Of a stretch of DNA of 64,000 bases, positions 1 through 64,000 are shown piece after piece (the first letter of the stretch is position 1; every line of letters starts with the position of its first letter). This DNA comes from Actinomadura rudentiformis (GTDB taxonomy: Bacteria > Actinomycetota > Actinomycetes > Streptosporangiales > Streptosporangiaceae). A program made the position numbers and the translations under genes. The stretch is taken from contig NZ_WBMT01000034.1 of NCBI RefSeq assembly GCF_008923185.1, positions 1 to 64,000 on the forward strand, in the 5' to 3' direction. The notes under the pieces were generated by a model. That model made no database searches and was not told the DNA's origin. It saw nothing but the letters and a program-made list of their open reading frames with translations.

Positions 1-137
1 ACGGTCTTGGTGATCCCGGCCAGCAGCCCATCCGGCCCGACCAGCGACACTCCTTCAGCCTTGGCCCGCTCGATCAGCTCAGCCGCGAGCTGGACATCCA
101 ACCCGCTACCTGTCTCGTCCTCATCGTGGTTGGTCAC
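1..137 (-). mobile_element. IS256-family transposase, N-terminal fragment (cut by window edge)
   Basis: Reading the minus strand from a GTG at 137 gives a 45-residue start, beginning MTNHDEDETGSG and continuing with AELIERAKAEGVSLVGPDG and then LLAGITKT. This LxxRARAEGxxLxGPxGLLxxxTK pattern is the usual N-terminus of IS256 (Mutator-type) transposases, which cut and paste DNA with a DDE active site. The catalytic part lies outside the window, so intactness cannot be judged. The element end should lie between 138 and about 255, just before the broken DUF397 gene. No terminal repeat could be confirmed with only one end visible. Confidence 0.8.
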
Positions 138-227
138 GCATGATCCTTCCCGGCCGGGGCCTCAGCCCCAGCCTTCCGGATCACCACCCCACCCACACGA
201 TCTTTCAGACAGTCCCTCCCATCCTGA

Positions 228-563
228 AGGACGGGGTCTCCACGATGCAATCATGGAAACTGCATCGAGCTCACGAGCTGGTGTAAGGCCTCCGCGAGCG
301 ATGCCAGCGGCGGCGACTGCGTTGAGCTCGCAGCGTGGCGCAAGTCGTCGACAAGCGCTGGCAACGGCGGCGACTGTGTTGAGGTCGCTGACTGGCGCAA
401 GTCTTCGGCGAGTGGCTCGAACGGTGGGGCCTGCGTTGAGGTGGGCGACTCGCGGGGCGTAGTGGCTGTGCGGGACTCGAAGGATCCGGATGGGCCGGTG
501 CTGGCGTTCTCGGCTGGTGCGTTCCAGAGCTTCGTCGAGGACATCAAGGGCGGCAAAATCTGA
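228..563 (+). pseudogene. DUF397 protein, 5'-truncated, with tandem repeated N-terminal module
   Basis: The frame ending at TGA 561-563 reads GNCIEL, then three 19-residue units of the form WRKSSxSxGNGGDCVEVAD, then the DUF397 tail VVAVRDSKDPDGPVLAFS. DUF397 proteins are small actinobacterial partners of XRE regulators and anti-sigma-like ATPases (WhiJ-type loci). No ATG or GTG occurs in frame between the stop at 225 and residue position 441, so the 5' end is missing. The best explanation is insertion of the adjacent IS256-like element. A GTG at 441 could still yield a 40-residue tail. Normal DUF397 proteins carry one such module; this one has at least three. Confidence 0.7.
279..449 (+). repeat. 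Three tandem 57-bp repeats inside the DUF397 remnant
   Basis: Units start at 279, 336 and 393. Each starts with tgg and encodes W-[CR]-K-[AS]-S...GG-[DA]-C-V-E-[LV]. The period is exactly 19 codons, so the repeats keep frame and are protein-level duplications of the DUF397 N-terminal motif. Confidence 0.8.
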
Positions 564-586
564 CGCATGTCGCCATACTTGGTGGC

Positions 587-3500
587 GTGTCAGTTGAAGT
601 CGCCGCGTTCAACGTCGGCCGGTCTGTAGCGCAGCTGGCCGTGGGGCGATGGCTCGCGGGGCGTTCTACCAGGGACGCGGCGTCCAAGGATCTCGTTGAG
701 CTCATCAAGCTCGGCTTCCCGGACGAGATCAAGCGGCGGCGAGCGCAGCGGCAGTTCGAGGACATCGCCGACTCGGTCGCCGAAAGGCTGCTGGCGTTCG
801 CCCGGCAGGAGTTCGGCGGCCTGACCGAGGGCGATCGCGAGGCGGTTCTCTTCGCCGTCGTCAGAACGCTCGAGGACGCCGATCTCTCGGACGAGGCGTT
901 CTTCGCAGCCGACGCGGACGCGGTGAAGCTGGCGCGCGGCCTGCGTTCACGACTCTCGGCGTACGCGGCGCGCGGGCAGTTCGGCGAGGCGGGGGCACGG
1001 CTGTACAACGTCGTGCTCGATGAGTGCTGCGACTGCCTGGCGAACATCCTCATTCACCTTCCGCAGTTCGAACCACGGGCCTCGGTGGCGATCCTCAACC
1101 GGCTGAGCGGGCTTGCCGACCAGGTCAACTCGGTGCTGGTCAGGCTTCCCGTGCGTTCTCTGTCGGCGCCCGAGGGCGATGCCGAGGACGAGGAGTTCAC
1201 CCGCCGCTATCTGACCGCGCTCAGCCACAATCTGGACACCCTCGAACTGTTCGGCGTCCGCTTCAGCCGGCTCAACCGGCCACGCACCACGCTGAGCGTC
1301 GCGTACATCAGCCTCAACGTCACCGAGGAGACCGGCAAGCGCCGCAAGACCGAGCCTGCTTCGATCTCCGACTGGCGAGGCGAGCGTGAAGGTGGTGCGG
1401 TGCGGGTGGAGTCCGCGCTCGGCGAGCACCGTCTCATGTTGCTACGCGGCGAGGCCGGTGGCGGCAAGAGCACCTTGCTTCGCTGGTTGGCCGTAACGGC
1501 TGCGCGGGGCGCGTTCACCGGCGAGCTGACGGGCTGGAACGGTCGTGTCCCGTTCCTGATCAAATTGCGGAGTCACGCCGACGGCGCCTTGCCCAAGCCG
1601 GAGGAGTTCCTCGATGACGTGGCCGGGACGCTGACCGGCATCATGCCGCGCGGCTGGGTGCACAGGCGGCTTGAGTCAGGGCGCGTGCTGCTTCTGGTGG
1701 ACGGTGTGGACGAGGTCACCGGCGGGCGTCGGCAGGCGGTGCGGCAATGGCTCCAGGAGATCGTCGGCCAGTTCGGTGGCATCCGTGTCATCGTCACATC
1801 CCGTCCGGCCGCCGCCGAGGTGGGCTGGCTGAAGAACGAGGGATTCACCACGGCGTTCCTTGAGCAGATGGGTCCAGCCGACATCCGCGCGCTCGTCAAG
1901 CATTGGCATGATGCGTTGCGCCACTGCGCGGAGACGCCATGCACACCCGAGCAGTTGCCGTCGTACGAGGCGAAGCTGTTGGCTCGGCTGGAGTCGGCCC
2001 CGCATCTCCAGGCCCTCGCGTCCAGCCCATTGCTGGCAGCGATGTTGTGCGCGCTCAATCTGGATTTGGAAACGTTGCCCCGCGATCGCATGGGCCTGTA
2101 CGCGGCGGCCCTCGACCTGCTGCTCGAGACCCGTGACGCCAAACGCAACGTTCCCAGTGCACGCGAAGTCCAACTGCCCCGCGATCGGAAGATCCGGATC
2201 CTGCAGGACGTGGCATGGCATCTGTCGACCAGCGGCCGGGTGGAGCTGCCGAAGCCGATGGTGGAACGGCTGATCGCCGACCGCCTCGCGTCAATGCCGC
2301 AGGTGGACGTGAACGCCGCGGACGTCCTGGACATGCTGCTGCAACGCAGTGGCGTGATCCGTGAGCCCGTGCCAGGGCGCATCGACTTCGTGCATCGGAC
2401 CGTTCAGGAATACCTGGCCGCCAAGCAGGCGGCGAGTCTCGGCGACATGGATCTGCTCATCCGGAACGCGCACCGCGACCAGTGGCGCCAGACCGTCGTC
2501 ATGGCCGCCGGGCACGCCAATGAACCGCAGTGCCGCGAACTCATCGGCGGTCTCCTCGCCCGGATGGAGGCCGAGCCTCGCCAAGCACGGGCGCTCAAGC
2601 TGGTCACCGTGGCCTGCCTGGAAACGCTGCCTTCCGTCCCGGAGGATCTTCGCCAGGGAATCGACCGGTGCCTGGACGACCTGGTCCCGCCACGGAACGA
2701 GGCCGCCGCGCGTTCGCTGGCCACGGCCGGGGAGCCGGTGCTGGCCCGGCTGCCGAAGACGCTGGACGGCTTGCCGGTCGCAGCGGCGGCCGCGACCACA
2801 CGCGCGGCATGGTTGATCAACGGGCCGCAGGCCCTTGACCTCCTCGCTCGGTACGCCGAAGACCCGAGGCTCGACGTTCAACTCGAACTGAACACCGCGT
2901 GGGACTACTTCGATCCGGCCGAGTACGCCGAACGTGTGCTGGCAACGACGAGGGAGCATGAAAGCTGGGTCTGGGCCCGGACCCCCGGGCAGGTGAGCGC
3001 GCTTGACAGGCTTCCGGCTCGCTCTGAGCTCGGCCTGACTTTGGAGGGCCCTACCGACTTCGCCTTCCTTGCCAAGCATGCCGAGAGTCTCAAAGAGCTC
3101 TCCCTCATCTGCAGCGCGGACGTGGATCCTCGGCGGATGCCCCCGCTTCCCGAGCTGAGGCGCCTCAGTCTCATTCGGGAGGGCCTTGCGGACCTGGGGT
3201 TCCTCAACGACTATCCGCTGCTGGACACGATCAGCCTTCCGCGGTGTGGGAAGGTCGCAGATTTCTCCCCGCTGAAGCGCTATTCGTCGCTGCTGACTCT
3301 CGAACTGGGTCATGCCCGACACCTGACCGATGTGGACATGCTCCCGCCACTCCAGAACGTCAGGTCACTAGGGCTCTGTCGAAGCCGCCTCGCCTGCGAC
3401 CTCGCTGAGATCACCCACTCCACGCCACACGTTCACACCCTCGACCTGTCCGGATGCCCGTGGGTCTCCGACCTGGAGGCGGTTTCCCACCTGCCGCTCC

Positions 3501-3841
3501 ACACGCTCGCCGTCGAACAGTGCCCGATCCGGGATGTGAGTCCTCTCGCCGGGCTCGACAACCTCGATTTCCTGGACGTGTCGCACACCGAGGTCGCGGA
3601 TCTGACACCGCTCAGCGGCTTGCCGAACCTGCGGGCCCTGCACATCCGGGGCTGCGGGAAGATCAAGGACCTGAGCCCGCTGGCAGACCTGCCCGCACTC
3701 CGGCTGCTCTACATCTCCGGTATGCCACCTGGCATCGACCTGTCCCCTCTTGCAGGGAACCGCCAACTCGTCATCAAGCACCACGCGGGCCAGGAGATGC
3801 GCGGCGCCGAAGCGTTCCGCCACCGCATGGAGATCTACTAG
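587..3841 (+). CDS. NACHT-domain STAND NTPase with N-terminal helical domain and C-terminal leucine-rich repeats
   Basis: This 1084-residue protein starts at GTG 587. Residues 1 to about 200 form an alpha-helical region like the NACHT N-terminal helical domains of actinobacteria. Walker A is GEAGGGKST (K294) and Walker B is LLLVDGVDE (D372), followed by a TSRPAA sensor-type motif near 405 and a winged-helix-like segment ending near 620. From about 830 to the end are roughly ten leucine-rich repeats with the SPLAxLPxLxxLxIS pattern. Bacterial NACHT proteins of this architecture are known antiphage sensors resembling animal NLRs. The N-terminus has no enzymatic effector, so output may depend on oligomerisation or a partner. 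It lies 23 bp after the DUF397 remnant and next to an IS, fitting an accessory locus. Antiphage function is inference. Confidence 0.88.
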   Translation: MSVEVAAFNVGRSVAQLAVGRWLAGRSTRDAASKDLVELIKLGFPDEIKRRRAQRQFEDIADSVAERLLAFARQEFGGLTEGDREAVLFAVVRTLEDADLSDEAFFAADADAVKLARGLRSRLSAYAARGQFGEAGARLYNVVLDECCDCLANILIHLPQFEPRASVAILNRLSGLADQVNSVLVRLPVRSLSAPEGDAEDEEFTRRYLTALSHNLDTLELFGVRFSRLNRPRTTLSVAYISLNVTEETGKRRKTEPASISDWRGEREGGAVRVESALGEHRLMLLRGEAGGGKSTLLRWLAVTAARGAFTGELTGWNGRVPFLIKLRSHADGALPKPEEFLDDVAGTLTGIMPRGWVHRRLESGRVLLLVDGVDEVTGGRRQAVRQWLQEIVGQFGGIRVIVTSRPAAAEVGWLKNEGFTTAFLEQMGPADIRALVKHWHDALRHCAETPCTPEQLPSYEAKLLARLESAPHLQALASSPLLAAMLCALNLDLETLPRDRMGLYAAALDLLLETRDAKRNVPSAREVQLPRDRKIRILQDVAWHLSTSGRVELPKPMVERLIADRLASMPQVDVNAADVLDMLLQRSGVIREPVPGRIDFVHRTVQEYLAAKQAASLGDMDLLIRNAHRDQWRQTVVMAAGHANEPQCRELIGGLLARMEAEPRQARALKLVTVACLETLPSVPEDLRQGIDRCLDDLVPPRNEAAARSLATAGEPVLARLPKTLDGLPVAAAAATTRAAWLINGPQALDLLARYAEDPRLDVQLELNTAWDYFDPAEYAERVLATTREHESWVWARTPGQVSALDRLPARSELGLTLEGPTDFAFLAKHAESLKELSLICSADVDPRRMPPLPELRRLSLIREGLADLGFLNDYPLLDTISLPRCGKVADFSPLKRYSSLLTLELGHARHLTDVDMLPPLQNVRSLGLCRSRLACDLAEITHSTPHVHTLDLSGCPWVSDLEAVSHLPLHTLAVEQCPIRDVSPLAGLDNLDFLDVSHTEVADLTPLSGLPNLRALHIRGCGKIKDLSPLADLPALRLLYISGMPPGIDLSPLAGNRQLVIKHHAGQEMRGAEAFRHRMEIY

Positions 3842-3849
3842 GGTCGGCT

Positions 3850-3978
3850 TCATATGCCACTCGCCCTGATCGCACAGTGGGAGCAGGTGGTGAAAGGAAC
3901 GTCGCTCATGTACTCGTACGTCTCACACTCGACGTCGTCGAGGATCTCCTCCCAGGCCGAGTCATAGCCGTCGGGCAC
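3850..3978 (-). CDS. Possible small acidic protein or 3' gene remnant
   Basis: From a GTG at 3978 the minus strand reads VPDGYDSAWEEILDDVE, then CETYEYMSDVPFTTCSHCAI and a TGA at 3850-3852 (42 residues). Upstream the frame stays open (KAFTPVAWKAEPGFA) into the 3' end of the AlkB-like gene, without ATG or ribosome binding site. The composition (acidic, CSHC pair, few Arg/Gly) looks coding rather than random. It may be a small downstream gene of the AlkB-like operon or the tail of a deleted gene. I do not recognise a family. Confidence 0.35.
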   Translation of the reverse strand: MPDGYDSAWEEILDDVECETYEYMSDVPFTTCSHCAIRASGI

Positions 3979-4060
3979 GGCGAATCCGGGCTCCGCCTTC
4001 CAGGCGACCGGTGTGAAGGCCTTTGACCCGGCGCGCGCGTCCGCCGGCGATCGTCGACGG

Positions 4061-4681
4061 CTACCGCTTGGGATGGATGATTGTGCGGAAGGTCATCGAC
4101 ACTCGCCGCCCACGCGGGACGCGCCCTGTCGCACCAGGGTCGCTCTTGCGCGCGGCGATGGCGTGGCGCCAGGTGAATCGGGCTGGACCGGTCATGACAA
4201 GAAGGCTGCCCGGCGCCAGACGCACCGCCAGCTTCAAACCGTCCTCGGGGTGGGTGAAGTCCATGAGGCAGCTGGAGCCCAGGGAGATCGCCGCGACGAC
4301 CGGGCCGAAGCACGGCACGCAGTCGACATGGGCGCTGATCCCCTGCCCCGGCTGATACTCATTGACGATCACTTGATCCGCTTCCCGGTCCATCAGCCCC
4401 TCACCGACCAGGCGGGCTGCCGCTTGCCGTGCCCAAACCGGAAGCGGCGGCGAAGCTGCTGCCACGCTGCGGCGACCGTAGTCATATCGATGGCCGTAGT
4501 GCTGTACGCGCCGCTTCAGCTCCGTCGACCACGGCTCGGCGTCGATGTCCGCGAGCAGGGCGTCTGTGACGTCTGGACTGATCCAGTCGGCGATGTAGTG
4601 CAGTCCCGGCACCGAGGTGGACGGCGCGGTGTGAGATCCGAAGTCGCTGTCGAAGGGGAGCTGACCGGAAATCTCAGACAT
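4061..4681 (-). CDS. AlkB-like 2-oxoglutarate/Fe(II) dioxygenase
   Basis: A 206-residue protein starting MSEISGQLPF at ATG 4681. It carries the full double-stranded beta-helix signature of AlkB: HVD (H118, D120), the distal H173 in FTWRHAI, and RxxxxxR (R193, R199) for 2-oxoglutarate. The NEYQPGQGISAHVD segment and the LGSS/CLMDF strand are typical of the family. AlkB enzymes oxidatively remove methyl groups from alkylated nucleobases in the cytoplasm. The length matches single-domain bacterial AlkB2/3-like proteins. The reading frame stays open further upstream, but the family alignment begins near this ATG. Confidence 0.85.
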   Translation of the reverse strand: MSEISGQLPFDSDFGSHTAPSTSVPGLHYIADWISPDVTDALLADIDAEPWSTELKRRVQHYGHRYDYGRRSVAAASPPLPVWARQAAARLVGEGLMDREADQVIVNEYQPGQGISAHVDCVPCFGPVVAAISLGSSCLMDFTHPEDGLKLAVRLAPGSLLVMTGPARFTWRHAIAARKSDPGATGRVPRGRRVSMTFRTIIHPKR

Positions 4682-4968
4682 GAGCGAACAGTAGCCAGCA
4701 CCGCCGGCCACGCACGGGCATTCTCGCCATCTTGGACGCACCAACGCGATCATGAACTGGACGGCCTCGAAGCTGGCGCGATGACGTCTCGCCCCTTGCC
4801 TGATGCCACAGCGGCGCCGTTCACCCGCATCAAGGTTCGCGTCAGATGAGCCGCAGCCACGAGATCGGCCTGATCCAATGGGTGGACTACCGCACGACCG
4901 CCGACCTGCCGATCTTCCCACCGATAGGCACGGCCGTCCCCGGTACCTCTGCCGGTCGGGTCGGTGGG

Positions 4969-5349
4969 TCAGTTTTCGATGCGGCCGCCGCCTCCGCCGC
5001 TGGTAGTGGAGCGGACGCAGCTGAGGAAGTAGGAGTTGGTCAGGCCGCCGATCTCCTTGCTCCTGGTGATCCAGTTCGTCGAGGTGACGCGGCCGACCTC
5101 GTTGCCGTTGCCCGAATCGTGCGCACGGCACGTGACCGAGACGCTGAACGTGCTCGGGGCGAACGCAGTGATCAGAATCGCGCCGCGAGTCTCCGGGATC
5201 GAGCTGGTGGAACAGCCGTATGCGCCGTACGGGATGCTGCATGTGCGGGCCAACGCCAGCGCCGGTGTCGCGGGGACGACGACGATCGCCGCGGTGACAG
5301 CCATTGTGAGAGTCGCGCCGACGAACCCATGACGTACTGACTTCTTCAT
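4969..5349 (-). CDS. Small secreted protein with four cysteines
   Basis: 126 residues from ATG 5349, preceded by GGAGCGGAA. A classical signal peptide is visible: MKKSVRHG, a hydrophobic stretch (about 10-28) and a cleavage region PATPALALA. The mature part is about 95 residues with four Cys (TCSIPYGAYGC, VTCRAHDSG, LSCVRS) that could form two disulfides, and ends in a glycine run. I do not recognise a family. It is transcribed in the same direction as the AlkB-like gene, 287 bp upstream of it. Function unknown; an extracellular role is inferred only from the signal peptide. Confidence 0.7.
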   Translation of the reverse strand: MKKSVRHGFVGATLTMAVTAAIVVVPATPALALARTCSIPYGAYGCSTSSIPETRGAILITAFAPSTFSVSVTCRAHDSGNGNEVGRVTSTNWITRSKEIGGLTNSYFLSCVRSTTSGGGGGRIEN

Positions 5350-5605
5350 TTCCGCTCCGGTGGGGTCGGGGCCCTCATGGTTTCCCCGGCGATGACCCCC
5401 CACAAGCGCAAACCATGTCCGAGTCCGGCCGCCGGTCAGGTCGTGGTGCGTTCTGCGAGCTGGGACCTCAAGGCGTGGAGTATTGGCGAACGCAAGTCTT
5501 GCGGAGGATTGACAGGCTCGGGCCGCTCCGTCAATGTAAGCAAGCGCTTCTTTGGAATGCGGGAGTCGCTCTGCGGCATCGGGGGCAGGCGGAAGGAAGT
5601 CGGCG

Positions 5606-7282
5606 GTGCGAAGACCCCTGGTGTTCGGTGTCGCATTGTCCATCGCGTCGTCCGGCCTCGGTGCATGCTCGGACGCTCCGAGCGGCCCGTGTCGAACGGT
5701 CGTCGTCGCCGTGGCCGTTGGGGTGGCCGCTCCACTGCGTACCGCGGCCGCGCGGTTCCAGGGGACCAAGGTGGACGGGCGGTGCGTCTCGGTGCGGATC
5801 GAGCCAAGGTCCCCCGCGTCTGTCGCCGAAACCCTGGCAGGCACCGTCGAGGAGCCCGGCGCCCCTCCACCGGACGCGTGGATTCCCGATTCATGGCTCT
5901 GGGTGCCGCTGGCACGCAGCGGCAGCACAGGCGCCGCGGCGGTGGCCTCAGTCGAGCCCTCGCTGGCCAGCTCGCCCATCGTCTGGGTGCTCTCGGCGAG
6001 CACCGCCCGCAAGTTCAGCGCCCAGGGAATGAAGGCGAGCTGGCGCTCCCTCATGCCCGGCGGAATCCCCGACCCCCGGCAGCGAACGGACGCCGACGCA
6101 CCACGATTCGTCGTCCCCGAACCGGCCACCTCGACCACGGGAATGGGGCCGCTGCTGGCCCTGCACACCCTCGCCGGAACCGGACAGCGCGGCCTGCTGA
6201 ACTTCGCGACCGCGATGCTGGCCCTACGCACGATGACGGTCAAGGACCCCGTCGCGGTGCACGCTGCGGTCGGCGACACCGGACGGACCACCATCGGCGT
6301 TGCTTCCGAGCAGTCTCTGCTGGAGAACGAGGCGGTCGGCGAACGCAGCCTGGTGCCTGTCTACCCTGCGGAGGGCACGGTCGTGCTCGACTATCCGTAT
6401 GTCCGCGTCACCCACGACAGAAGCCAGGGCAAGGCCGCCGACGCCTTCGGCAGATTCCTCAGAGAACCGGCCACACGTGAGCTGCTGACCGACGCCGGCT
6501 TCCGTACCCCCGAGGGTCAAGCCGGCAGCGCCCTGGACCCCAAACTCGGCTTCACCCCGGCACCGCCCCGGCGAATCCAACTGCCCGACTCCCCCACCGC
6601 CGTGAAGATCCGCGACATGTGGAACCGGATGCGGCTGGGCGCCCGCTTGCTCGACGTCCTCGACGTCTCACCGTCCATGCGCCAGCCGGTGCCCGGCACG
6701 TCCACCAGCCGTCTGACCGCGCTCAGCCGGCAGATCCAGCAGAGCCTCCAGCTCACTCCCGATTTCGTGGAGATCGGGCTCTGGCAGTTCGCCACCAGGC
6801 TCGACGGCACCCGAGACCACCGCGAGGCGGTCCCCATCCGGGCGATGGGATCGGTCGACAACGGCGTCAGCCAGCGCGACCGGTTGATCTCAGCGGTCGC
6901 CCGCTCCAAGCCGATCCCCGGAACCTACACCGGCCTGTACGACACGATCCTGGCCGGCTTCCGCGAGGTCAGCCGCAATTACCGGCCCGAGGTCTTCAAC
7001 GTGGTGACCGTCTTCACCGACGGCGAAGAGAGCGACCCGTACAACGGCATGAAGCTCGACGAGCTGATCCGCACGCTCCGCCAGGAGTACGACCCCGCGC
7101 GCCCAGTCAGCATCATCATCGGCGCCTACGGTGACGACATCGACACCCGGCCACTCCAACAAATCGTGAACGTCACCGGCGGCAAGGTCTACTTGTCCAA
7201 GGACCCGCAACAAGCGCAGCGCATCTTCGGCGATCTGCTCGTACGCATGCTTTGCACCGGCACCCAGTGCCCGATCACCTAG
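5606..7282 (+). CDS. Lipoprotein fusing a periplasmic-binding-like domain to a von Willebrand factor A domain
   Basis: I place the start at GTG 5606 behind GGAAGGAAG, giving 558 residues and a lipoprotein signal (LVFGVALSIASSGLGAC). Residues to about 330 look like an extracellular solute-binding fold (VAAPLRTAAARF, DAWIPDSWLW, RFLREPATRELLTDAGFR). The C-terminal part is a VWA domain with an intact metal-site motif DVSPSM and a second segment VFTDGEESDP. Such binding-protein/VWA proteins are common in actinomycetes and are thought to act on the outer face of the membrane; the ligand is unknown. The frame is open upstream to 5552, but that start would put residues before the lipobox signal. Confidence 0.75.
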   Translation: MRRPLVFGVALSIASSGLGACSDAPSGPCRTVVVAVAVGVAAPLRTAAARFQGTKVDGRCVSVRIEPRSPASVAETLAGTVEEPGAPPPDAWIPDSWLWVPLARSGSTGAAAVASVEPSLASSPIVWVLSASTARKFSAQGMKASWRSLMPGGIPDPRQRTDADAPRFVVPEPATSTTGMGPLLALHTLAGTGQRGLLNFATAMLALRTMTVKDPVAVHAAVGDTGRTTIGVASEQSLLENEAVGERSLVPVYPAEGTVVLDYPYVRVTHDRSQGKAADAFGRFLREPATRELLTDAGFRTPEGQAGSALDPKLGFTPAPPRRIQLPDSPTAVKIRDMWNRMRLGARLLDVLDVSPSMRQPVPGTSTSRLTALSRQIQQSLQLTPDFVEIGLWQFATRLDGTRDHREAVPIRAMGSVDNGVSQRDRLISAVARSKPIPGTYTGLYDTILAGFREVSRNYRPEVFNVVTVFTDGEESDPYNGMKLDELIRTLRQEYDPARPVSIIIGAYGDDIDTRPLQQIVNVTGGKVYLSKDPQQAQRIFGDLLVRMLCTGTQCPIT

Positions 7283-7347
7283 CGCGCCCGCCGCAACGCC
7301 ACCAACCAGATCCGCTGAACGCGAGGTCACGTGAGCGCTGCACCGGC

Positions 7348-7761
7348 TCACCGGTCAACGGTGATCTGCTGGCGGTCACCGGACCTGCCGATAGCCTGTG
7401 GCCTGCCACGCACGAACACCCGCGCCGCGCCGCCGTCGCTCAGCACCAGGGTCAGCGGAGCGATGTCGAAGTGTACGGACTCGCCGTGCTTGGCGTACCG
7501 GTTGAACAACACCTTGTTCCCCGCTGTGCTGGCGAAGACATGGCAACTGGCCCCGGTGACCGTCACGGTCACCAGCCGCTGGGCCGGGCTGGCCTTCTCA
7601 GCCACCGTCTCAGCGGGCGCGCTCGGCGATTCATTCCTGTCCAGCAGGCCCACCGTGAGCACGCCGCCGCCCACGCAGGCGAGCACGGCGACAAGACCGA
7701 TCGGTATCCCCACAGACATGACATGCCGCTTGGCGTTCACCTTTGCCCGGTGCCGAGCCAT
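7348..7761 (-). CDS. Single-pass membrane protein with DUF4115 (RodZ C-terminal-like) domain
   Basis: 137 residues. A basic N-terminus (MARHRAKVNAKRH) precedes one transmembrane segment (about 15-40), a linker rich in Pro, Ala and Glu, and an extracellular beta domain beginning VTVTVTGASCHVFAS and ending in VFVRGRPQ. That domain matches DUF4115, found at the C-terminus of RodZ-like morphogenesis proteins. The cytoplasmic HTH of RodZ is absent, so this is a stand-alone extracellular version. Convergent with the VWA lipoprotein gene (65 bp between). Function is inferred from the domain only. Confidence 0.65.
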   Translation of the reverse strand: MARHRAKVNAKRHVMSVGIPIGLVAVLACVGGGVLTVGLLDRNESPSAPAETVAEKASPAQRLVTVTVTGASCHVFASTAGNKVLFNRYAKHGESVHFDIAPLTLVLSDGGAARVFVRGRPQAIGRSGDRQQITVDR

Positions 7762-8297
7762 AGCCCGGAGGCTACAGCCGACACCCTCACCCGGCCAGAG
7801 GCACGTTCAAGCCCCGATCGCCACGATCGAGCCGCCCTGCACAATGCGCGGCCGTGGCGGGTGGGGTGTGATGCGGCTGTCCTGCGTCACGCCACTCAGA
7901 GCCGCCCGCAGGCCCGCTAGGTGTGGTGTGGGTCACAGATGAGTCGAGTGGTCTCGACGGCCTTCCTCTGTGACAGCGACGTACGGAGGCGCGATGAGGA
8001 AGGTCCGCTGGAGCTCATGGACACTCGCCGTTTCGGTTCTGGAAACGCGCTGCTCACGTACCGGCCAGGGCGAGTGTCAGGTATGTCACATCGACTTGCC
8101 CTCAAGTTTGGTTGAGGTTCCATCCTGAGGGGGTGGGACCAGCGCAGAATGTCCGAGGCTCCCGGAATACTCCTGGGACGAGCCGGGTTTAATCGCTCGC
8201 AAAGTGTCAGTCACTGCAGTATTTTCCAGTGACACCCCCAACATGATCTTTCACCTCTGGCGCCCGTGTGCCCGAGCCTGACGATTGGAAGTTTCAC
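7762..8297. other. Intergenic region without a supported gene
   Basis: About 535 bp between the divergent DUF4115 and MFS genes. Open frames here are short and have atypical composition. The stretch holds the SoxR-like promoter at 8096-8126. A 27-codon frame from ATG 8149 to TGA 8232 lies in the predicted leader but has only a weak ribosome binding site and no recognisable product. Confidence 0.6.
8096..8126 (+). promoter_or_regulatory. SoxR/MerR-type operator-promoter upstream of the MFS exporter
   Basis: CCTCAAGTTTGGTTGAGG at 8100-8117 is an inverted repeat CCTCAA-N6-TTGAGG, matching the half-sites of the SoxR box. TTGCCC (8096-8101) and CATCCT (8121-8126) flank it with a 19-bp spacer, the long spacing typical of MerR-family promoters. 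It reads toward the exporter at 8298. No soxR gene is in the window. Confidence 0.55.
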
Positions 8298-9833
8298 TTG
8301 ACCGCCCCAGCATCCCCAAAGGTGGCCGACACTCCACCGGAACCCTCCGGTTCCGGCGGTGGCCTTGATCGTGGCGTGCTCGCGGTGGCCATGGTCGTCG
8401 TGCTCGGCGCGATCATGTCCATCCTTGACGTGACCGTCGTCAATGTCGCGATCAACGACCTCGCCAAGGAGTTCAAGACTCCGCTCGCGACCATCCAGTG
8501 GGTGGCCACCGGTTACACCCTCGCGCTCGCCACCGTCATCCCGATCACCGGCTGGGCTTCGGCGCGGTTCGGCACCAAGCGCCTCTACATGATCTCGATC
8601 ACGCTCTTCGTGCTGGGGTCGATGCTGGCCGGCGCGGCCTGGTCGGCCGAGTCGCTCATCGCGTTCCGCGTACTGCAGGGCCTCGGCGGCGGCATGATCA
8701 TGCCCGCCGGCATGACGATCCTCACCCAGGCCGCGGGCCCGTCCCGGGTCGGCCAGGTGATGAGCGTCGTCGGCATCCCGATGCTGCTCGGCCCGATCAT
8801 GGGCCCGATCCTCGGCGGCTGGCTGGTCGATGACGTGTCCTGGCGCTGGATCTTCTTCATCAACCTGCCGATCGGCATCATCGCGCTGGTCATGGCCGCG
8901 CGGATCCTCAAGCCCGACAGCCCGCAACGCGGCGAGCGCCTGGACTTCTTCGGGCTGCTCCTGCTCTCCCCGGGTCTGGCCTTGCTGATCTACGGTCTGG
9001 CCAAGGGCGCGGAGCTGGGCGACTTCACCGAGACCGAGGCGCTCATCCCCACCGTCATCGGCGCCGCGCTGACGGTCGCGTTCGTCTTCCGCGCGCTCAG
9101 CGCCGAGAGCCCGCTCATCGACCTGCGCCTGCTCAAGCGCCGTTCGGTGGCCGCCGCTTCGGGCACCATGGTGCTCTTCATGGCGGCGTTCATGGGCGCC
9201 ATGCTGCTGATGCCGCTGTACTACCAGTCGGTCCGCGGCGAGGGCGCGCTCATGTCCGGCCTCCTGCTCGCTCCGCAGGGGCTCGGCGCGATGGTCACCA
9301 TGCCGGTGGGCGGCAAGCTCACCGACAAGATCGGCCCCGGCCGGGTCGTCCTGGTCGGCCTGACGGTCGTCGTGTTGTCGGTGGCCGGCTTCGCCGCGCT
9401 GCTGCAGGCCGACACCTCCTACTGGAGCCTTGGCGCCGTGCTGTTCGTGATGGGTCTCGGCATGGGCATGACGATGATGCCCACCATGGCCGCGGCCATC
9501 CAGACCCTGGTGCACGACGAGGTGCCGCGGGCCAGCACGATGCTCAACATCATCCAGCAGGTGTCGGCGTCCGTGGGCACGGCGATGATCGCGGTGCTGC
9601 TCGCCAACCAGCTGAGCGACAGGCTCGGCAGCGGTGGCGGCGGCGAGATCGGCTCGGCGGAGAAGGTCCCGCCGGAGGTCCTCGCCAAGATCGCGCCTCC
9701 GATGGCCGACGCCTACCAGCACACCTTCTGGTGGGCCGCGGGGCTGCTGCTCCTGGCGTTCCTGCCGGCGCTCCTGCTGCCGCGCAAGAAGCCGGCCACT
9801 TCGGCGGTCGACGCGCCGATGCCGATGCACTAG
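8298..9833 (+). CDS. DHA2-family (EmrB/QacA-type) MFS drug exporter
   Basis: About 511 residues from a TTG at 8298, which sits 7 nt behind GGAAG; a GTG at 8268 is an in-frame alternative without a good ribosome binding site. The protein is almost entirely hydrophobic, as expected for 14 membrane segments. It shows LDVTVVNVAI in TM1, the antiporter motif C variant LLGPIMGPILGGWL in TM5, and WRWIFFINLPIG, both hallmarks of proton-coupled DHA2 exporters. It probably expels amphiphilic drugs or a metabolite. The SoxR-like operator upstream suggests induction by redox-active compounds. Confidence 0.88.
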   Translation: MTAPASPKVADTPPEPSGSGGGLDRGVLAVAMVVVLGAIMSILDVTVVNVAINDLAKEFKTPLATIQWVATGYTLALATVIPITGWASARFGTKRLYMISITLFVLGSMLAGAAWSAESLIAFRVLQGLGGGMIMPAGMTILTQAAGPSRVGQVMSVVGIPMLLGPIMGPILGGWLVDDVSWRWIFFINLPIGIIALVMAARILKPDSPQRGERLDFFGLLLLSPGLALLIYGLAKGAELGDFTETEALIPTVIGAALTVAFVFRALSAESPLIDLRLLKRRSVAAASGTMVLFMAAFMGAMLLMPLYYQSVRGEGALMSGLLLAPQGLGAMVTMPVGGKLTDKIGPGRVVLVGLTVVVLSVAGFAALLQADTSYWSLGAVLFVMGLGMGMTMMPTMAAAIQTLVHDEVPRASTMLNIIQQVSASVGTAMIAVLLANQLSDRLGSGGGGEIGSAEKVPPEVLAKIAPPMADAYQHTFWWAAGLLLLAFLPALLLPRKKPATSAVDAPMPMH

Positions 9834-9871
9834 AAGATCACCGAGCGACCCCGCCAGGGGCGCTCAGCGGC

Positions 9872-9950
9872 CGAACGCCCCGGTCCAGGGATCAACTCCC
9901 CGGCCCGGGGCGTTCGCCGTGTACGGGCCCCTCAGCGCCCTCAGGGCGCT
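9872..9950. terminator. Two consecutive hairpins after the MFS gene
   Basis: Arms CGAACGCCCCGG (9872-9883) and CCGGGGCGTTCG (9905-9916) are perfectly complementary over 12 bp. A second hairpin, AGCGCCC (9934-9940) with GGGCGCT (9944-9950), follows. There is no T tract, which is common for actinomycete terminators. They lie 38-117 bp past the exporter stop. Confidence 0.6.
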
Positions 9951-10223
9951 CTCAGACGAGGCACCTCCTACCAGAGCCGCCCCAGGCCCGGCCACCGCCA
10001 AACGGGGCCATCCCAGACCGAACCACTCCCGCCAGAGCCGCCTCAGGCACGGCCCGCCCGAGACCAGACCGGGCCACATCACAGGGGCCGCCCCAGACCA
10101 GGAGCAGGCTCAGGCCCGAGCCGCCCAAGACCGGGTGCCGCCTCGAACCGGGCTGCCGAGACCACGTGCCGCCTCTGACCGGGTGCCATCTCAGACCGGG
10201 TGCCGCCACGGGCGGGAGCGGCC
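9951..10223. repeat. Degenerate GC repeats, ending in five ~17-bp tandem units
   Basis: No gene is supported between the exporter and the convergent acyl-CoA synthetase. The segment is built of variants of ccgcc-cagac-cgggc. From 10130 to 10211 these become ordered: units with the core ACCGGGTGCCGCCTC begin at 10130, 10147, 10161, 10178 and 10195 (period 17, one unit of 14). They sit immediately 3' of the synthetase stop codon. Confidence 0.6.
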
Positions 10224-11756
10224 TCAGGCCGGGGTGGGGCGTTGCTCCTGCCAGTACTCGTCCTTGAGGAGGCGTTTGTAGAGCTTGCCTGTGGGGTGGC
10301 GGGGTAGTTCGGCGCGGAAGTCGACCGAACGCGGGCATTTGTAGTGGGCCAGATGTTCGCGGCAATACGCGATCAGCTCGGCTTCGAGCGCGGGGCCGCC
10401 GTCGTCCATCGACAAAGGCTGGACGACGGCCTTGACGGCCTCGCCCATCTCGGCGTCGGGCACGCCGAACACCGCGACGTCGGCGACCTTGGGATGGACG
10501 GCCAGGACGTTCTCGGCCTCCTGCGGGTAGATGTTCACGCCCCCGCTGATGATCATGTACGAGCGCCGGTCGGTGAGGTAGAGGAAGCCGTCCTCGTCGA
10601 CGTGGCCGACATCGCCGAGGGTGGTCCAGCCGTGCCCCCACGGGTCGCGGGACGCCTCGGTCTTGGCCTTGTCCCCGTGGTACTCGAACGCGGGCCCACC
10701 GCCGAAGTAGAGCGTGCCGGACGTCCCCACCGGAAGCTCGTTCCCTTCCTCGTCGCACACATGGATCTCGCCGAGCAGCGGTTTGCCCACCGTGCCCTTG
10801 TGGGCGAGCCAGTTATCGGAGTTGGTGTAAACGAAGCAGTTGCCCTCGGTGCCGGCGTAGTACTCGTGCAGCACCGGCCCCCACCACTCGATCATCTGCT
10901 CCTTCACCGGCACGGGACACGGCGCCGCGGCATGCACCGCACACCGGAGGCTGGAGAGGTCATACCGGTCCCGTATCTCCCGGGGCAGCTTCAGCATCCG
11001 GATGAACATCGTCGGCACCCACTGGCTGTGCGTCACCCCGTACCTCTCGATCGCCGCCAGAGCCTGCTCAGGATCGAACTTCTCCATCACCACCACGGTC
11101 GCGCCGAAGCGCTGCATCGTGAGGCAGTAGCGCAGCGGCGCGGCGTGGTAGAGCGGCGCCGGTGACAGGTAGACCGAGTCGCCGTCAGGCTGGAAGAGCA
11201 GCGACAACAGCTGGAAGAGCACGCCCGGCGTGCCCATCTCGGCGAGGGAGATCTGCGGTTTGACACCCTTGGGCCGTCCCGTCGTGCCCGAGGAGTAGAG
11301 CATGTCCGAGCCTTCGCGTTCCTCTGCGATCGGCGTGACGGGCTGGGCGCCCACCTGCTCCTCGTACGAGAGGAAGCCCGGAGCCGTCCCGTCGAGCATG
11401 AGCCGCAGGGGCACGCTGACCGTCCCGGCAGCGGCTTCGAGCGCCTTGCTCGTGATGAACGCCTTGGCCTCGCAGTTGTCGACGATGTACGCGATCTCGT
11501 CGGGCTGCAGGCGCGAGCTGATGGCCGTGTAGTAGAGCCCGGAGCGCTGCGCCGCCCAGGCGATGGCGAGGAAGAGCGGATGGTTCTCGAGCATGAACGC
11601 GATGTGGTCCCCGGGCCGCAGCCCCTCTGTGTAAAGCAGATGCGCGAGCTGGTTGGAGGCCTCGTTCAGTTCCCGGTAGGTGATGACGCGGCCGGAGCCC
11701 GCCATGATGACGGCGGGCTTTTCGGGCGTCTGCTCAGCAATCTGCCCCAGGTGCAT
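10224..11756 (-). CDS. Acyl-CoA synthetase (AMP-binding, FadD-like)
   Basis: 510 residues, ATG start. The adenylate-forming signature is present: MLYSSGTTGRPKGVK near residue 165, then HEYYAGTEG, and the C-terminal hinge region DRRSYMIISGGVNIYP followed by the lysine-bearing segment ELPRHPTGKLYKRLLK. It activates a carboxylic acid to an acyl-adenylate and then an acyl-CoA. The order and length fit medium/long-chain or aryl acyl-CoA ligases of the FadD type; substrate cannot be told. It is transcribed after the small DUF397 gene (60 bp) and has a palindrome (11808-11819) about 50 bp upstream of its start. Confidence 0.88.
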   Translation of the reverse strand: MHLGQIAEQTPEKPAVIMAGSGRVITYRELNEASNQLAHLLYTEGLRPGDHIAFMLENHPLFLAIAWAAQRSGLYYTAISSRLQPDEIAYIVDNCEAKAFITSKALEAAAGTVSVPLRLMLDGTAPGFLSYEEQVGAQPVTPIAEEREGSDMLYSSGTTGRPKGVKPQISLAEMGTPGVLFQLLSLLFQPDGDSVYLSPAPLYHAAPLRYCLTMQRFGATVVVMEKFDPEQALAAIERYGVTHSQWVPTMFIRMLKLPREIRDRYDLSSLRCAVHAAAPCPVPVKEQMIEWWGPVLHEYYAGTEGNCFVYTNSDNWLAHKGTVGKPLLGEIHVCDEEGNELPVGTSGTLYFGGGPAFEYHGDKAKTEASRDPWGHGWTTLGDVGHVDEDGFLYLTDRRSYMIISGGVNIYPQEAENVLAVHPKVADVAVFGVPDAEMGEAVKAVVQPLSMDDGGPALEAELIAYCREHLAHYKCPRSVDFRAELPRHPTGKLYKRLLKDEYWQEQRPTPA

Positions 11757-11807
11757 GCGACCGCACGGTACCTGGCCCGGCCGCAGAATGGAACGCGATT
11801 CGGTTTA

Positions 11808-11819
11808 CTGAGCGTTCAG
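11808..11819. promoter_or_regulatory. Imperfect palindrome upstream of the acyl-CoA synthetase
   Basis: CTGAGCGTTCAG is a 12-bp near-palindrome overlapping the DUF397 stop codon and lying about 50 bp before the synthetase ATG. Its form resembles TetR-family operators that control fatty-acid genes. No regulator gene is adjacent, so this is weak. Confidence 0.3.
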
Positions 11820-12043
11820 ACGAGCATGTGATCGAAGTCGCCGTCCTTGGCGCCTCCGACGAAGGCCTCGACCTCCTCCCGGGTATAGACGAGGACCGGA
11901 CCCTGCGGGTACCGGGAGTTGCGCACGGCGATCTCCCCGGTGGGGAGTTCGGCCATCTCAACGCAGTTGCCGCTCGGGTTGCTGCGGCGGCTCTTCTGCC
12001 AGACGAGTTCCCAAGCAACGAAGTCCGACAGCTCGTCGTCCAT
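11816..12043 (-). CDS. DUF397 domain protein
   Basis: 75 residues from ATG 12043, chosen because AAAGGGGGC lies just upstream. It shows the full DUF397 pattern once: LVWQKSRRSNPSGNCVEMA, then GEIAVRNSRYPQGPVLVYT and an EVEAFV helix. DUF397 proteins are small partners in WhiJ-like regulatory sets with an XRE regulator and an anti-sigma-like ATPase. Here it is divergent from such an ATPase (12242) across a promoter region with 12-bp iterons; no XRE gene is adjacent. Compare the triplicated, broken DUF397 copy at 228-563. Confidence 0.85.
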   Translation of the reverse strand: MDDELSDFVAWELVWQKSRRSNPSGNCVEMAELPTGEIAVRNSRYPQGPVLVYTREEVEAFVGGAKDGDFDHMLV

Positions 12044-12130
12044 CTGTTTGCCCCCTTTGAAGGCGTCTGCGCCTCCCTCTCGGGAGGCCGCGGATCTCGC
12101 CCCACCCGTTGCCATGGTACGAGATGCACG

Positions 12131-12178
12131 TGCATTCGTTCTTGCATTCGTTCATGCAGACGGTCTTGCATCTGCACG
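12131..12178. promoter_or_regulatory. Four 12-bp direct repeats between DUF397 and ATPase genes
   Basis: Units at 12131, 12143, 12155 and 12167 all begin TGCA; the first two differ in one base (TGCATTCGTTCT, TGCATTCGTTCA) and the last two are more diverged. They lie midway between the divergent starts (12043 and 12242). Iterated 12-bp sites suggest a DNA-binding regulator contacting one helical face repeatedly. Confidence 0.6.
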
Positions 12179-12241
12179 ACATGGGGAGCAAGATAGCGAA
12201 CGCCCGCCACCGACCGACCCGCACGCCCCTGGGGTTTGACA

Positions 12242-12862
12242 ATGATCGTTGACCAGGCAGACGTCGAAACCTTCCCCGCCGACGGTGCGCGGCGCCCATG
12301 GCGGCCGCCGGCGCTGGACCATGAGCTCTGGCCGGACACCCATCAGTCCGCCGACCAGACACCCGGCGCCGTACCTGCCGTGACCGTGGCCGTCGTCCCC
12401 GGGCTGGCCGGCCGATGGCCGACCCCGCCCGCCGGCGACCCGCGCACCGCCCGGCGCGTTCTGCGCGCCGACGCCACCTCCTCGAAGACCGCGCGCGACT
12501 TCACGCTCGCGACCCTCGCCGAGTGGGACCTCACCCACGCCGCGGAGGACATCGTGATCGCGGTCTCCGAACTGGTGACAAATGCGTTGCGCCACGGTCT
12601 GCGAGACCTCCCCCAGCCGGCGCCGACCCACCCGATCCAGCTCGTCCTGCTCGGCCACCCCCGCCGGCTGGTCGTCGCCGTGACCGACCCGGGCCCCGGA
12701 ACCCCCGTGCCGGTGGAGCAGATCCCCGAGCGCTTCGGCGAAGGCGGCCGCGGCCTCCTGGTGGTCGGCGCGATCAGCGGTGCCTGGGGCTGGGCCCCCC
12801 TGACGACCGGTGGCAAAGCAGTCTGGGCCGCCTTCGACCTCCGCCCCGCCCAAGCCGCCTGA
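12242..12862 (+). CDS. Anti-sigma-like HATPase (RsbW/GHKL ATP-binding) protein
   Basis: 206 residues from ATG 12242; a TTG at 12236 is also in frame. After a Pro-rich N-terminus of about 65 residues, a GHKL domain follows: ARRVLRADATSS, the N box SELVTNALRHG, G1 DPGPGTP, and G2 GEGGRGLLVV. These are the ATP-binding motifs of anti-sigma serine kinases of the RsbW family. In actinomycetes many stand-alone copies sit beside DUF397/XRE genes and modulate sigma factors or development. The divergent DUF397 gene and the intervening iterons point to a shared regulatory unit. Confidence 0.85.
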   Translation: MIVDQADVETFPADGARRPWRPPALDHELWPDTHQSADQTPGAVPAVTVAVVPGLAGRWPTPPAGDPRTARRVLRADATSSKTARDFTLATLAEWDLTHAAEDIVIAVSELVTNALRHGLRDLPQPAPTHPIQLVLLGHPRRLVVAVTDPGPGTPVPVEQIPERFGEGGRGLLVVGAISGAWGWAPLTTGGKAVWAAFDLRPAQAA

Positions 12863-13750
12863 CCAGCGAACACTCCCATACCGCAGGCCACCCGCCCGCG
12901 GAAGGTCCCGCACGCCACATCCAGGCAGGCGGGCCCAGGACGGCCACCCCCGCCGTCACACACGCCTGACGCGCCATCCCCGCATGCACCCGCTTACCCA
13001 CGGACGGTCATGCGCGCCGTCACGCATGCCACGCACATTAAGCGGTACCACCTTGCCGTCAGGCGGGCCGACACACTCGTGCTGTCGCCCTCAGGCACGC
13101 ATCCGGCCGCGTGGCGTCCACGCGCGCCTGATAGCCGCAGAACGGCCGCAGCCACCGCCATCCAGACACGCAACCCGCTCGCACGTGCCGCCAGATGCGC
13201 CGACACAGACAGGCTGCCACCCTCGGTCGTGTGGCGTACACGCACGCCTGGCAGCCGCAGAACGGCCGCACCCCACCGCCACCCAGGCACCCGAGCCGTT
13301 ACGGACATGCCGTACAGCGGGCCGACACCGCGAAACTGGCACCCTCAGGCCCGCATCCGGTCGCGTGGGTCCACGCGCGCCTGATAGGCGTGGAACGGCC
13401 CGCAGCCACCGTCCAGGCACGCGAGCCGTTACCCACGTGCCGTCAGATGGGCGGACACACGCGCGGTGGTGCCCTTAAGCACGCATCCGGTCAGGCAAGC
13501 ACTCGGTCCAAATGGCGCCTACGCGGCCGGTCTGGTGCGTGCGTCCATGCCACGCGGGCTCCGCGTGGGGCTGGTTCGCAGGGGTCATGCAGATAGAGCG
13601 TCGTGCACGCGGCGGTGCAGGTTGGTGGCTTCACCCCGGGGTTCGCGTACGCGCGCCCTGCGTTCGTGGCGGCCAGATCACATCGGCACGTGTGGATGGC
13701 GGCCATGGGCGGCGTTTCTCCTGGGCATGCGGCTCCGCTGCTGTTGGAGC
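12863..13750. other. Gene-free region of degenerate repeats
   Basis: About 890 bp with no supported gene on either strand; every open frame is Pro/Arg/His-rich and lacks a family. The middle (13052-13497) is a degenerate tandem array described separately. The last 250 bp before the trehalose-phosphate synthase stop hold nothing I can name. Confidence 0.6.
13052..13497. repeat. Degenerate ~130-bp tandem repeats, three units plus a partial
   Basis: Units begin at 13052, 13184, 13306 and 13436 with variants of CGTGCCGTCAG. Each continues through a GGGCCGACAC block, a CCCTCAGGCACGCATCCGG block, GTCCACGCGCGCCTGATAG, and AACGGCCGCAGCCACCG. Spacings are 132, 122 and 130 bp; the fourth unit is cut at about 13497. 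The frames do not stay open across units, so this looks non-coding. Confidence 0.65.
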
Positions 13751-15208
13751 TCATGACCTCATGTACGCCACTTTTCCTCCGCCGACGGCTCGCTGGTCGC
13801 GGTCGCGGCTGGGGGTGGGAGATTCAGGGACGTGGGATTGCTCCAGGGCGGTCAGGAAGTCTTGGGCCCAGCGGTCCACGTCGTGTTCGATGACGCGTTT
13901 GCGCATGGCTCGCATGCGGCGGCCCTGCTCCATGGGGTCGGCGTTCAGAGCGGTGAGGAGGATGCTCTTCAGGCCGTCGATGTCGTACGGGTTGACCTGG
14001 AAGGCGCGCTTGAGCTCGGCGGCGGCGCCGGCGAACTCGCTGAGGACGAGGGCGCCGCGCAGGTCGCTCCGGCAGGCCACGTACTCCTTGGCGACGAGGT
14101 TCATGCCGTCGCGGAGTGGGGTGACGACCATGACGTCGGCGGCGAGGTAGAGCGCGGCGAGCTCGGATCGGTCGTACGAGCTGTGCAGGTAGTGGACCAC
14201 GGGGAAGCCCAGTTCGCCGTACTCGCCGTTGATGCGGCCGACCTGCTGCTCGATCTCTTCGCGGAGGAGCTGGTACTGCTCCACGCGTTCGCGGCTGGGC
14301 GTGGCGATCTGGACGAAGACGGCCTGGCCCGGCTTGAGGTGGCCGTCGCCGAAGAGCTCGCCGAACGCCTGGAGGCGCTGGGTGATGCCCTTGGTGTAGT
14401 CGAGGCGGTCTACGCCGAGGAGGATGGTCGCGTCGCCCAGGTCGGTGCGGATCTCCTCGGCGCGTTCGCGGACGGCGGGCTGGGCGATGAGGTCGTTGAG
14501 CTCGTCCACGTCCACGGAGATGGGGAACGCGCGGGCGCGGACGATCCGGTCGTCCCAGAAGACGTCCTGCTTGACGTAGCGCGCGTCGAGTAGGCGGCGG
14601 CAGAGGCGGACGAAGTTGGACGCCGCGCCTGGGAGCTGGAAGCCGACCAGGTCGGCTCCCAGGAGGCCTTCGAGGATCTGGCGGCGCCACGGCATCTGCC
14701 AGAAGAGCTCCAGGGGCGGGAACGGGATGTGCAGGAAGAAGCCAATGCGGAGATCTGGGCGCAGCTTGCGGAGCATGGCCGGGACCAGCTGGAGCTGGTA
14801 GTCCTGGATCCACACGATGGCCTCGGGCGCCGCCACCTTGGCGGCGGCGTCGGCGAAGCGCTGGTTCACGCGTACGTAGGCGTCCCACATCGCGCGGTCG
14901 TAGATCGGCGGCGCCACCACGTCGTGGTAGAGCGGCCATAGGGTCGCGTTAGAGAAACCTTCGTAGTAGAGCCGCACGTCCTCTGCCGACTGGGGCACGG
15001 GAAACAGGTGCATGCCGTCGGTCTCGAACGGCTCCAGCTCCTCGTCGGCCGCGCCGGACCAGCCGATCCATGTGCCCTGCCTGCTTCGCATGACCGGCGC
15101 GATGGCGCTGACGAGGCCACCCGGGCTGCGCCGCCAGCCGTCTTCTTCTCCAGCCCGGTCGACCGGCAGCCGGTTGGCCACCACTACGAACTCACTACCG
15201 CCCGACAC
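13751..15208 (-). CDS. otsA: Trehalose-6-phosphate synthase (GT20)
   Basis: 485 residues from a GTG at 15208 that follows GGGAAGTAGG; an in-frame ATG at 15247 would add 13 residues. The GT20 signature runs throughout: [10 protein letters not shown] with the Trp-rich [11 protein letters not shown] loop, [36 protein letters not shown], and the nucleotide-binding [15 protein letters not shown]. The enzyme joins glucose from UDP- or GDP-glucose to glucose-6-phosphate, giving trehalose-6-phosphate for osmotic and stress protection. No phosphatase (otsB) gene is next to it in the window. Confidence 0.92.
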
Positions 15209-15355
15209 GCGACCTACTTCCCGAGAAGTCCATTCAATGATCAACATGCCCAGAAAAGGTCATCTGGGAACATCTTGCCATGGCTCGGCCAAGCAGATCG
15301 CGACCGGACACGCCGCGGCCGGTGTACGCCTGCGCGCACACCGGCCGGTGACGGG

Positions 15356-15805
15356 TCAGGCGGCCACCGATTCCCGTTCCCGGCTGCCGCGACCGAAGAG
15401 CACGCCGTCCAGGCTGAGGCGGCCCGCGCCGGTGAACGCCAGCGTCAGCGCCGCGGCGCCGAGGATCATCACGAACTCGTAGCCGCCCTTGTCGGCGAAG
15501 AAGCCCTTGTCCATGTGCACGTACCAGAACGCGCCGGCCATGTTGACCGCGAGGAGCACCCCGGCGACCGGCACGAGCAGACCGGCGATGAGCGCGATGC
15601 CGCCGAGCAGCTCCACCCAGGTCGCGAACGTGGCGGACACGGCGGGGAGCGGGATGCCGATGCCCTCGAACATCTTGGTGACGCCGGCGTGGCCGGTGTC
15701 GGTGAGCTTCTGCCAGCCGTGCGCGACGAAGAGGACGCCGAGCGCCACGCGGCCGATCAGCAGGCCGACATCGGGAAGGAACGGGAACTGGCGGGCGGGG
15801 AGCAT
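15356..15805 (-). CDS. DoxX-family membrane protein
   Basis: 149 residues from ATG 15805 behind AGGAGG. Four membrane segments and the DoxX features LIGRVALGVLFVAHGWQKL, TWVELLGGIALIAGLLVP and NMAGAFWYVH are visible. DoxX proteins are small inner-membrane proteins linked in actinobacteria to redox and thiol homeostasis, although the chemistry is not settled. The gene is divergent from a MarR regulator 90 bp away, with TTGA/TCAA repeats between, so repression by that MarR is likely. Confidence 0.85.
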   Translation of the reverse strand: MLPARQFPFLPDVGLLIGRVALGVLFVAHGWQKLTDTGHAGVTKMFEGIGIPLPAVSATFATWVELLGGIALIAGLLVPVAGVLLAVNMAGAFWYVHMDKGFFADKGGYEFVMILGAAALTLAFTGAGRLSLDGVLFGRGSRERESVAA

Positions 15806-15823
15806 GCACTGCCTCCTGGACTG

Positions 15824-15874
15824 TTGAAGGTTCAAATCTTGACTCAAGCTATCAGGGATTAGTTCAAATTCAAA
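15824..15874. promoter_or_regulatory. Probable MarR operators between DoxX and MarR genes
   Basis: TTGAAGGTTCAA (15824-15835) is a perfect inverted repeat; TTGACTCAA (15839-15847) and TTCAAATTCAAA (15863-15874) repeat the same half-site. Their place in the 90-bp divergent promoter supports autoregulation by the MarR protein. Confidence 0.55.
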
Positions 15875-15895
15875 CCACGCAGTAGAATCGGGCTC

Positions 15896-16363
15896 GTGAA
15901 CGATGACGCCCTCAACCCCTCCGAACTCCGCGCCTGGCTCGGGTTCCTCACGGCGTCCCACCTCATGGAGCACGAGGTCGAACGGCAGCTCAAGGCCGAC
16001 GGCGGCATGTCCCACGGGGAGTTCGAGATCCTGATCAAGCTGCTCACGGCCGACGGCCGGCGCCTGCGCATGTCCGACCTGGCACGGCAGGCGATGATCT
16101 CCAAGAGCCGGCTCACGTACCAGGTGACACAGCTCGAACGGGACGGATTCGTCCGCCGCACCGACTGCGACTCCGACCGCCGCGCCGTCTGGGCCGAGCT
16201 GACCGTCAAGGGCGAGGAGGCGCTGGCCAAGGTCCGGCCGGGCCACCGCCAGGTCGTGCGCGACAATCTCATCTCGCAGCTCTCTCCCGAGGAAGTGCAG
16301 CTGCTGGGAGATCTCATGAACCGGGTCGCCGACCGCCTCCGCGACAGCCGCGACCAGCGATGA
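15896..16363 (+). CDS. MarR-family transcriptional regulator
   Basis: 155 residues from GTG 15896. The winged-helix core is clear: SHGEFEILIKLLTADGRRL, the recognition helix region MSDLARQAMISKSRLTYQV, and the wing RTDCDSDRRAVWAELT. MarR proteins bind DNA as dimers and usually repress a neighbouring gene until a phenolic or oxidant ligand binds. The divergent doxX-like gene and the TTGA/TCAA repeats between them are the likely targets. Confidence 0.9.
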   Translation: MNDDALNPSELRAWLGFLTASHLMEHEVERQLKADGGMSHGEFEILIKLLTADGRRLRMSDLARQAMISKSRLTYQVTQLERDGFVRRTDCDSDRRAVWAELTVKGEEALAKVRPGHRQVVRDNLISQLSPEEVQLLGDLMNRVADRLRDSRDQR

Positions 16364-16397
16364 CCGGCGTGGCAGCACCAGAGATGACCGGCGTGGC
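16359..16397. repeat. 15-bp direct repeat at the MarR stop codon
   Basis: GATGACCGGCGTGGC occurs at 16359-16373, overlapping the MarR stop, and again at 16383-16397. It is a small recent duplication just upstream of the FAD oxidase gene. Confidence 0.5.
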
Positions 16398-16403
16398 GGG
16401 ACC

Positions 16404-17477
16404 GTGCGCGACTTCGGGGGGATGATCGACCGCACGCCGGGCGAGGTGCTGCGCCCCGCCTCCGCGCGCGAGATCGCCGACGTCCTGCGCACCGCGCGGA
16501 CGGACGTGGTCGCGCGTGGCTGCGGGCATTCGACCGGCGGTCAGCCGCTCACGGACGGCGTCGTGCTGGACATGCGCGGGCTCGCGTCCGTCCACGAGGT
16601 ACGCGGCGATCGCGTCACCGTGGACGCCGGCGCCACCTGGCTCGAACTCCTGGACGCGACGCTGCCGCACGGCCGCACCCCGCCGGTGCTCACCGATCTC
16701 CTGGATCTGACCATCGGCGGGACGCTCTCGGCGGGCGGTGTCGGCGGCGCCTCGCACGTCCACGGCACCCAGGCGGCCACCGTGCTCGCCCTCGACGTCG
16801 TCACCCCGGACGGCGAGATCGTGTCCTGCTCCCCGTCACGCCGCGCCGAACTGTTCGACGCCGTACGCGCCGGGATGGGCCGCCACGGCATCATCACGCG
16901 CGCCACGCTCCGCCTGATCCCCGCGCCCGAACGGGTGCTCTCCTGCAAGGTCGGCTGCTCATCCGCCGCCGAGCTCATCCAGGCACAACGCCGCGTGCGT
17001 GCCGACCACATCTCAGGCCAGGTGAAGACGAGCGGCTATGAACTCAAGGCCGTGGTGTACGACGGAACGCACCCTCCCGCAGGCCTGGACCCAGCCGAAG
17101 TAGAGGAACTCCCCTACCGGGACTTCGCCGACCGGATGCGCCCGGACGTCGAGGAGCTCAAGGCCATCGGCGAGTGGGACCGCCCGCACCCGTGGGCGAC
17201 GATGATCCTGCCCGCCGCGCATGCCGCCGCGTTCATCGAGGCGGCCATGCGCGCGACGGCCCCCGAAGACCTGGGGCTGAGCGGCGTCGTCCTGATCAAG
17301 CGCTTCACCCCCGGCTGGGTGCCGATGTTGCGTGCGCCGTCCGACTCCGTGCTCTTCGGGCTGCTGCGCACCGCGTCGCCCGGGTGCCGGTCCGCCGCGG
17401 AGATGGCGGCGGCCAACCGAGAGCTGCACGAGCACGCCCGTGCACTCGGCGGCGTCCCCTACCCGCCCGCTCCATAA
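16404..17477 (+). CDS. FAD-linked oxidase (cytokinin-oxidase-like), probably C-terminally shortened
   Basis: 357 residues. The N-terminal half is a PCMH-type FAD domain: RPASAREIADVLRTAR, RGCGHSTGGQ with H42 at the site of covalent flavin attachment in cytokinin dehydrogenases, VDAGATWLELLDA, and TIGGTLSAGGVGGASHVHG. The C-terminal substrate domain follows but stops at GGVPYPPAP, where relatives usually continue about 50 residues to a xxYDPxxVLTPG tail. The gene ends only 10 bp before the convergent HxlR gene, suggesting a 3' deletion. It may still fold, but flavin closure could be affected. Substrate unknown. Confidence 0.75.
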   Translation: MRDFGGMIDRTPGEVLRPASAREIADVLRTARTDVVARGCGHSTGGQPLTDGVVLDMRGLASVHEVRGDRVTVDAGATWLELLDATLPHGRTPPVLTDLLDLTIGGTLSAGGVGGASHVHGTQAATVLALDVVTPDGEIVSCSPSRRAELFDAVRAGMGRHGIITRATLRLIPAPERVLSCKVGCSSAAELIQAQRRVRADHISGQVKTSGYELKAVVYDGTHPPAGLDPAEVEELPYRDFADRMRPDVEELKAIGEWDRPHPWATMILPAAHAAAFIEAAMRATAPEDLGLSGVVLIKRFTPGWVPMLRAPSDSVLFGLLRTASPGCRSAAEMAAANRELHEHARALGGVPYPPAP

Positions 17478-17487
17478 CCGGCCGACC

Positions 17488-18165
17488 CTACGAGGCAGGC
17501 TTCCGGTGGCCCTGTTCCGGCCACTTGAAGAGCACGCGGAGCTTGCCGAGGGCCTCGCGGTCACCGGTCACGGCGACCTCGCCGTTCTTGATCGCATCGG
17601 CGAGGCCGCGACCGCGGGTGAAGACCTCCAGGAACGTCGCGTCATCGGTCTCGATGACGAGGTCGGGCCGCTGGGCCGGGCCGTGCGCGGTCTCGATCGT
17701 GCCGTCGTCGATGTCGGCGTAGAACACCTCGTCGCCGACGCGGAACTCGTACACCACCCGCAGGCCCGCGGCCGCCTCCGCGACGAAGCACGTCCTCAGG
17801 CCGAGGACGGCCCAGCCCGGATGGAACACCTCGCCCTCGCGGCGCTCCCCCATCGCCCACTTCATTCCCCACGTCGCCAGCGCCAGAACCGCGGGCGCCA
17901 GCTCCTCACCGGCATCGGTGAGGGCGTAGGCGGGGGTACGTGCGGGCGGCGGCAAGGTGATCTTCCTGGCCAGGCCCTCGCGTTCGAGATGCTTCAGCCG
18001 CGCCGACAGGAGCCCGGTACCGAGCCCCCGGAGGCTGTTCTGGAGATCGCCGAACCGCCTCGGTCCCGTCATCAGCTCGCGGATGAGGAGCAGCGTCCAG
18101 CGTTCGCCGACGATGTCGAGCGTCCGCGCGGTGGCGCAGTACTGGTTGTACGTCCGCTGTTCCAC
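17488..18165 (-). CDS. HxlR-type winged-helix regulator with SCP2-like C-terminal domain
   Basis: 225 residues from GTG 18165. The HxlR domain covers residues 1-110: YCATARTLDIVGERWTLLL, RELMTGPRRFGDLQNSL, and LSARLKHLEREGLARK. The C-terminal half (VVYEFRVGDEVFYADI through GEVAVTGDREALGKL) resembles an SCP2 sterol-carrier fold, a common partner of HxlR domains in actinomycetes and a likely ligand sensor. It follows the LLM oxidoreductase and hydrolase genes on the same strand (48 bp gap), which it may regulate. Confidence 0.85.
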   Translation of the reverse strand: MEQRTYNQYCATARTLDIVGERWTLLLIRELMTGPRRFGDLQNSLRGLGTGLLSARLKHLEREGLARKITLPPPARTPAYALTDAGEELAPAVLALATWGMKWAMGERREGEVFHPGWAVLGLRTCFVAEAAAGLRVVYEFRVGDEVFYADIDDGTIETAHGPAQRPDLVIETDDATFLEVFTRGRGLADAIKNGEVAVTGDREALGKLRVLFKWPEQGHRKPAS

Positions 18166-18213
18166 TTCTTCATTCTAATCTGCGGACTTCCGGTTCCTGA
18201 ATGACCGAAAGAC

Positions 18214-18870
18214 TCATCCCGCGGCCTCCAGCAGACCGTCGGCGACGGGCCGGGGATCGGTCAGCGGCACGTCGTGCGGGGCGTCCAGGCCGATCGCACG
18301 GTAGCCGAGGGACACGGCCATCCGCTCGAACGGCAGCACCTGCGGGCGGCAGAAGATCCCGGTGCCCGGGATCGTGCCCACGGCTCCGCTGAGCCGTGTG
18401 GCCTCGGTGAACGTCCGCAGGAACTGGGGACGGAGCCGCTCGGCGAGCCACCGTGCGTCCTCGGGGTCGGTGATCCCGAAGCGTTCCGGAGCCGGAGCGG
18501 GGATCTCGCCGTCAGGCCCGGCCCACGACCGGATCGCCTCCACGAACCCCTCCGGCGCAAGGTCGAAGAGGCTCATCCCGTCCGCTCCGGCCCACCCCTC
18601 GATCATCACGATGTGCTTCACACGGCCGGGCCTGAGGTCGGCGGCCTCCCGGGCCACCAGGGCCCCGTAGCTGTGTCCGGCCAGCACCACGTCGCCGGCC
18701 GCGTCGAGCACCGAGACGACCTCGTCGACGTGCGTGCGCAGACCGGCGTCCGCGGCATGCGTGAGGTCCGGCGCGATCGTCTTCGCCCCCTCGCGTTCGA
18801 GCAGCGGAACGACGCGATCCCAGGTCCACGGGCCATGCCAGGCGCCATGGACGAGAACGAACGTGGTCAT
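18214..18870 (-). CDS. Alpha/beta hydrolase
   Basis: 218 residues. HGAWHGPWTW forms the oxyanion-hole loop, the nucleophile elbow is GHSYG, and a late DAPHD supplies the likely catalytic His. The fold and length match small esterase/hydrolase proteins (salicylate-esterase or MhpC-like) of actinomycetes. Its ATG overlaps the stop of the upstream LLM oxidoreductase by 4 bp (ATGA), so the two are translationally coupled and may act on the same substrate. Confidence 0.82.
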   Translation of the reverse strand: MTTFVLVHGAWHGPWTWDRVVPLLEREGAKTIAPDLTHAADAGLRTHVDEVVSVLDAAGDVVLAGHSYGALVAREAADLRPGRVKHIVMIEGWAGADGMSLFDLAPEGFVEAIRSWAGPDGEIPAPAPERFGITDPEDARWLAERLRPQFLRTFTEATRLSGAVGTIPGTGIFCRPQVLPFERMAVSLGYRAIGLDAPHDVPLTDPRPVADGLLEAAG

Positions 18871-19832
18871 GAAAGGTCTCCTGTGCGTACGAGGGGCAGG
18901 ACCCGGTCTGCGAACTCTTCGAGAGCGGCGGTGTGGTCGTCGACGGCAAGGCGGATCACCACGTGCCGGGCGCCGGCCTGCGCATAACGCGTGAGCCAGG
19001 CCGCGGCGTCATCGGGCGTCCCGGCGAACATCGCCTGGATCGACTCGATGTACTCCAGCGGAGCGTTGTAATAGCGCTCGATGCTCGTCCGCAGCCTCCG
19101 CCGTGCCCGTTCGGGTTCGTCGTCGAGGCACAGCGTCGCGTACAGCCCGGGTGTGACTGAACGCTCCGCGTCACCCTGCACGGCGGTCCACTCACCCTGC
19201 ACGGCGGCCCACTCGCGCCCATAGGTCTGCGGCTCAGGCGGGTAGGGAAGCCAGCCGTCCGCCAGCCGCGCCACCCGCCGCAGGGCGGACTCCCCGGACC
19301 CCGCAAGCCAGATCGGCGGCCCACCCGGCCGCGCAGGGCTGGGCGCCAGTGTCACGTCCTCGAACGCGAAGTGCCTGCCCTCGTACGACACGGCCTTCTC
19401 GCTCCACAGCAGCCGCATCGCCACGATCGCCTCCTCCAGCCGGCTGATCCGTGATCTGAACCCGATGCCCAGCGCCGCGAACTGACCCTCGGTCGCCGGA
19501 TTCGGGAAGCCGCCGCCCATCCCGGCGACCAGCCGCCCTTCCGAGATCCGGTCCAGCGTGGCGAGCTGCTGGGCGAGCGGGATCGGGTGGCGCAGCGCCC
19601 CCAGGAGCACGGCGGTGCCGAGCGTCACCCGTTCGGTGCCGGCCGCCACGGCGCTCAGCAGCATCAGCGCGTCGGCGCGCGGGCGGGTCACCGGGCTGTC
19701 GCCCGCCCAGACCGAGTCCAGGCCCAGTTCCTCCGCGCGCTGCGCCTGCCGGATCAGCGGCGTCACCTCGTGGTCGCCCAGCACGGCCCGGTCGCGCGTC
19801 GGCAGAAGGTAGCCGATCCGCAGTCCTGTCAT
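18867..19832 (-). CDS. LLM-class F420/flavin-dependent oxidoreductase
   Basis: 321 residues from ATG 19832, preceded by GGAGGGG; the frame is open upstream but without a ribosome binding site. It begins LRIGYLLPTRDRAVLG, with EELGLDSVWAGDSPV, LGTAVLLGALRHP and VAGMGGGFPNPATEGQFAAL, all typical of the luciferase-like TIM barrel. Relatives use FMN or F420 to oxidise or reduce small molecules; F420 is common in actinomycetes. Overlaps the hydrolase gene by 4 bp in one operon. Confidence 0.85.
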   Translation of the reverse strand: MTGLRIGYLLPTRDRAVLGDHEVTPLIRQAQRAEELGLDSVWAGDSPVTRPRADALMLLSAVAAGTERVTLGTAVLLGALRHPIPLAQQLATLDRISEGRLVAGMGGGFPNPATEGQFAALGIGFRSRISRLEEAIVAMRLLWSEKAVSYEGRHFAFEDVTLAPSPARPGGPPIWLAGSGESALRRVARLADGWLPYPPEPQTYGREWAAVQGEWTAVQGDAERSVTPGLYATLCLDDEPERARRRLRTSIERYYNAPLEYIESIQAMFAGTPDDAAAWLTRYAQAGARHVVIRLAVDDHTAALEEFADRVLPLVRTGDLS

Positions 19833-20006
19833 GTCCCCTCCGAAGTGATCACCGAACTCCCTGAACTCTAGACCGCTACTTCCTGATTTTGAAGTCATAA
19901 GTTCCAAATAAGGTAGCGCTGCATGACAGTGAGGGCCGCCCCCTTCACCTGACTTCTTCCGGGCTCATTGACAAAATCTCCTTTTACATAAAAACTGATT
20001 TGTGCA

Positions 20007-20567
20007 ATGAGAGACGTCCTGTATCTGGATCAGATCGAGCAGGCCGAGACCCTGCTCAAGCCGCAGCGCATCGAGGTGCTGCGGCAGCTCGCCGAGCCGC
20101 GCTCGTGCACGGAGGTCGCACAGCGGCTCGACCAGACCCAGCAGCGGGTCTACTACCACGTGAAACGCTTGGTGGAGGCAGGCCTGGTCACCCAGGTCGC
20201 CGAGCGCAAGGTCCGCGGCATCCACGAGGGCGTCTACCAGGCGAGCGCCCGCTCGTACTGGCTGTCTCCCCGCTTGGTGGGCCGGATCGGCGGCGGCCTG
20301 CGGAGGAAGCAGGACGAGATGAGCCTCGGCTACCTGCTGGACCTCATGGAAGAGGTCCAGTCCGATGTCGCGACGCTCGACCGGACCGCGCCCGAGCTGC
20401 CCTCCATCGGCGTCTCCGGCGAGATCCGCGTCCCGGTGGAGCGCCGCCAGGAGTTCCTGGACGACCTCCGCGGCACGCTTCAGGACCTCTTCACCCGATA
20501 CGGCGGCGCGGAGGGCGACGCCTTCAAACTCGCCGTCGCCTGCTACCCGAAGGGAGAACGACCATGA
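20007..20567 (+). CDS. ArsR-type HTH transcriptional regulator
   Basis: 186 residues. The winged helix spans about 12-85: LLKPQRIEVLRQLAEPRSC, TEVAQRLDQTQQRVYYHVK, and LVEAGLVTQVAERKVRG. The rest is a ligand or dimer domain ending EGDAFKLAVACYPKGE. There is no clear Shine-Dalgarno; the unusually AT-rich stretch just upstream suggests a promoter very close to the start. Its stop overlaps the next gene (ATGA), which encodes an SRPBCC protein, a frequent ArsR partner. Confidence 0.85.
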   Translation: MRDVLYLDQIEQAETLLKPQRIEVLRQLAEPRSCTEVAQRLDQTQQRVYYHVKRLVEAGLVTQVAERKVRGIHEGVYQASARSYWLSPRLVGRIGGGLRRKQDEMSLGYLLDLMEEVQSDVATLDRTAPELPSIGVSGEIRVPVERRQEFLDDLRGTLQDLFTRYGGAEGDAFKLAVACYPKGERP

Positions 20568-21454
20568 CCACTCCGATGAGGCTCCGCGCGCGGGTCGAAG
20601 CGCCGGGCAAGGACGTCCACCAGGCGCTTACCGACGCGGCCGCGATGCGCATATGGCTGGCCGAGAAGGCAGAGGTCGAGCTGCCCACCCGGTACGAGTT
20701 CTGGGGCCGCTACACACCCGAGGGCGACGTCCCGCGCCAGCGCCTCCTCCACGTCGACGAGCGGACGTTGCGCTACACGTGGACGCTCGACGGCCAGGAC
20801 ACCACCGTCGAGTTCTCCATCGAGGACGAGGGCCCCGGGTCGTCCATCATCACGCTCTCCCAGACCGACCTGCCCACCCTGCAGGAGTCGATCGCGGGCC
20901 ACGGCAGCCGGCACGTGATGCACACCTACTGGGCGATGTACATCGCCAACCTGGTCGACCACCTCGAGGGCCGCGAGATCACCATGAGGTGCGACTTCAC
21001 CATGCCGGAGATGCGCGAGCAAGTCGTCATCGACGCGCCGCGCAGCGCGGTGTACGACTCGCTCATCGACGCCAGCAAGTTCCGCCGCTGGTTCGGCGCC
21101 AACATCGACATCGAGCCGCACGTCGGCGGACGCGTGGCCATGGGCGGGTTCGAGCTCGATCCCGACCCGGAGGCGCGCATCCTCGAGATCGAACCTGACC
21201 GCAAATGCACCATCCAGTGGGGCCCGGACATGGTGTCCTCCTGGGAGCTCGAGGACTCCGAGGGCAAGACCCGGCTCACGTTCGTGCAGAGCGGCTTCGA
21301 CGATGGCCGGCCGGACTACGGCTCCTGGCTCGGCTGGATGTCGGGCGTCGCCGAGCTGCGCCGGTTCCACGAGCTGAAGGACTGGCGGCCGATCTGGCTG
21401 GAGATCGACGTGGAGGGCATGCCCGAGGGGATGCTCTACAGCGAATCCCGGTGA
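20564..21454 (+). CDS. Double SRPBCC (AHSA1/START-like) domain protein
   Basis: 296 residues from ATG 20564, overlapping the ArsR stop by 4 bp. Two helix-grip domains follow each other: residues 1-140 (RLRARVEAPGKDVHQALTD, WLAEKAEVELPTRYEFWG) and 145-296 (EQVVIDAPRSAVYDSLID, FRRWFGANIDIEPHVGGRVA). Such proteins bind hydrophobic ligands, and AHSA1-like members often pair with ArsR regulators. The 3' end of the gene contains the first copy of a short direct repeat that continues past the stop. Confidence 0.82.
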   Translation: MTTPMRLRARVEAPGKDVHQALTDAAAMRIWLAEKAEVELPTRYEFWGRYTPEGDVPRQRLLHVDERTLRYTWTLDGQDTTVEFSIEDEGPGSSIITLSQTDLPTLQESIAGHGSRHVMHTYWAMYIANLVDHLEGREITMRCDFTMPEMREQVVIDAPRSAVYDSLIDASKFRRWFGANIDIEPHVGGRVAMGGFELDPDPEARILEIEPDRKCTIQWGPDMVSSWELEDSEGKTRLTFVQSGFDDGRPDYGSWLGWMSGVAELRRFHELKDWRPIWLEIDVEGMPEGMLYSESR

Positions 21455-21491
21455 GGTGCGAATCCCGGTGAGTGCGCGTGTCCCGGTGAGT
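21441..21491. repeat. Three 16-18-bp tandem repeats over the SRPBCC stop codon
   Basis: GCGAATCCCGGTGAGGT (21441-21457), GCGAATCCCGGTGAGT (21458-21473) and GCGCGTGTCCCGGTGAGT (21474-21491). The first copy includes the stop codon. Likely slippage duplication. Confidence 0.5.
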
Positions 21492-21524
21492 GCGCATGCG
21501 GGTCCTCGTGAGCGCGCCTCCGGC

Positions 21525-24398
21525 TCAGTCGTTCAGCGGGAGCGCCGCCAGCTCGCCCCTGGAGGCGACTCCTAGCTTCGGGTAGGCCTTGTAGAGGTGG
21601 TGTCCGACCGTACGCGGGCTGAGGAAGAGCTGGGCGGCGATGTCGCGGTTGGACAGCCCCTGCGCGGCCAGCCGGACGATCTGCAGCTCCTGCGGCGTCA
21701 GCCGGGAGAGCGGGCCGGGGGCCTGGCGGTGCTTGACCGCCAGGCCGGTCGCGTCCAGCTCGCTGTTGGCGCGTTCGGCCCAGGGCCGCGCGTCGATGCG
21801 GTCGAACGTCTCCAGCGCGGCCCGCAGGTGCTCGCGCGCCTCCGACTTGCGGCGGGCCCGGCGCAGCCACTCCCCGTAGAGAAGCTCCGTGCGCGCGTGC
21901 TCGAACGGCCGGCTGTCCTGCTCGTGCGAGCGCAGGGCGGCGGTGAAGTGCTCGTCGGCCCGGTCGTCGGGCGACAGCAGCGCCCGGCAGCGTTCGGCGA
22001 GCGCGTCGATCGGAGGGCGGCCGATCCGCCGGGCCGCGGCCTCGAACCGGGTGAACGGCTCGGCGGCGCGGGCGGGTTCACCGATCCGGACGGCCGCCTC
22101 GACCAGATCGGGAACGCTGCGCTCGCTGGCCAGCTGATGGCGCCCGCCGCCCCGGCCGAGGTCTTCGAGCCGCTTCAGTGTCGCCTCGGCCCGGCCACCG
22201 CCGAGGTCGAGCAGGGCGAGCGCCCACTCGGCGCGGGAGGCCCCCGGCGAGAAGATCCGGCCCGCGGCCTCCGTCCGGGTCCGCGCCGCCAGGTCGCGAC
22301 AGCGCTGCTCGTCCCCCTTCACGGCGGCGAGGAAGGCCATGACGCCGTTCGCGAGACTGGACCATCGCCACTGGCCGGTGTCGCGCCCGATGTCGTCGGC
22401 TTCGGCTGCGCTGGCCAGCGCGTCGCGGTAGCGGCCGAGGTTGGTCTGGGCGGCGGCCACGTGATACAGCGCCGCCGGCAGCGTCCCGACGTACCCCTTC
22501 GCGCGGGCCTCGGCGGTGATCTCGGCCGCCAGTGCGCAGGCCTCGGCGTCCCGGCCGGCCACCAGCTCCAGCCCGGCGATCTCCATGAGGGTGCGGGTAT
22601 GACCGGCGTAGATCTCGCGCGCCGCGGCGACCACGCCGGCCATCGGCGGCAGCCGGTCCGTGGCGCGCCCGATGACCAGTGAGACGATCCAGTCCTGAAG
22701 CTCGCGTACCGGCGTGAGGCGGTCGCCCGGGTCCAGCTTGATCTCGTCGAGCTGCGCGGCGGTCTGGACGGCCATGTCGCGATCTCCGCCGAACCACACG
22801 TTGCCGAACGCCTCCATCAACAACGTGATGGCGGCGTGCGGATCGTCCTTCCTGATCCTGGCGACCTCGGCGAGCAGCAGTTCGTGGGAGGCGCGCAGCG
22901 CGCCCTCACCGGAGTGGGCCGCCGCCAGCACCAGCACCAGCCGGGCGGCGATCAGCGGATCGTTCACCTGCGGCTGTGCGCGTTCGGCGAGGGAACGGGC
23001 GCTGCGGAGCTCGCCGGCCTCGATGGCGGACTCGGCCGCCTGGGTGAGCAGCCGCCCCCGCTCGGCACGGTCGGCGGTCAGCCCGGCCGCCCGTTCGTAG
23101 GCGGCGGCCGCCGCGGAGTGCCCGTTGCGTTGCGCGGCCTGGGCGGCGGCGCGGGCCAGCTCGGCGGCCGCGTGCTCGTCGGGCCCGGTGGCGGCGGTGG
23201 CCAGATGCCAGGCGCGCCGGTCTGCCTGGTCCGTCCCGGTCAGGGCGTCGGCGAGGGCCCGGTGGACGGCGATGCGGCGGTCCAGCGGGGCGCCCTGGTA
23301 GACGGCCGCCCTGACGAGGGGGTGGCGGAACGACAACCGGCGGCCGACCTCGTCGAGGCGGACCAGGCCCGCGTCCAGCGCGGGCGGCAGGTCGTGGAGC
23401 TCGGCGACCGGAGCAGACGTCGAGGCGGACTTCGCGGCGGACTTCGCGGCGGACTTCGCGGCGGACTTCGCGGCGGCCAGGACCACGGCGAGCTCGCCGG
23501 TGCCGTCGGCGGCGGCCACGAGCAGCAGCGCCCGCGTCGCCGCGGGCAGGCGTGCGACCTGGCCGTGGAACGCGGCCTGGAGCCGGCTGGTCAGCGGCAG
23601 CGACGCGCCGGGCGGCAGGCCGGTTTCCACGGGCAAGCCGTTCTCACCGGACACGCCGCCGTCCATGGACAGGCCGCCGTTCAACGACAAGCCGCTGCCT
23701 AAGGACAGGCCGCTCTCACTTGCCGTGAGCGCCGCCGGGAGCTCGATCAGCGCGAGCGGGTTGCCCCCGGCCTCGGCGAGCACCCGGTAGCGGACCTCCG
23801 GTGACAGCCGTGCGGCCTGGCCGTCGACGAGCGCGGCGGCGTCGGCCGGGCCGAGACCGGACAGCCGCAACTCCGGCAGGCCCGGTGCGGGGAACGGCGT
23901 CTCGCCCTCCCGTACCGCGAAGATCACCGCGACGGGCTCGGCCCCCAGCCGCCGGGCGGCGAACAGCAGCGCCTCGGCCGACGGCCGGTCCAGCCACTGC
24001 GCGTCGTCGACCAGGCAGAGCAGCGGGGTCTCGTCGGCGAGCTCGGCCAGCAGGGTCAGCACGGCCAGGCCGACGAGCATGCGGTCGGCGGGCACGGCCG
24101 GGCCCAGCCCGAAGGCGCCTTCGAGCGCGCGTTGCTGCGGCTCCGGCAGCCGTGCCAGCTTGTGCAGCGCCGGTCTCAGAATCAGATGCAGTCCGGCGAA
24201 CGGAAGTTGCGCCTCGGACTCGATGCCGAGGCCGCGGAGCACCCGCATGCCCCCCGCGAGCTCGGCGGTGGCGTCGAGGAGCGCCGACTTGCCGATCCCC
24301 GGCTCGCCGCGGACGACCAGCACTCCGCTGACGCCGTTCCGGGCGCCGTCGAGAAGGTCGCCGACGACCTGCTGCTCGGTGGTCCTGCCGTACAGCAC
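21525..24398 (-). CDS. LAL-type LuxR transcriptional regulator with AAA ATPase domain
   Basis: 957 residues. The N-terminal ATPase has Walker A VRGEPGIGKSALLD (near 35) and Walker B LLCLVDDAQWLDRPS. A long helical TPR-like middle follows, and the C-terminal LuxR HTH reads LTPQELQIVRLAAQGLSNRD with FLSPRTVGHHLYKAYPKLG. These large regulators (MalT/LAL family) often control secondary metabolism or sugar use. Two low-complexity inserts are odd: a Gly-Leu-Ser/Asn repeat (about residues 226-262) and four SAAK repeats (about 307-325), the latter encoded by a perfect 12-bp repeat near 23424-23476. It is divergent from the SnoaL-NmrA gene 124 bp away, its likely target. Confidence 0.88.
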   Translation of the reverse strand: MLYGRTTEQQVVGDLLDGARNGVSGVLVVRGEPGIGKSALLDATAELAGGMRVLRGLGIESEAQLPFAGLHLILRPALHKLARLPEPQQRALEGAFGLGPAVPADRMLVGLAVLTLLAELADETPLLCLVDDAQWLDRPSAEALLFAARRLGAEPVAVIFAVREGETPFPAPGLPELRLSGLGPADAAALVDGQAARLSPEVRYRVLAEAGGNPLALIELPAALTASESGLSLGSGLSLNGGLSMDGGVSGENGLPVETGLPPGASLPLTSRLQAAFHGQVARLPAATRALLLVAAADGTGELAVVLAAAKSAAKSAAKSAAKSASTSAPVAELHDLPPALDAGLVRLDEVGRRLSFRHPLVRAAVYQGAPLDRRIAVHRALADALTGTDQADRRAWHLATAATGPDEHAAAELARAAAQAAQRNGHSAAAAAYERAAGLTADRAERGRLLTQAAESAIEAGELRSARSLAERAQPQVNDPLIAARLVLVLAAAHSGEGALRASHELLLAEVARIRKDDPHAAITLLMEAFGNVWFGGDRDMAVQTAAQLDEIKLDPGDRLTPVRELQDWIVSLVIGRATDRLPPMAGVVAAAREIYAGHTRTLMEIAGLELVAGRDAEACALAAEITAEARAKGYVGTLPAALYHVAAAQTNLGRYRDALASAAEADDIGRDTGQWRWSSLANGVMAFLAAVKGDEQRCRDLAARTRTEAAGRIFSPGASRAEWALALLDLGGGRAEATLKRLEDLGRGGGRHQLASERSVPDLVEAAVRIGEPARAAEPFTRFEAAARRIGRPPIDALAERCRALLSPDDRADEHFTAALRSHEQDSRPFEHARTELLYGEWLRRARRKSEAREHLRAALETFDRIDARPWAERANSELDATGLAVKHRQAPGPLSRLTPQELQIVRLAAQGLSNRDIAAQLFLSPRTVGHHLYKAYPKLGVASRGELAALPLND

Positions 24399-24522
24399 AG
24401 TCGCCTCCTACCTACACCGCGGCCGGTGCCGAGCCGCAATTCCTTATGCGGTGACTGATTCCCGAGAAAGCCATCGTACGTAGCGTTCCGGACATCAGAT
24501 CGTCGAAGGCGGGAGGCTCCCG

Positions 24523-25761
24523 ATGCGCGACCATCACCGGCTCATCGCCCGGTACGTGGCGACTCGCAACGAGCAGGATCCGGCGGCGCGCGAGGCCGCG
24601 ATCGCCGAACTCTGGACCGAGGACGGCACCTACGCCGACCCGCTGGGCATCGCGCGCGGCAGGGACGCCGTCGCGGCGGCCATGGCGGCGGCGCAGGCAC
24701 GCTTCCCCGGTCTGGTCTTCGCGCTGGACGGCCGTGTGGACGTCCATCACGACGCCGCCCGCTTCGCCTGGCGTCTCGGCGTCCCGGACGGTGTCCCCGG
24801 CGGTGGCCGCGTGATCGTCGCCGGAACGGACGTCGCCACGTTCACCGGCGACGGCCGCATCCGGGGCGTGCGCAGCTTCCTCGACGACATCCGAGTCGAC
24901 ATCCCCACCTCCCCACCGGAAAGCGAGATCACCATGAGCACCATCCTCGTCCTCGGCGGCACGGGCAAGACCGGCCGGCGCATCATCGACCGGCTCACGG
25001 CCCGCGGCCTCGACGTCCGGGCGGGCTCCCGCTCGTCCGACCCTCCGTTCGACTGGGCGGACAGCTCGACGTGGGCCCCGGCCATGCAGGGCGTCGACGC
25101 GGTCTACATCTCCTACTACCCGGACCTGGCCGTGCCGGGCGCGACCCAGGCGGTCGGCGAGCTGACGCGGCTGGCGGTCGCGTCGGGCGTGCGCCGCCTG
25201 GTCCTGCTCTCCGGCCGGGGCGAAGAGGAGGCCCAGGCCTGTGAACGGATCGTGGCCGCCGCGGGCGTCCAGTGGACGGTCGTGCGGTGTGCCTGGTTCG
25301 CACAGAACTTCAGCGAGAACTTCTTCCTCGAATCCGTCCTCGCGGGTGAGGTGGCCCTCCCGTCCGGCGACGTGCCGGAGCCCTTCGTCGACGTCGAGGA
25401 CATCGCCGACGTCGCCGTGGCCGCGCTCACCGAGGACGGCCACAACGGCGAGATCTACGAGCTGACCGGCCCCCGCGCGCTCACCCTCGCCGAGGCCGTC
25501 GCCGAGATCGCCGCGGCGACCGGCCGCCCCATCCGCTTCGTCCCGGTGACCCCCGACGACTTCGCCAAGGCGCTGGCCGCCGAGGGCGTCCCCCAGGAGC
25601 TCACCGACTTCCTGGTCTACCTGTTCACCACGGTGCTGACCGGTGCCAACGCGAGCACCGCCGACGGCGTCCAGCGTGCCCTCGGCCGCGAGCCGCGCGA
25701 CTTCGCCGACTACGTCAAGGAGACGGCCGCCACCGGCATCTGGAACGGAGGCCCGGCATGA
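24523..25761 (+). CDS. Fused SnoaL-like / NmrA-type NAD(P)-binding protein
   Basis: 412 residues in one open frame, start behind GGGAGG. Residues 1-125 form a SnoaL-like (NTF2 fold) domain (LIARYVATRNEQDP, ELWTEDGTYADPLGIARG). Residues 138-412 form an atypical SDR of the NmrA type with the Rossmann motif LVLGGTGKTGRRI and AWFAQNFSENFF. At the junction an ATG at 24934 is preceded by GGAAAGCGAG, a good ribosome binding site, so the two parts look like once-separate genes fused without a stop, and the SDR may also be made alone. Followed with a 4-bp overlap by a DUF1772 gene. Confidence 0.8.
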   Translation: MRDHHRLIARYVATRNEQDPAAREAAIAELWTEDGTYADPLGIARGRDAVAAAMAAAQARFPGLVFALDGRVDVHHDAARFAWRLGVPDGVPGGGRVIVAGTDVATFTGDGRIRGVRSFLDDIRVDIPTSPPESEITMSTILVLGGTGKTGRRIIDRLTARGLDVRAGSRSSDPPFDWADSSTWAPAMQGVDAVYISYYPDLAVPGATQAVGELTRLAVASGVRRLVLLSGRGEEEAQACERIVAAAGVQWTVVRCAWFAQNFSENFFLESVLAGEVALPSGDVPEPFVDVEDIADVAVAALTEDGHNGEIYELTGPRALTLAEAVAEIAAATGRPIRFVPVTPDDFAKALAAEGVPQELTDFLVYLFTTVLTGANASTADGVQRALGREPRDFADYVKETAATGIWNGGPA

Positions 25762-26258
25762 AGACCATCTCGCTCGTCGTCCTGGTCCTCTCGACGTTCA
25801 CCACGGGTCTCATAGCCGGCTTCTTCGCCACGTACACCAACAACGTGATGCCCAGCCTGGGCCGCACCGACGACAGGATGTTCGTCACGACGATGCAGCA
25901 CATCAACAAGGTCGTCCTGAATCCCTTGTTCCTGCTGTGCTTCACGGGGGCCCTGCTGCTCACCATCGCCGCCACGATCCTGCACCTGGGCGGCGAAGCC
26001 CGGCCGGCCCTGCCCTGGATCATCGCGGCCACCGTCCTGTACGCGGCGATGTTCATCATCACCATGGGCGTCAACGTGCCGCTCAACGACAAGCTGAACG
26101 CGGCGGGCGACCCCGCCCGCATCACCGACCTCGCGGCCGTGCGCGACGCGTTCGAAGCGAAATGGAACACGTGGAACAACGTCCGGACCCTCACCTCCAT
26201 GGGCGCGTTCGGCTGCCTCATCTGGGCCCTGGTCGTGCACATCCGCAACACCGTCTGA
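25758..26258 (+). CDS. DUF1772 (anthrone-oxygenase-like) membrane protein
   Basis: 166 residues with four membrane segments. DUF1772 features are visible: the N-terminal FTTGLIAGFFATYTNNVMP, FLLCFTGALLLTIAATIL, ITMGVNVPLNDKLN and the WNTWNNVRT motif. Related proteins include fungal and actinomycete anthrone oxygenases, though most members are uncharacterised. It overlaps the SnoaL-NmrA stop by 4 bp, so it belongs to that operon. Confidence 0.85.
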   Translation: MKTISLVVLVLSTFTTGLIAGFFATYTNNVMPSLGRTDDRMFVTTMQHINKVVLNPLFLLCFTGALLLTIAATILHLGGEARPALPWIIAATVLYAAMFIITMGVNVPLNDKLNAAGDPARITDLAAVRDAFEAKWNTWNNVRTLTSMGAFGCLIWALVVHIRNTV

Positions 26259-26303
26259 GCAAGCCGCAACCACCATCGACGTGCGATCGACACCACCGAC
26301 CGG

Positions 26304-26326
26304 CAGCCGGGGCCACGCCCCGGCTG
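26304..26326. terminator. Bidirectional hairpin between convergent genes
   Basis: CAGCCGGGGC (26304-26313) and GCCCCGGCTG (26317-26326) are a perfect 10-bp stem with a 3-nt loop. It lies between the convergent DUF1772 and HD-domain stops. Confidence 0.65.
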
Positions 26327-26896
26327 TCACACGTCGTGGGCCGTCTGGAACGCCAGCCGCTCCTCCGCACCCGCGGCGATCCGGTCCAGCAGGTCGTCCA
26401 GCTTGATGAACGCCTCCCAGGCCGGCTCCCCGGACGCCGCCGCGAGCCGGTCGACGACGAGCTGTTCGAGCTCGGGGACTCGCTTGGCCTTCCAGACCTT
26501 GTCGGCCAGCGTGACGAGCAGGTCTTCGATCTCGATCCCCGGCCCGTCCCAGGCGGCGTGCGTGCGGGCGAAACGCGCGAGCCGTTCCTCCACACCGAGG
26601 TCGCGCAGCAGGGCGTACCCGACCGGCTCGTGCTCGGCGCCCGGCCCGGAGAGCTCCGCTGGATGCCGGACCTTCCCGATGTCATGGGTGGCGGCGCCGA
26701 AGAGCACGGCCTCACCATCGACCACCACCGACGGGTACCGCTCCCCCAGCCAGGTGACGATCTCGCAGGCCACATCGTGCACGGCGCGCAGATGGGCACC
26801 CAACCGCGGCGGGGCGCCGAGCTGTTCCAGCAACACCGCAGCGCGTTCGGGAAGAGGCCGGAAGCCAGGTCCGGTCAGCGCGCTGTCCAGGCTCAT
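26327..26896 (-). CDS. HD-domain phosphohydrolase
   Basis: 189 residues. Metal ligands of the HD superfamily appear as HLRAVHDVAC, then GAATHDIGK (the HD pair), a late HAAWD, and TLADKVWK, giving the H...HD...D pattern. HD proteins hydrolyse phosphate esters of nucleotides or related metabolites; the substrate is unknown. The gene starts 10 bp after the upstream YbaK-type gene ends and is likely co-transcribed with it. Confidence 0.82.
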   Translation of the reverse strand: MSLDSALTGPGFRPLPERAAVLLEQLGAPPRLGAHLRAVHDVACEIVTWLGERYPSVVVDGEAVLFGAATHDIGKVRHPAELSGPGAEHEPVGYALLRDLGVEERLARFARTHAAWDGPGIEIEDLLVTLADKVWKAKRVPELEQLVVDRLAAASGEPAWEAFIKLDDLLDRIAAGAEERLAFQTAHDV

Positions 26897-26906
26897 TTCT
26901 GGGCCA

Positions 26907-27422
26907 CTACTTCTGGGCCAGGGATATGACCTCGGCTCCGGAGAGATCTGCCAGGCTCTTGCCGGGCAGGAGGACCTTGGACCTGCGCAGGCCGCTGCCG
27001 ATGACGACGTCGCCCGCCGCCACCACGGCCTCGTCCACCAGGATCGGCCAGCCTTCTGGGAGCCCCACGGGTGTGATGCCGCCGTATTCCATGCCGGTCA
27101 GCGACGTCGCCTCGTCCATGGGCGCGAACGAGACCTTGCGGGCGCCCAGGTGCTTGCGGACGACGCCGTTCACGTCGGCGCGGTCGGTGGCGAGCACCAT
27201 GCAGGCGGCGTAGGTCACCTCGCCGCCGCGCTTGGCCGCCACGACCACGCAGTTGGCGCTGCTCTCCAGCGGCACCTCATAGCGTTCGCAGAACGCGGCG
27301 GTGTCGGCCAGCTCGGGATCGATCGCGGCGACCTTCATCTCGGCCCCGACGGCCGCCGCCACCGGCGTGGCGAGCAGGGCACGCCCCTCCTCCGCCGGGA
27401 TCCATTCCAGATTGCCGACCAT
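26907..27422 (-). CDS. YbaK/EbsC-type aminoacyl-tRNA deacylase
   Basis: 171 residues from ATG 27422 behind GGAGAGGAG. The YbaK/ProX fold is recognised by ESSANCVVVAAKRGGEVTYA, the conserved lysine region RKHLGARKVSFAP, and GMEYGGITPVGLPEGWPILVD. Family members hydrolyse mischarged tRNA, such as Cys- or Ala-tRNA(Pro), in trans. Forms a probable two-gene unit with the HD gene downstream. Confidence 0.85.
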   Translation of the reverse strand: MVGNLEWIPAEEGRALLATPVAAAVGAEMKVAAIDPELADTAAFCERYEVPLESSANCVVVAAKRGGEVTYAACMVLATDRADVNGVVRKHLGARKVSFAPMDEATSLTGMEYGGITPVGLPEGWPILVDEAVVAAGDVVIGSGLRRSKVLLPGKSLADLSGAEVISLAQK

Positions 27423-27463
27423 GTCTCTCCTCTCCTCACGTCCACCCTGCCATGCGCCCGCGA

Positions 27464-30400
27464 TCAGCTACCCGGAGGGGCTTCCGTGAGGCGTGTGAGG
27501 TCGTAGAGGATCTCGGAGACGGTGGCCGGGTCGAGGTCGCCGAAGCGGCGAGGGCCCTCCCCGCCCGGCTCGTAGTGGCGGGGTCGGTCGGCCAGCCACA
27601 CGGTCCTGATGCTCTGGTCGGGGTACTCGCCCGCGCGCCCGTATCTCAAGCCCGGCCACAGTTCGACGACGACGTAGTGGTCGGCGGCCCTGCGAGCGAT
27701 CCAGTCGCCGTCGCTCGCCTCGTTGTCGGCGCTCCATCGGCCTTCCGACAAGCCCTTCGCCTTGCCGTACGGAGCCGTGGCTCCCTCGAACCGCTTCAGG
27801 AGACCGCTGTCGCGTTCCTCTGGGGTCAGGGCGAAGGTCGGGCGGCCCAGCTGGGGGAACGGCTGGAGGATCTCGTAGTCGGCGAACAGCTCTGACCAGG
27901 TGCCGAGGTCCTCTCCGAGGTGGAGGGGGTGAGCGACCGTGATGCGAGCGGTTTCGGGAGGTTCGAAGGTGGTGTCGTCCACGTCGGCGAAGGTGCGGTC
28001 CTCGGCCAGGCGGAACGGGGTGCCGTCGGCCAGCCAGACAAGACGGCGGGTGATGTGCCACATCAAAGGGTGGCCGACGAGATACGTCCGGAACTCCTCC
28101 AGGGACCAATGGCGGTGGGTGACCATGGCCTGTTCGAGCTGGCGGATCTGGCCTTCGGCTATCGCCTTCACTTCTTTGCGCAGGGCGGTGAAACGCTTCT
28201 TGGTCTCGGGCGCGACCGTGGCGTCGTCGGTGGCGGCGGGCTTGGGCAGATCCTTGCGGTGCTTGCCGTTCTCCTCGATCACGTACGGCTTGAGCTGCTC
28301 ATCGAAGCCGACCGTGAACGTGCGGGGACCGTAGTCGAGCGTCATGCTGCCATCGGCGTCGAGGCCGAAGTCGGGGACGGCGCGGTCGGCCAACTGGTCG
28401 CCGCTGAGGCCGAGGGCGGCGGCGACCTCCTGGATCCGTTCCTGGGCACGTGCTTTGAGCGCCTTGAACTTCATGCGCTGCGAGATCCCGTACAGGTGGA
28501 GAAGGGCGACGTCGGAGCCGATCGCGGCGAGGATGTCCAGGCCCGCCACGGCGCGGGCGCTCAGATTCTCCCTGGGCCAGGCCCGGATGAGCGGCGCGAG
28601 CCTGCGGACGGTGTCGTCGTCGCCGAGCCAGCCGAGCTGGTGCAGTGCCCAGTTGTCCTTGGACGGTGCGCCTTCGAGCTGCCATCGCTGGAACACGGCC
28701 CAGCCGAATTGTGCGAGGGACTGGGGAGCGCACATCTCGCGGACGGTGTCCAGACCGGCGTACACCCTGCCGGGCTTGGACATCGCGAGCATCTCGAGCA
28801 CATGCCGGGTGGCGGTGTCGGGAAGGACGCGCTCGCGACCTCGCAGGTGGATGGGCGGGAGCAGACCGGGGTCGGCCCAGGCGCCGATCGTGGGCGGGCG
28901 GGACGGCAGCAGCTCGAGGGGATCGGTTGCGAGCATTGAGCCGATCGCACCTGCCGCCTCGTCACCGTGCACGCGCGCGGCTTCGATGATCGCCTCGGGA
29001 CCGTGCGCGGCGGCCAGCAGGCGCAGGGCGTTCTCCGCGTTACGCCGGTCGTCACTCGGCCTGTCGAGGGCGGCGGGGAGCAACAGCGGCACCGCGTCCA
29101 CGCCGTGCCTCTCGAACCAGCGGCGCGCGACATCCCCGGCCGACTTGAGGCGGCCCAGCCAGTCGGCCATCACCCAGGCCACCTCGGCGTCCAGGAACGG
29201 CAGCAGCACCTCGCTGAACGCGGCGGGAGCCGAGTCGGCAACGCTCATCGCGAGGGGTAGCGCGTCCAGCTCGAACCGGCTGATGAGAGGCGGCAGCCAC
29301 ACGTTGGCCTGGGCCACGTCCCACTCCCCCGCCTGGCTGAGGAGTGGCCGGAGGAGCTGCTCTGGAGCGACGGCGAACAGCCCTGCTTTCGCGGCGCCTC
29401 CCATGTGCTCGCCGCGGCACCTGGAGATCGGGTCCTGCCAGTCGCCGTCGTACTCGGTCGACCAGTAACGCATGCGCCGGGGGTCGGCCTTGGCCCAGCG
29501 CTCCCGTTCGCCTGGCTCCCAGAGCATCCGGGAGTCGCCGGGCTCGGTCAGCCCCTCCAGCACGAACGGCTTGTGCTTGGGCCGCTTGCGTGTCCACGGC
29601 GGCTCGACCAGGAGCCGGGGCAGGTCGCCGGCCTCGGCCTCCTCGGTACGGGTGATCGCGGTGATGATCGGCTTGAGGGCGTTCCGGGTCTCCTCCGGGA
29701 GCCGGGGCAGCAGGCCGGGATCGCCCAGCAGATGAAGGGTCAGGAGAGTGGTGGCGATCTCGGACGTGTTGGCGAGCGGTGCCAGCAAGCGCGCGGCCCG
29801 GACGGGAAACCGCCTCATGGCCTCGCGGACCACGGGCACGACGTTCTTGTCGTCCAGGCGGTCGGCGAGCGCCTGGAACGCCGCGTCCGTGGGCAGCAAC
29901 GCCAGCGCCTCCAGGACCGGGGAGTCATCGTAGTGCCGTTCCCCTTCCATGACCCTGGCCAGGAGCGACACGACAGCCTCCACCCCGACGCCCTCGACCA
30001 GGGAGGCGATGAGGCCGGGGCTCCACCCGATCCAGGTCGGCCGCGCCTCGATACCGATCAGGTCGACCTGGGCGGGCGAGCCCAGCGAGCTGATCAGGTG
30101 TTCCTGCATCGACAACTCGTGATGGTTCGCGCAGCACTCGTCGACCCAGTCCTGCTCGGCCGGCACCAGGTAGGAGATCAGCACCTGGTCTTCCGGGGAA
30201 CGGCGATACTCCGCCAGCCCCTTGACCGCCTCCGCGTATTCCGCGTCGTCGGCCCGGGAAAGGAGGATTCGCAGCTGCCGGGTGAAATCCTCCGGCATCC
30301 ACCGGGAGCCCCGACGATCGGGCGCTGCGCCGTCGATCCTGTAGCGGATCCCGATGTCGGACGGACCCGGGCGCGACCCGGCCGCGTAGGCCACCACCAC

Positions 30401-30826
30401 GATGACGTTGCCCCGGTCCGGCTCTCTGGGCGGCTCTATGACCTCGATGCGGCGGTATTCGGCGAAGGCGCAGGCGGCAAAGGCGACCCCGTGGTCGGTC
30501 ACCCATGCGTCCAGCAGGCCCAGGTACTCCTCCTCCTTCCAGAACCACCGTCGCCAAAAGGCGATCACCGCCACGGCCGCCGCGCCGGCGGGATCGGGTG
30601 CCCCGTCCAGGTAGGCCCGGACCCGATCAGCCAGATCCTTCTCCGTCTCCGGATGTTCGAGGACGGCTTCGATCGCGTACCGGCACTCCTTGACGCGGTC
30701 ACGTACCGAAGCGGTCACGGCCGGGTCGATCTCGATGTCGGGGACGTGCCGCCCGCCGCGTCTGGGGTGCGACTCTCGCCACCAGGACTCGGGAAGCACC
30801 AGGACGTTCTCGTCAGCAACGTTCAT
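27464..30826 (-). CDS. Large DUF4132 protein
   Basis: About 1120 residues from ATG 30826 (MNVADENVLVLPESWW); a TTG 9 bp upstream is possible. The C-terminal 250 residues carry the DUF4132 signature: RQLEQAMVTHRHWSLEEFRT, HPLMWHITRRLVWLADGTPF, and ITVAHPLHLGEDLGTWSELF. The long N-terminal part is helical with HEAT-like character and Trp-rich patches. DUF4132 proteins (MolR-like) are large and unsolved; proposed links to molybdate or to polymorphic cell-contact systems are unproven. No partner gene is adjacent. No signal peptide or membrane segment seen. Confidence 0.78.
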   Translation of the reverse strand: MNVADENVLVLPESWWRESHPRRGGRHVPDIEIDPAVTASVRDRVKECRYAIEAVLEHPETEKDLADRVRAYLDGAPDPAGAAAVAVIAFWRRWFWKEEEYLGLLDAWVTDHGVAFAACAFAEYRRIEVIEPPREPDRGNVIVVVAYAAGSRPGPSDIGIRYRIDGAAPDRRGSRWMPEDFTRQLRILLSRADDAEYAEAVKGLAEYRRSPEDQVLISYLVPAEQDWVDECCANHHELSMQEHLISSLGSPAQVDLIGIEARPTWIGWSPGLIASLVEGVGVEAVVSLLARVMEGERHYDDSPVLEALALLPTDAAFQALADRLDDKNVVPVVREAMRRFPVRAARLLAPLANTSEIATTLLTLHLLGDPGLLPRLPEETRNALKPIITAITRTEEAEAGDLPRLLVEPPWTRKRPKHKPFVLEGLTEPGDSRMLWEPGERERWAKADPRRMRYWSTEYDGDWQDPISRCRGEHMGGAAKAGLFAVAPEQLLRPLLSQAGEWDVAQANVWLPPLISRFELDALPLAMSVADSAPAAFSEVLLPFLDAEVAWVMADWLGRLKSAGDVARRWFERHGVDAVPLLLPAALDRPSDDRRNAENALRLLAAAHGPEAIIEAARVHGDEAAGAIGSMLATDPLELLPSRPPTIGAWADPGLLPPIHLRGRERVLPDTATRHVLEMLAMSKPGRVYAGLDTVREMCAPQSLAQFGWAVFQRWQLEGAPSKDNWALHQLGWLGDDDTVRRLAPLIRAWPRENLSARAVAGLDILAAIGSDVALLHLYGISQRMKFKALKARAQERIQEVAAALGLSGDQLADRAVPDFGLDADGSMTLDYGPRTFTVGFDEQLKPYVIEENGKHRKDLPKPAATDDATVAPETKKRFTALRKEVKAIAEGQIRQLEQAMVTHRHWSLEEFRTYLVGHPLMWHITRRLVWLADGTPFRLAEDRTFADVDDTTFEPPETARITVAHPLHLGEDLGTWSELFADYEILQPFPQLGRPTFALTPEERDSGLLKRFEGATAPYGKAKGLSEGRWSADNEASDGDWIARRAADHYVVVELWPGLRYGRAGEYPDQSIRTVWLADRPRHYEPGGEGPRRFGDLDPATVSEILYDLTRLTEAPPGS

Positions 30827-30889
30827 GGCGCACAACCGTAGAAGCGACCACGGACAGAACGCCCTGTGGCGACCAAGGCCTTGCGGCGA

Positions 30890-31849
30890 CTAGGCGCGGG
30901 CGAAGCGGTCGCGGTAGGCGGAGGGGGTCAGGCCGGTCTGGCGCCGGAGCTGAACGCGGAGGTTGGCGGTGGTGCCGAGGCCGCTGGCACGGGCCACCGC
31001 GTCGAGTCGCAGCTCGCCGTTCTCGATGAGCCTGCACGCCAGCGCCACGCGTTCGGCCGTCAGCCAGGCGAGCGGGGTGGTGCCGACCTCGTACTGGAAG
31101 CGCCGGTGCAGGGTGGCGGGGCTGACGGCCGCGCGGGCCGCCAGGTCGGTCACGGTCAGCGGCCGGTCCAGGCGTTCCTGCGCCCAGGCGAGAACGGGCG
31201 CGAGCGAGGTGTCGGGGATATCCGGCACGGGCCGTTCGACGAACTGCCGCTGTCCGCCGTCGCGGTGCACGGCGAACACCAGCCGCCGGCTGACCGCGTT
31301 CGCGATCTCGGCGCCGTGGTCGCGGCGGATGAGGTGCAGGCCGAGGTCCAGCGCGGCCGCGCTGCCCGCGGCGGTGAGGACGTCGCCGTCATCGACGAAG
31401 AGCACGTCCGGTTCGAGCCGTACGGCGGGGAAGCGGGTGCGGAACAGCTCGGCCCAGCGCCAGTGCGTGGTGGCGCGGCGGCCGTCGAGAACACCGGCGG
31501 CGGCGAGGCTGAACGCGCCGGTGCAGAAGCTCACCAGGCGGGCGCCGCGGGCGGCGGCGGCCCTGATCGCGTCCAGCACCGGAGGCGAGGGATCATTCGC
31601 GGGATCGGGCCGGTTGGGCACGATCAGCGTGTCAGCCCGTTCCGCTGCCTCCAAGCCGGGCACGCCGGACATCGTGAACATCCCGGCGTGCATCACGACC
31701 GGGCCGGGAGCGCAGAGCGTGAAGTCGTACCAGGGGCGGTCCAGCTCCGGGCGGCGCAGGCCGAACAGCTCGGTCGCGACACCCAGCTCGAACGGGTTCG
31801 AGCCCGCGTCAACGATCATGACGACCTGGTGCGAGGATCCTTGCGGCAT
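30890..31849 (-). CDS. GlxA-type regulator (DJ-1/PfpI sensor plus AraC HTH)
   Basis: 319 residues. The N-terminal DJ-1/PfpI-like domain contains VMIVDAGSNPFELGVATELF and the Cys elbow VSFCTGAFSLA. The C-terminal AraC domain has ARAAVSPATLHRRFQYEVG and VARASGLGTTANLRVQLRR. GlxA proteins regulate amine or polyamine catabolism and other targets. It is divergent from a cupin gene with only 52 bp between, the likely target. Confidence 0.88.
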   Translation of the reverse strand: MPQGSSHQVVMIVDAGSNPFELGVATELFGLRRPELDRPWYDFTLCAPGPVVMHAGMFTMSGVPGLEAAERADTLIVPNRPDPANDPSPPVLDAIRAAAARGARLVSFCTGAFSLAAAGVLDGRRATTHWRWAELFRTRFPAVRLEPDVLFVDDGDVLTAAGSAAALDLGLHLIRRDHGAEIANAVSRRLVFAVHRDGGQRQFVERPVPDIPDTSLAPVLAWAQERLDRPLTVTDLAARAAVSPATLHRRFQYEVGTTPLAWLTAERVALACRLIENGELRLDAVARASGLGTTANLRVQLRRQTGLTPSAYRDRFARA

Positions 31850-31901
31850 ATGCGATTCCTAGCACTCACACCACGGCCGCGCCAGTGGGCAGGGTTGATG
31901 C

Positions 31902-32291
31902 GTGAGCAACGAACCGATCGAACTGCAGTCCGCGCTGGCCACGTTCACAGAGCTGTGGAGCCCGCGCATCGTGACCCAGGTGAACGACTACGACGTGCGC
32001 ATCGCCAAGGTCGCGGGAGACCACGTCTGGCATGCCCATGACGACACCGACGAGTTCTTCCTGGTCCTTGACGGCGAGCTGACCATCGCACTCCGGGAGG
32101 ATCAGGGTGAACGGGCCGTCACGCTGGCCCGGGGCTCGGTCTTCGTCGTCCCTCGCGGCGTCGAGCACCGGCCGTCCGCCCCAGGCGGCGCCTCGATCCT
32201 CATGTTCGAGCCGACGGGCACGCTGAGCGTCGGCGACCGGCACGAGGACGTCCCCGACCACGTGGACGCGACCGTGGGGCACGTCCTCTAG
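31902..32291 (+). CDS. Cupin-domain protein
   Basis: 129 residues from GTG 31902. The cupin barrel shows motif 1 as WHAHDDTDEFFLVLDGELT and motif 2 as GSVFVVPRGVEHRP, with His and Glu residues suited to a metal. Small cupins act as dioxygenases, isomerases or sensors; the function here is open. The stop overlaps the convergent tricorn stop by 4 bp. Confidence 0.85.
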   Translation: MSNEPIELQSALATFTELWSPRIVTQVNDYDVRIAKVAGDHVWHAHDDTDEFFLVLDGELTIALREDQGERAVTLARGSVFVVPRGVEHRPSAPGGASILMFEPTGTLSVGDRHEDVPDHVDATVGHVL

Positions 32292-35200
32292 GGGCGCCGG
32301 GGTGGGAGGGTGGGGATGGCCAGACGGGGGCGGGCCTGCGGATTGGGCGTGTGGGCGGGATGCGCCTTGAGCTGGTCGAGCGCCACCTCGACGGCCTTGC
32401 GCAGCTGGGTGTCGACGTTCCGGGCGTAGTCCTGCGGCGTGATGTCGACCTCGATGTCGGGGTCGGTGCCGTAGTTCTCCACGCGCCAGCCCACGTCGTC
32501 GAAGGCGAACGAGAACTCAGGCTGCGTGGTGATCGTCCCGTCGGCCAGTTTGTGGCGCGGCCAGATGCCCACGACGCCGCCCCAGGTGCGGCGCCCGACA
32601 AGGGGCCCGAGCTTCCGGAGCTTGAACGCGTGGCAGAAGATGTCGCCGTCAGAGCCCGCGAGCTCGTTCGTCAGGGCCACGATGGGGCCGCGGGGCGACT
32701 CCTCGGGGTAGGGCGTCGGCACGCCCCAGCGCGGATAGTCATAGCCGATGCGGTGGCGGGACAGCTTCTCCAGCAGGAGCGCGGAGACGTGCCCGCCGCC
32801 GTTGAACCGCACGTCGACGATGAGCGCCTCCCGGTCGAACTCGGCCAGGAAACCCCGGTGGAACTCGGCAAAACCCTCCGGCCCCATGTCGGGTATGTGC
32901 AGGTAGCCGACCCGTCCACCGGCCAGCTCGTGGACGAGGGCCCGGTTGCGGTTCACCCAGTCGCGATAGCGGGCCGGGACCTCGTCGGCCAGGGCCTTCA
33001 CCACGACCGTGCGCAGCTCGGTGCCGCGGAGCACCGTCAGCTGGACCTCCTGGCCGGCTTGGTTGACCAGGCGCTGCCCGGGACTCGCGCCGGGGCCGAG
33101 AGGCTGGCCGTTGATGGCGACCACGACGTCGCCGGGGTGGACGTCCACGCCGGGCCGGGTCAGGGGCGAGGTCGCATGGGGATCCCATTCGTCGCCTGTG
33201 GCGATCCGCGCGATGCTGTAGAGCCCGTTGCCGGTGACCCAGTCGACGCCGAGCTTGCCCTGCCAGTAGTGCGGCCGTTCGCGGTATTCGCCGCCGCTCT
33301 CGTACGCGTGGGACGTGCCCAGCTCGCCGAGCAGCTCCCACAGGAGGTCGGAGAACTCGCCGCGCGTGGAGACCCGGTCCACGAGAGGCAGGTAACGCTC
33401 GTAGACGCCGTCCCAGTCGAGCCCCGACATGTCCTGGGACCAGAAGTGCTCCTTCTGGAGCCGCCACGCCTCGCGGAACATCTGCCGCCACTCGGCCTCG
33501 GGCAACACCGACACCTTGACCCGGCCGAGGTCGACCCAGCCGGACTCGCGGCTCGGCTCCTTGTCCTCGGGCGGCGGCTCCCCGGCCTCGATCAGGCGCA
33601 GCCGGTCGCCGGACTGGTAGAGCAGGGTCTTGCCGTCGCGGCCCAGGCGGAAGTCGGTGACCTCGGAGACCAGCTCCGTGGATTCCTGCTTGTCGAAGTC
33701 GTAGCAGTGCAGCGTGCCGGTCTCGGACTCGGCGTACTCGTCCTCCAGGGCACCCTCGACAGGGAACGTCGTGTAGATCACTTTGCCCTTGATGCCCGCG
33801 AGACGGTCATAGCGCGCCTCCGGCAGCGGGAACTGGATCAAGCGGGCCGGCAGCTCGTCGAGATCGATGACCATCGGCCCGTCCTTCTCGCCGTTCTCCT
33901 CTTTGTCCGCGCCGTGCTGGTCCTTGCCGTCGTCCGGTTTGGAGTCGCCGTCGTCCGGTTTCACGACGGGACGCGGCTCGGCCACGAACGGGGACCCCAC
34001 GTCGGCGCGGAGGGCGATGGCGTACGGCCGGCTGCCCAGCGGGAACCCCAGGTCGAAGTTGAGCGAGTCGTAGACCGGATTGAAGATCCGTTCACCGATG
34101 AAATAGAGATAGCGGCCCTCGGGGTCGAAGGAGGGGCGGAGGTCGCGCCGCACCGGCCGCGTCGCGCTGTGGGACTCGCCGGTCGCGGCCCGGCACACCT
34201 TGATGCCGATGGTCTGCGCGCTCACCGGGCAGGCGTACGCGAGCCAGGTCCCGTCGGCCGACCAGGCCAGGTCCACGATCGGGCCGTACGGGCTGGCCTC
34301 GACCATGGTGACCACCGGCTCGTCGCCGCCCGCGGGCAGCTCGATGAGCAGGAGCTCGTTGCGGTGGTTGGTGACCGCGAGCCGGTCGGCGCCGGGTGAC
34401 ACCTCCAGCTCCAGCACCCGCCCGGTGTCGGCGCCGTCCAGCCGTACGGTCCCGGGCGAGCCGTCGGTGGACAGGACGACCAGCACCTCCCGGTCGCCGT
34501 CGTCGCTCGCCGCCGCGACCAGCCGCCGCTGGTCGTTCAGCCAGGTGAGCAGCCGGTAGCGGACGCCGTCCAGCTCACCGTGCTGCCGGACGGGGCCCTC
34601 CCAGCCGGCGAACGAGAACGCCTTGCCGCGCGTGGTGATCGCCATCCCGCTGCCGTCGGGGCTGGGCGTGGCGCTGTCGAGGAACTCCGCCGCGTCGGCG
34701 AACTTGCGGTTGAGCTGGCTGCGCGAGCTGCCGAGCCGGACGTGCAGCCGCTGCGGCTCGTCCTCCGCGGGATCGAGCAGGTAGAGGTCGGCGCGGCAGT
34801 GGTAGACCAGGCGCCTGCCGTCGCCGGACAGGTTGCGCGCGTAGTAGTCCGCGTGGTCGGTGTGGCGCCGGAGGTCCACTCCGCCGGGCGTGCACGAGTA
34901 GACGTTCCCGACGCCCTCGTGATCGGACAGGAAGTAGATCCGCTCACCGGTCCAGCACGGCGAGGCCAGGTTGCCGGGCAGCGCGATGAGCCGCCGGAAC
35001 TCCCCCGTTCCCGCCGGGTCGATCCACAGATCACCGGCGGTGCCGCCGCGGTAACGTTTCCACCGGGCGGGGTCGGCGGTGTTGCGGCCGAGCACCATGC
35101 CGCCGGACGGGCCGTACGAGATGGTGTTGGCGGGTCCGTAGGGCAGCCGTTCGGGCGGGCCGCCCGGCTCGACGCGGTGCAGCCAGCGGAGGCCGTGGAA

Positions 35201-35521
35201 CGGCTGGCCCTCGTCGCTGGCGTAGATGATCCCGCCGGCCGGATCCCAGCCCGTGACGGAGCAGGACACGCCGTGGAACGTGACCCGCCTGCCGGTGCCT
35301 CCGGTGGCGGGCATGACGTAGACCTCCGCGGGCCCCTCCTCGCGCCCGACGAACGCCAGTTGCGAACCGTCGGGCGACAGGCGCGGATAGGTCGCGGCGG
35401 CGACGCCCGCGGTGAGCCGGAACGCACGTCCGCCCACCGCGGGCACCATCCACAGGTCGTCTTCGCTGACGAAGACGATCACGTCATGGAAGATCGCGGG
35501 AAACCGCAGATATCCCGGCAC
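32288..35521 (-). CDS. Tricorn-type S41 serine protease
   Basis: 1077 residues from GTG 35521, behind GGAGGGTT. The order matches tricorn: two beta-propellers (residues 1 to about 660; repeats such as TYPRLSPDGSQLAFVGREEG), a C1 helical bundle, a PDZ domain near 780-850 (HPGDVVVAINGQPLG) and the C2 protease domain. Catalytic residues align with the archaeal enzyme: S737-H738 in LGTSHAYE and S957-D958 in AGSDGDIF. Tricorn cleaves short peptides released by the proteasome, and actinomycetes also have proteasomes. A Lys/Asp/Gly-rich linker near residue 520 is unusual. No signal peptide, so cytoplasmic. Confidence 0.9.
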   Translation of the reverse strand: MPGYLRFPAIFHDVIVFVSEDDLWMVPAVGGRAFRLTAGVAAATYPRLSPDGSQLAFVGREEGPAEVYVMPATGGTGRRVTFHGVSCSVTGWDPAGGIIYASDEGQPFHGLRWLHRVEPGGPPERLPYGPANTISYGPSGGMVLGRNTADPARWKRYRGGTAGDLWIDPAGTGEFRRLIALPGNLASPCWTGERIYFLSDHEGVGNVYSCTPGGVDLRRHTDHADYYARNLSGDGRRLVYHCRADLYLLDPAEDEPQRLHVRLGSSRSQLNRKFADAAEFLDSATPSPDGSGMAITTRGKAFSFAGWEGPVRQHGELDGVRYRLLTWLNDQRRLVAAASDDGDREVLVVLSTDGSPGTVRLDGADTGRVLELEVSPGADRLAVTNHRNELLLIELPAGGDEPVVTMVEASPYGPIVDLAWSADGTWLAYACPVSAQTIGIKVCRAATGESHSATRPVRRDLRPSFDPEGRYLYFIGERIFNPVYDSLNFDLGFPLGSRPYAIALRADVGSPFVAEPRPVVKPDDGDSKPDDGKDQHGADKEENGEKDGPMVIDLDELPARLIQFPLPEARYDRLAGIKGKVIYTTFPVEGALEDEYAESETGTLHCYDFDKQESTELVSEVTDFRLGRDGKTLLYQSGDRLRLIEAGEPPPEDKEPSRESGWVDLGRVKVSVLPEAEWRQMFREAWRLQKEHFWSQDMSGLDWDGVYERYLPLVDRVSTRGEFSDLLWELLGELGTSHAYESGGEYRERPHYWQGKLGVDWVTGNGLYSIARIATGDEWDPHATSPLTRPGVDVHPGDVVVAINGQPLGPGASPGQRLVNQAGQEVQLTVLRGTELRTVVVKALADEVPARYRDWVNRNRALVHELAGGRVGYLHIPDMGPEGFAEFHRGFLAEFDREALIVDVRFNGGGHVSALLLEKLSRHRIGYDYPRWGVPTPYPEESPRGPIVALTNELAGSDGDIFCHAFKLRKLGPLVGRRTWGGVVGIWPRHKLADGTITTQPEFSFAFDDVGWRVENYGTDPDIEVDITPQDYARNVDTQLRKAVEVALDQLKAHPAHTPNPQARPRLAIPTLPPRRP

Positions 35522-35552
35522 AACCCTCCATCAGAAATCCGGTGGAATCGGT

Positions 35553-35726
35553 TCACTCGTCGATCGGACGCGACGCGTTCGGCGACTGGTCCGCGTTGGG
35601 ACGCTGCTGGTTCGCCGACCGCTTGTCCTGCTGCTGCTTCCTGTCCTGCTGCTGCTTGGCGTCCCGGCCGGTCTTGCTGGCCGGTTTGCTGGGCTTACCC
35701 GACTTGGATGGCTTGTTCTGGGCCAT
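35553..35726 (-). CDS. Small disordered Lys/Gln-rich protein
   Basis: 57 residues from ATG 35726, with AAGGGGGG just upstream. It is almost all Lys, Ser, Pro, Gln, Asn, Asp and Arg (for example KPSKSGKPSKPASK and KQQQDRKQQQDK) and is predicted to be unstructured and basic. I do not recognise a function; it could bind nucleic acid or be a stress protein. It lies 31 bp before the tricorn start on the same strand and may share its transcript. Confidence 0.55.
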   Translation of the reverse strand: MAQNKPSKSGKPSKPASKTGRDAKQQQDRKQQQDKRSANQQRPNADQSPNASRPIDE

Positions 35727-35864
35727 TGTCCCCCCTTGTAACTCTGCGCCCCGTAATCGGCGCATCACCCTCGGTGATACCCAGAACACCCCGACTCTCA
35801 CGCGTCACTTCGGACAATCCGGTTTATGCCGCCGCCGCGACGTCCTCGGCCCGCAGGCCGCACC

Positions 35865-36521
35865 CTATGAGCCGAGATAGCGCAGAACGGCGAGTACACG
35901 GCGGCTGTAGCCGCTGGCGTGCGACAGGTCGAGCTTGTCGAAGATGGCGTTGACGTGCTTTTCCACGGCACTCTGCGAGACGTGGAGGTGCGCCGCGATC
36001 GACGCGTTGGTGTGTCCCTGCGCCATGTGGTCGAGCACGTCCCGCTCGCGCGGGGTGAGCCGGCTGAGCGGGTCGGCCTTCGAGCTGCGCACGAGCAACT
36101 GGCGGACGACCTCCGGGTCGAACGCGGCGCCGCCGTCCCCGACCCGGTCGAGCGCGTCCAGGAACTCGTCGACCTGAGCCACCCGGTCCTTGAGCAGGTA
36201 GCCGACGCCGTGCCGCTGCCGGCCGGTGTCGCTGGTGATGAGCTCGGTGGCGTAGCGCTTCTCCACGTACTGCGACAGGACCAGCACCCCGACCTGGGGC
36301 CAGCGCCGCCGGATCTCCAGAGCCGCGCGCAGGCCCTCGTCGGTATGGGTGGGCGGCATCCGCACATCGACGACGACCACGTCCGGCGGCGCGGGCTCGA
36401 CCGCCGCCAGCAGCGCGTCGGCGTCGCCGACCGCCGCCGCGACCTCGTGCCCCTCCTCGGCCAGCAGCCGGACGAGGCCCTCGCGCAGCAACGTCGAGTC
36501 CTCGGCGAGCATCACGCGCAC
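35865..36521 (-). CDS. NarL-family response regulator
   Basis: 218 residues. The receiver domain has ED at 7-8, phosphoacceptor D52 in VVVVDVRMPP and K near 111 in GYLLKDRV. The C-terminal LuxR HTH reads LTPRERDVLDHMAQGHTN and VSQSAVEKHVNAIFDKL. The start overlaps the end of the sensor kinase gene by 10 bp, so they form a coupled two-component pair. DNA targets unknown. Confidence 0.92.
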   Translation of the reverse strand: MRVMLAEDSTLLREGLVRLLAEEGHEVAAAVGDADALLAAVEPAPPDVVVVDVRMPPTHTDEGLRAALEIRRRWPQVGVLVLSQYVEKRYATELITSDTGRQRHGVGYLLKDRVAQVDEFLDALDRVGDGGAAFDPEVVRQLLVRSSKADPLSRLTPRERDVLDHMAQGHTNASIAAHLHVSQSAVEKHVNAIFDKLDLSHASGYSRRVLAVLRYLGS

Positions 36522-37741
36522 GGCAGCTCCGCCCTGATCACCGTCGGCCCGCCGGGCGGGCTGTCGACCCCGAACGTCCCGTCCAGCGCGGCGACCCGGC
36601 GGGCCAGCCCGGCCAGACCGCCGCCCGCCGGGTCGGCTCCCCCGTTCCCGTCATCCTCGATCCGCACGTGGATCATCCTCTCGTCCCCGGTGAGCCGGAC
36701 CGCCACCCGGTCGGCGGCCGAGTGCTTGTTGGCGTTGGTGACGGCCTCGCAGACGATGAAGTAGGCGGCGGTCTCCACCGCGTGCGGCGGCCGTACGGCC
36801 AACTCGTAGTCGATCGTCACCGGCACCGGCGAACGTTCGGCGACCGTCTCCAGCGCCGTCTGCAGGCCTTCGCCGTCCAGCGCGGCCGGATAGACGCGCC
36901 ATGCGACCTCGCGCAGGTCCTCCAGGGCCCGCTGCGACTCCTCGTGCGCCTGCCTCAGCAGTTCCCGCGCCCGTTCCTCGTCGCCGCCCGAGGCCCGCCG
37001 GGCCCGCCCGATCAGCATGCCGAGGGCGACGAGGCGCTGCTGCACACCGTCGTGGAGGTCCCGTTCGATCCGGCGCCGCTCGTCGTCCACGGCGTCGATG
37101 ACCTCGGCCCGGCTCACCGACAGCTGGGCGATCCGCCGCTCGTACGCCTCCAGCGGGCTGGGCCCGAGGCTGCGCCGCGCCACCTTCCGTTCCAGGACGA
37201 CCACGCCGACCAGCCCCTGGATCGCGATGAAGGCCAGCACCAGGCAGAAGATGGCGGTGTAGGCCACGATCCACGGCTCGGGCGGGATGCCGTCCATGTA
37301 TTCGCCGGTGATCCACCAGCTCGCCGCCAGCGCGACGACGACGACCGCCCCGTACACCGTCAGGAGCAGGATCACACCGCCGAGCAGCCCGATGGGGACC
37401 CGCAGCACCAGATAGGCCAGCGCCCGCACAGCCCCGTAGTCGGCACCTTCCGTATGGCCGAAGAAGACCGACAGCCGCCGCCGCTCCAGCTCGCTCAGCT
37501 TCAGCGCGCCATCGGCGACCACCTTGGGAACGGTGCGCTGCCCGCGCGAGAAGGCCAGTGCGTACGCCATGACCGGCGCGGCCACGGCCAGCAGGAACAG
37601 CTCGGCCCCGGCGCTCATGGCCCCCAGCAGCAGCCCTGCCGCCGCCCAGGCCAGGCGCGCGACGAAGCCGCGGCGCCGGTCCTGCTGCGCCGCGGCCTCG
37701 GTGGGCTCAGCCGACTCGATCACGTTCGAAGTCTCGTTCAT
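36512..37741 (-). CDS. NarL-type sensor histidine kinase
   Basis: 409 residues. Membrane segments lie around 28-62 and 115-185. The HisKA_3 dimerisation helix is ERRRIERDLHDGVQQRLVAL with phosphorylated H230. The HATPase shows VCEAVTNANKHSAA and a short GGLAGLARRVAALDG G box. There is no obvious extracytoplasmic sensor domain, so it may sense the membrane. It phosphorylates the overlapping NarL-type regulator. Its start lies inside the 3' end of the DedA gene (35-bp overlap). Confidence 0.9.
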   Translation of the reverse strand: MNETSNVIESAEPTEAAAQQDRRRGFVARLAWAAAGLLLGAMSAGAELFLLAVAAPVMAYALAFSRGQRTVPKVVADGALKLSELERRRLSVFFGHTEGADYGAVRALAYLVLRVPIGLLGGVILLLTVYGAVVVVALAASWWITGEYMDGIPPEPWIVAYTAIFCLVLAFIAIQGLVGVVVLERKVARRSLGPSPLEAYERRIAQLSVSRAEVIDAVDDERRRIERDLHDGVQQRLVALGMLIGRARRASGGDEERARELLRQAHEESQRALEDLREVAWRVYPAALDGEGLQTALETVAERSPVPVTIDYELAVRPPHAVETAAYFIVCEAVTNANKHSAADRVAVRLTGDERMIHVRIEDDGNGGADPAGGGLAGLARRVAALDGTFGVDSPPGGPTVIRAELPCA

Positions 37742-38426
37742 GGTCGATGCGGTGGGCGCCCGCCCGCTGCGGCGGAGCGGCCCGTCGTGCCTTCACGATA
37801 CGTACGACCAGGAAGACCAGCGCCAGCAGGACGGCCACGGCCAGCACACCCTTGGAGTAGACGCCCACGTACTCCTCGACCGTGCGCCAGTTGTCACCGA
37901 GACCGTAGCCCGCCATGACGAACGCCGCGTTCCAGATGAAGCTGCCCGCCGTGGTGAGCGCCAGGAACGTCGTCAACCGCATGCGCTCGACGCCCGCCGG
38001 GACCGAGATCAGACTCCGGAAGATCGGGATCATCCGCCCGAAGAACACCGCCTTGGCGCCGTGCTTGGCGAACCACGCCTCGGTCCGGTCCAGGTCCGCC
38101 ACCTTCACCAGCGGCAGCCGCGCCACCAGCGCCCGCACCCGGTCCCGCCCGATCGCCGCGCCGATGCCGTACAGCGCCAGCGCGCCCACCACCGACCCGA
38201 TCGTCGTCCAGACCAGCGCAGCGATCAGGTTCATGTCCCCCTGCGCCGCCGTGAACCCGGCCAGCGGCAGGATCACCTCGCTGGGCAGGGGCGGGAACAG
38301 GTTCTCCAAGGCGATCGCCAGCCCCGCACCCGGTGCGCCGAGCTTCTCCATCAGGTCGGTGGCCCACCCCGCGACGCCCCCGACAGGCTCGGCCTCCGCC
38401 GCCATCGCTCGCATCATTTCGATCAT
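37707..38426 (-). CDS. DedA-family membrane protein
   Basis: 239 residues with about five hydrophobic segments. Typical DedA features are ENLFPPLPSEVILPLAGF, GALALYGIGAAIGRDRVR, FFGRMIPIFRSLISVPAGV and FLALTTAGSFIWNAAFVMAG. DedA proteins are lipid scramblases (undecaprenyl-phosphate or phospholipid recycling), with conserved acidic and Arg residues here intact. Overlap with the kinase gene suggests one operon; the two-component system may respond to envelope state. Confidence 0.88.
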   Translation of the reverse strand: MIEMMRAMAAEAEPVGGVAGWATDLMEKLGAPGAGLAIALENLFPPLPSEVILPLAGFTAAQGDMNLIAALVWTTIGSVVGALALYGIGAAIGRDRVRALVARLPLVKVADLDRTEAWFAKHGAKAVFFGRMIPIFRSLISVPAGVERMRLTTFLALTTAGSFIWNAAFVMAGYGLGDNWRTVEEYVGVYSKGVLAVAVLLALVFLVVRIVKARRAAPPQRAGAHRIDHERDFERDRVG

Positions 38427-38498
38427 GCTTAGACGCTAGAAACCAGGCGGTCCGGCCACCATGCAGCGGGCCGTCGACCTCCCCGGGCGCGCGCCGCA

Positions 38499-38530
38499 GC
38501 CCCACCCTGCGGAAAACCACAGGGTGGGGC
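38499..38530. terminator. Strong hairpin 3' of the 38586-38807 gene
   Basis: GCCCCACCCTG (38499-38509) and CAGGGTGGGGC (38520-38530) form a perfect 11-bp stem with a 10-nt loop. It ends the minus-strand unit above it; no T tract. Confidence 0.65.
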
Positions 38531-38543
38531 GTGAAAGACGACG

Positions 38544-38585
38544 TCAGGCCGGGATGATGATGACCAGCTTCCCGGTGGCGTCAGA
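38544..38585 (-). pseudogene. Possible C-terminal remnant of an alcohol dehydrogenase
   Basis: Between the small gene's stop and the terminator the minus strand reads DATGKLVIIIPA followed by TGA (38544-38546). Zinc-type alcohol dehydrogenases often end in ATGKxVxxP. The piece is directly followed by the hairpin, as a real gene end would be. Only 12 residues, so tentative. Confidence 0.25.
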
Positions 38586-38807
38586 TCAGGCGGTGACCGG
38601 CTGCGTCAGGTGGGCGGCGCGTTCGCGCTCGTCCTCGAAGGCGATCACTGTGACGGAGCCGCCGGCTGCGCGCGGCACGAGGATCAGGTAGGGGACGCCC
38701 GCGCGCTCGGCCAGATAGGTGGTCTCCAGCTCCCCGCGTTCGTACGACCGGGCGCCGGGGAACGTGGCGAGGACGTCGTGGTCGTACGGGAAGGTCTGCC
38801 GGTCCAT
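38586..38807 (-). CDS. Small hypothetical protein
   Basis: 73 residues from ATG 38807, chosen because GGAGGGCC lies upstream; longer starts lack one. It begins MDRQTFPYDHDVLATFPGAR, then ELETTYLAERAGVPYLILVP and a beta strand pair GGSVTVIAFEDERERAAHL. The mixed alpha/beta pattern is coding-like but I do not recognise the family. Located downstream of the sensor kinase/regulator operon on the same strand. Confidence 0.6.
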   Translation of the reverse strand: MDRQTFPYDHDVLATFPGARSYERGELETTYLAERAGVPYLILVPRAAGGSVTVIAFEDERERAAHLTQPVTA

Positions 38808-38934
38808 GCGGGCCCTCCGGATGGGTGGTGACTCGGCGACCATCCCCTCACGGACGGGTGTCGCCGTCATGACACGGCGATGAAGCCCCGATCAAGGCTC
38901 TCCCAACGGAGAGCCGTGGACGCTCCGGCGAGTT

Positions 38935-40182
38935 CTAGGCGGTGTTCAGGGCTTCCAGAGGGTCGGTTTCGGGTGGGGTGGTGTCCGGGGAGCGGGCGGT
39001 GGTGGACGCGGGGAACCAGAGGATGAACGTGCTGCCGACGCCCTGCTCGGAGAAGAGCCTGACCTGGCCTCCGTGGGACTCGACGATCTGGCGGACGATC
39101 GCCAGTCCCAGGCCGGTGCGGCTCTCCCTGGAGCGGCGGGATTCGCTGCCCCGCCAGAAGCGGTCGAAGACGCGGGCCTGGTCGTCGGGGCCCAGGCCGG
39201 GGCCCGCGTCCCGCACCGCGATCCACTGCCAGCCGTCCACACGGTCGGCGGCCAGGAGGATGTCGCTCCCGGAGGGGGCCAGCCGGACGGCGTTGGACAG
39301 CAGGTTGCCGACGGCCCGGCGGAGCGCGTCGGGATCTCCGATGGTGGCGAGGCCCGGGCGGAGCCGCCGTTCGATGGTGAGCTCGCGGATGCCCGCGATC
39401 GAGTCGAACTCCTCGGCGGCCTCGCGGGCGACGGCCGCCAGATCCACGTCGGTGTCGTGCAGCGCGGGGGCGGAGCGGCGGGCGGTGGCGAGCAGGTCCT
39501 CGACGAGGCGGGTCATGCGGGTGGTGGCCCGGTCGACCACCTGGACGGCCCGGCGCCGGTCGGACTCGTCGGCGTCGGGGGCGGTGAGCACGGTGTCGAG
39601 GTTGGCGCGGATGATCGCCAGGGGGCTGCGCAGCTCGTGGGACGCGTCGTCGATGAGCTGGCGCTGGGCGCGGAACGCGGTGTCCAGGCGGTCGAGCATC
39701 GAGTCGATGGTGTCGGCCAGATAGCGCAGCTCGTCCTTGGGCCCCGACAGCTCGATCCGCCGCGACAGGTCGGTGGCCTGGATCTCCTCGGCGGTGCGGG
39801 CGATCGCGCGGACGGGTTTGAGCGCGCGGCCGGACAGGATCCAGCCGATCGCCAGGCTGGCCAGGAACATCCCGCCCAGCGTGATCAGCGAGAACTTCTT
39901 GATGGTCCGCTGGGTCTTGTAGTTGACCGCCTCCTCGACCTGCCGCACCTTGACGACCTCGACCGGCGACCCGAAGGGCACACGGGTGCCGTCGGACTGC
40001 ACGACGACCTTCTCGGCCCGGAAGGTCTTGGTGATGGGGTGGGCGTCGGTGCTGCGCTCCACCATGAAGTAGACCCCGCCCAGGACGAACGCGGTGAGCG
40101 TGAACAGCAGGGTCGAGTACAGCACGGTGAGCCGGAACCTGATCGTCTGCATGAATCCCGGCAGCGGCGGCTTGATCTTCAT
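38935..40182 (-). CDS. OmpR-type sensor histidine kinase
   Basis: 415 residues. TM1 (about 16-40) and TM2 (about 97-116) flank a short extracellular loop of about 55 residues. A HAMP follows (GRALKPVRAIARTAEEIQAT), then the HisKA helix LIDDASHELRSPLAI with H182, and HATPase boxes NLLSNAVRLAP, RDAGPGLGPDD and RESRTGLGLAIVRQ. The start overlaps the response regulator stop by 4 bp. The neighbouring HtrA-like protease and MoxR module suggest envelope stress sensing, which is inference. Confidence 0.92.
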   Translation of the reverse strand: MKIKPPLPGFMQTIRFRLTVLYSTLLFTLTAFVLGGVYFMVERSTDAHPITKTFRAEKVVVQSDGTRVPFGSPVEVVKVRQVEEAVNYKTQRTIKKFSLITLGGMFLASLAIGWILSGRALKPVRAIARTAEEIQATDLSRRIELSGPKDELRYLADTIDSMLDRLDTAFRAQRQLIDDASHELRSPLAIIRANLDTVLTAPDADESDRRRAVQVVDRATTRMTRLVEDLLATARRSAPALHDTDVDLAAVAREAAEEFDSIAGIRELTIERRLRPGLATIGDPDALRRAVGNLLSNAVRLAPSGSDILLAADRVDGWQWIAVRDAGPGLGPDDQARVFDRFWRGSESRRSRESRTGLGLAIVRQIVESHGGQVRLFSEQGVGSTFILWFPASTTARSPDTTPPETDPLEALNTA

Positions 40183-40883
40183 GACCTGTCCGGTACGTTC
40201 TCCAGGAGGCGGTAGCCGTGCCTGACGACCGTCTCGATGAGCTGTTCCTCGTCCTCGACCGCGAGTTTGCGGCGCAGGGTCCCGACCGTGACCCGGACGG
40301 TGTTGGTGAACGGGTCGGCGTTCTCGTCCCAGACGTGTTCGAGCAGGTCCTCCGACGACACGACGTCGCCGGGCCTGCTCATGAGATAGCGCAGCACCGC
40401 GAACTCCTTGGGCGTCAGCTGCAGCCGGCGGTCGCCGCGGAACGCCTCGTACCGGCCGGTGTCCAGCCGCAGGTCGCCGACCTGCCAGACGGCCGAACCC
40501 GCGGCGCTCTCGCGGCGTAGCAGCGCCCGCACCCGGGCCAGCAGCTCAGGGAACGCGAACGGCTTGACCAGGTAGTCGTCGGCGCCCTCGTCCAGGCCGC
40601 GCACGCGGTCGTCGAGCCGGTCCCGGGCGGTGAGCATGAGGATCCGCAGCCCCGGCCCGCTCTCCCCGTTCAGCTCGCCGGCGCGGACCGCGCGGCACAG
40701 CTCGAATCCGTCGCCGTCCGGCAGGTTGAGGTCCAGGATCATCAGGTCGTACGAGGCGGCGTAGAGCTTCTCGGACGCCTGCGCGATGTCCAGCGCGATG
40801 TCGACCGCGTAGTCGGCCCGGACCAGCCCGTACCGGAGCGCCTCGACGAGGTCCTCCTCGTCCTCCACCACGAGCACTCTCAT
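40179..40883 (-). CDS. OmpR-family response regulator
   Basis: 234 residues. The receiver domain shows acidic EDEED at 7-11, D51 in LMILDLNLPDGDG and K near 105 in DYLVKPFAFPEL. The winged-helix domain has LTPKEFAVLRYLMSRPGD and the recognition region VRVTVGTLRRKLA. Coupled to the kinase by a 4-bp overlap. It starts 66 bp after the HtrA-like gene ends on the same strand. Confidence 0.92.
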   Translation of the reverse strand: MRVLVVEDEEDLVEALRYGLVRADYAVDIALDIAQASEKLYAASYDLMILDLNLPDGDGFELCRAVRAGELNGESGPGLRILMLTARDRLDDRVRGLDEGADDYLVKPFAFPELLARVRALLRRESAAGSAVWQVGDLRLDTGRYEAFRGDRRLQLTPKEFAVLRYLMSRPGDVVSSEDLLEHVWDENADPFTNTVRVTVGTLRRKLAVEDEEQLIETVVRHGYRLLENVPDRS

Positions 40884-40949
40884 CCTGTGACGTTACCTTT
40901 CTCCCGTTTCGTTCCGCAGGAGGACTCGGCATGGGGGCTCAGCAGGGGC

Positions 40950-41846
<897 letters not shown>

Positions 41847-41868
41847 GCTGGCTCCTTACACACGTTCA

Positions 41869-42825
41869 CTACGGGAGGCGGGAGAACCACACGAGGGAGG
41901 TTCCGGCGGTGGCGCAGGCGAGGATCAGGCCGGCCGCGACGAACCACGCCCACACCTCTCGCTGCTCGACGCGGTAGCCGATGCTGCTGCCGATGTCCTG
42001 GTAGACCTGACGCAGCTCGCTTCCGGTGGCGGCCTCGTAGAAGCGGCCGCCCGTGTCCTGCGCGAGGGTCTCCAGCGCGGGCCCGTCCACGGGCACTCTG
42101 ATCGGCGTCCCCCTCTGGTAGATGACGCCCTCCGCGGTGCCGTACGCGATCGTCGAGACCGGCACCCGGGCGTCGGCCGCCCGGCGAGCGGCCTCGGCGG
42201 GGCTGCGCCCGGCGGTGTTGGTGCCGTCGGAGAGCAGGACCACGCGTCCCGGCGGCGCCGCCTCGCCGAACTGGGCGCCGAAGCTCGCGATCGCCTCCAG
42301 CGAGGCGATGACGCCCTCGCCGATCGCGGTCCGCGGCCCGAGCGCCAGCCGGTCCACCCCGGCGCGCATGGCCGCGCGGTCGGTGGTCGGCGGCACGGTC
42401 ACCGTCGCGGTGCCCGAGAACGCGACCAGGCCGACGTTGAAGCGCGCGGGCAGGCCGTCGACGAACGAGCGGGCGGCGCGCTTGGCCGCCGTGAGCCGGT
42501 CGGGCTCGACGTCGGTCGCCTCCATCGAGGACGACACGTCCACCGCCACCATGATCGTCGCCTGTTCGCGCGGGACGCGGACGTCGGCCGCGGGCCGGGC
42601 GAAACCGGTGACGAACAACCCGAGCATGAGGAGGAACGCGGCGGCGGGCAGATGCCGCCGCCAGCCCGGACGCGCCGGGGCGACCTTCTCCAGGAGGGCG
42701 AGGTTGGTGAAGCGGACCGCGTAACGGCTCCGCCGCAGCTGCATCACCACGTACACGCCGAGGAGGAGCAGCAGCGCGATCAGGAACAGCAGCCGGAACG
42801 GCGCGAGGAAGCTCAGGCTGCTCAT
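41869..42825 (-). CDS. BatA-like VWA membrane protein
   Basis: 318 residues. TM segments near 10-28, 60-78 and 295-315 flank a VWA domain with a complete metal site (D96-V-S98-S-S100) and LSDGTNTAGRSPAEA. This is the BatA arrangement found next to MoxR and DUF58 genes. Such modules are thought to use MoxR as a chaperone that inserts metal or remodels VWA partners, often in envelope or stress responses. Overlaps the DUF58 gene by 4 bp. Confidence 0.88.
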   Translation of the reverse strand: MSSLSFLAPFRLLFLIALLLLLGVYVVMQLRRSRYAVRFTNLALLEKVAPARPGWRRHLPAAAFLLMLGLFVTGFARPAADVRVPREQATIMVAVDVSSSMEATDVEPDRLTAAKRAARSFVDGLPARFNVGLVAFSGTATVTVPPTTDRAAMRAGVDRLALGPRTAIGEGVIASLEAIASFGAQFGEAAPPGRVVLLSDGTNTAGRSPAEAARRAADARVPVSTIAYGTAEGVIYQRGTPIRVPVDGPALETLAQDTGGRFYEAATGSELRQVYQDIGSSIGYRVEQREVWAWFVAAGLILACATAGTSLVWFSRLP

Positions 42826-43769
42826 GCCGCGCCTCCGGGCGGTGGTGGGTGGGCCACCGTGGCCAGCCGCCGCTGGATCATGACGTGCTGGACGATGTCG
42901 CGCATCCAGTCGCCGTCCGTGTGCAGCCGCAGATGGGCCGCCCCGGACCGGCGCAGGGCCGCCGAGATCGCCGCCCGCTGCTCGGCCGCGGCGACCGCGT
43001 ACCGCTCGCGCAGGCGGCGGCTCGCCGTCGGGATCTCCCGGCGCCGGCCCGTCTCCGGGTCGACCACCGTGAGGAGCCCGACGTCGGGGAGCGACAGCTC
43101 ACGTGGATCCACGACCTCGACGGCCAGGACCTGGTGATGCCGGGCCAGCAGCCGCAGCGGCCGTTCCCACGACTCGACCGTCTCCAGGAAGTCGGAGACC
43201 ACCACGGCCAGCCCCCGGCGGCGCGCCGTCGTCCGGAGCAGGAGGTCGGCGCCCGCGCCGAGGGACGGCGCGCCGTGCCCGCCGGGACGGTTCCGCGGCA
43301 CCTCCAGCAGGGACCGCAGCAGGCCGAGCAGGTGCGGCCGCCCGGTCCGCGCCGGGACGTGGCGCAGCCCGCTGCCGTGCAGGATCTGGGCGCCGACGCG
43401 GTTCCCGCTCCGCTCGGTGAGGTAGGCGACCGCGGCGACGGCGTACACCGCGAGGTCGCGCTTCTCGACCTGGCCGGTGCCGAAGTCCATGCTCGCGGTG
43501 GCGTCGACGAGGAGCCAGGTCTCCAGCTCCCGGTCGGCGATCCGGTCCCGGACGTGAGGGACGGTCGTGCGGGCCGTGAGGTTCCAGTCCATCGTCCGGA
43601 CGTCGTCGCCGGGCAGGTACTCGCGCCCTTCCGCGGCCTCGGTCCCCGGCCCGGGCAGCAGGCCCAGGTGCTCGCCCTGCAGCAGCCCGTCCAGCCGGCG
43701 CATGATGATCAGCTCCAGCCGCCGCAGGGCCTGTTCGGGCGCGAGGGAGCGCAGGTCGAGGGCCGTCAC
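42822..43769 (-). CDS. DUF58 (VWA-like) protein
   Basis: 315 residues. The DUF58 signature is clear: GRAYLPG-type segment EGREYLPGDDVRTMDWNLT, ETWLLVDATASMDFGTG and LAVVVSDFLETVESW. No membrane anchor is visible. DUF58 proteins accompany MoxR ATPases and VWA proteins. It overlaps both neighbours by 4 bp, so MoxR, DUF58 and VWA are translationally coupled. Confidence 0.88.
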   Translation of the reverse strand: MTALDLRSLAPEQALRRLELIIMRRLDGLLQGEHLGLLPGPGTEAAEGREYLPGDDVRTMDWNLTARTTVPHVRDRIADRELETWLLVDATASMDFGTGQVEKRDLAVYAVAAVAYLTERSGNRVGAQILHGSGLRHVPARTGRPHLLGLLRSLLEVPRNRPGGHGAPSLGAGADLLLRTTARRRGLAVVVSDFLETVESWERPLRLLARHHQVLAVEVVDPRELSLPDVGLLTVVDPETGRRREIPTASRRLRERYAVAAAEQRAAISAALRRSGAAHLRLHTDGDWMRDIVQHVMIQRRLATVAHPPPPGGAA

Positions 43770-44887
43770 GCCGCCGCACCCCCGGCCCGGCGGTCCGGCA
43801 CGTCAAGATCATGGCCTCCCGTGCCGCCGAGACCGCCCGCGCCCTTGTGGTCACCCATACCGTCGTGGTCACCCGTGCCGTCGGGGCCGGCCGCGGTGTC
43901 GTCGTCACGCGGGGCGATCCGGGGCAGCGGGAGGGCGTCGACGACCTTGCCGATGATCGTCCGCGGTGAGATCCCGTCGGCGAGCGCGTCGAACGAGAGG
44001 ACGAGCCGGTGCGCCATCACGTCCGCGGCGAGATCGCGCACGTCGGCCGGCAACATGTAGTCCCGGCCGCGCAGCAGCGCCAGCGCCCGCCCCGCGGCCA
44101 CAAGGCCGAGCGTCGCCCGCGGGCTGGCGCCGTACGAGATCAGCCGGGGCAGGTCGGCGATCCCGTGGGCGAGCGGATCGCGGGTCGCGGCGACCAGGCG
44201 CACGGCGTACCGCGCCACCTCGTCATGCACGAAGACCCGTTCGGCGGCCTGCCGGAGAGCTGTCACCCGCTCGGTGTCCAGGATCGGTGAGGGCGTCGGC
44301 GGGTGCACGCTCATCCGGTAGAGGATCGACAGCTCCTCCGCCTCCGTCGGGTAACCGACGTCGATCTTCATGAGGAACCGGTCGCGCTGGGCCTCGGGGA
44401 GCTGGTAGACGCCCTCGGACTCGATCGGGTTCTGCGTGGCGAGGACGAGGAAGGGCGCCGGCACCGGGAACGTGCGCCCGCCGATGCTGACCTGGCGTTC
44501 CGCCATGACCTCCAGCAGCGCCGACTGCACCTTGGCGGGGGCCCGGTTGATCTCGTCCGCGAGCACGATGTTGGCCATCACGGGGCCGAGCTCGATGTCG
44601 AACCGCTCTGTCGAGGGCCGGTAGATGCGGGTGCCGACGATGTCCGACGGCACCAGGTCGGGGGTGAACTGCAGCCGGGCGAACGAGCCGCCGACCACCG
44701 TCGCGAGCGTCTCGGCGGCGAGCGTCTTGGCGACCCCCGGCACGCCCTCCAGCAGGCAGTGCCCGCCGGCCATGACCGCCACGAGCAGCCGCTCGATCAT
44801 GCGGTCCTGGCCGACGATGACACGCTTGACCTCGAACAGGGCGCGCTCGGCCAGCGCGCCCTCGTCCGCGGGGTGGGGCGAGGTCAT
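43766..44887 (-). CDS. MoxR-family AAA+ ATPase
   Basis: 373 residues from ATG 44887 (MTSPHPADEGALAERALF); the frame is open upstream but composition changes there. Walker A is LLEGVPGVAKTLAAETLA, Walker B VLADEINRAPAKVQSALLE, with the MoxR motifs VLATQNPIESEGVYQLPEAQ and DRFLMKIDVGYP. The last 45 residues form an odd Gly/Asp/His-rich tail (repeats of GDHDGMG type). MoxR ATPases act as chaperones for VWA proteins. Start overlaps the small secreted gene's stop by 4 bp. Confidence 0.9.
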   Translation of the reverse strand: MTSPHPADEGALAERALFEVKRVIVGQDRMIERLLVAVMAGGHCLLEGVPGVAKTLAAETLATVVGGSFARLQFTPDLVPSDIVGTRIYRPSTERFDIELGPVMANIVLADEINRAPAKVQSALLEVMAERQVSIGGRTFPVPAPFLVLATQNPIESEGVYQLPEAQRDRFLMKIDVGYPTEAEELSILYRMSVHPPTPSPILDTERVTALRQAAERVFVHDEVARYAVRLVAATRDPLAHGIADLPRLISYGASPRATLGLVAAGRALALLRGRDYMLPADVRDLAADVMAHRLVLSFDALADGISPRTIIGKVVDALPLPRIAPRDDDTAAGPDGTGDHDGMGDHKGAGGLGGTGGHDLDVPDRRAGGAAA

Positions 44888-45135
44888 CGGCTGTCCGCCG
44901 CCGGGCTGCCGGAGCCGGAGCCGCCGCCGCGCTCGGGGCAGTCGTGGCCGTCGGCGTCGGCTCCGGTGACGCCCGTCGCGCCCGCCCCGCCGAGCGCCTC
45001 GTCGCCGACGATCTGCAGTTCGACGCCGCCTCCACCGCCGGGATCGGCGAGGGCCGTGCCTCCCATGGCGAGGCCCGCCGCCCCCGCCATCCCGGCCACC
45101 ACGATCGCGATCTTCGTACGTCCGCTGAGCGTCAT
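44884..45135 (-). CDS. Small secreted Gly-rich protein at the head of the MoxR operon
   Basis: 83 residues from ATG 45135 behind GGAGGAACGAGC. A signal peptide (TKIAIVVAGMAGAAGLAMGGTALA) is followed by a mature part of about 53 residues rich in Gly, Ala and Asp with one Cys (DADGHDCPERGG). I do not recognise a family. It is the first gene of the apparent minus-strand operon and overlaps MoxR by 4 bp, so it may be an exported partner of the module. Confidence 0.6.
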   Translation of the reverse strand: MTLSGRTKIAIVVAGMAGAAGLAMGGTALADPGGGGGVELQIVGDEALGGAGATGVTGADADGHDCPERGGGSGSGSPAADSR

Positions 45136-45536
45136 GCTCGTTCCTCCATGGTCGTTCGCGCGTCGTTCGCGCCGCCCGGCCTTCCGGGGCGACAGGCACG
45201 ATCACAACAAGCGGCAGCGAAAGCGGACTTAAGGACGATGGAGCCGCAGCCGCTGGATCAGGTTCGACCTCTGATCGCATGGATTTCGCGTAGGGAGAAA
45301 TTTCCTCCTGGAGGGCGCACCGCTAACGGGTGATCGAACTGCCGATTCCGCAGGCGAACGGCCAGGTGAGGACGGCGATCTGGGGGTTTCGGACCACTCC
45401 GGGCGTACGTCCGCACCCAAAGATTCTTTTCTGATCGACTTTTCCGTTAGGTGCCTTTCCTGTAGTTTCTCAGCGTTTTGTGAAGTGAATTCATGATCGG
45501 TCTCCCCTCGCAACAAGATCATGAAAGGACGCCAGG
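45136..45536. other. Divergent intergenic region, AT-rich centre
   Basis: About 400 bp between the MoxR operon and the 45537 gene. No supported gene. The part from about 45420 to 45500 is markedly AT-richer than its surroundings and contains repeated CTTTTC/CTTTCC tracts; promoters for both directions are expected here, but no clear boxes can be assigned. Confidence 0.5.
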
Positions 45537-46082
45537 ATGGCCACGGCTACGGGCCTCATGGCGGCCGCCCTCCTCGGTCTGCTGGCGCTGCTGGCCGCCC
45601 TGGGACGCGGTCGCGGAGGCTCCCCCCGGAATCCGCAGGCACAGTCGGACACGACCGCTCCCGCCACCGTGTCCACCGGTCTCGAACACCCTGAATCGCT
45701 CACCGCCGTGCTGGAGCCCGGCGCGGAGGAGTATCTGGCCTGGCTGGCCGATCACTGCTGGCCGGGCGACGAGTATCTGGAGCTCGAGCTGGAGTGGCTC
45801 AACGAGCTCGGCGCGCTCGAGGCGCCGGACCTGACCGAGGTGCCGCCCTGCCCGCAGTGCCACCGGCGCCGCGAGGACGTGTGGCCATGCCCGCAGTGCG
45901 GCCGGTTGCTGCACTCCTCGTGCGGGCACGGAATGCGGCGGCGGCAGGTGGAGCACCCCTACCGCACGCACGGCACCAACTCCGAGGCCGTGATCGCCGA
46001 GTGGATCTGCACCGGCTGCACGTCCGTGGTGGGACTGGACGTCGACCACGGCGACGAGGCGGACGACGACCTGCTTCGTTGA
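45537..46082 (+). CDS. Membrane-anchored zinc-ribbon protein with EEYLAWLAD motif
   Basis: 181 residues, ATG behind AAAGGA. An N-terminal membrane helix (5-22) is followed by a linker, the block PESLTAVLEPGAEEYLAWLA-DHCWPGDEYL, and a Cys-rich C-terminus with CPQC, CPQCGRLLHSSCGHG and CTGC, which looks like a double zinc ribbon or RING-like fold. The same EEYLAWLAD block occurs in the smaller protein at 49252-49545, showing a local paralogous family. The function is unknown; the topology suggests the zinc fold faces the cytoplasm. Confidence 0.7.
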   Translation: MATATGLMAAALLGLLALLAALGRGRGGSPRNPQAQSDTTAPATVSTGLEHPESLTAVLEPGAEEYLAWLADHCWPGDEYLELELEWLNELGALEAPDLTEVPPCPQCHRRREDVWPCPQCGRLLHSSCGHGMRRRQVEHPYRTHGTNSEAVIAEWICTGCTSVVGLDVDHGDEADDDLLR

Positions 46083-46132
46083 TCGTCCGCAAGGCCTGAA
46101 GGTAAAGTTTCGGGCGATCCCTTGCATAATTC

Positions 46133-46179
46133 GGGTGTCCGGATGCAAGCTGCGGTATGTCCTAAATCACAGGACACCC
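46133..46179. promoter_or_regulatory. Inverted repeat before the DUF5999 ribosome binding site
   Basis: GGGTGTCC (46133-46140) and GGACACCC (46172-46179) are perfectly complementary, spaced by 31 nt, and end 2 nt before the GGAGG of the DUF5999 gene. TTGCAT/ATGCAA half-sites flank the left arm. It could be an operator or a leader hairpin. Confidence 0.35.
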
Positions 46180-46191
46180 GTGGAGGATCTC

Positions 46192-46407
46192 GTGCCCGTC
46201 CCAGCCAACGCAGTCTGTGTGCACCAGCCGCCCTGTCCGGAGGCCGATGGTTTCGACCGCGAGGCGGCGCGGATGGTGGCCTGCCATCCGGAGCAGGGCT
46301 GGAGCCTCCTGTGCAACGGCACCGTGGTCTTCGAGGACACCGGCGAACTGCTGCCCGACGGCCGGATCATCGCCCCGCACCGCCCCACGGCCCCTTCCGC
46401 GGCCTGA
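46192..46407 (+). CDS. DUF5999 family small protein
   Basis: 71 residues from GTG 46192, 6 nt after GGAGG. The sequence closely follows the family: CVHQPPCPEAD, REAARMVACHPEQGWSLLC, NGTVVFEDTGELLPDGR and IIAPHRP. DUF5999 proteins are very common in actinomycetes, usually single-copy and without known function; the CxHQPPC start suggests a metal-binding site. Confidence 0.85.
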   Translation: MPVPANAVCVHQPPCPEADGFDREAARMVACHPEQGWSLLCNGTVVFEDTGELLPDGRIIAPHRPTAPSAA

Positions 46408-46468
46408 CGCCCGCCTGATCGCCGCAGGGCGGTCAACCGAGGCAGTCGACCAGGGTCCCTGAGAACGA

Positions 46469-48619
46469 TCAAGCCGGTGGTCGACCAGGGGCGATCTTCA
46501 CTGGAACGCCGTTGAGCCGGGCCATTCCGGCGAGAGGTTCGAGATCGGCCGGGTCCGGAGAGGCGAGCAGGTTGACGTTCGCTCCCCCGGCCGCGTTGGC
46601 CACCTGCCAGCCGCCGTCGTGTCCCCAGCCGTGCGGGACCGCGATCGTGCCGGGCGTCATCTCGTCGGTGACCTTGACGGGCAGGACGACGGAGCCGTGC
46701 TCCGACGTGACACGGCACGGGGCGCCGTCCTGGAGCCCGTACTCCGCCGCGTCCTTGGGGTTGACCCGCGCCGCGTGCGCACGCTTGCCGCGCATCAGGG
46801 CGGGCGCGTTGTGCATCCAAGAGTTGTGCGAACGCAGCTCGCGCATCCCGATCAGCCGCAGCGGATAGTCGTCCGGGGGCGCGGGCGCCGCCGCCAGCCG
46901 TTCGATCTCGGCGACGATCTCCGGCGGGGCCACGTGCACCTTCTTGTCCTTGTGCAGGATCCGGCTGCGCAGCGTGCCGGCGCGCTGGTGATCGCCGAGG
47001 ATGATGCCGTGGGGGTTGGCACGCAGCTTGCGCAGGCTGAGTCCGCCTCGGCGCAGCCCGTACCAGTCGCCGTACGGGCCGGTGCGCAGCAGCGCGTCCA
47101 CCATCGTGCGCGGTGAAGGCCGTACGCCCATCCTGTACAGGAGACGCTGCGCGCCGACCGAGCCCAACGGCAGCCTCATCCGGCGCGCGAGCGAGTCGAT
47201 GATCTCCCACTCCTGCCGGGCCTCGCCGCGCGGCGGCACGACCGCCTCGGTCCAGGTGACGTACGGGGTGAGGTGGTTTTGCAGGAAGGGCAGCGGGAAG
47301 TCCTCGCGTTCGAGGAACGTGGTGGCCGGCAGCACGTAGTCGGCCTTGCGCCCGGTGTCCGACACGTACAGGTCGATGCAGACAAGCAGGTCGAGCTCGT
47401 CCAGCGCCTCGCCCAGAGCGGCGCTGCCGGGCACGGAGTTGAGCGGGTTGCCCGCCGACACGATCAGCGCCCGCATCCGTCCCGTGCCCGGCGCCCGGAT
47501 CTCCTCGGCCATCACCCCGGCCGGGAACGTGCCGAGCACGTCCGGGTAGCCGCCCACGCGCGACCGGACCGTGCCGTATGTGGCGACCCCCGATCGTTTG
47601 GCGATCTCGTCGATCCGGATCGGCGACTGCCCGAAGATCGCCCCGCCCACCCGGTCGAGCCCGCCGGCCACCAGCGTCACCACGTCGATGAGAAAGGCCG
47701 TGAGCGTCCCATACCGGCCGAGACACGTACCAGTACGCCCATACACCACCGGCCGCTCTGAGGCCGCCAGAGACCGCGCCAGAGCCCGTACGTCTCCCGC
47801 CGCCACCCCGCTGTGCACCGCGGTCTGCTCCGGCGGGAAGTCCTTGACCGCCTCACGCAGCCGCTGGACGCCCCGGGCGCGATCACAGGCCCCCCGGTCC
47901 TCCAGCCCCTCCGCGAAGATCACATGCAGCAGCGACAACAACAACCAGGCATCGCCGTCCGGCGCCACCGGCAGATGTTCGAAGGCCGCGGCGGTCTCCG
48001 TCCGCCGCGGATCCACCACGACGACCCGCCCGCCCCCGCGCACGATCGCGGCGAGATCCTCCTTGATCCGCGGCGCCGTCACCAGGCTGCCGTGCGAGAC
48101 CAGCGGGTTCGCCCCGAGCATGACGAGCAGGTCCGTGCGTTTGAGGTCGGGGATCGGCACCAGCAGGGGCGAGCCGTACAGCAGCGCGCTGGCCGCGAAG
48201 CGGTTGTTGACGTCCTGCGACCCTGCCGAGTAGAAGTGCCGCGACCCCAGCGCGCCCATGAAGCCGCTCATCCAGAGCGGGTGGCTGTAGGAGAACGAGG
48301 CGGGGTTGCCGAAATACCACCCGATCGCGCCGCCCCCGTGCTCCCTGCGGATCCGGTTGAGCCGCGCCGCGATGTCGGCGAGCGCCTCATCCCAGCTCAC
48401 TCGCTCGAACTCGCCGTCCGCCCGCCGCCGCATCGGATGCAGGACCCGGTCCGGATCGTTCTGGACCTCGGTCATCGCGATGCCCTTGGGGCAGGCGAAC
48501 CCCTTGGACAGCGGATGCTCCCGGTCAGGCCTGAGCCGTATCAGCTCCCCGCCCTCCACGGTGGCCTCAAGCCCGCACAACGGCTCGCAGATCCGGCAGT
48601 AAGTGAACGCTTGCGCCAT
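46469..48619 (-). CDS. Molybdopterin oxidoreductase (formate dehydrogenase/nitrate reductase superfamily)
   Basis: 716 residues from ATG 48619. An N-terminal [4Fe-4S] motif is formed by C8, C11, C15 and C43 (YCRICEPLCG, FACPKG). Mo-bisMGD segments follow: GWYFGNPASFSYSHPLWMSG, LVMLGANPLVSHGS, and the C-terminal MRELRSHNSWMHNAPALMRG with VTDEMTPGTIAVPHGWGHDGG. No Tat signal is seen, so it is cytoplasmic. The oxidised or reduced substrate cannot be told. No electron-transfer subunit or Mo cofactor gene is adjacent. Confidence 0.88.
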   Translation of the reverse strand: MAQAFTYCRICEPLCGLEATVEGGELIRLRPDREHPLSKGFACPKGIAMTEVQNDPDRVLHPMRRRADGEFERVSWDEALADIAARLNRIRREHGGGAIGWYFGNPASFSYSHPLWMSGFMGALGSRHFYSAGSQDVNNRFAASALLYGSPLLVPIPDLKRTDLLVMLGANPLVSHGSLVTAPRIKEDLAAIVRGGGRVVVVDPRRTETAAAFEHLPVAPDGDAWLLLSLLHVIFAEGLEDRGACDRARGVQRLREAVKDFPPEQTAVHSGVAAGDVRALARSLAASERPVVYGRTGTCLGRYGTLTAFLIDVVTLVAGGLDRVGGAIFGQSPIRIDEIAKRSGVATYGTVRSRVGGYPDVLGTFPAGVMAEEIRAPGTGRMRALIVSAGNPLNSVPGSAALGEALDELDLLVCIDLYVSDTGRKADYVLPATTFLEREDFPLPFLQNHLTPYVTWTEAVVPPRGEARQEWEIIDSLARRMRLPLGSVGAQRLLYRMGVRPSPRTMVDALLRTGPYGDWYGLRRGGLSLRKLRANPHGIILGDHQRAGTLRSRILHKDKKVHVAPPEIVAEIERLAAAPAPPDDYPLRLIGMRELRSHNSWMHNAPALMRGKRAHAARVNPKDAAEYGLQDGAPCRVTSEHGSVVLPVKVTDEMTPGTIAVPHGWGHDGGWQVANAAGGANVNLLASPDPADLEPLAGMARLNGVPVKIAPGRPPA

Positions 48620-48688
48620 GCCCCCGATTGTGCCGCATTCTCCCCAGATCTCAAGCAGCACACCTCAGCACCACCCGGCCGGAGGGGG

Positions 48689-48976
48689 TCAGGCGGCGAC
48701 TTGGTGGCAGGGGTCGTAGGCGCGGGAGCGGAGGTGGGAGTCGGCGTGGGGATAGGCGTGGCAGACGGTCGTGAGCGCCCAGCGCATGCGGGCCGCGTAT
48801 TCCTCAGGATGATCGCCGGCCTCCTGAGCCACGTACGCGGCACAGCAGTCGGCGTCGCACACGCGGAGGCGGTCGGCGATGGCCGCGCGCACGCGGGCGT
48901 CCGTGGGGTGGTCGGAGGCCTGCAGCCTCGTGGTGAACAGCACCTGTGCCAGGTCCGAAGCGGTCATCGGAGCCAT
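48689..48976 (-). CDS. Small Cys/His-rich hypothetical protein
   Basis: 95 residues from ATG 48976 behind AAGGAG. Helical, beginning MAPMTASDLAQVLFTTRLQA, with ADRLRVCDADCCAAYVAQEA and WALTTVCHAYPHADSHLRSR. Four or five Cys plus several His could bind a metal. I do not recognise a family. It lies 69 bp upstream of the molybdopterin oxidoreductase on the same strand and could be co-expressed. Confidence 0.6.
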   Translation of the reverse strand: MAPMTASDLAQVLFTTRLQASDHPTDARVRAAIADRLRVCDADCCAAYVAQEAGDHPEEYAARMRWALTTVCHAYPHADSHLRSRAYDPCHQVAA

Positions 48977-49251
48977 GACGTGCTCCTTCTCGTCCGGCGG
49001 TGTGGTCTTCCGCGTTGTCTTCAAACTACGGGCCGCCTCTGACATTTTCGGGCATGATCACGTGGCCGGGCACCCGCCGGCGCCCGCCGATCACCATCGC
49101 TCGCCCCCGGTCGGGTAAACGCTCGGGCCGACATCGACCCTCCACCGCATGTCATACACGCGTTCAATGGACCCCACGAGTAGCGTTCAGCTAGTTTGCC
49201 CATTACGCAAGGTCCTTACAAAAAATCGTCTCGCGGGAGGGACGGCGTGGC

Positions 49252-49545
49252 GTGATCTCAGCATTGGTCCTCGGCATGTTCGCCGGCCTGTTCATCATGA
49301 GCATGCGGCGGCTGCTCCGGCCTGCCCTCCCTGCGCGTTCCCCGGACGCCGGGGGCGGAGCGCCGGACGATGCGGCGCCGGGTGATGACGGCGGCGGCTA
49401 CCCCGAGTCGATGACGGCCGAACTCGATCCCGGCGACGAGGAGTATCTCGCGTGGCTGGCCGACAGCCTCTGGCCGGAGGACGAGTATCTCGATCCTGAT
49501 CATGCCGATGACGAGGAGGGACCCGGCAGCAGCGTGCACGCGTGA
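49252..49545 (+). CDS. Small membrane protein with EEYLAWLAD motif (paralogue of 45537-46082)
   Basis: 97 residues from GTG 49252, with GGGAGGGA upstream. One membrane helix (3-18), a Pro/Asp/Gly-rich linker, then PESMTAELDPGDEEYLAWLA-DSLWPEDEYLDPD, which matches the block of the zinc-ribbon protein 3.7 kb away in 20 or more positions. It stops after this block, so it is the family without the zinc ribbon. Function unknown. Confidence 0.65.
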   Translation: MISALVLGMFAGLFIMSMRRLLRPALPARSPDAGGGAPDDAAPGDDGGGYPESMTAELDPGDEEYLAWLADSLWPEDEYLDPDHADDEEGPGSSVHA

Positions 49546-49616
49546 GGCGCTCGGAAGAACGTGGAGGAGCGCGGAAGAGTCGGCCACACGCGCCCGTGGC
49601 CGACTGCCACATCGGA

Positions 49617-51284
<1,668 letters not shown>

Positions 51285-51442
51285 CATGTTCCAGACCCGG
51301 TGGGCCACGGTCTACTCAGAGGTAACTTGAGTTCGACCACGCATCCGGAACCCCAGCGTCACAGCGCGTCCACCACCGACGCGCAGCGCGACCACCCGGT
51401 GACGTCTTGACAGCGTGATCCCCGCACGAGAAGGTCCCGGCC

Positions 51443-52909
51443 GTGGAGATCGCCAACCTGACGCCCGCCGAACGCCGCGTGTGGTGGGCCTTTCCGCGCG
51501 GCGAGACGGCCGACTTCAGCCGGCCCGGCGACGAGCACGCCGAACACGGGGGCTCATGGGGCCCGGAACGGACCGTCCGCGCGGAGGTGCTGAGGAGGCT
51601 CCTGCTCAGCGGCGAGCCCGCCGACGGCGAGATCGCCGCGCTCCGGGTCACGGGCGCGCGCGTCACCGGCACGCTCGACCTGCACAACGCCGACGTCCCG
51701 TACGGGATCCGGTTCCATGAGTGCCACTTCGAGTCCGAGCTGATGCTCTACGGCGCGGAGATCCGCCAGCTCAGCCTGTCACGTTCCTACTTCCCCAGCT
51801 TGGAGGGCACCGCCCTCAGCGTGACCCGCATAGTGCACTTCTCCAACTGCCGCATACCCGAAAGCCTGCGCCTCGGCGGCGCGCGGTTCGCAGGGGCACT
51901 GTTCCTCGACGGAGCGCACATCGGCGACGCGGACTCGCCCCAGGACCAGGTACTCCAGCTCAACCACGCCACCGTTGAGAACGACGTCGTCGCGCCCGGG
52001 CTCGTGGTCCACGGGGAGATCCGGCTGAACGGCGCATCCATCACGGGGAGCCTGGTCCTCGATGAGGCCGTGCTCCGGCATCCCGGCGCCACCGTGCTCT
52101 ACGCCAAGACGCTCAGTGTCGGCACCGACGTGAGCGCCACGCGGTTGCATGCGGTCGGCCGACTCAACCTCCGCGGCCTCCGCGTGGCCGGGCAGATGGA
52201 CTTCGCGCACGCCAGGCTCGCCAACCCCGGAGGCATGGTGCTGCGGGCCAGCAGCATCGTCGCCGGTGAATTCTGGCTCCGCGAAGCGGCCCCTATCGAA
52301 GGCCGCGTGACCCTGCGCCGTTCGCAGTTCGAGCTCCTGCACATCACGCCGGACGCATGGCCCGACTCCGTGCGGTTGGACGGCCTCACCTACGGGACCC
52401 TTGACCCGCATCTACCCGCAGAAGAACGCTTGAGGCTCCTGGAACGCGAAGAGGACGGCTACGTCCCGCACAGCTATGAGCAGCTCGCCCTCTCCTACCG
52501 CCGCATAGGCGACGATGACGCGGCCCGCACCGTGCAACTCGCCAAACAGCGCCGCCGTCGCGGCACGCTACGAGGGCCGATCAAGCTCTGGGGTCACCTC
52601 CAGGACGTAATGGTCGGCTACGGCTACCGCCCCATGCGCGCCGCCGCCTGGCTTCTCGCCCTGATGCTCACCGGCTCTGTCGCTTACGGACTTCACCACC
52701 CCAAGCCCCTCAAGCCCGGCGAGGCCCCCGACTTCAACCCGGTTTTCTACACCCTCGACCTCCTCCTCCCGATCATCGACTTCGGCCAGGAGAAGGCATT
52801 CAAGCCTCAGGGCGCCCACCAGTGGCTGTCGTACACCCTCATCATCACCGGCTGGATCCTCGCCACCACTATCGCCGCCGGCATCACCCGCGCACTCAGC
52901 CGCCAGTAG
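51443..52909 (+). CDS. Pentapeptide-like repeat membrane protein
   Basis: 488 residues from GTG 51443. Residues 60-310 form regular beta-solenoid-like turns (IRFHECHFESELMLYGAEI, GARFAGALFLDGAHI, GLVVHGEIRLNGASITGSL). A helical segment of about 100 residues follows, then two or three membrane segments near the end (AAAWLLALMLTGSVAYGL, YTLIITGWILATTIAAGI). Similar proteins in streptomycetes are often labelled membrane-associated oxidoreductase, but I see no catalytic motif. Divergent from the cholesterol oxidase, so it may share its regulation. Confidence 0.65.
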   Translation: MEIANLTPAERRVWWAFPRGETADFSRPGDEHAEHGGSWGPERTVRAEVLRRLLLSGEPADGEIAALRVTGARVTGTLDLHNADVPYGIRFHECHFESELMLYGAEIRQLSLSRSYFPSLEGTALSVTRIVHFSNCRIPESLRLGGARFAGALFLDGAHIGDADSPQDQVLQLNHATVENDVVAPGLVVHGEIRLNGASITGSLVLDEAVLRHPGATVLYAKTLSVGTDVSATRLHAVGRLNLRGLRVAGQMDFAHARLANPGGMVLRASSIVAGEFWLREAAPIEGRVTLRRSQFELLHITPDAWPDSVRLDGLTYGTLDPHLPAEERLRLLEREEDGYVPHSYEQLALSYRRIGDDDAARTVQLAKQRRRRGTLRGPIKLWGHLQDVMVGYGYRPMRAAAWLLALMLTGSVAYGLHHPKPLKPGEAPDFNPVFYTLDLLLPIIDFGQEKAFKPQGAHQWLSYTLIITGWILATTIAAGITRALSRQ

Positions 52910-52944
52910 ATCTCGACCGCCGAGAAGGCATCGCGACTGGGTTT

Positions 52945-53745
52945 TCAGCCCTTGGCGCGCGGGTCTGCCGAATCCAGGGCGGGCAGGTAGCCGAGCTGGT
53001 GCCCGCGGGCGGTCGGGTGGTACGAGTCGTCGATCGGAATGGTGACCGCTTGCAGCCAGCGGTGGCCCGAACAGAGCTCATGGCCCGCGAACTCGTCCCT
53101 TACGTCGGAGAAGACGAATCGGGCCCTGGAAGCGGCGGCGGCCACGGTGGTGACGAGCGAGTCGGCGCCGCGGTTCAGCGCGGTCCGCTTGCCTCTGGAC
53201 ATCCCCGCACAGTTATCGACGATTTTGTAGAGCCGTGGATAGCCGAGCACCACGACACGGGCCGTCGGCGCTTTGCCGCGGATCGCCCGATAAAGGGCGT
53301 CGAGCCGATCCGGCAGGGTGGTCGCCATATATTCCTCTGCATCCGACACCGCCTTCCTGCAATCGCTCTCGGAACGCAGGACACAGGTCTCCATCACCCG
53401 CCCGAAGCCCGCGTCGTTGCCGCCCACCGTCACGGTGACGAGCGTCGTGGCAGGGCTCAACACGCCGAGCTGGTTCGCAAGCACTCCGGTCGTCCTGGCG
53501 CCCGAACACGCCATGAATTTGAAGGACGTCACGGTCTGCCGGGCCGCCCACAGCCGCGGATAGGCGTACCTGCTCCGCTTGCACGCGCCCGCCTCATAGG
53601 CGCCCGCGCCCGTGCCCGACGCGTACGAGTCGCCGAGCGCGACGTAGTGGACTTCGGCGGCCTCCTTGTTGTCGGCGCAGGCGACGGGGCCGGAAACAAA
53701 GGCGACCGCCGCGACGGCAGCCGAACAGAGCCGGGGAACGCGCAC
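52945..53745 (-). CDS. Secreted SGNH/GDSL hydrolase
   Basis: 266 residues with a signal peptide (SAAVAAVAFVSGPVAC). SGNH blocks are present: the Ser in ALGDSYASGTGAGAY, Gly and Asn in VTVGGNDAGFG, and the late DSYHPTARGH supplying His. Cysteine-rich as in the Streptomyces secreted lipase/esterase family. It likely hydrolyses esters or phospholipids outside the cell. An export-site Cys could also be lipidated, but the lipobox is poor. Confidence 0.88.
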   Translation of the reverse strand: MRVPRLCSAAVAAVAFVSGPVACADNKEAAEVHYVALGDSYASGTGAGAYEAGACKRSRYAYPRLWAARQTVTSFKFMACSGARTTGVLANQLGVLSPATTLVTVTVGGNDAGFGRVMETCVLRSESDCRKAVSDAEEYMATTLPDRLDALYRAIRGKAPTARVVVLGYPRLYKIVDNCAGMSRGKRTALNRGADSLVTTVAAAASRARFVFSDVRDEFAGHELCSGHRWLQAVTIPIDDSYHPTARGHQLGYLPALDSADPRAKG

Positions 53746-53933
53746 AGGTACTCCGCAGGAGACGGAAAGAATTGTGTCTCCCTGCTCATACCCGCGACTC
53801 CGATAACGGAAGCCTTCAATTGCGGGGATAAATTGCCTCTTTTCGCGCCCGTATGATCATCTTTTAAAGGCGAAGATCCCGAGTCAGGCGATTGGGGACT
53901 GGACGGACATGGACGCGCGGCGTTCGCTGGCGT

Positions 53934-54698
53934 ATGTCTGGGGATCGCGGCTTCGGGGAGGCGGTCGTGCGACAACGGACAGGCTCCAGCAGGTCATGGC
54001 CGGCCGGCACGTTCCTCAGCCGGCTCAGCGAGCAGAGCCGGGCGAGGCTGCTCGGCCTGGGGCGGTTCCATCCCGTCCCGCCGCAGCGGGAGCTGGTGCG
54101 GCAGGGCGAGCCCGGCGGGTCGGTCTGGCTGCTGATCGACGCGCTGGTCAAGGTGAGCGCCCGGGTGGAGAACGGGACTGAGGCCCTGCTCGCGTTGCGG
54201 GTGAGCGGTGACCTCATCGGGGAGATGGCCGTCCTCGGCGAGCCGGTGCGTTCCGCGACCGTGACCACCTGCGGCCGTGCGGTCGTGAGCCAGATCAAGG
54301 GCGGCGCCTTCGTCGACCTCCTCCAGCACGATCCGGCCGTCGCGCTGACGCTCAACCAGATGACGATCGAACGCCTGCGATGGTCGAATCAGCGGCGCCT
54401 CGACTTCGCCGGATACGAGACCAGCCGGTGCCTGGCCCGGGTGATGCTGGCCCTGGCCGGGCGGCACGGCCAGCCGTGCACGGACGGGATCGATCTCGGC
54501 ATCCCGCTGACCCAGGCCGAACTGGGCGGGCTGGTCGGCGCCAAGGAGGCGACCGTGCAGAAGGCCCTCCGCGAGCTCACCTCCATGGGCCTGGTCACGA
54601 CCCCGGGCCGGCGGCGAGTGATCATCACCGACGTCGAGGGGCTCCGGACGTTCGCCGATCTGTCCCGCTTGGGACAAGTTACGGCGAACCCGGATTAA
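53934..54698 (+). CDS. Crp/Fnr-family regulator with intact cyclic-nucleotide pocket
   Basis: 254 residues from ATG 53934 (MSGDRGFGEAVVRQRTG); a TTG at 53892 is an alternative. The cNMP-binding barrel contains the phosphate-binding-cassette-like GDLIGEMAVLGEPVRSATV, where the Glu and the Arg that grip cyclic nucleotide are kept. The HTH reads LTQAELGGLVGAKEATVQKALRELT. It is followed 62 bp later by a class III cyclase-like gene, which makes cyclic-nucleotide control of this protein plausible. First gene of the candidate four-gene system. Confidence 0.88.
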   Translation: MSGDRGFGEAVVRQRTGSSRSWPAGTFLSRLSEQSRARLLGLGRFHPVPPQRELVRQGEPGGSVWLLIDALVKVSARVENGTEALLALRVSGDLIGEMAVLGEPVRSATVTTCGRAVVSQIKGGAFVDLLQHDPAVALTLNQMTIERLRWSNQRRLDFAGYETSRCLARVMLALAGRHGQPCTDGIDLGIPLTQAELGGLVGAKEATVQKALRELTSMGLVTTPGRRRVIITDVEGLRTFADLSRLGQVTANPD

Positions 54699-54760
54699 TC
54701 CGGCTTCACCCCTCCGGTCGTCGCCGACGCTGTGCGTCAGGCCGATCACCTGGAGGGAAG

Positions 54761-55561
54761 ATGCACGACCACCCCGTTCCCGAGTACCGCGTCCTGTTCA
54801 CGGTCGACATCGAGGACTACAGCAGCCGGAACGACGCCGAGCAGCGGACGTTGCAGAGCGCGCTGAGCCAGATGCTCGACGACGCTGCGGACTCGGCCGA
54901 GCTGAACCGGCAGGCCTGGGAACGGCAACACGGCGGCGACGGCGTCTACGCGATCCTTCCTGCCGGAACGAACGTGACGCCGCTGATGGACACCTTCGTC
55001 CGCGAACTGGACGCCGCGCTCGGCTCGTACAACCGGCGCCGTCACGATGTGGCATGGAGCCGCCTGCGTCTGCGGATGGCCGTCCACATAGGTCCCGTCC
55101 ATCTGAACGGCGCGATGGGCTGGCCGGGGCAGCACGCGGTCCAGCCTGCACGGCTGCGGGATTCCAAGCCGCTGCGCGCCGCGATGGGCGCACTCTCGGA
55201 GGCCGACCTCGGTGTGATCGTGTCGTCGGAGATCTACCGCGACTACATCACCCAGGGCCCTGGCGAGCCCCGGCCGACGCTCTTCCGGCCAGTCCGGGTG
55301 GAGATGAAGAAACAGTCGTACACCGCCTATCTCTACGTGCCCCGCTTCAACCTGCACAACATCGAGGCCCTCGCGGCGTACGCCCCGTCCAGCGGAACCG
55401 AAGGCGGCGACCCACCGCCCGCCGGACGATCCCCGGCCGCAGCGATACCCGCCGATAGGGCTGGCCACGTCAACGTCGCCTACGGAGCGGGCGATGCGTT
55501 TACCGGCGACAAGGTCGGCGGCAACAAGAACACCTCCTACGGGGACCACCACGATGGCTGA
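54761..55561 (+). CDS. Class III nucleotidyl-cyclase-like protein with C-terminal signalling motif
   Basis: 266 residues from ATG 54761 behind GGAGGGAAG. The cyclase domain covers residues 8-190: LFTVDIEDYS with metal D16, GGDGVYAILP with metal D60, VHIGPVHLNG, and QHAVQPARLRD in place of the usual VNxAARL. Both metal Asp are present but the Asn/Arg pair for catalysis is not clear, so activity is uncertain. After a Pro/Ala linker, residues 240-257 read AYGAGDAFTGDKVGGNKN, almost identical to residues 66-83 of the next protein. The stop overlaps the next gene by 8 bp. Confidence 0.75.
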   Translation: MHDHPVPEYRVLFTVDIEDYSSRNDAEQRTLQSALSQMLDDAADSAELNRQAWERQHGGDGVYAILPAGTNVTPLMDTFVRELDAALGSYNRRRHDVAWSRLRLRMAVHIGPVHLNGAMGWPGQHAVQPARLRDSKPLRAAMGALSEADLGVIVSSEIYRDYITQGPGEPRPTLFRPVRVEMKKQSYTAYLYVPRFNLHNIEALAAYAPSSGTEGGDPPPAGRSPAAAIPADRAGHVNVAYGAGDAFTGDKVGGNKNTSYGDHHDG

Positions 55562-57566
55562 TGACGAAGCCGCCACTGAGGCAGTCGAGGCGAAGGGCCA
55601 GGTACTCGGCCCGCAGGAGCGGCACGAGAACGACGGTCTCCGCACGCCGCCCGAGGCGAAGCTGAGCGCCGCCGAGCAACGCCGGTTCTCCGAACAGCTC
55701 CGTGAGCTGCGAACCGGCTTCATAGCCGGAGCAAGCTCACGGAACGCGGCCTATGGTCCCGGCGACGCGTTCACCGGTGACAAAGTCGGAGGCGACAAGA
55801 ACATCTTCATGGCCGGCGAGAGGCGCGACGGCTGGATCGTCTCCCCCGTCGCCGCGGAACGCAACCGCGACATCAGCGCCCGCTTCGCCGGAACCCCCAC
55901 CAAGGAATGCCTGATAGGTCTCCTTGACGACAACCTCGTCGCGGTCCTGAAGGGGCCACCCGGCACCGGCCGCAAGACCACCGCCCTCGCCGCGCTCGCG
56001 CACCGTCAGGACGAACTCCGCAGCCTCCGCGCCAAGGAGTCCCCCGCGCTCCTGGAGAAGAGCAAGCTGCAACCCGGTCACGGCTACCTGTACGACGCGA
56101 CCGGAGCCACGTGGACCAAGCGCCTCACCGAGGCGGACATCCTCGGCTGCAGCGAGGTGCTCGCGGCGGTGGGCGCCCGCCTCGTCATCCTGGTGGGCCT
56201 GGACTCCGACACCCGGGCGTTGCCAAGCCTCGTCGCGGAACACCTGCAGCCCGACCCCTGGGACGTTCTCAAGCGCCAGCTCCATGACCGGCTGCCGGTC
56301 GGGCAGCACGACGTGCAGGCCATCACGGACCAGGTCACGGTGCGCCTGTCCAGCCCCGGCGACGCTCGCGACCTCGCCCTCGCGATCGTGAACGGCCTGC
56401 CGAAGGGGCGCACGGTCGGGGAGATCTGCGCCGAGATGCTCGGCCCTCTCCGGCGCGAGGCACGCAAGGTGCTCCGGCAGGAGGAGGACGAGAAGGATCT
56501 CGGCCGCCGCGCCTTCGTGATCGCGGGCGCGGTGCTGGACGGCCTGCCGACCGTGCAGGTCTGCCGGGCGGCCTACGACCTCGCCAAACTGCTGTTCAAG
56601 GTGGAGAAGCAGGGCAAGCGCGCCCGGCTCGGGCTGCTGCCGTTCGCCGACATGCTCGACGACTGGCTCGGTCACGCCGGCGAGGAACGGTCGTACGTCG
56701 TCCAGGAGGTCGACCGGACCCTCTCCTTCCGCGCGGGATTCGCCCCGGCCGTGCTGGACGCGGTCTGGCTCGACTATGTCGTCGCCCACAAGGCCTTGCT
56801 CGAATGGCTGACGGGTCTGGCGGAAAACGAGGCCGGCGATCCGGTCACGCGGTTGAAGGTGGCCCAAGCGATCGCGTGGTTCGCCAGGTACGACTTCGAG
56901 TTCGTCTACAAGGAGTGCATTCGAAACTGGTCCGAGAGCAGCTCCGAGGCGTTGCACATGGCCGCCGCATGGGCCCTTGAGGCGATCGCAGCCGCATACC
57001 CGTCCAGGCATCCCCGCGTCGCGCGGCTCGCCTGGGAGTGGGCCAAGGAACGTAACTTCCGGCTACGGTCGACCGCCGTGCGCCTGTTCGGCACACTGCT
57101 CGGCGCGGAGGCCGCCGACGAGGCCCTGCGGGCGCTCTACGCTCTCGCGTGGCGCGATCCTCTCGTCCTTCGTCATGCCGTTCGGGACAGCGTGGTGGAG
57201 CTCTTCAGGGACGCCCCCAGCACGGTTCTGCGTGAGCTCCTGGTCTGGAGCAGGTCTCCGAAGCCGTTGCTGCGCCAGCTCGTGGCAGGCGCGCTGGCGC
57301 GGATCGCTCTGCTTCCCTACACCGAACGACCAGCAGTGCTGGCCCAGTACGCGGAGGATCCAGCCACCGTGGGCGAACTCTGGCTCCGCGTCCTGACGTC
57401 ACGTTCCTGCGGCCACGAACCGTGGAACGCCCTTCGCGAGTGGGCCAAGGCAGGGGTCGACTTCGCGGACCTGCGAACCCACCTCTATGCCGAGCCGGCC
57501 CTGCGTCCACGGCTGCGTTTCTACGGGCTCGCCCCCACCACCCCTTCGAAGGAGTCGTCAGCATGA
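55554..57566 (+). CDS. P-loop NTPase with N-terminal signalling motif and helical-repeat tail
   Basis: 670 residues from ATG 55554, overlapping the cyclase stop. Residues 1-60 are acidic and helical, 66-83 are the motif AYGPGDAFTGDKVGGDKN, and Walker A is KGPPGTGRKTTALAAL (K141). RLVILVGLDSDTRALP is a possible Walker B. The C-terminal half (about 420-670) consists of HEAT/ARM-like helical pairs (AWALEAIAAAYPSRHPRVAR, RSTAVRLFGTLLGAEAADE). This is STAND-like: N-terminal motif, ATPase switch, repeat sensor. The family is not one I can name. Coupled to the next gene by ATGA. Confidence 0.7.
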   Translation: MADDEAATEAVEAKGQVLGPQERHENDGLRTPPEAKLSAAEQRRFSEQLRELRTGFIAGASSRNAAYGPGDAFTGDKVGGDKNIFMAGERRDGWIVSPVAAERNRDISARFAGTPTKECLIGLLDDNLVAVLKGPPGTGRKTTALAALAHRQDELRSLRAKESPALLEKSKLQPGHGYLYDATGATWTKRLTEADILGCSEVLAAVGARLVILVGLDSDTRALPSLVAEHLQPDPWDVLKRQLHDRLPVGQHDVQAITDQVTVRLSSPGDARDLALAIVNGLPKGRTVGEICAEMLGPLRREARKVLRQEEDEKDLGRRAFVIAGAVLDGLPTVQVCRAAYDLAKLLFKVEKQGKRARLGLLPFADMLDDWLGHAGEERSYVVQEVDRTLSFRAGFAPAVLDAVWLDYVVAHKALLEWLTGLAENEAGDPVTRLKVAQAIAWFARYDFEFVYKECIRNWSESSSEALHMAAAWALEAIAAAYPSRHPRVARLAWEWAKERNFRLRSTAVRLFGTLLGAEAADEALRALYALAWRDPLVLRHAVRDSVVELFRDAPSTVLRELLVWSRSPKPLLRQLVAGALARIALLPYTERPAVLAQYAEDPATVGELWLRVLTSRSCGHEPWNALREWAKAGVDFADLRTHLYAEPALRPRLRFYGLAPTTPSKESSA

Positions 57567-58462
57567 GCACCCTGAAAACGGCCTGCACCCATCACGGCCC
57601 CGTCCAGAAGGTCCAGCTCCATCCGGCGGCAGGTACCCGGCTGTGGAGGTGGCTTCGCCGGACCGGAGACGAGTCCCGCGCCGTCCACTGGCCGGACACG
57701 TTCGACTTCAAGGTCCCCGCGATGGGCGACGGCTACGAGTTCTCCATCAGTGTGCCCTTCACCTGGTGCGTCACCGGCCGGGCGTACCCCGAGGTGCTCG
57801 TCGGCCGCGCCCTCGACAACCGGACCGCGCTGCTCGAACGGCTCGTCGCCCGCGTCCGCGGCGTGTCCCGGCTCTTCCCGCCGTTCGAGGCGGGCGACGC
57901 CGAGGCCCGCGTCCACCTGGCGATCGGCGAGGTGTTCAACGGCACCCGGCTGGCGTTCGTCTCGGCGGCCGGGGCCGATGGCGACGCCCGCCCGATCGAG
58001 CACCGGACCGTGCTCCGGCTCGACAAGCCGGTGCGCAAGGCCCAGCGCGAGGCCTGGAGCAGGCGGCAGGAGGAGACGAACCGGCACGAGCTCGCCAGGC
58101 TGCTGGCGTTGCAGTTCGGCGAACGCCGGGAACTGTGGCACGAGTTCCTGCAGAGCGGCCGGAACGACTGGCTCACGCCGTACGCCGTCGCCCTGGCCGA
58201 CAATCCCGAGTCCGTCGACGAGATCGTCCGGAAGATGACCCAGGATCGCCGGACCCAGGCCAAGGAACTCGCCGACCATGTGGTCAGCACGGCCAGGGCG
58301 TACGACAAGATGGACGCCTTCGACCTGATGCTGCACAACGACCGGGTGCTGCGGCATCTGATGGAGCTCATGGGCGTGCCCGGTCTCCCTCCGCCCAACC
58401 CGTCGCCCTTCGAGACCGGCAACGAGGCCGGAATGGACGAGGCTAGCGGCGGAGGAGGGTGA
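57563..58462 (+). CDS. Hypothetical protein, fourth gene of the cyclase/NTPase operon
   Basis: 299 residues from ATG 57563 behind GAAGGAG, overlapping the NTPase stop by 4 bp. The N-terminal part is beta-rich (TFDFKVPAMGDGYEFSISVP, FTWCVTGRAYPEVLVGR) followed by a helix-rich part with many charged residues (RKAQREAWSRRQEETNRHEL). A strand block feeding long helices resembles SPFH/band-7 proteins, but no membrane anchor is visible, so this is only a suggestion. The last 25 residues are Pro/Gly-rich. It could be the effector or an adaptor. The 3' end overlaps the convergent DUF305 gene by 20 bp. Confidence 0.6.
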   Translation: MSTLKTACTHHGPVQKVQLHPAAGTRLWRWLRRTGDESRAVHWPDTFDFKVPAMGDGYEFSISVPFTWCVTGRAYPEVLVGRALDNRTALLERLVARVRGVSRLFPPFEAGDAEARVHLAIGEVFNGTRLAFVSAAGADGDARPIEHRTVLRLDKPVRKAQREAWSRRQEETNRHELARLLALQFGERRELWHEFLQSGRNDWLTPYAVALADNPESVDEIVRKMTQDRRTQAKELADHVVSTARAYDKMDAFDLMLHNDRVLRHLMELMGVPGLPPPNPSPFETGNEAGMDEASGGGG

Positions 58463-59012
58463 GCATCTGGTCGATCTGGGCCGCGCGGGAGCGGGCCACG
58501 CGGTCAGCGAGGCCCTTGGCCTCCGGGTTGGTGCCCGCGGCGACCTCGCGACGGGCCATCTGGAGGGCGTCGTCCTGGTGGGCGATCAGCATGTTGAGGA
58601 AGTCTCGTTCGAACGCGGCACCGGTGGTCTTGCCGAGGTGTTCGATGGCGGCCTCGCTGGTCATCGGCATGCCGCCGTGCGCGCTGTGGGACCCCGCCGG
58701 GGCGGTGGGCGGCCGCCGCCACGAGCGCAGCCAGCCGGCCATCGACCTGATCTCGCTGATCTGGGTCGTTTCGATCGCGGCGGCGAGCGTGCGGACGTCC
58801 GGACGGACGTCGGGGCGGGCGGCGCGGTCACGGGCGAGCCGAGCGATGCGGACGCCTTGGCCGTGGTGCGGCACCATCATCTGCAGGAACATCACGTCAG
58901 CCGAGTTGAACGTGCCCGGCGGGGTGTGGTCGCCGCAGCTGTTGAGCAGAAGGGCGCCCGGGGGCAGGGCCAGGGCGACGCAGATCGCGATTCTCTTGAG
59001 GCCTCGTTTCAT
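58443..59012 (-). CDS. DUF305 lipoprotein
   Basis: 189 residues from ATG 59012, behind AAGGAC. Lipoprotein signal ALALPPGALLLNSC. The DUF305 pattern is complete: DVMFLQMMVPHHGQGVRIARL, a helix pair ending in EIRSMAGWL, the Met/His motif HGGMPM, and FLNMLIAHQDDALQMARRE. DUF305 proteins are four-helix ferritin-like lipoproteins, possibly copper-binding. It follows the chitin LPMO gene, a copper enzyme, on the same strand, which makes a copper-supply role possible but unproven. Confidence 0.85.
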   Translation of the reverse strand: MKRGLKRIAICVALALPPGALLLNSCGDHTPPGTFNSADVMFLQMMVPHHGQGVRIARLARDRAARPDVRPDVRTLAAAIETTQISEIRSMAGWLRSWRRPPTAPAGSHSAHGGMPMTSEAAIEHLGKTTGAAFERDFLNMLIAHQDDALQMARREVAAGTNPEAKGLADRVARSRAAQIDQMLTLLRR

Positions 59013-59087
59013 CTGAGTCCTTGGTGAGTCGCCCCGGCGCCGGGCCCGCAGGGGGGCGGTCGGCGGGCCCGGCACCGGAGCGGGTTT

Positions 59088-59939
59088 TCAGGCTGCCTGC
59101 CAGAGGGCGGGGGTGTTCGGCGGCTCCCAGCCGGAGATCGCCGTGTGCGGTTGCAGGCAGCGGTAGGTGGTGCCCTGGTAGGTGACCTGGTCGCCGGCCC
59201 TGTAGGCGGTGCTGGCGGTCCAGGTGCCGGTGCCGCTCGGCGGCGGTGTGGCGGGTGGCGGGGTGTTCGGCGGTGGCGTGCTGGGCGGTGGGGCGGGCTC
59301 GTTGCCGCCGCCGAAGTCGACGTCGGAGCAGGTGTAGAACGCCTCGTTGCTGCCCACCACGCGCTGCCAGATCGAGTAGATCAGGTGGCGGCCGGTCCGG
59401 CTCGGGATGTTGATCGTCCAGTTGGTGAACGTGGTGGGGTTCTGGTTGTTGAACGTCTGGATGTGCACCAGGTCCGACCAGCGGAGCGGCTGCGACGGGC
59501 TCCAGCCGGCGCGGGTGATGTAGAACTCGAAGTTGCTGTTCGCGTGCGGGGCGCTCGCGTGGTAGGTCAGCCTGAGCGGCCCCGCGGAGATGCGCTTGGC
59601 GGGCCAGTCGGTGCGGACGAGGTCGAGGCCACGGTATTTCTCCCGGCCCGCGCTGCACAGCTTGCCGTCGGGGATGAGCTGCCGATGGCGGCCGCCCGCT
59701 TCGAGGAGGGAGACCTCGTTCCAGTCGTAGAACGCCTGGGTGCCGCCGGCGGCGACGGCCGCCTTGCACGCGTTGGACTTGGGGTTCTCGGGGCCTTCCT
59801 GCTTGCAGACGTACACCCGGCTCGGCGGGTCGGACATGGTGCCGTGGGCGCTGGCCGGGGCTGCGGGGAGCACGACGGCGACGATGGCGGAGACGGGCAG
59901 GGTGGCGGTCACCAGAGCGACCTTGGATCTGGTTCGCAT
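59088..59939 (-). CDS. Chitin-active AA10 lytic polysaccharide monooxygenase with CBM5/12
   Basis: 283 residues. The signal peptide ends at ASA, leaving H32 as the mature N-terminus (HGTMSDPPSR), which with the second His in HASAPHANSNFEFY forms the copper histidine brace. After a Pro-rich linker (PPPSTPPPNTPPPATPPP) the C-terminal CBM5/12 reads WTASTAYRAGDQVTYQGTTY and ends HTAISGWEPPNTPALW. It oxidatively cleaves crystalline chitin. It lies 68 bp downstream of a GH18 chitinase, its natural partner. Confidence 0.92.
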   Translation of the reverse strand: MRTRSKVALVTATLPVSAIVAVVLPAAPASAHGTMSDPPSRVYVCKQEGPENPKSNACKAAVAAGGTQAFYDWNEVSLLEAGGRHRQLIPDGKLCSAGREKYRGLDLVRTDWPAKRISAGPLRLTYHASAPHANSNFEFYITRAGWSPSQPLRWSDLVHIQTFNNQNPTTFTNWTINIPSRTGRHLIYSIWQRVVGSNEAFYTCSDVDFGGGNEPAPPPSTPPPNTPPPATPPPSGTGTWTASTAYRAGDQVTYQGTTYRCLQPHTAISGWEPPNTPALWQAA

Positions 59940-60007
59940 GAGGCCTCCTGTCTGGAGCGGGGAGCGATTTCAGGGGAGGGCATTGCGGATTTCAGGGTGT
60001 TCCTCGC

Positions 60008-61597
60008 CTAGGGAAGGGTGTCGAGGAACGGGCCGACGGTGCGGGCGAAGCCGCCGCCGTTGGCGACATCCCAGTTGACGGACCACGTCATCGCGCCGCG
60101 GATGTCCGGATACGTCCGTGGCGGCTTGAACGATCCGCAGTTGGTCCCGCGGGCGAGGCAGTTGAGGGCGTTCGTGACGACCGACGGCGCGACGACACCG
60201 CCTCCCGCGGCGCCAGCGCCGGCCGGGAGCCCCAGGGAGACCTGGTCGGGCCGCAGCCCGTTCTCCAACTGGATGCACGCCAGCGCCGTGAGGAAGTTGA
60301 TCGTGCCCTGGCCGTACACCTGCTGGTCGCAGCCGAGCATCGAGCCCGAGTTGTAGTACTGCATGTGGACGACGGTGAGGATGTCCTTGATGTTCAGCGC
60401 GAGCTGGAAGTACGAGCCGCTCGTGGACTGCATGTCGATCGTCTGCGGCGCCATCGTGATGATCAGGCCCGCGCCCGCCCTGGCGCGCAGTTCGCGCAGG
60501 GCCTGGGCCATGTAGGTCGGGTTGAGGCCGTTCTCCAGGTCGATGTCGACACCGTCGAAGCCGTAGCCCTGCATCAGCCCGTACACGCTGTTCGCGAACG
60601 CCGTCGCGGCCGCCGGGCTGCTCACTTGGATCGCCCCGCGCTCGCCGCCGACCGAGAGGATGACCTTCTTGCCGCGGCTGTGGAGCGTCTGGACGTCGGC
60701 TTTGAACTGCGCGTCCGTGTAACCGCCGAGCGCGCTCGACAGACCGGGATCGACGCCGAAGACGACCTGGCCCGGCGTCGTGGTCGCCTCGCCGAACGCG
60801 ATCGCGACAAGGTCGTACTCGGCGTTGGCGTCCGCGAGCCGCAGCTCGGTCGCCGCGTTGACGAAGTTGTGCCAGTAGCCGGTCAGGAAGTGCTTGGGCA
60901 GCGGACCGGTCGCGCAGCCGCTGGTGGTGCCGGTGGCCGGCGCGCTCGCGGCCGACTCGCCGGCGGTGTTGTAGGCCTTGACCGTGTAGGTGTGCGTCGA
61001 GCAGGACGCCAGTCCGGACACGGTCGCGGTCGTGCCCGTGACGGTCGAACGCAGGCTCGTGCCCTCATAGACGCGATAGCCGGTGACGGTGCCGCTCGCC
61101 GCCGACCATGAGAGCGTCAGCGAGGAGTTGGTCCGCGCCGTCACGGCGGGCGTCCCCGGCGCGCCGGGCGCACCTGGCGTGCCGGGGTCCTCACCGGTGC
61201 AGGACGCGCCACTGAGAGTGCAGTTCTGCGGCGTTCCGGAGCCGCCGGCGACGAAGCCGAACGAGACGGACGCGCCAGGCGCGATCGTGCCGTTGTACTC
61301 GCGGTTGCGGAACGCGGCGTGCTGCCCGGAGGTGGTGAGCAGCGCGTCCCAGTAGGTGCCGAGGCTGGTCCCGGCTGGGAGGTCGAACTCCACCCGCCAG
61401 GAGGAGCTCGCGCTTCCGGAGCCGTTGGTGATCGTGTACTTGCCCTCGTACCCGGAGCCCCATTCGGAGGTCTTCGTGAAGGTCGCGGTCGGCGCCGCGG
61501 CCGCGGCGCCCCCTGCGGTCACGGCTCCGTAGGAGCCGGGGACCGCCAGGGAGAACAGGAGGAGGGGGACGGCGAGGAGGGTGAGGAGGCGGTGCAA
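60008..61597 (-). CDS. GH18 chitinase with CBM2 and FnIII domains
   Basis: 529 residues from TTG 61597, placed there because CTTGGAGCG precedes it and a signal peptide starts (LLTLLAVPLLLFSLAVPGSYG). Domain order: CBM2 (37-134, Trp-rich with two Cys), FnIII (148-227) and the GH18 barrel (235-529) with the intact DGVDIDLE motif (catalytic E355) and SVGGERG. It hydrolyses chitin. The LPMO gene lies 68 bp downstream. A palindrome (61662-61678) and a GGACCAAACCACT site (61769-61781) upstream are candidate control sites. Confidence 0.92.
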   Translation of the reverse strand: MHRLLTLLAVPLLLFSLAVPGSYGAVTAGGAAAAAPTATFTKTSEWGSGYEGKYTITNGSGSASSSWRVEFDLPAGTSLGTYWDALLTTSGQHAAFRNREYNGTIAPGASVSFGFVAGGSGTPQNCTLSGASCTGEDPGTPGAPGAPGTPAVTARTNSSLTLSWSAASGTVTGYRVYEGTSLRSTVTGTTATVSGLASCSTHTYTVKAYNTAGESAASAPATGTTSGCATGPLPKHFLTGYWHNFVNAATELRLADANAEYDLVAIAFGEATTTPGQVVFGVDPGLSSALGGYTDAQFKADVQTLHSRGKKVILSVGGERGAIQVSSPAAATAFANSVYGLMQGYGFDGVDIDLENGLNPTYMAQALRELRARAGAGLIITMAPQTIDMQSTSGSYFQLALNIKDILTVVHMQYYNSGSMLGCDQQVYGQGTINFLTALACIQLENGLRPDQVSLGLPAGAGAAGGGVVAPSVVTNALNCLARGTNCGSFKPPRTYPDIRGAMTWSVNWDVANGGGFARTVGPFLDTLP

Positions 61598-61661
61598 GAT
61601 CGCTCCAAGGGCCAGGTGGACGGAACGCGGAACTCCCCCGAACCCCGAGACGACTGATCCA

Positions 61662-61678
61662 ATAGGAAGGTTTCCTAT
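61662..61678. promoter_or_regulatory. Palindrome upstream of the chitinase
   Basis: ATAGGAA (61662-61668) and TTCCTAT (61672-61678) form a perfect 7-bp inverted repeat with a 3-bp spacer, 65-81 bp upstream of the chitinase start. A likely operator; the regulator is unknown. Confidence 0.45.
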
Positions 61679-61805
61679 GAATTTGATTGAAGGTAACCGC
61701 CCCGTCACACCGGGGCAAGGCCTCTCGAAAAGTCCGGAAAACGGCCCGCGCCAACCACCCCAGGTGGCGGACCAAACCACTTCGGGCGACCGGATAATCA
61801 GCACA

Positions 61806-61838
61806 AATTGCCAGCAGGACTCAGCCCTGCTGGCAATT
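61806..61838. terminator. Strong hairpin after the intradiol dioxygenase
   Basis: AATTGCCAGCAGG (61806-61818) and CCTGCTGGCAATT (61826-61838) form a perfect 13-bp stem with a 7-nt loop, 26 nt past the dioxygenase stop. On the minus strand a T-rich run follows, as in intrinsic terminators. Confidence 0.75.
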
Positions 61839-61863
61839 GATGCCACTCCTTACAGGGGAATCG

Positions 61864-62730
61864 CTAGAGACGCACGGCCAGCTTGGCGTTGAGGCCACCG
61901 CTGACATTGCCGGTCATGGTCGCCATCTGGGAGTCATGGCCGTCACCGAAGACCATGTCGTCCTCCAGCGACGTGCGGGCCATCGTGCTCACGCTCTCCG
62001 AATATCCGGAGGTCGCGTACACCGCCTTGCAGGTGTCCTCGGGAAAGGCGAGCTGCGATGTCTTGACGCTCTTCGACCCGCGTGTGGCCTCGGCAAGGCT
62101 GCTGAAGACCTCGAAATGGATATGCGGCCAGCGGCCCGAGTATGCGGCGGGGAAGATGCTGACGAAGCGCACCACGCCGCTCGCGTCGGCCGCCTGAACG
62201 CCGCGCAGGTAGTTCTCCTTGGTAACGGCCTCGGAGTACATCGAGTAGTTGCCGTCGCGGTCGCAGTGCCACACATAAACCGCCGCCCCCTTGGAGGCGG
62301 TGCCATTGTCGGTGACGGTGAGCTCGATCGTCAGTGGCACGCCCTGAGCGACCGTCCGGCTCGCGCTGGATCCGAAACTCGACCGGATGTCGCGGCGCAC
62401 GATGCCGCTCTCCGTGAGGGCGTTCGGCCCGTTCGTGCCGTCCCCGGGGAACGGCCCTGCGGTCTCGTCGGGAATCTCCCCGCCCCCGGTGGCGGCGGTG
62501 GTCGTGGTGCCGGCCGTGGCACTCGTTCTCGATCCGCTGCCACCACCGCTCCCGCCATCATCAGCGCAGCCCACGGCGCCGATCAGCACCGCGCCGCCGA
62601 GCATGCCGAGCGCCGCCCGCCGGTCCAGCTGCCGCAGCCGGTCTGGCTGCCGGAACCGGTCGAGTTGCCGCAGCCGCGCCAGGTCGAACGCGAGCCCGCG
62701 GTCGTGAAGATCATCATGCCGTTCGTTCAT
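61864..62730 (-). CDS. Exported intradiol ring-cleavage dioxygenase-like protein
   Basis: 288 residues. A Tat/lipoprotein-like signal DRRAALGMLGGAVLIGAVGC (C55) follows an N-terminus with three copies of the R-[LF]-RQ-[LP]-D-R unit. The intradiol beta fold shows Fe(III) ligand candidates Y162 or Y165 (NYSMYSE), Y197 and H203/H205 in YSGRWPHIHFEVF. Exported intradiol dioxygenases of actinomycetes are thought to act on lignin-derived or extracellular aromatics. A hairpin terminator follows the gene. Confidence 0.85.
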   Translation of the reverse strand: MNERHDDLHDRGLAFDLARLRQLDRFRQPDRLRQLDRRAALGMLGGAVLIGAVGCADDGGSGGGSGSRTSATAGTTTTAATGGGEIPDETAGPFPGDGTNGPNALTESGIVRRDIRSSFGSSASRTVAQGVPLTIELTVTDNGTASKGAAVYVWHCDRDGNYSMYSEAVTKENYLRGVQAADASGVVRFVSIFPAAYSGRWPHIHFEVFSSLAEATRGSKSVKTSQLAFPEDTCKAVYATSGYSESVSTMARTSLEDDMVFGDGHDSQMATMTGNVSGGLNAKLAVRL

Positions 62731-63113
62731 GTCGGCCCCCTCGTTCAGTGCGCCATCGGACGCCAGCGTGCCCCAGCGACATGAAAGGCCGATGAAAGAA
62801 GTCTTGTGCCAACTTTACTGAGATTCTCAGCGCCCAATGAATGGCCTGGACCGTGGAAACCGATCCGATGATGGGGTCTTGCAGCGCAGCGCGCGGGGGT
62901 GCTCCAGGGCTCACCGGCAAGGCTGTGACCTGTGAGTTCTATGATGTGTTCGTTCCAGCGGTGCAGGAGATCGACTTCTGGACCGGGTCAGCCGGAGGCC
63001 GCCCGGCCCGGATGCGTCGCGGATCACACCCCTGAGGGCCCCTTCGCGCGTCACATCCGATCACCCTCGCGACGTCTTGTGGGTGACGGACCTTCGACGA
63101 AGGAATGTGACCG
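62731..63113. other. Intergenic region between dioxygenase and QcrB genes
   Basis: About 380 bp between divergent genes. I see no supported gene; short frames lack ribosome binding sites and family resemblance. Both promoters should lie here, but no clear boxes could be assigned. Confidence 0.5.
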
Positions 63114-64000
63114 ATGCACAAGCAGAAGACCCCGGCCCAGCGGGCACTGAACGGTCTGAAGGAGCGCATGCGCACACCGGCGGCGCCCGCGTCGTCACGG
63201 CGTGCGCGGGCGAGGGACCACTGGTCGTTCCTCTTCGGGGAGATCGCGGTGTACGCGTTCGTGGTGCTCCTGGTGACCGGCGCGTTCCTGACCGTGTTCT
63301 TCGAGCCGAGCACGAAGGCGGTCACCTACGACGGCTCGTATGCGCCGTTGCGCGGCGTCCAGGTGAGCGAGGCGTACGAGTCGACGCTCGACCTCAGCTT
63401 CGAGGTACGCGGCGGGCTGCTCATGAGGCAGATCCACCACTGGGCGGCACTCGTCTTCATCGCCGCGATCACCCTCCAGCTGCTGCGGATGTTCTTCACG
63501 GGCGCTTACCGGCGCCCCCGAGGGCTGAACTGGCTGATCTGGGTGGGTCTGCTCGTGCTCGGCATGGCCGCGGGCGTGACCGGGACGATCCTGCCGGACG
63601 ACATGTTGTCGGGTGGCAGCCTCGGGCTCATCCAAGGCGTGACGCAGTCGATCCCGGTCTTCGGTACCGACCTGATGGGCCTGCTCTTCGGCGGGGAGTT
63701 CCCGGGCGACGACATCATCCCGCGGTTCTACTGGCTGCACGTGCTGGCCATCCCGGCATTGGCGATCGGGCTGTTCGCGCTGCGCCGCCGCCTGGTCCGG
63801 CGGCACGGCCACACGCGCTTCCGGATGCCGGCGCGCCGCCTCACCACGTTCCAGACCGCTCACATGGCCGCCCCGAGGGCCACGTCAGTGGCGATGTTCC
63901 TCGCGACCTGCGGGGTCCTGACGCTCCTCGGCACGGTCGCGCAGATCAACCCGATCTGGCAATTCGGGCCGTACAAGCCGGGCGACATCACCGCCGGGGC
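63114..64000 (+). CDS. qcrB: Cytochrome bc1-type cytochrome b subunit, QcrB (partial, runs off window)
   Basis: The frame is open from ATG 63114 to the window end (295 residues), behind AAGGA. It matches actinobacterial QcrB: DHWSFLFGEIAVYAFVVLLV, TGAFLTVFFEPS, VRGGLLMRQIHHWAALVFI, GVTGTILPDDMLSGGSL, and NPIWQFGPYKPGDIT. HH in TM2 and the His in FYWLHVLAIP are haem-b ligands. The subunit oxidises menaquinol in the bc1-aa3 supercomplex. Usually it is the last gene of ctaE-qcrCAB; here no qcrC or qcrA lies upstream, so this is an extra, orphan copy. Confidence 0.88.
   Translation, partial: MHKQKTPAQRALNGLKERMRTPAAPASSRRARARDHWSFLFGEIAVYAFVVLLVTGAFLTVFFEPSTKAVTYDGSYAPLRGVQVSEAYESTLDLSFEVRGGLLMRQIHHWAALVFIAAITLQLLRMFFTGAYRRPRGLNWLIWVGLLVLGMAAGVTGTILPDDMLSGGSLGLIQGVTQSIPVFGTDLMGLLFGGEFPGDDIIPRFYWLHVLAIPALAIGLFALRRRLVRRHGHTRFRMPARRLTTFQTAHMAAPRATSVAMFLATCGVLTLLGTVAQINPIWQFGPYKPGDITAG

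Follow-up and report, generated by a model that had tools for sequence, protein, structure and literature searches.

What connects a protein with a predicted nucleotide-cyclase fold to the NTPase encoded directly behind it, if both carry almost the same 18 residues, the one at its C-terminus and the other at its N-terminus? The question is raised by a gene pair in a 64,000-nucleotide stretch of DNA from Actinomadura rudentiformis (the window, by which we mean the whole stretch analysed). The two genes overlap by 8 bases, and the following features are relevant for the comparison:

54761..55561, forward strand: gene of the cyclase-like protein (266 aa), predicted class-III-nucleotide-cyclase fold
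55472..55534, forward strand: effector-side tag NVAYGAGDAFTGDKVGGNKNT, cyclase residues 238-258
55554..57566, forward strand: gene of the NTPase (670 aa), predicted STAND-like P-loop NTPase with C-terminal HEAT-like repeats
55743..55805, forward strand: NTPase-side tag NAAYGPGDAFTGDKVGGDKNI, NTPase residues 64-84
55830..56453, forward strand: P-loop NTPase domain, residues ~93-300, with the Walker-A-like GPPGTGRKT
56439..57551, forward strand: HEAT-repeat-like helical solenoid in the predicted model, residues ~296-666

The earlier note on this DNA had described a near-identical stretch written in differing codons, and both observations hold. The cyclase stretch AYGAGDAFTGDKVGGNKN (residues 240-257, 55478-55531) and the NTPase stretch AYGPGDAFTGDKVGGDKN (residues 66-83, 55749-55802) are identical in 16 out of 18 residues and differ in two. 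The codons differ at 9 out of 18 positions, 7 of these changes being silent, which under random change has a probability of 0.0009. If the whole cyclase is compared to the whole NTPase by BLASTP, the tag is the only stretch with an E-value below 1, and the match extends to 20 identities in 30 positions with E = 9e-9. Its local score is 99, whereas 3600 comparisons with shuffled tails, made over 18 loci, did not exceed 65.

Adjacent genes can exchange sequence, and the identity might go back to a recent DNA duplication, to gene conversion or to chance. At the DNA level 10 out of 54 nucleotides differ, with 8 of these changes in the third base of a codon, and the window and its two closest relatives keep endings that are specific for each side (GNKN on the cyclase, GDK[NH] on the NTPase). 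The match moreover recurs in 50 out of 56 pairs that carry different tags. Codon differences, E-value and recurrence across pairs refute chance as well as duplication or conversion at the DNA level, and we give this origin practically no credence.

Both tags of the window are located in segments predicted to be disordered and have no secondary structure in the monomer models. On the NTPase side the tag follows a predicted helix (39-63) and precedes the P-loop domain, within residues 62-92, for which the pLDDT is below 50. The cyclase can be divided into a domain (approximately residues 1-198), a variable linker (199-237) and the tag (238-258). Compared to the two closest relatives, 20 and 21 out of 21 tag residues are identical, as opposed to 22 out of 39 linker residues in both; for the relative P0003 the counts are 182/198 in the domain, 22/39 in the linker and 20/21 in the tag. 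The NTPase tag is identical to that of its closest relative P0087 in 20 out of 21 positions, residues 1-35 in only 17 out of 35. In P0090-P0094 the NTPase tag keeps 15 or 16 out of 21 residues, compared to fractions of 0.51-0.57 for the P-loop part. In the more distant cyclases P0005-P0008 the tag (12/21 to 15/21) is no better kept than the domain (0.71-0.78).

A spread of the tag over unrelated, non-adjacent proteins, which the earlier note had named as a result against its own reading, was not seen: in 150 genomes of the taxonomic family the tag was found only in the pair (E <= 0.01). A search of the 10.7 Mb host genome with the NTPase 18-mer (E <= 10) leads to two places, both in this pair. 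In 65 genomes of the genus 8 tag matches were obtained at E <= 1, and 6 of them lie within such pairs; the remaining two are weak (G233 and G237, E 0.23 and 0.79) and look like chance.

To take the analysis beyond the window, 75 loci including the window were compiled from 8 named loci, the strongest matches of the cyclase and NTPase searches and others picked further down those lists; L056-L058 were left out, since they coincide with L003-L005. Profile searches served to find the cyclase, NTPase and SARP genes. The set consists of 56 pairs, all of which were kept, and 19 loci without an adjoining NTPase. For each pair the C-terminal 45 residues of the effector were scored against the N-terminal part of the adjoining NTPase, of which up to 200 residues were taken.

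In the 50 pairs mentioned above the effector tail matches its own NTPase better than expected from 1000 shuffles (p <= 0.01), and in 48 out of 56 at most 5% of the partners from other clusters score as high as the own partner. For 32 representatives of the tag clusters the own-pair scores add up to 1893, compared to a mean of 965 (sd 51, maximum 1254) for random pairings, none of which reached the own-pair sum in 100,000 trials; one must keep in mind that random pairing corrects only partly for relatedness, the clustering by tag being a safeguard. An earlier run with 33 pairs in 18 clusters gave the same picture. In that run the own partner did not always rank first: several were surpassed inside clusters of like tags, and L063, L064, L067, L069, L070, L074, L078, L082, L084 and L093 were also outranked by other clusters. 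The six pairs failing p <= 0.01 are L055, L074, L115 (p 0.033), L117, L119 and L128; in L055 the N-terminal part of the NTPase lies in another frame, where a separate weak tag match is found (E 0.04).

How far the tags diverge is illustrated by the pairs AHVRADKVVGGDEITYL / ARVRAQKVVGGDEITYI in L127 and VSGAGSNVATYGAQTNHQNF / VSGQGSNIATYGNQYNVQQF in L072, and by L129 with FKVKKGDMTFGDHYG on both partners. The cyclases of the window and of L004 are 64% identical, yet both L004 partners bear another tag type. As the tags are mostly matched within pairs and dissimilar between clusters, they co-diversify, and each group of loci is marked by an "address" of its own. The layout proposed at the outset, a motif on the effector C-terminus and on the N-terminus of an adjacent NLR/STAND-like NTPase, is thereby borne out across the 56 pairs. 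The sequence comparison suggests that the tag is a plug connecting sensor to output, and we consider such a coupling role very likely.

The effector itself is interchangeable. The pair set contains 51 cyclase-fold proteins and 5 SARP-type regulators, a ratio that is biased by most loci having been found through the cyclase. A fairer figure comes from the search led by the NTPase, in which a single query gave 18 places in 17 out of 100 genomes, all 18 adjoining either a cyclase (14) or a SARP (4). A cyclase partner had been expected to be unusual; it is instead the common case. Among these 18 places the tag match fails in L117 and L119 and is weak in L115. Pfam BTAD is above the cut-off in each of the five SARPs in the pair set, Trans_reg_C in four of them. 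In one operon (L144, overlapping L079) a SARP, the NTPase and a cyclase further down carry HNEFHEKVDARGATFG, LNAFHDAVTADGATFG and QNNFYDRVDASDATFGIG, respectively: one sensor, two outputs and one tag type.

The predicted structure of the window cyclase has the class III cyclase fold. D16 and D60, which we take to be the metal-binding aspartates of class III cyclases, are kept in 51 out of 51 paired loci, their positions being derived from a weak alignment to Ma1120. An arginine is likewise invariant in all 51. Q56 (45/51 loci) and V127 (42/51) presumably occupy the positions of the classical base-specifying Lys/Glu and of the transition-state Asn, so that on this tentative register the canonical residues are not found. 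The changed base-specifying positions make activity or substrate uncertain; judged from sequence, either a non-standard product or an inactive domain is possible. Upstream of the cyclase gene the following features are located:

53892..54698, forward strand: Crp/Fnr-type regulator with cyclic-nucleotide-binding domain and Crp helix-turn-helix (PF00027 E 2.3e-14, PF13545 E 3.4e-13)
54690..54703, no strand: perfect palindrome CCGGATTAATCCGG, spanning the Crp stop codon, candidate operator

The true start of the Crp gene may be the ATG at 53934. Its product contains GEMAVLGEPVRSA, which resembles, and which we take to be, the phosphate-binding cassette of the cyclic-nucleotide-binding domain; such a pattern was found in only 29 out of 45 Crp relatives, which counts against the reading proposed below. 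A Crp relative is encoded directly upstream of 45 out of 51 paired cyclases; for cyclases lacking an NTPase neighbour the figure is 6 out of 19, and the stretches examined around the 5 SARPs yielded none. An economical reading would be that a product of the cyclase has to be read by another protein, whereas the SARP, itself a transcription factor, requires no such reader. Against it speaks the mixed operon L144/L079, in which no Crp was found near the cyclase in the stretch examined.

The cyclase domain could also be catalytically dead, its role being that of dimerisation or nucleotide binding, and the signal would then not pass through a cyclic nucleotide. This would agree with the change of the base-specifying and transition-state asparagine positions, roles assigned here from general knowledge, in most members. 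Inactive cyclase domains are also described for other prokaryotic conflict systems (PMC7159879). The invariance of both metal aspartates and of the arginine argues for an active enzyme, as does the cyclic-nucleotide-binding regulator that adjoins most cyclases and was not found beside SARPs. We regard a dead domain as unlikely.

With up to 2 mismatches allowed, the palindrome has no other match in the window (0.15 expected). It is identical in L072 and L055, agrees in 13 out of 14 positions in L003, and is altered yet still palindromic in L004, L059 and L060. In 29 out of 45 loci no site reaches 10/14 and the agreement is near that of shuffled sequence, so the palindrome is regarded only as a candidate operator.

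With these findings in mind the authors propose, as a somewhat probable explanation, that the STAND-like NTPase activates the effector by a homotypic, probably amyloid-like assembly of the tags and that the output is transcription. The window pair would belong to a wider family of operons that combine a sensor with an effector. We infer that the NTPase, with its HEAT-like sensor region, would switch its state on a cue and expose or cluster its N-terminal tag, which would assemble homotypically with the near-identical C-terminal tag of the effector encoded next to it, most likely in an amyloid-like, beta-templating manner. Class III cyclases work as dimers, and the assembly of the tags could bring the cyclase domains together and thus switch them on. 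The Crp-type regulator from the gene just upstream would sense the cyclic nucleotide, and in the SARP loci the assembly would act on the transcription factor directly. Tags co-diversifying within loci would keep parallel systems from cross-talk. What the comparisons establish is that the tag is shared and co-diversifies, that the effectors can be exchanged and that Crp accompanies the cyclases; the cyclase fold and the P-loop plus repeat build of the NTPase are structure predictions. Homotypic assembly, its amyloid nature, cyclase activity and product, a cyclic nucleotide as messenger and the transcriptional output are meant as reasoned predictions.

For the amyloid aspect the tags were compared to published motif peptides. 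The window tag has no significant similarity to the sigma (p 0.06), Methanothrix (p 0.09) or BASS3 (p 0.82) peptide and on this comparison is not taken as a BASS3/RHIM, sigma or Methanothrix-type motif. In a set of 120 tails (56 paired tails and 64 database tails, some of them overlapping) the Methanothrix peptide is matched by 13 tails at p <= 0.01, sigma by 6 and BASS3 by 1, where 1.2 would be expected. A RHIM-like tetrad, chosen post hoc, occurs in 33 out of 120 tails compared to approximately 6% in shuffles; this excess is only a hint. Partner tags are similar and not complementary to each other, which is what a homotypic assembly should produce. This resemblance, the make-up rich in Gly, Asn and Asp and the disorder in the monomer models would fit a homotypic beta assembly of the HET-s/RHIM/BASS kind. 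By analogy the system may work like an NLR amyloid signalosome, and we do not count it among the BASS systems.

The tags could also form a non-amyloid homotypic or docking contact, folding together into a common beta or mixed complex that does not polymerise by templating. Such a contact predicts the same co-diversification, and the tags are short, that of the window containing charged residues (D, K) in addition to its failure to match the published peptides. The mutual resemblance of the tags and their G/N/D-rich, disordered sequence are in contrast suited to beta-arch motifs, and the 13 tails matching the archaeal aggregating peptide point in the same direction. A plain contact of this type is considered rather unlikely.

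A third protein binding both tags might also bring the partners together, and the operon offers a candidate:

57563..58462, forward strand: fourth gene of the operon (299 aa), its ATG overlapping the NTPase stop by 4 bases, without tag

Its product, which may resemble SPFH/Band-7 proteins, has no Pfam match above the cut-off (the window protein was searched from 57566, the second codon). A family member is present in 41 out of 56 loci. The expectation that SARP loci would lack the gene failed, with 4 out of 5 having it. In 12 of the remaining 15 loci another same-strand frame of over 340 codons occupies that place, and L137 has no candidate frame. A common epitope for such a binder would also explain the resemblance of the tags, and the frequency of the fourth gene or of another long frame speaks in its favor. 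The family however carries no tag: similarity to it was found in 0 out of 21 cases tested at p <= 0.01, whereas the NTPase gave 20 out of 21 in that test. The binding site would further have to change in step with both partners, and L137 would lack the binder. This possibility appears quite improbable to us, and direct assembly of the two tags is retained as the preferred explanation.

The tentative assignment of the NTPase to NLR/STAND proteins with repeats is based on its predicted P-loop and HEAT-like repeats, the best fold match being weak: Foldseek places EfAvs5 first (E 3.7e-4, TM 0.22) and AVAST5 fifth, with TM 0.22-0.24. These proteins have an enzymatic N-terminal domain, whereas here the tag and a disordered N-terminus are found. 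The Walker A has R at the place of the usual K, and no Pfam family is above the cut-off. Pfam, NCBIfam and PADLOC searches gave only weak, unconvincing matches for the cyclase as well as for the NTPase (best PADLOC E 0.014).

The operon can be set beside several known systems. In Pycsar a cyclase is paired with a TIR or transmembrane effector bearing a cyclic-nucleotide-binding domain; the cNMP-binding neighbour in the window is a Crp-type HTH regulator. Death-like adaptor domains (bDLD) are folded, in contrast to the tag regions with their pLDDT below 50. The EAD/bDLD systems described by Kaur et al. 2020 and 2021 (PMC7159879, PMC8195603) are similar in that matching adaptors tie a STAND-like NTPase to an effector, which can be a cNMP cyclase, and in that CRP-like regulators occur occasionally in such conflict systems, linked to some peptide-processing ones; the adaptors there are domains, here a tag of ~20 residues in a segment predicted to be disordered. 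In AfsR a SARP is fused to a NOD, and the SARP is kept inactive by NOD and TPR as long as ATP is not bound (PMC10936776). As proposed here, a NOD module controls a SARP regulator; in AfsR both belong to a single fused protein, whereas here they are separate proteins that matched tags would link; by analogy AfsR may be regarded as a precedent for NOD control of a SARP. From classical class III cyclases (CyaC, Ma1120) the present proteins differ in the presumed base-specifying and transition-state positions and in the C-terminal tag.

The operon also resembles BASS, the NLR-associated amyloid signalling sequences (Dyrka et al. 2020, as described in PMC7889193 and PMC8086366). PMC7889193 lists ten families on NLR N-termini and Bell C-termini, less often CHAT or TIR, and terms this count conservative. 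Methods for the detection of such motifs are given in PMC8086366 and PMC12261475. Shared with BASS are the adjacent genes, the short motif on the effector C-terminus and on the N-terminus of an NLR or, here, of a STAND-like NTPase, motif families that vary by locus and the occurrence in filamentous actinobacteria. The usual, not obligatory, Bell effector is replaced by a class III cyclase fold or a SARP, and a Crp regulator and a fourth gene are added. Aggregation is reported for a BASS3 peptide, and BASS3 fibrils are mentioned in PMC7885112. Our literature search covered mostly papers free of subscription and included a survey of actinobacterial cyclases (PMC2447327); among the matches listed, none describes a motif of this type that links a cyclase or SARP with a STAND-like NTPase, as judged from title and start of abstract.

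Taken more widely, it is conceivable, if somewhat doubtful, that actinomycetes plug one STAND-like sensor family into interchangeable transcriptional outputs, either a cyclase (possibly making a non-standard cyclic nucleotide) with a dedicated Crp or a SARP, by means of homotypic amyloid-like address tags, which would be numerous, diversify and insulate the loci from each other. If true, prion-like signalling would end in a second messenger and gene expression and not in membrane-targeted cell death. The natural pairs, with one receptor family, two effectors and 32 dissimilar tag clusters, represent a ready test set for tag specificity, with an output measurable as cyclic nucleotide or transcript.

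Regarding distribution, the NTPase search in 296 genomes of the class, with 3 candidates scored per genome, gave at least 5 genomes with a match, 2 of them outside the taxonomic family. The cyclase-like family was found in 129 out of 200 genomes of the taxonomic family (E <= 1e-8); its close form (>= 60% identity) is sporadic, occurring in 5 out of 65 genus genomes including the window's own. Protein searches gave 85 proteins with the cyclase, the query counted, and 15 with the NTPase, whose cyclase tails and NTPase N-termini represent several tag types. Among the 19 cyclase relatives without NTPase neighbour, 14 have tails without a tag-like element (judged by eye), which speaks for the proposed coupling. 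Against it count the other five, L090 and a group formed by L130, L132, L133 and L143: their tails are tag-like, but the stretch examined contains no NTPase that matches.

A single NTPase can be flanked by two effectors that share one type of tag, the short motif common to an effector's C-terminus and the NTPase N-terminus. This was found for the SARP regulator and the cyclase of two overlapping loci, and the arrangement is a branched output:

L144 2281-6089 and L079 5719-6477, NTPase with SARP and cyclase at its sides

In locus L055 the N-terminal part of the NTPase and its remainder are encoded in different frames, through either a frameshift or a sequencing error; a weak tag match persists within this N-terminal part.

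Tag-like tails (e.g. GPQAHVHYNYGTVTVNG) also occur on the cyclases of L130, L132, L133 and L143, each with a Crp relative upstream and no NTPase adjoining the cyclase. A partner may have its gene at some other site. In L090, from the window's own genome, two genes lie near each other on opposite strands:

5135-6280, + strand, Crp-like/cyclase fusion, C-terminal end FEGDLKVEGDLVMGNKIIIRD
7400-10180, - strand, P-loop protein of 926 aa, N-terminal start ARFAGDSVARDKIIHVGG

These could possibly represent a further tag pair, one scoring under the cut applied in the tag-partner search.

Within the window, one palindrome is a candidate operator of the Crp regulator and is also present in some distant loci:

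54690-54703, perfect palindrome spanning the stop codon of the Crp gene

By their sequences, neighbouring genes in the window resemble the following:

49617-51278, cholesterol oxidase-like
58443-59075, DUF305-type protein
59088-59939, chitin-active monooxygenase-like
60008-61846, chitinase-like
61864-62730, intradiol dioxygenase-like
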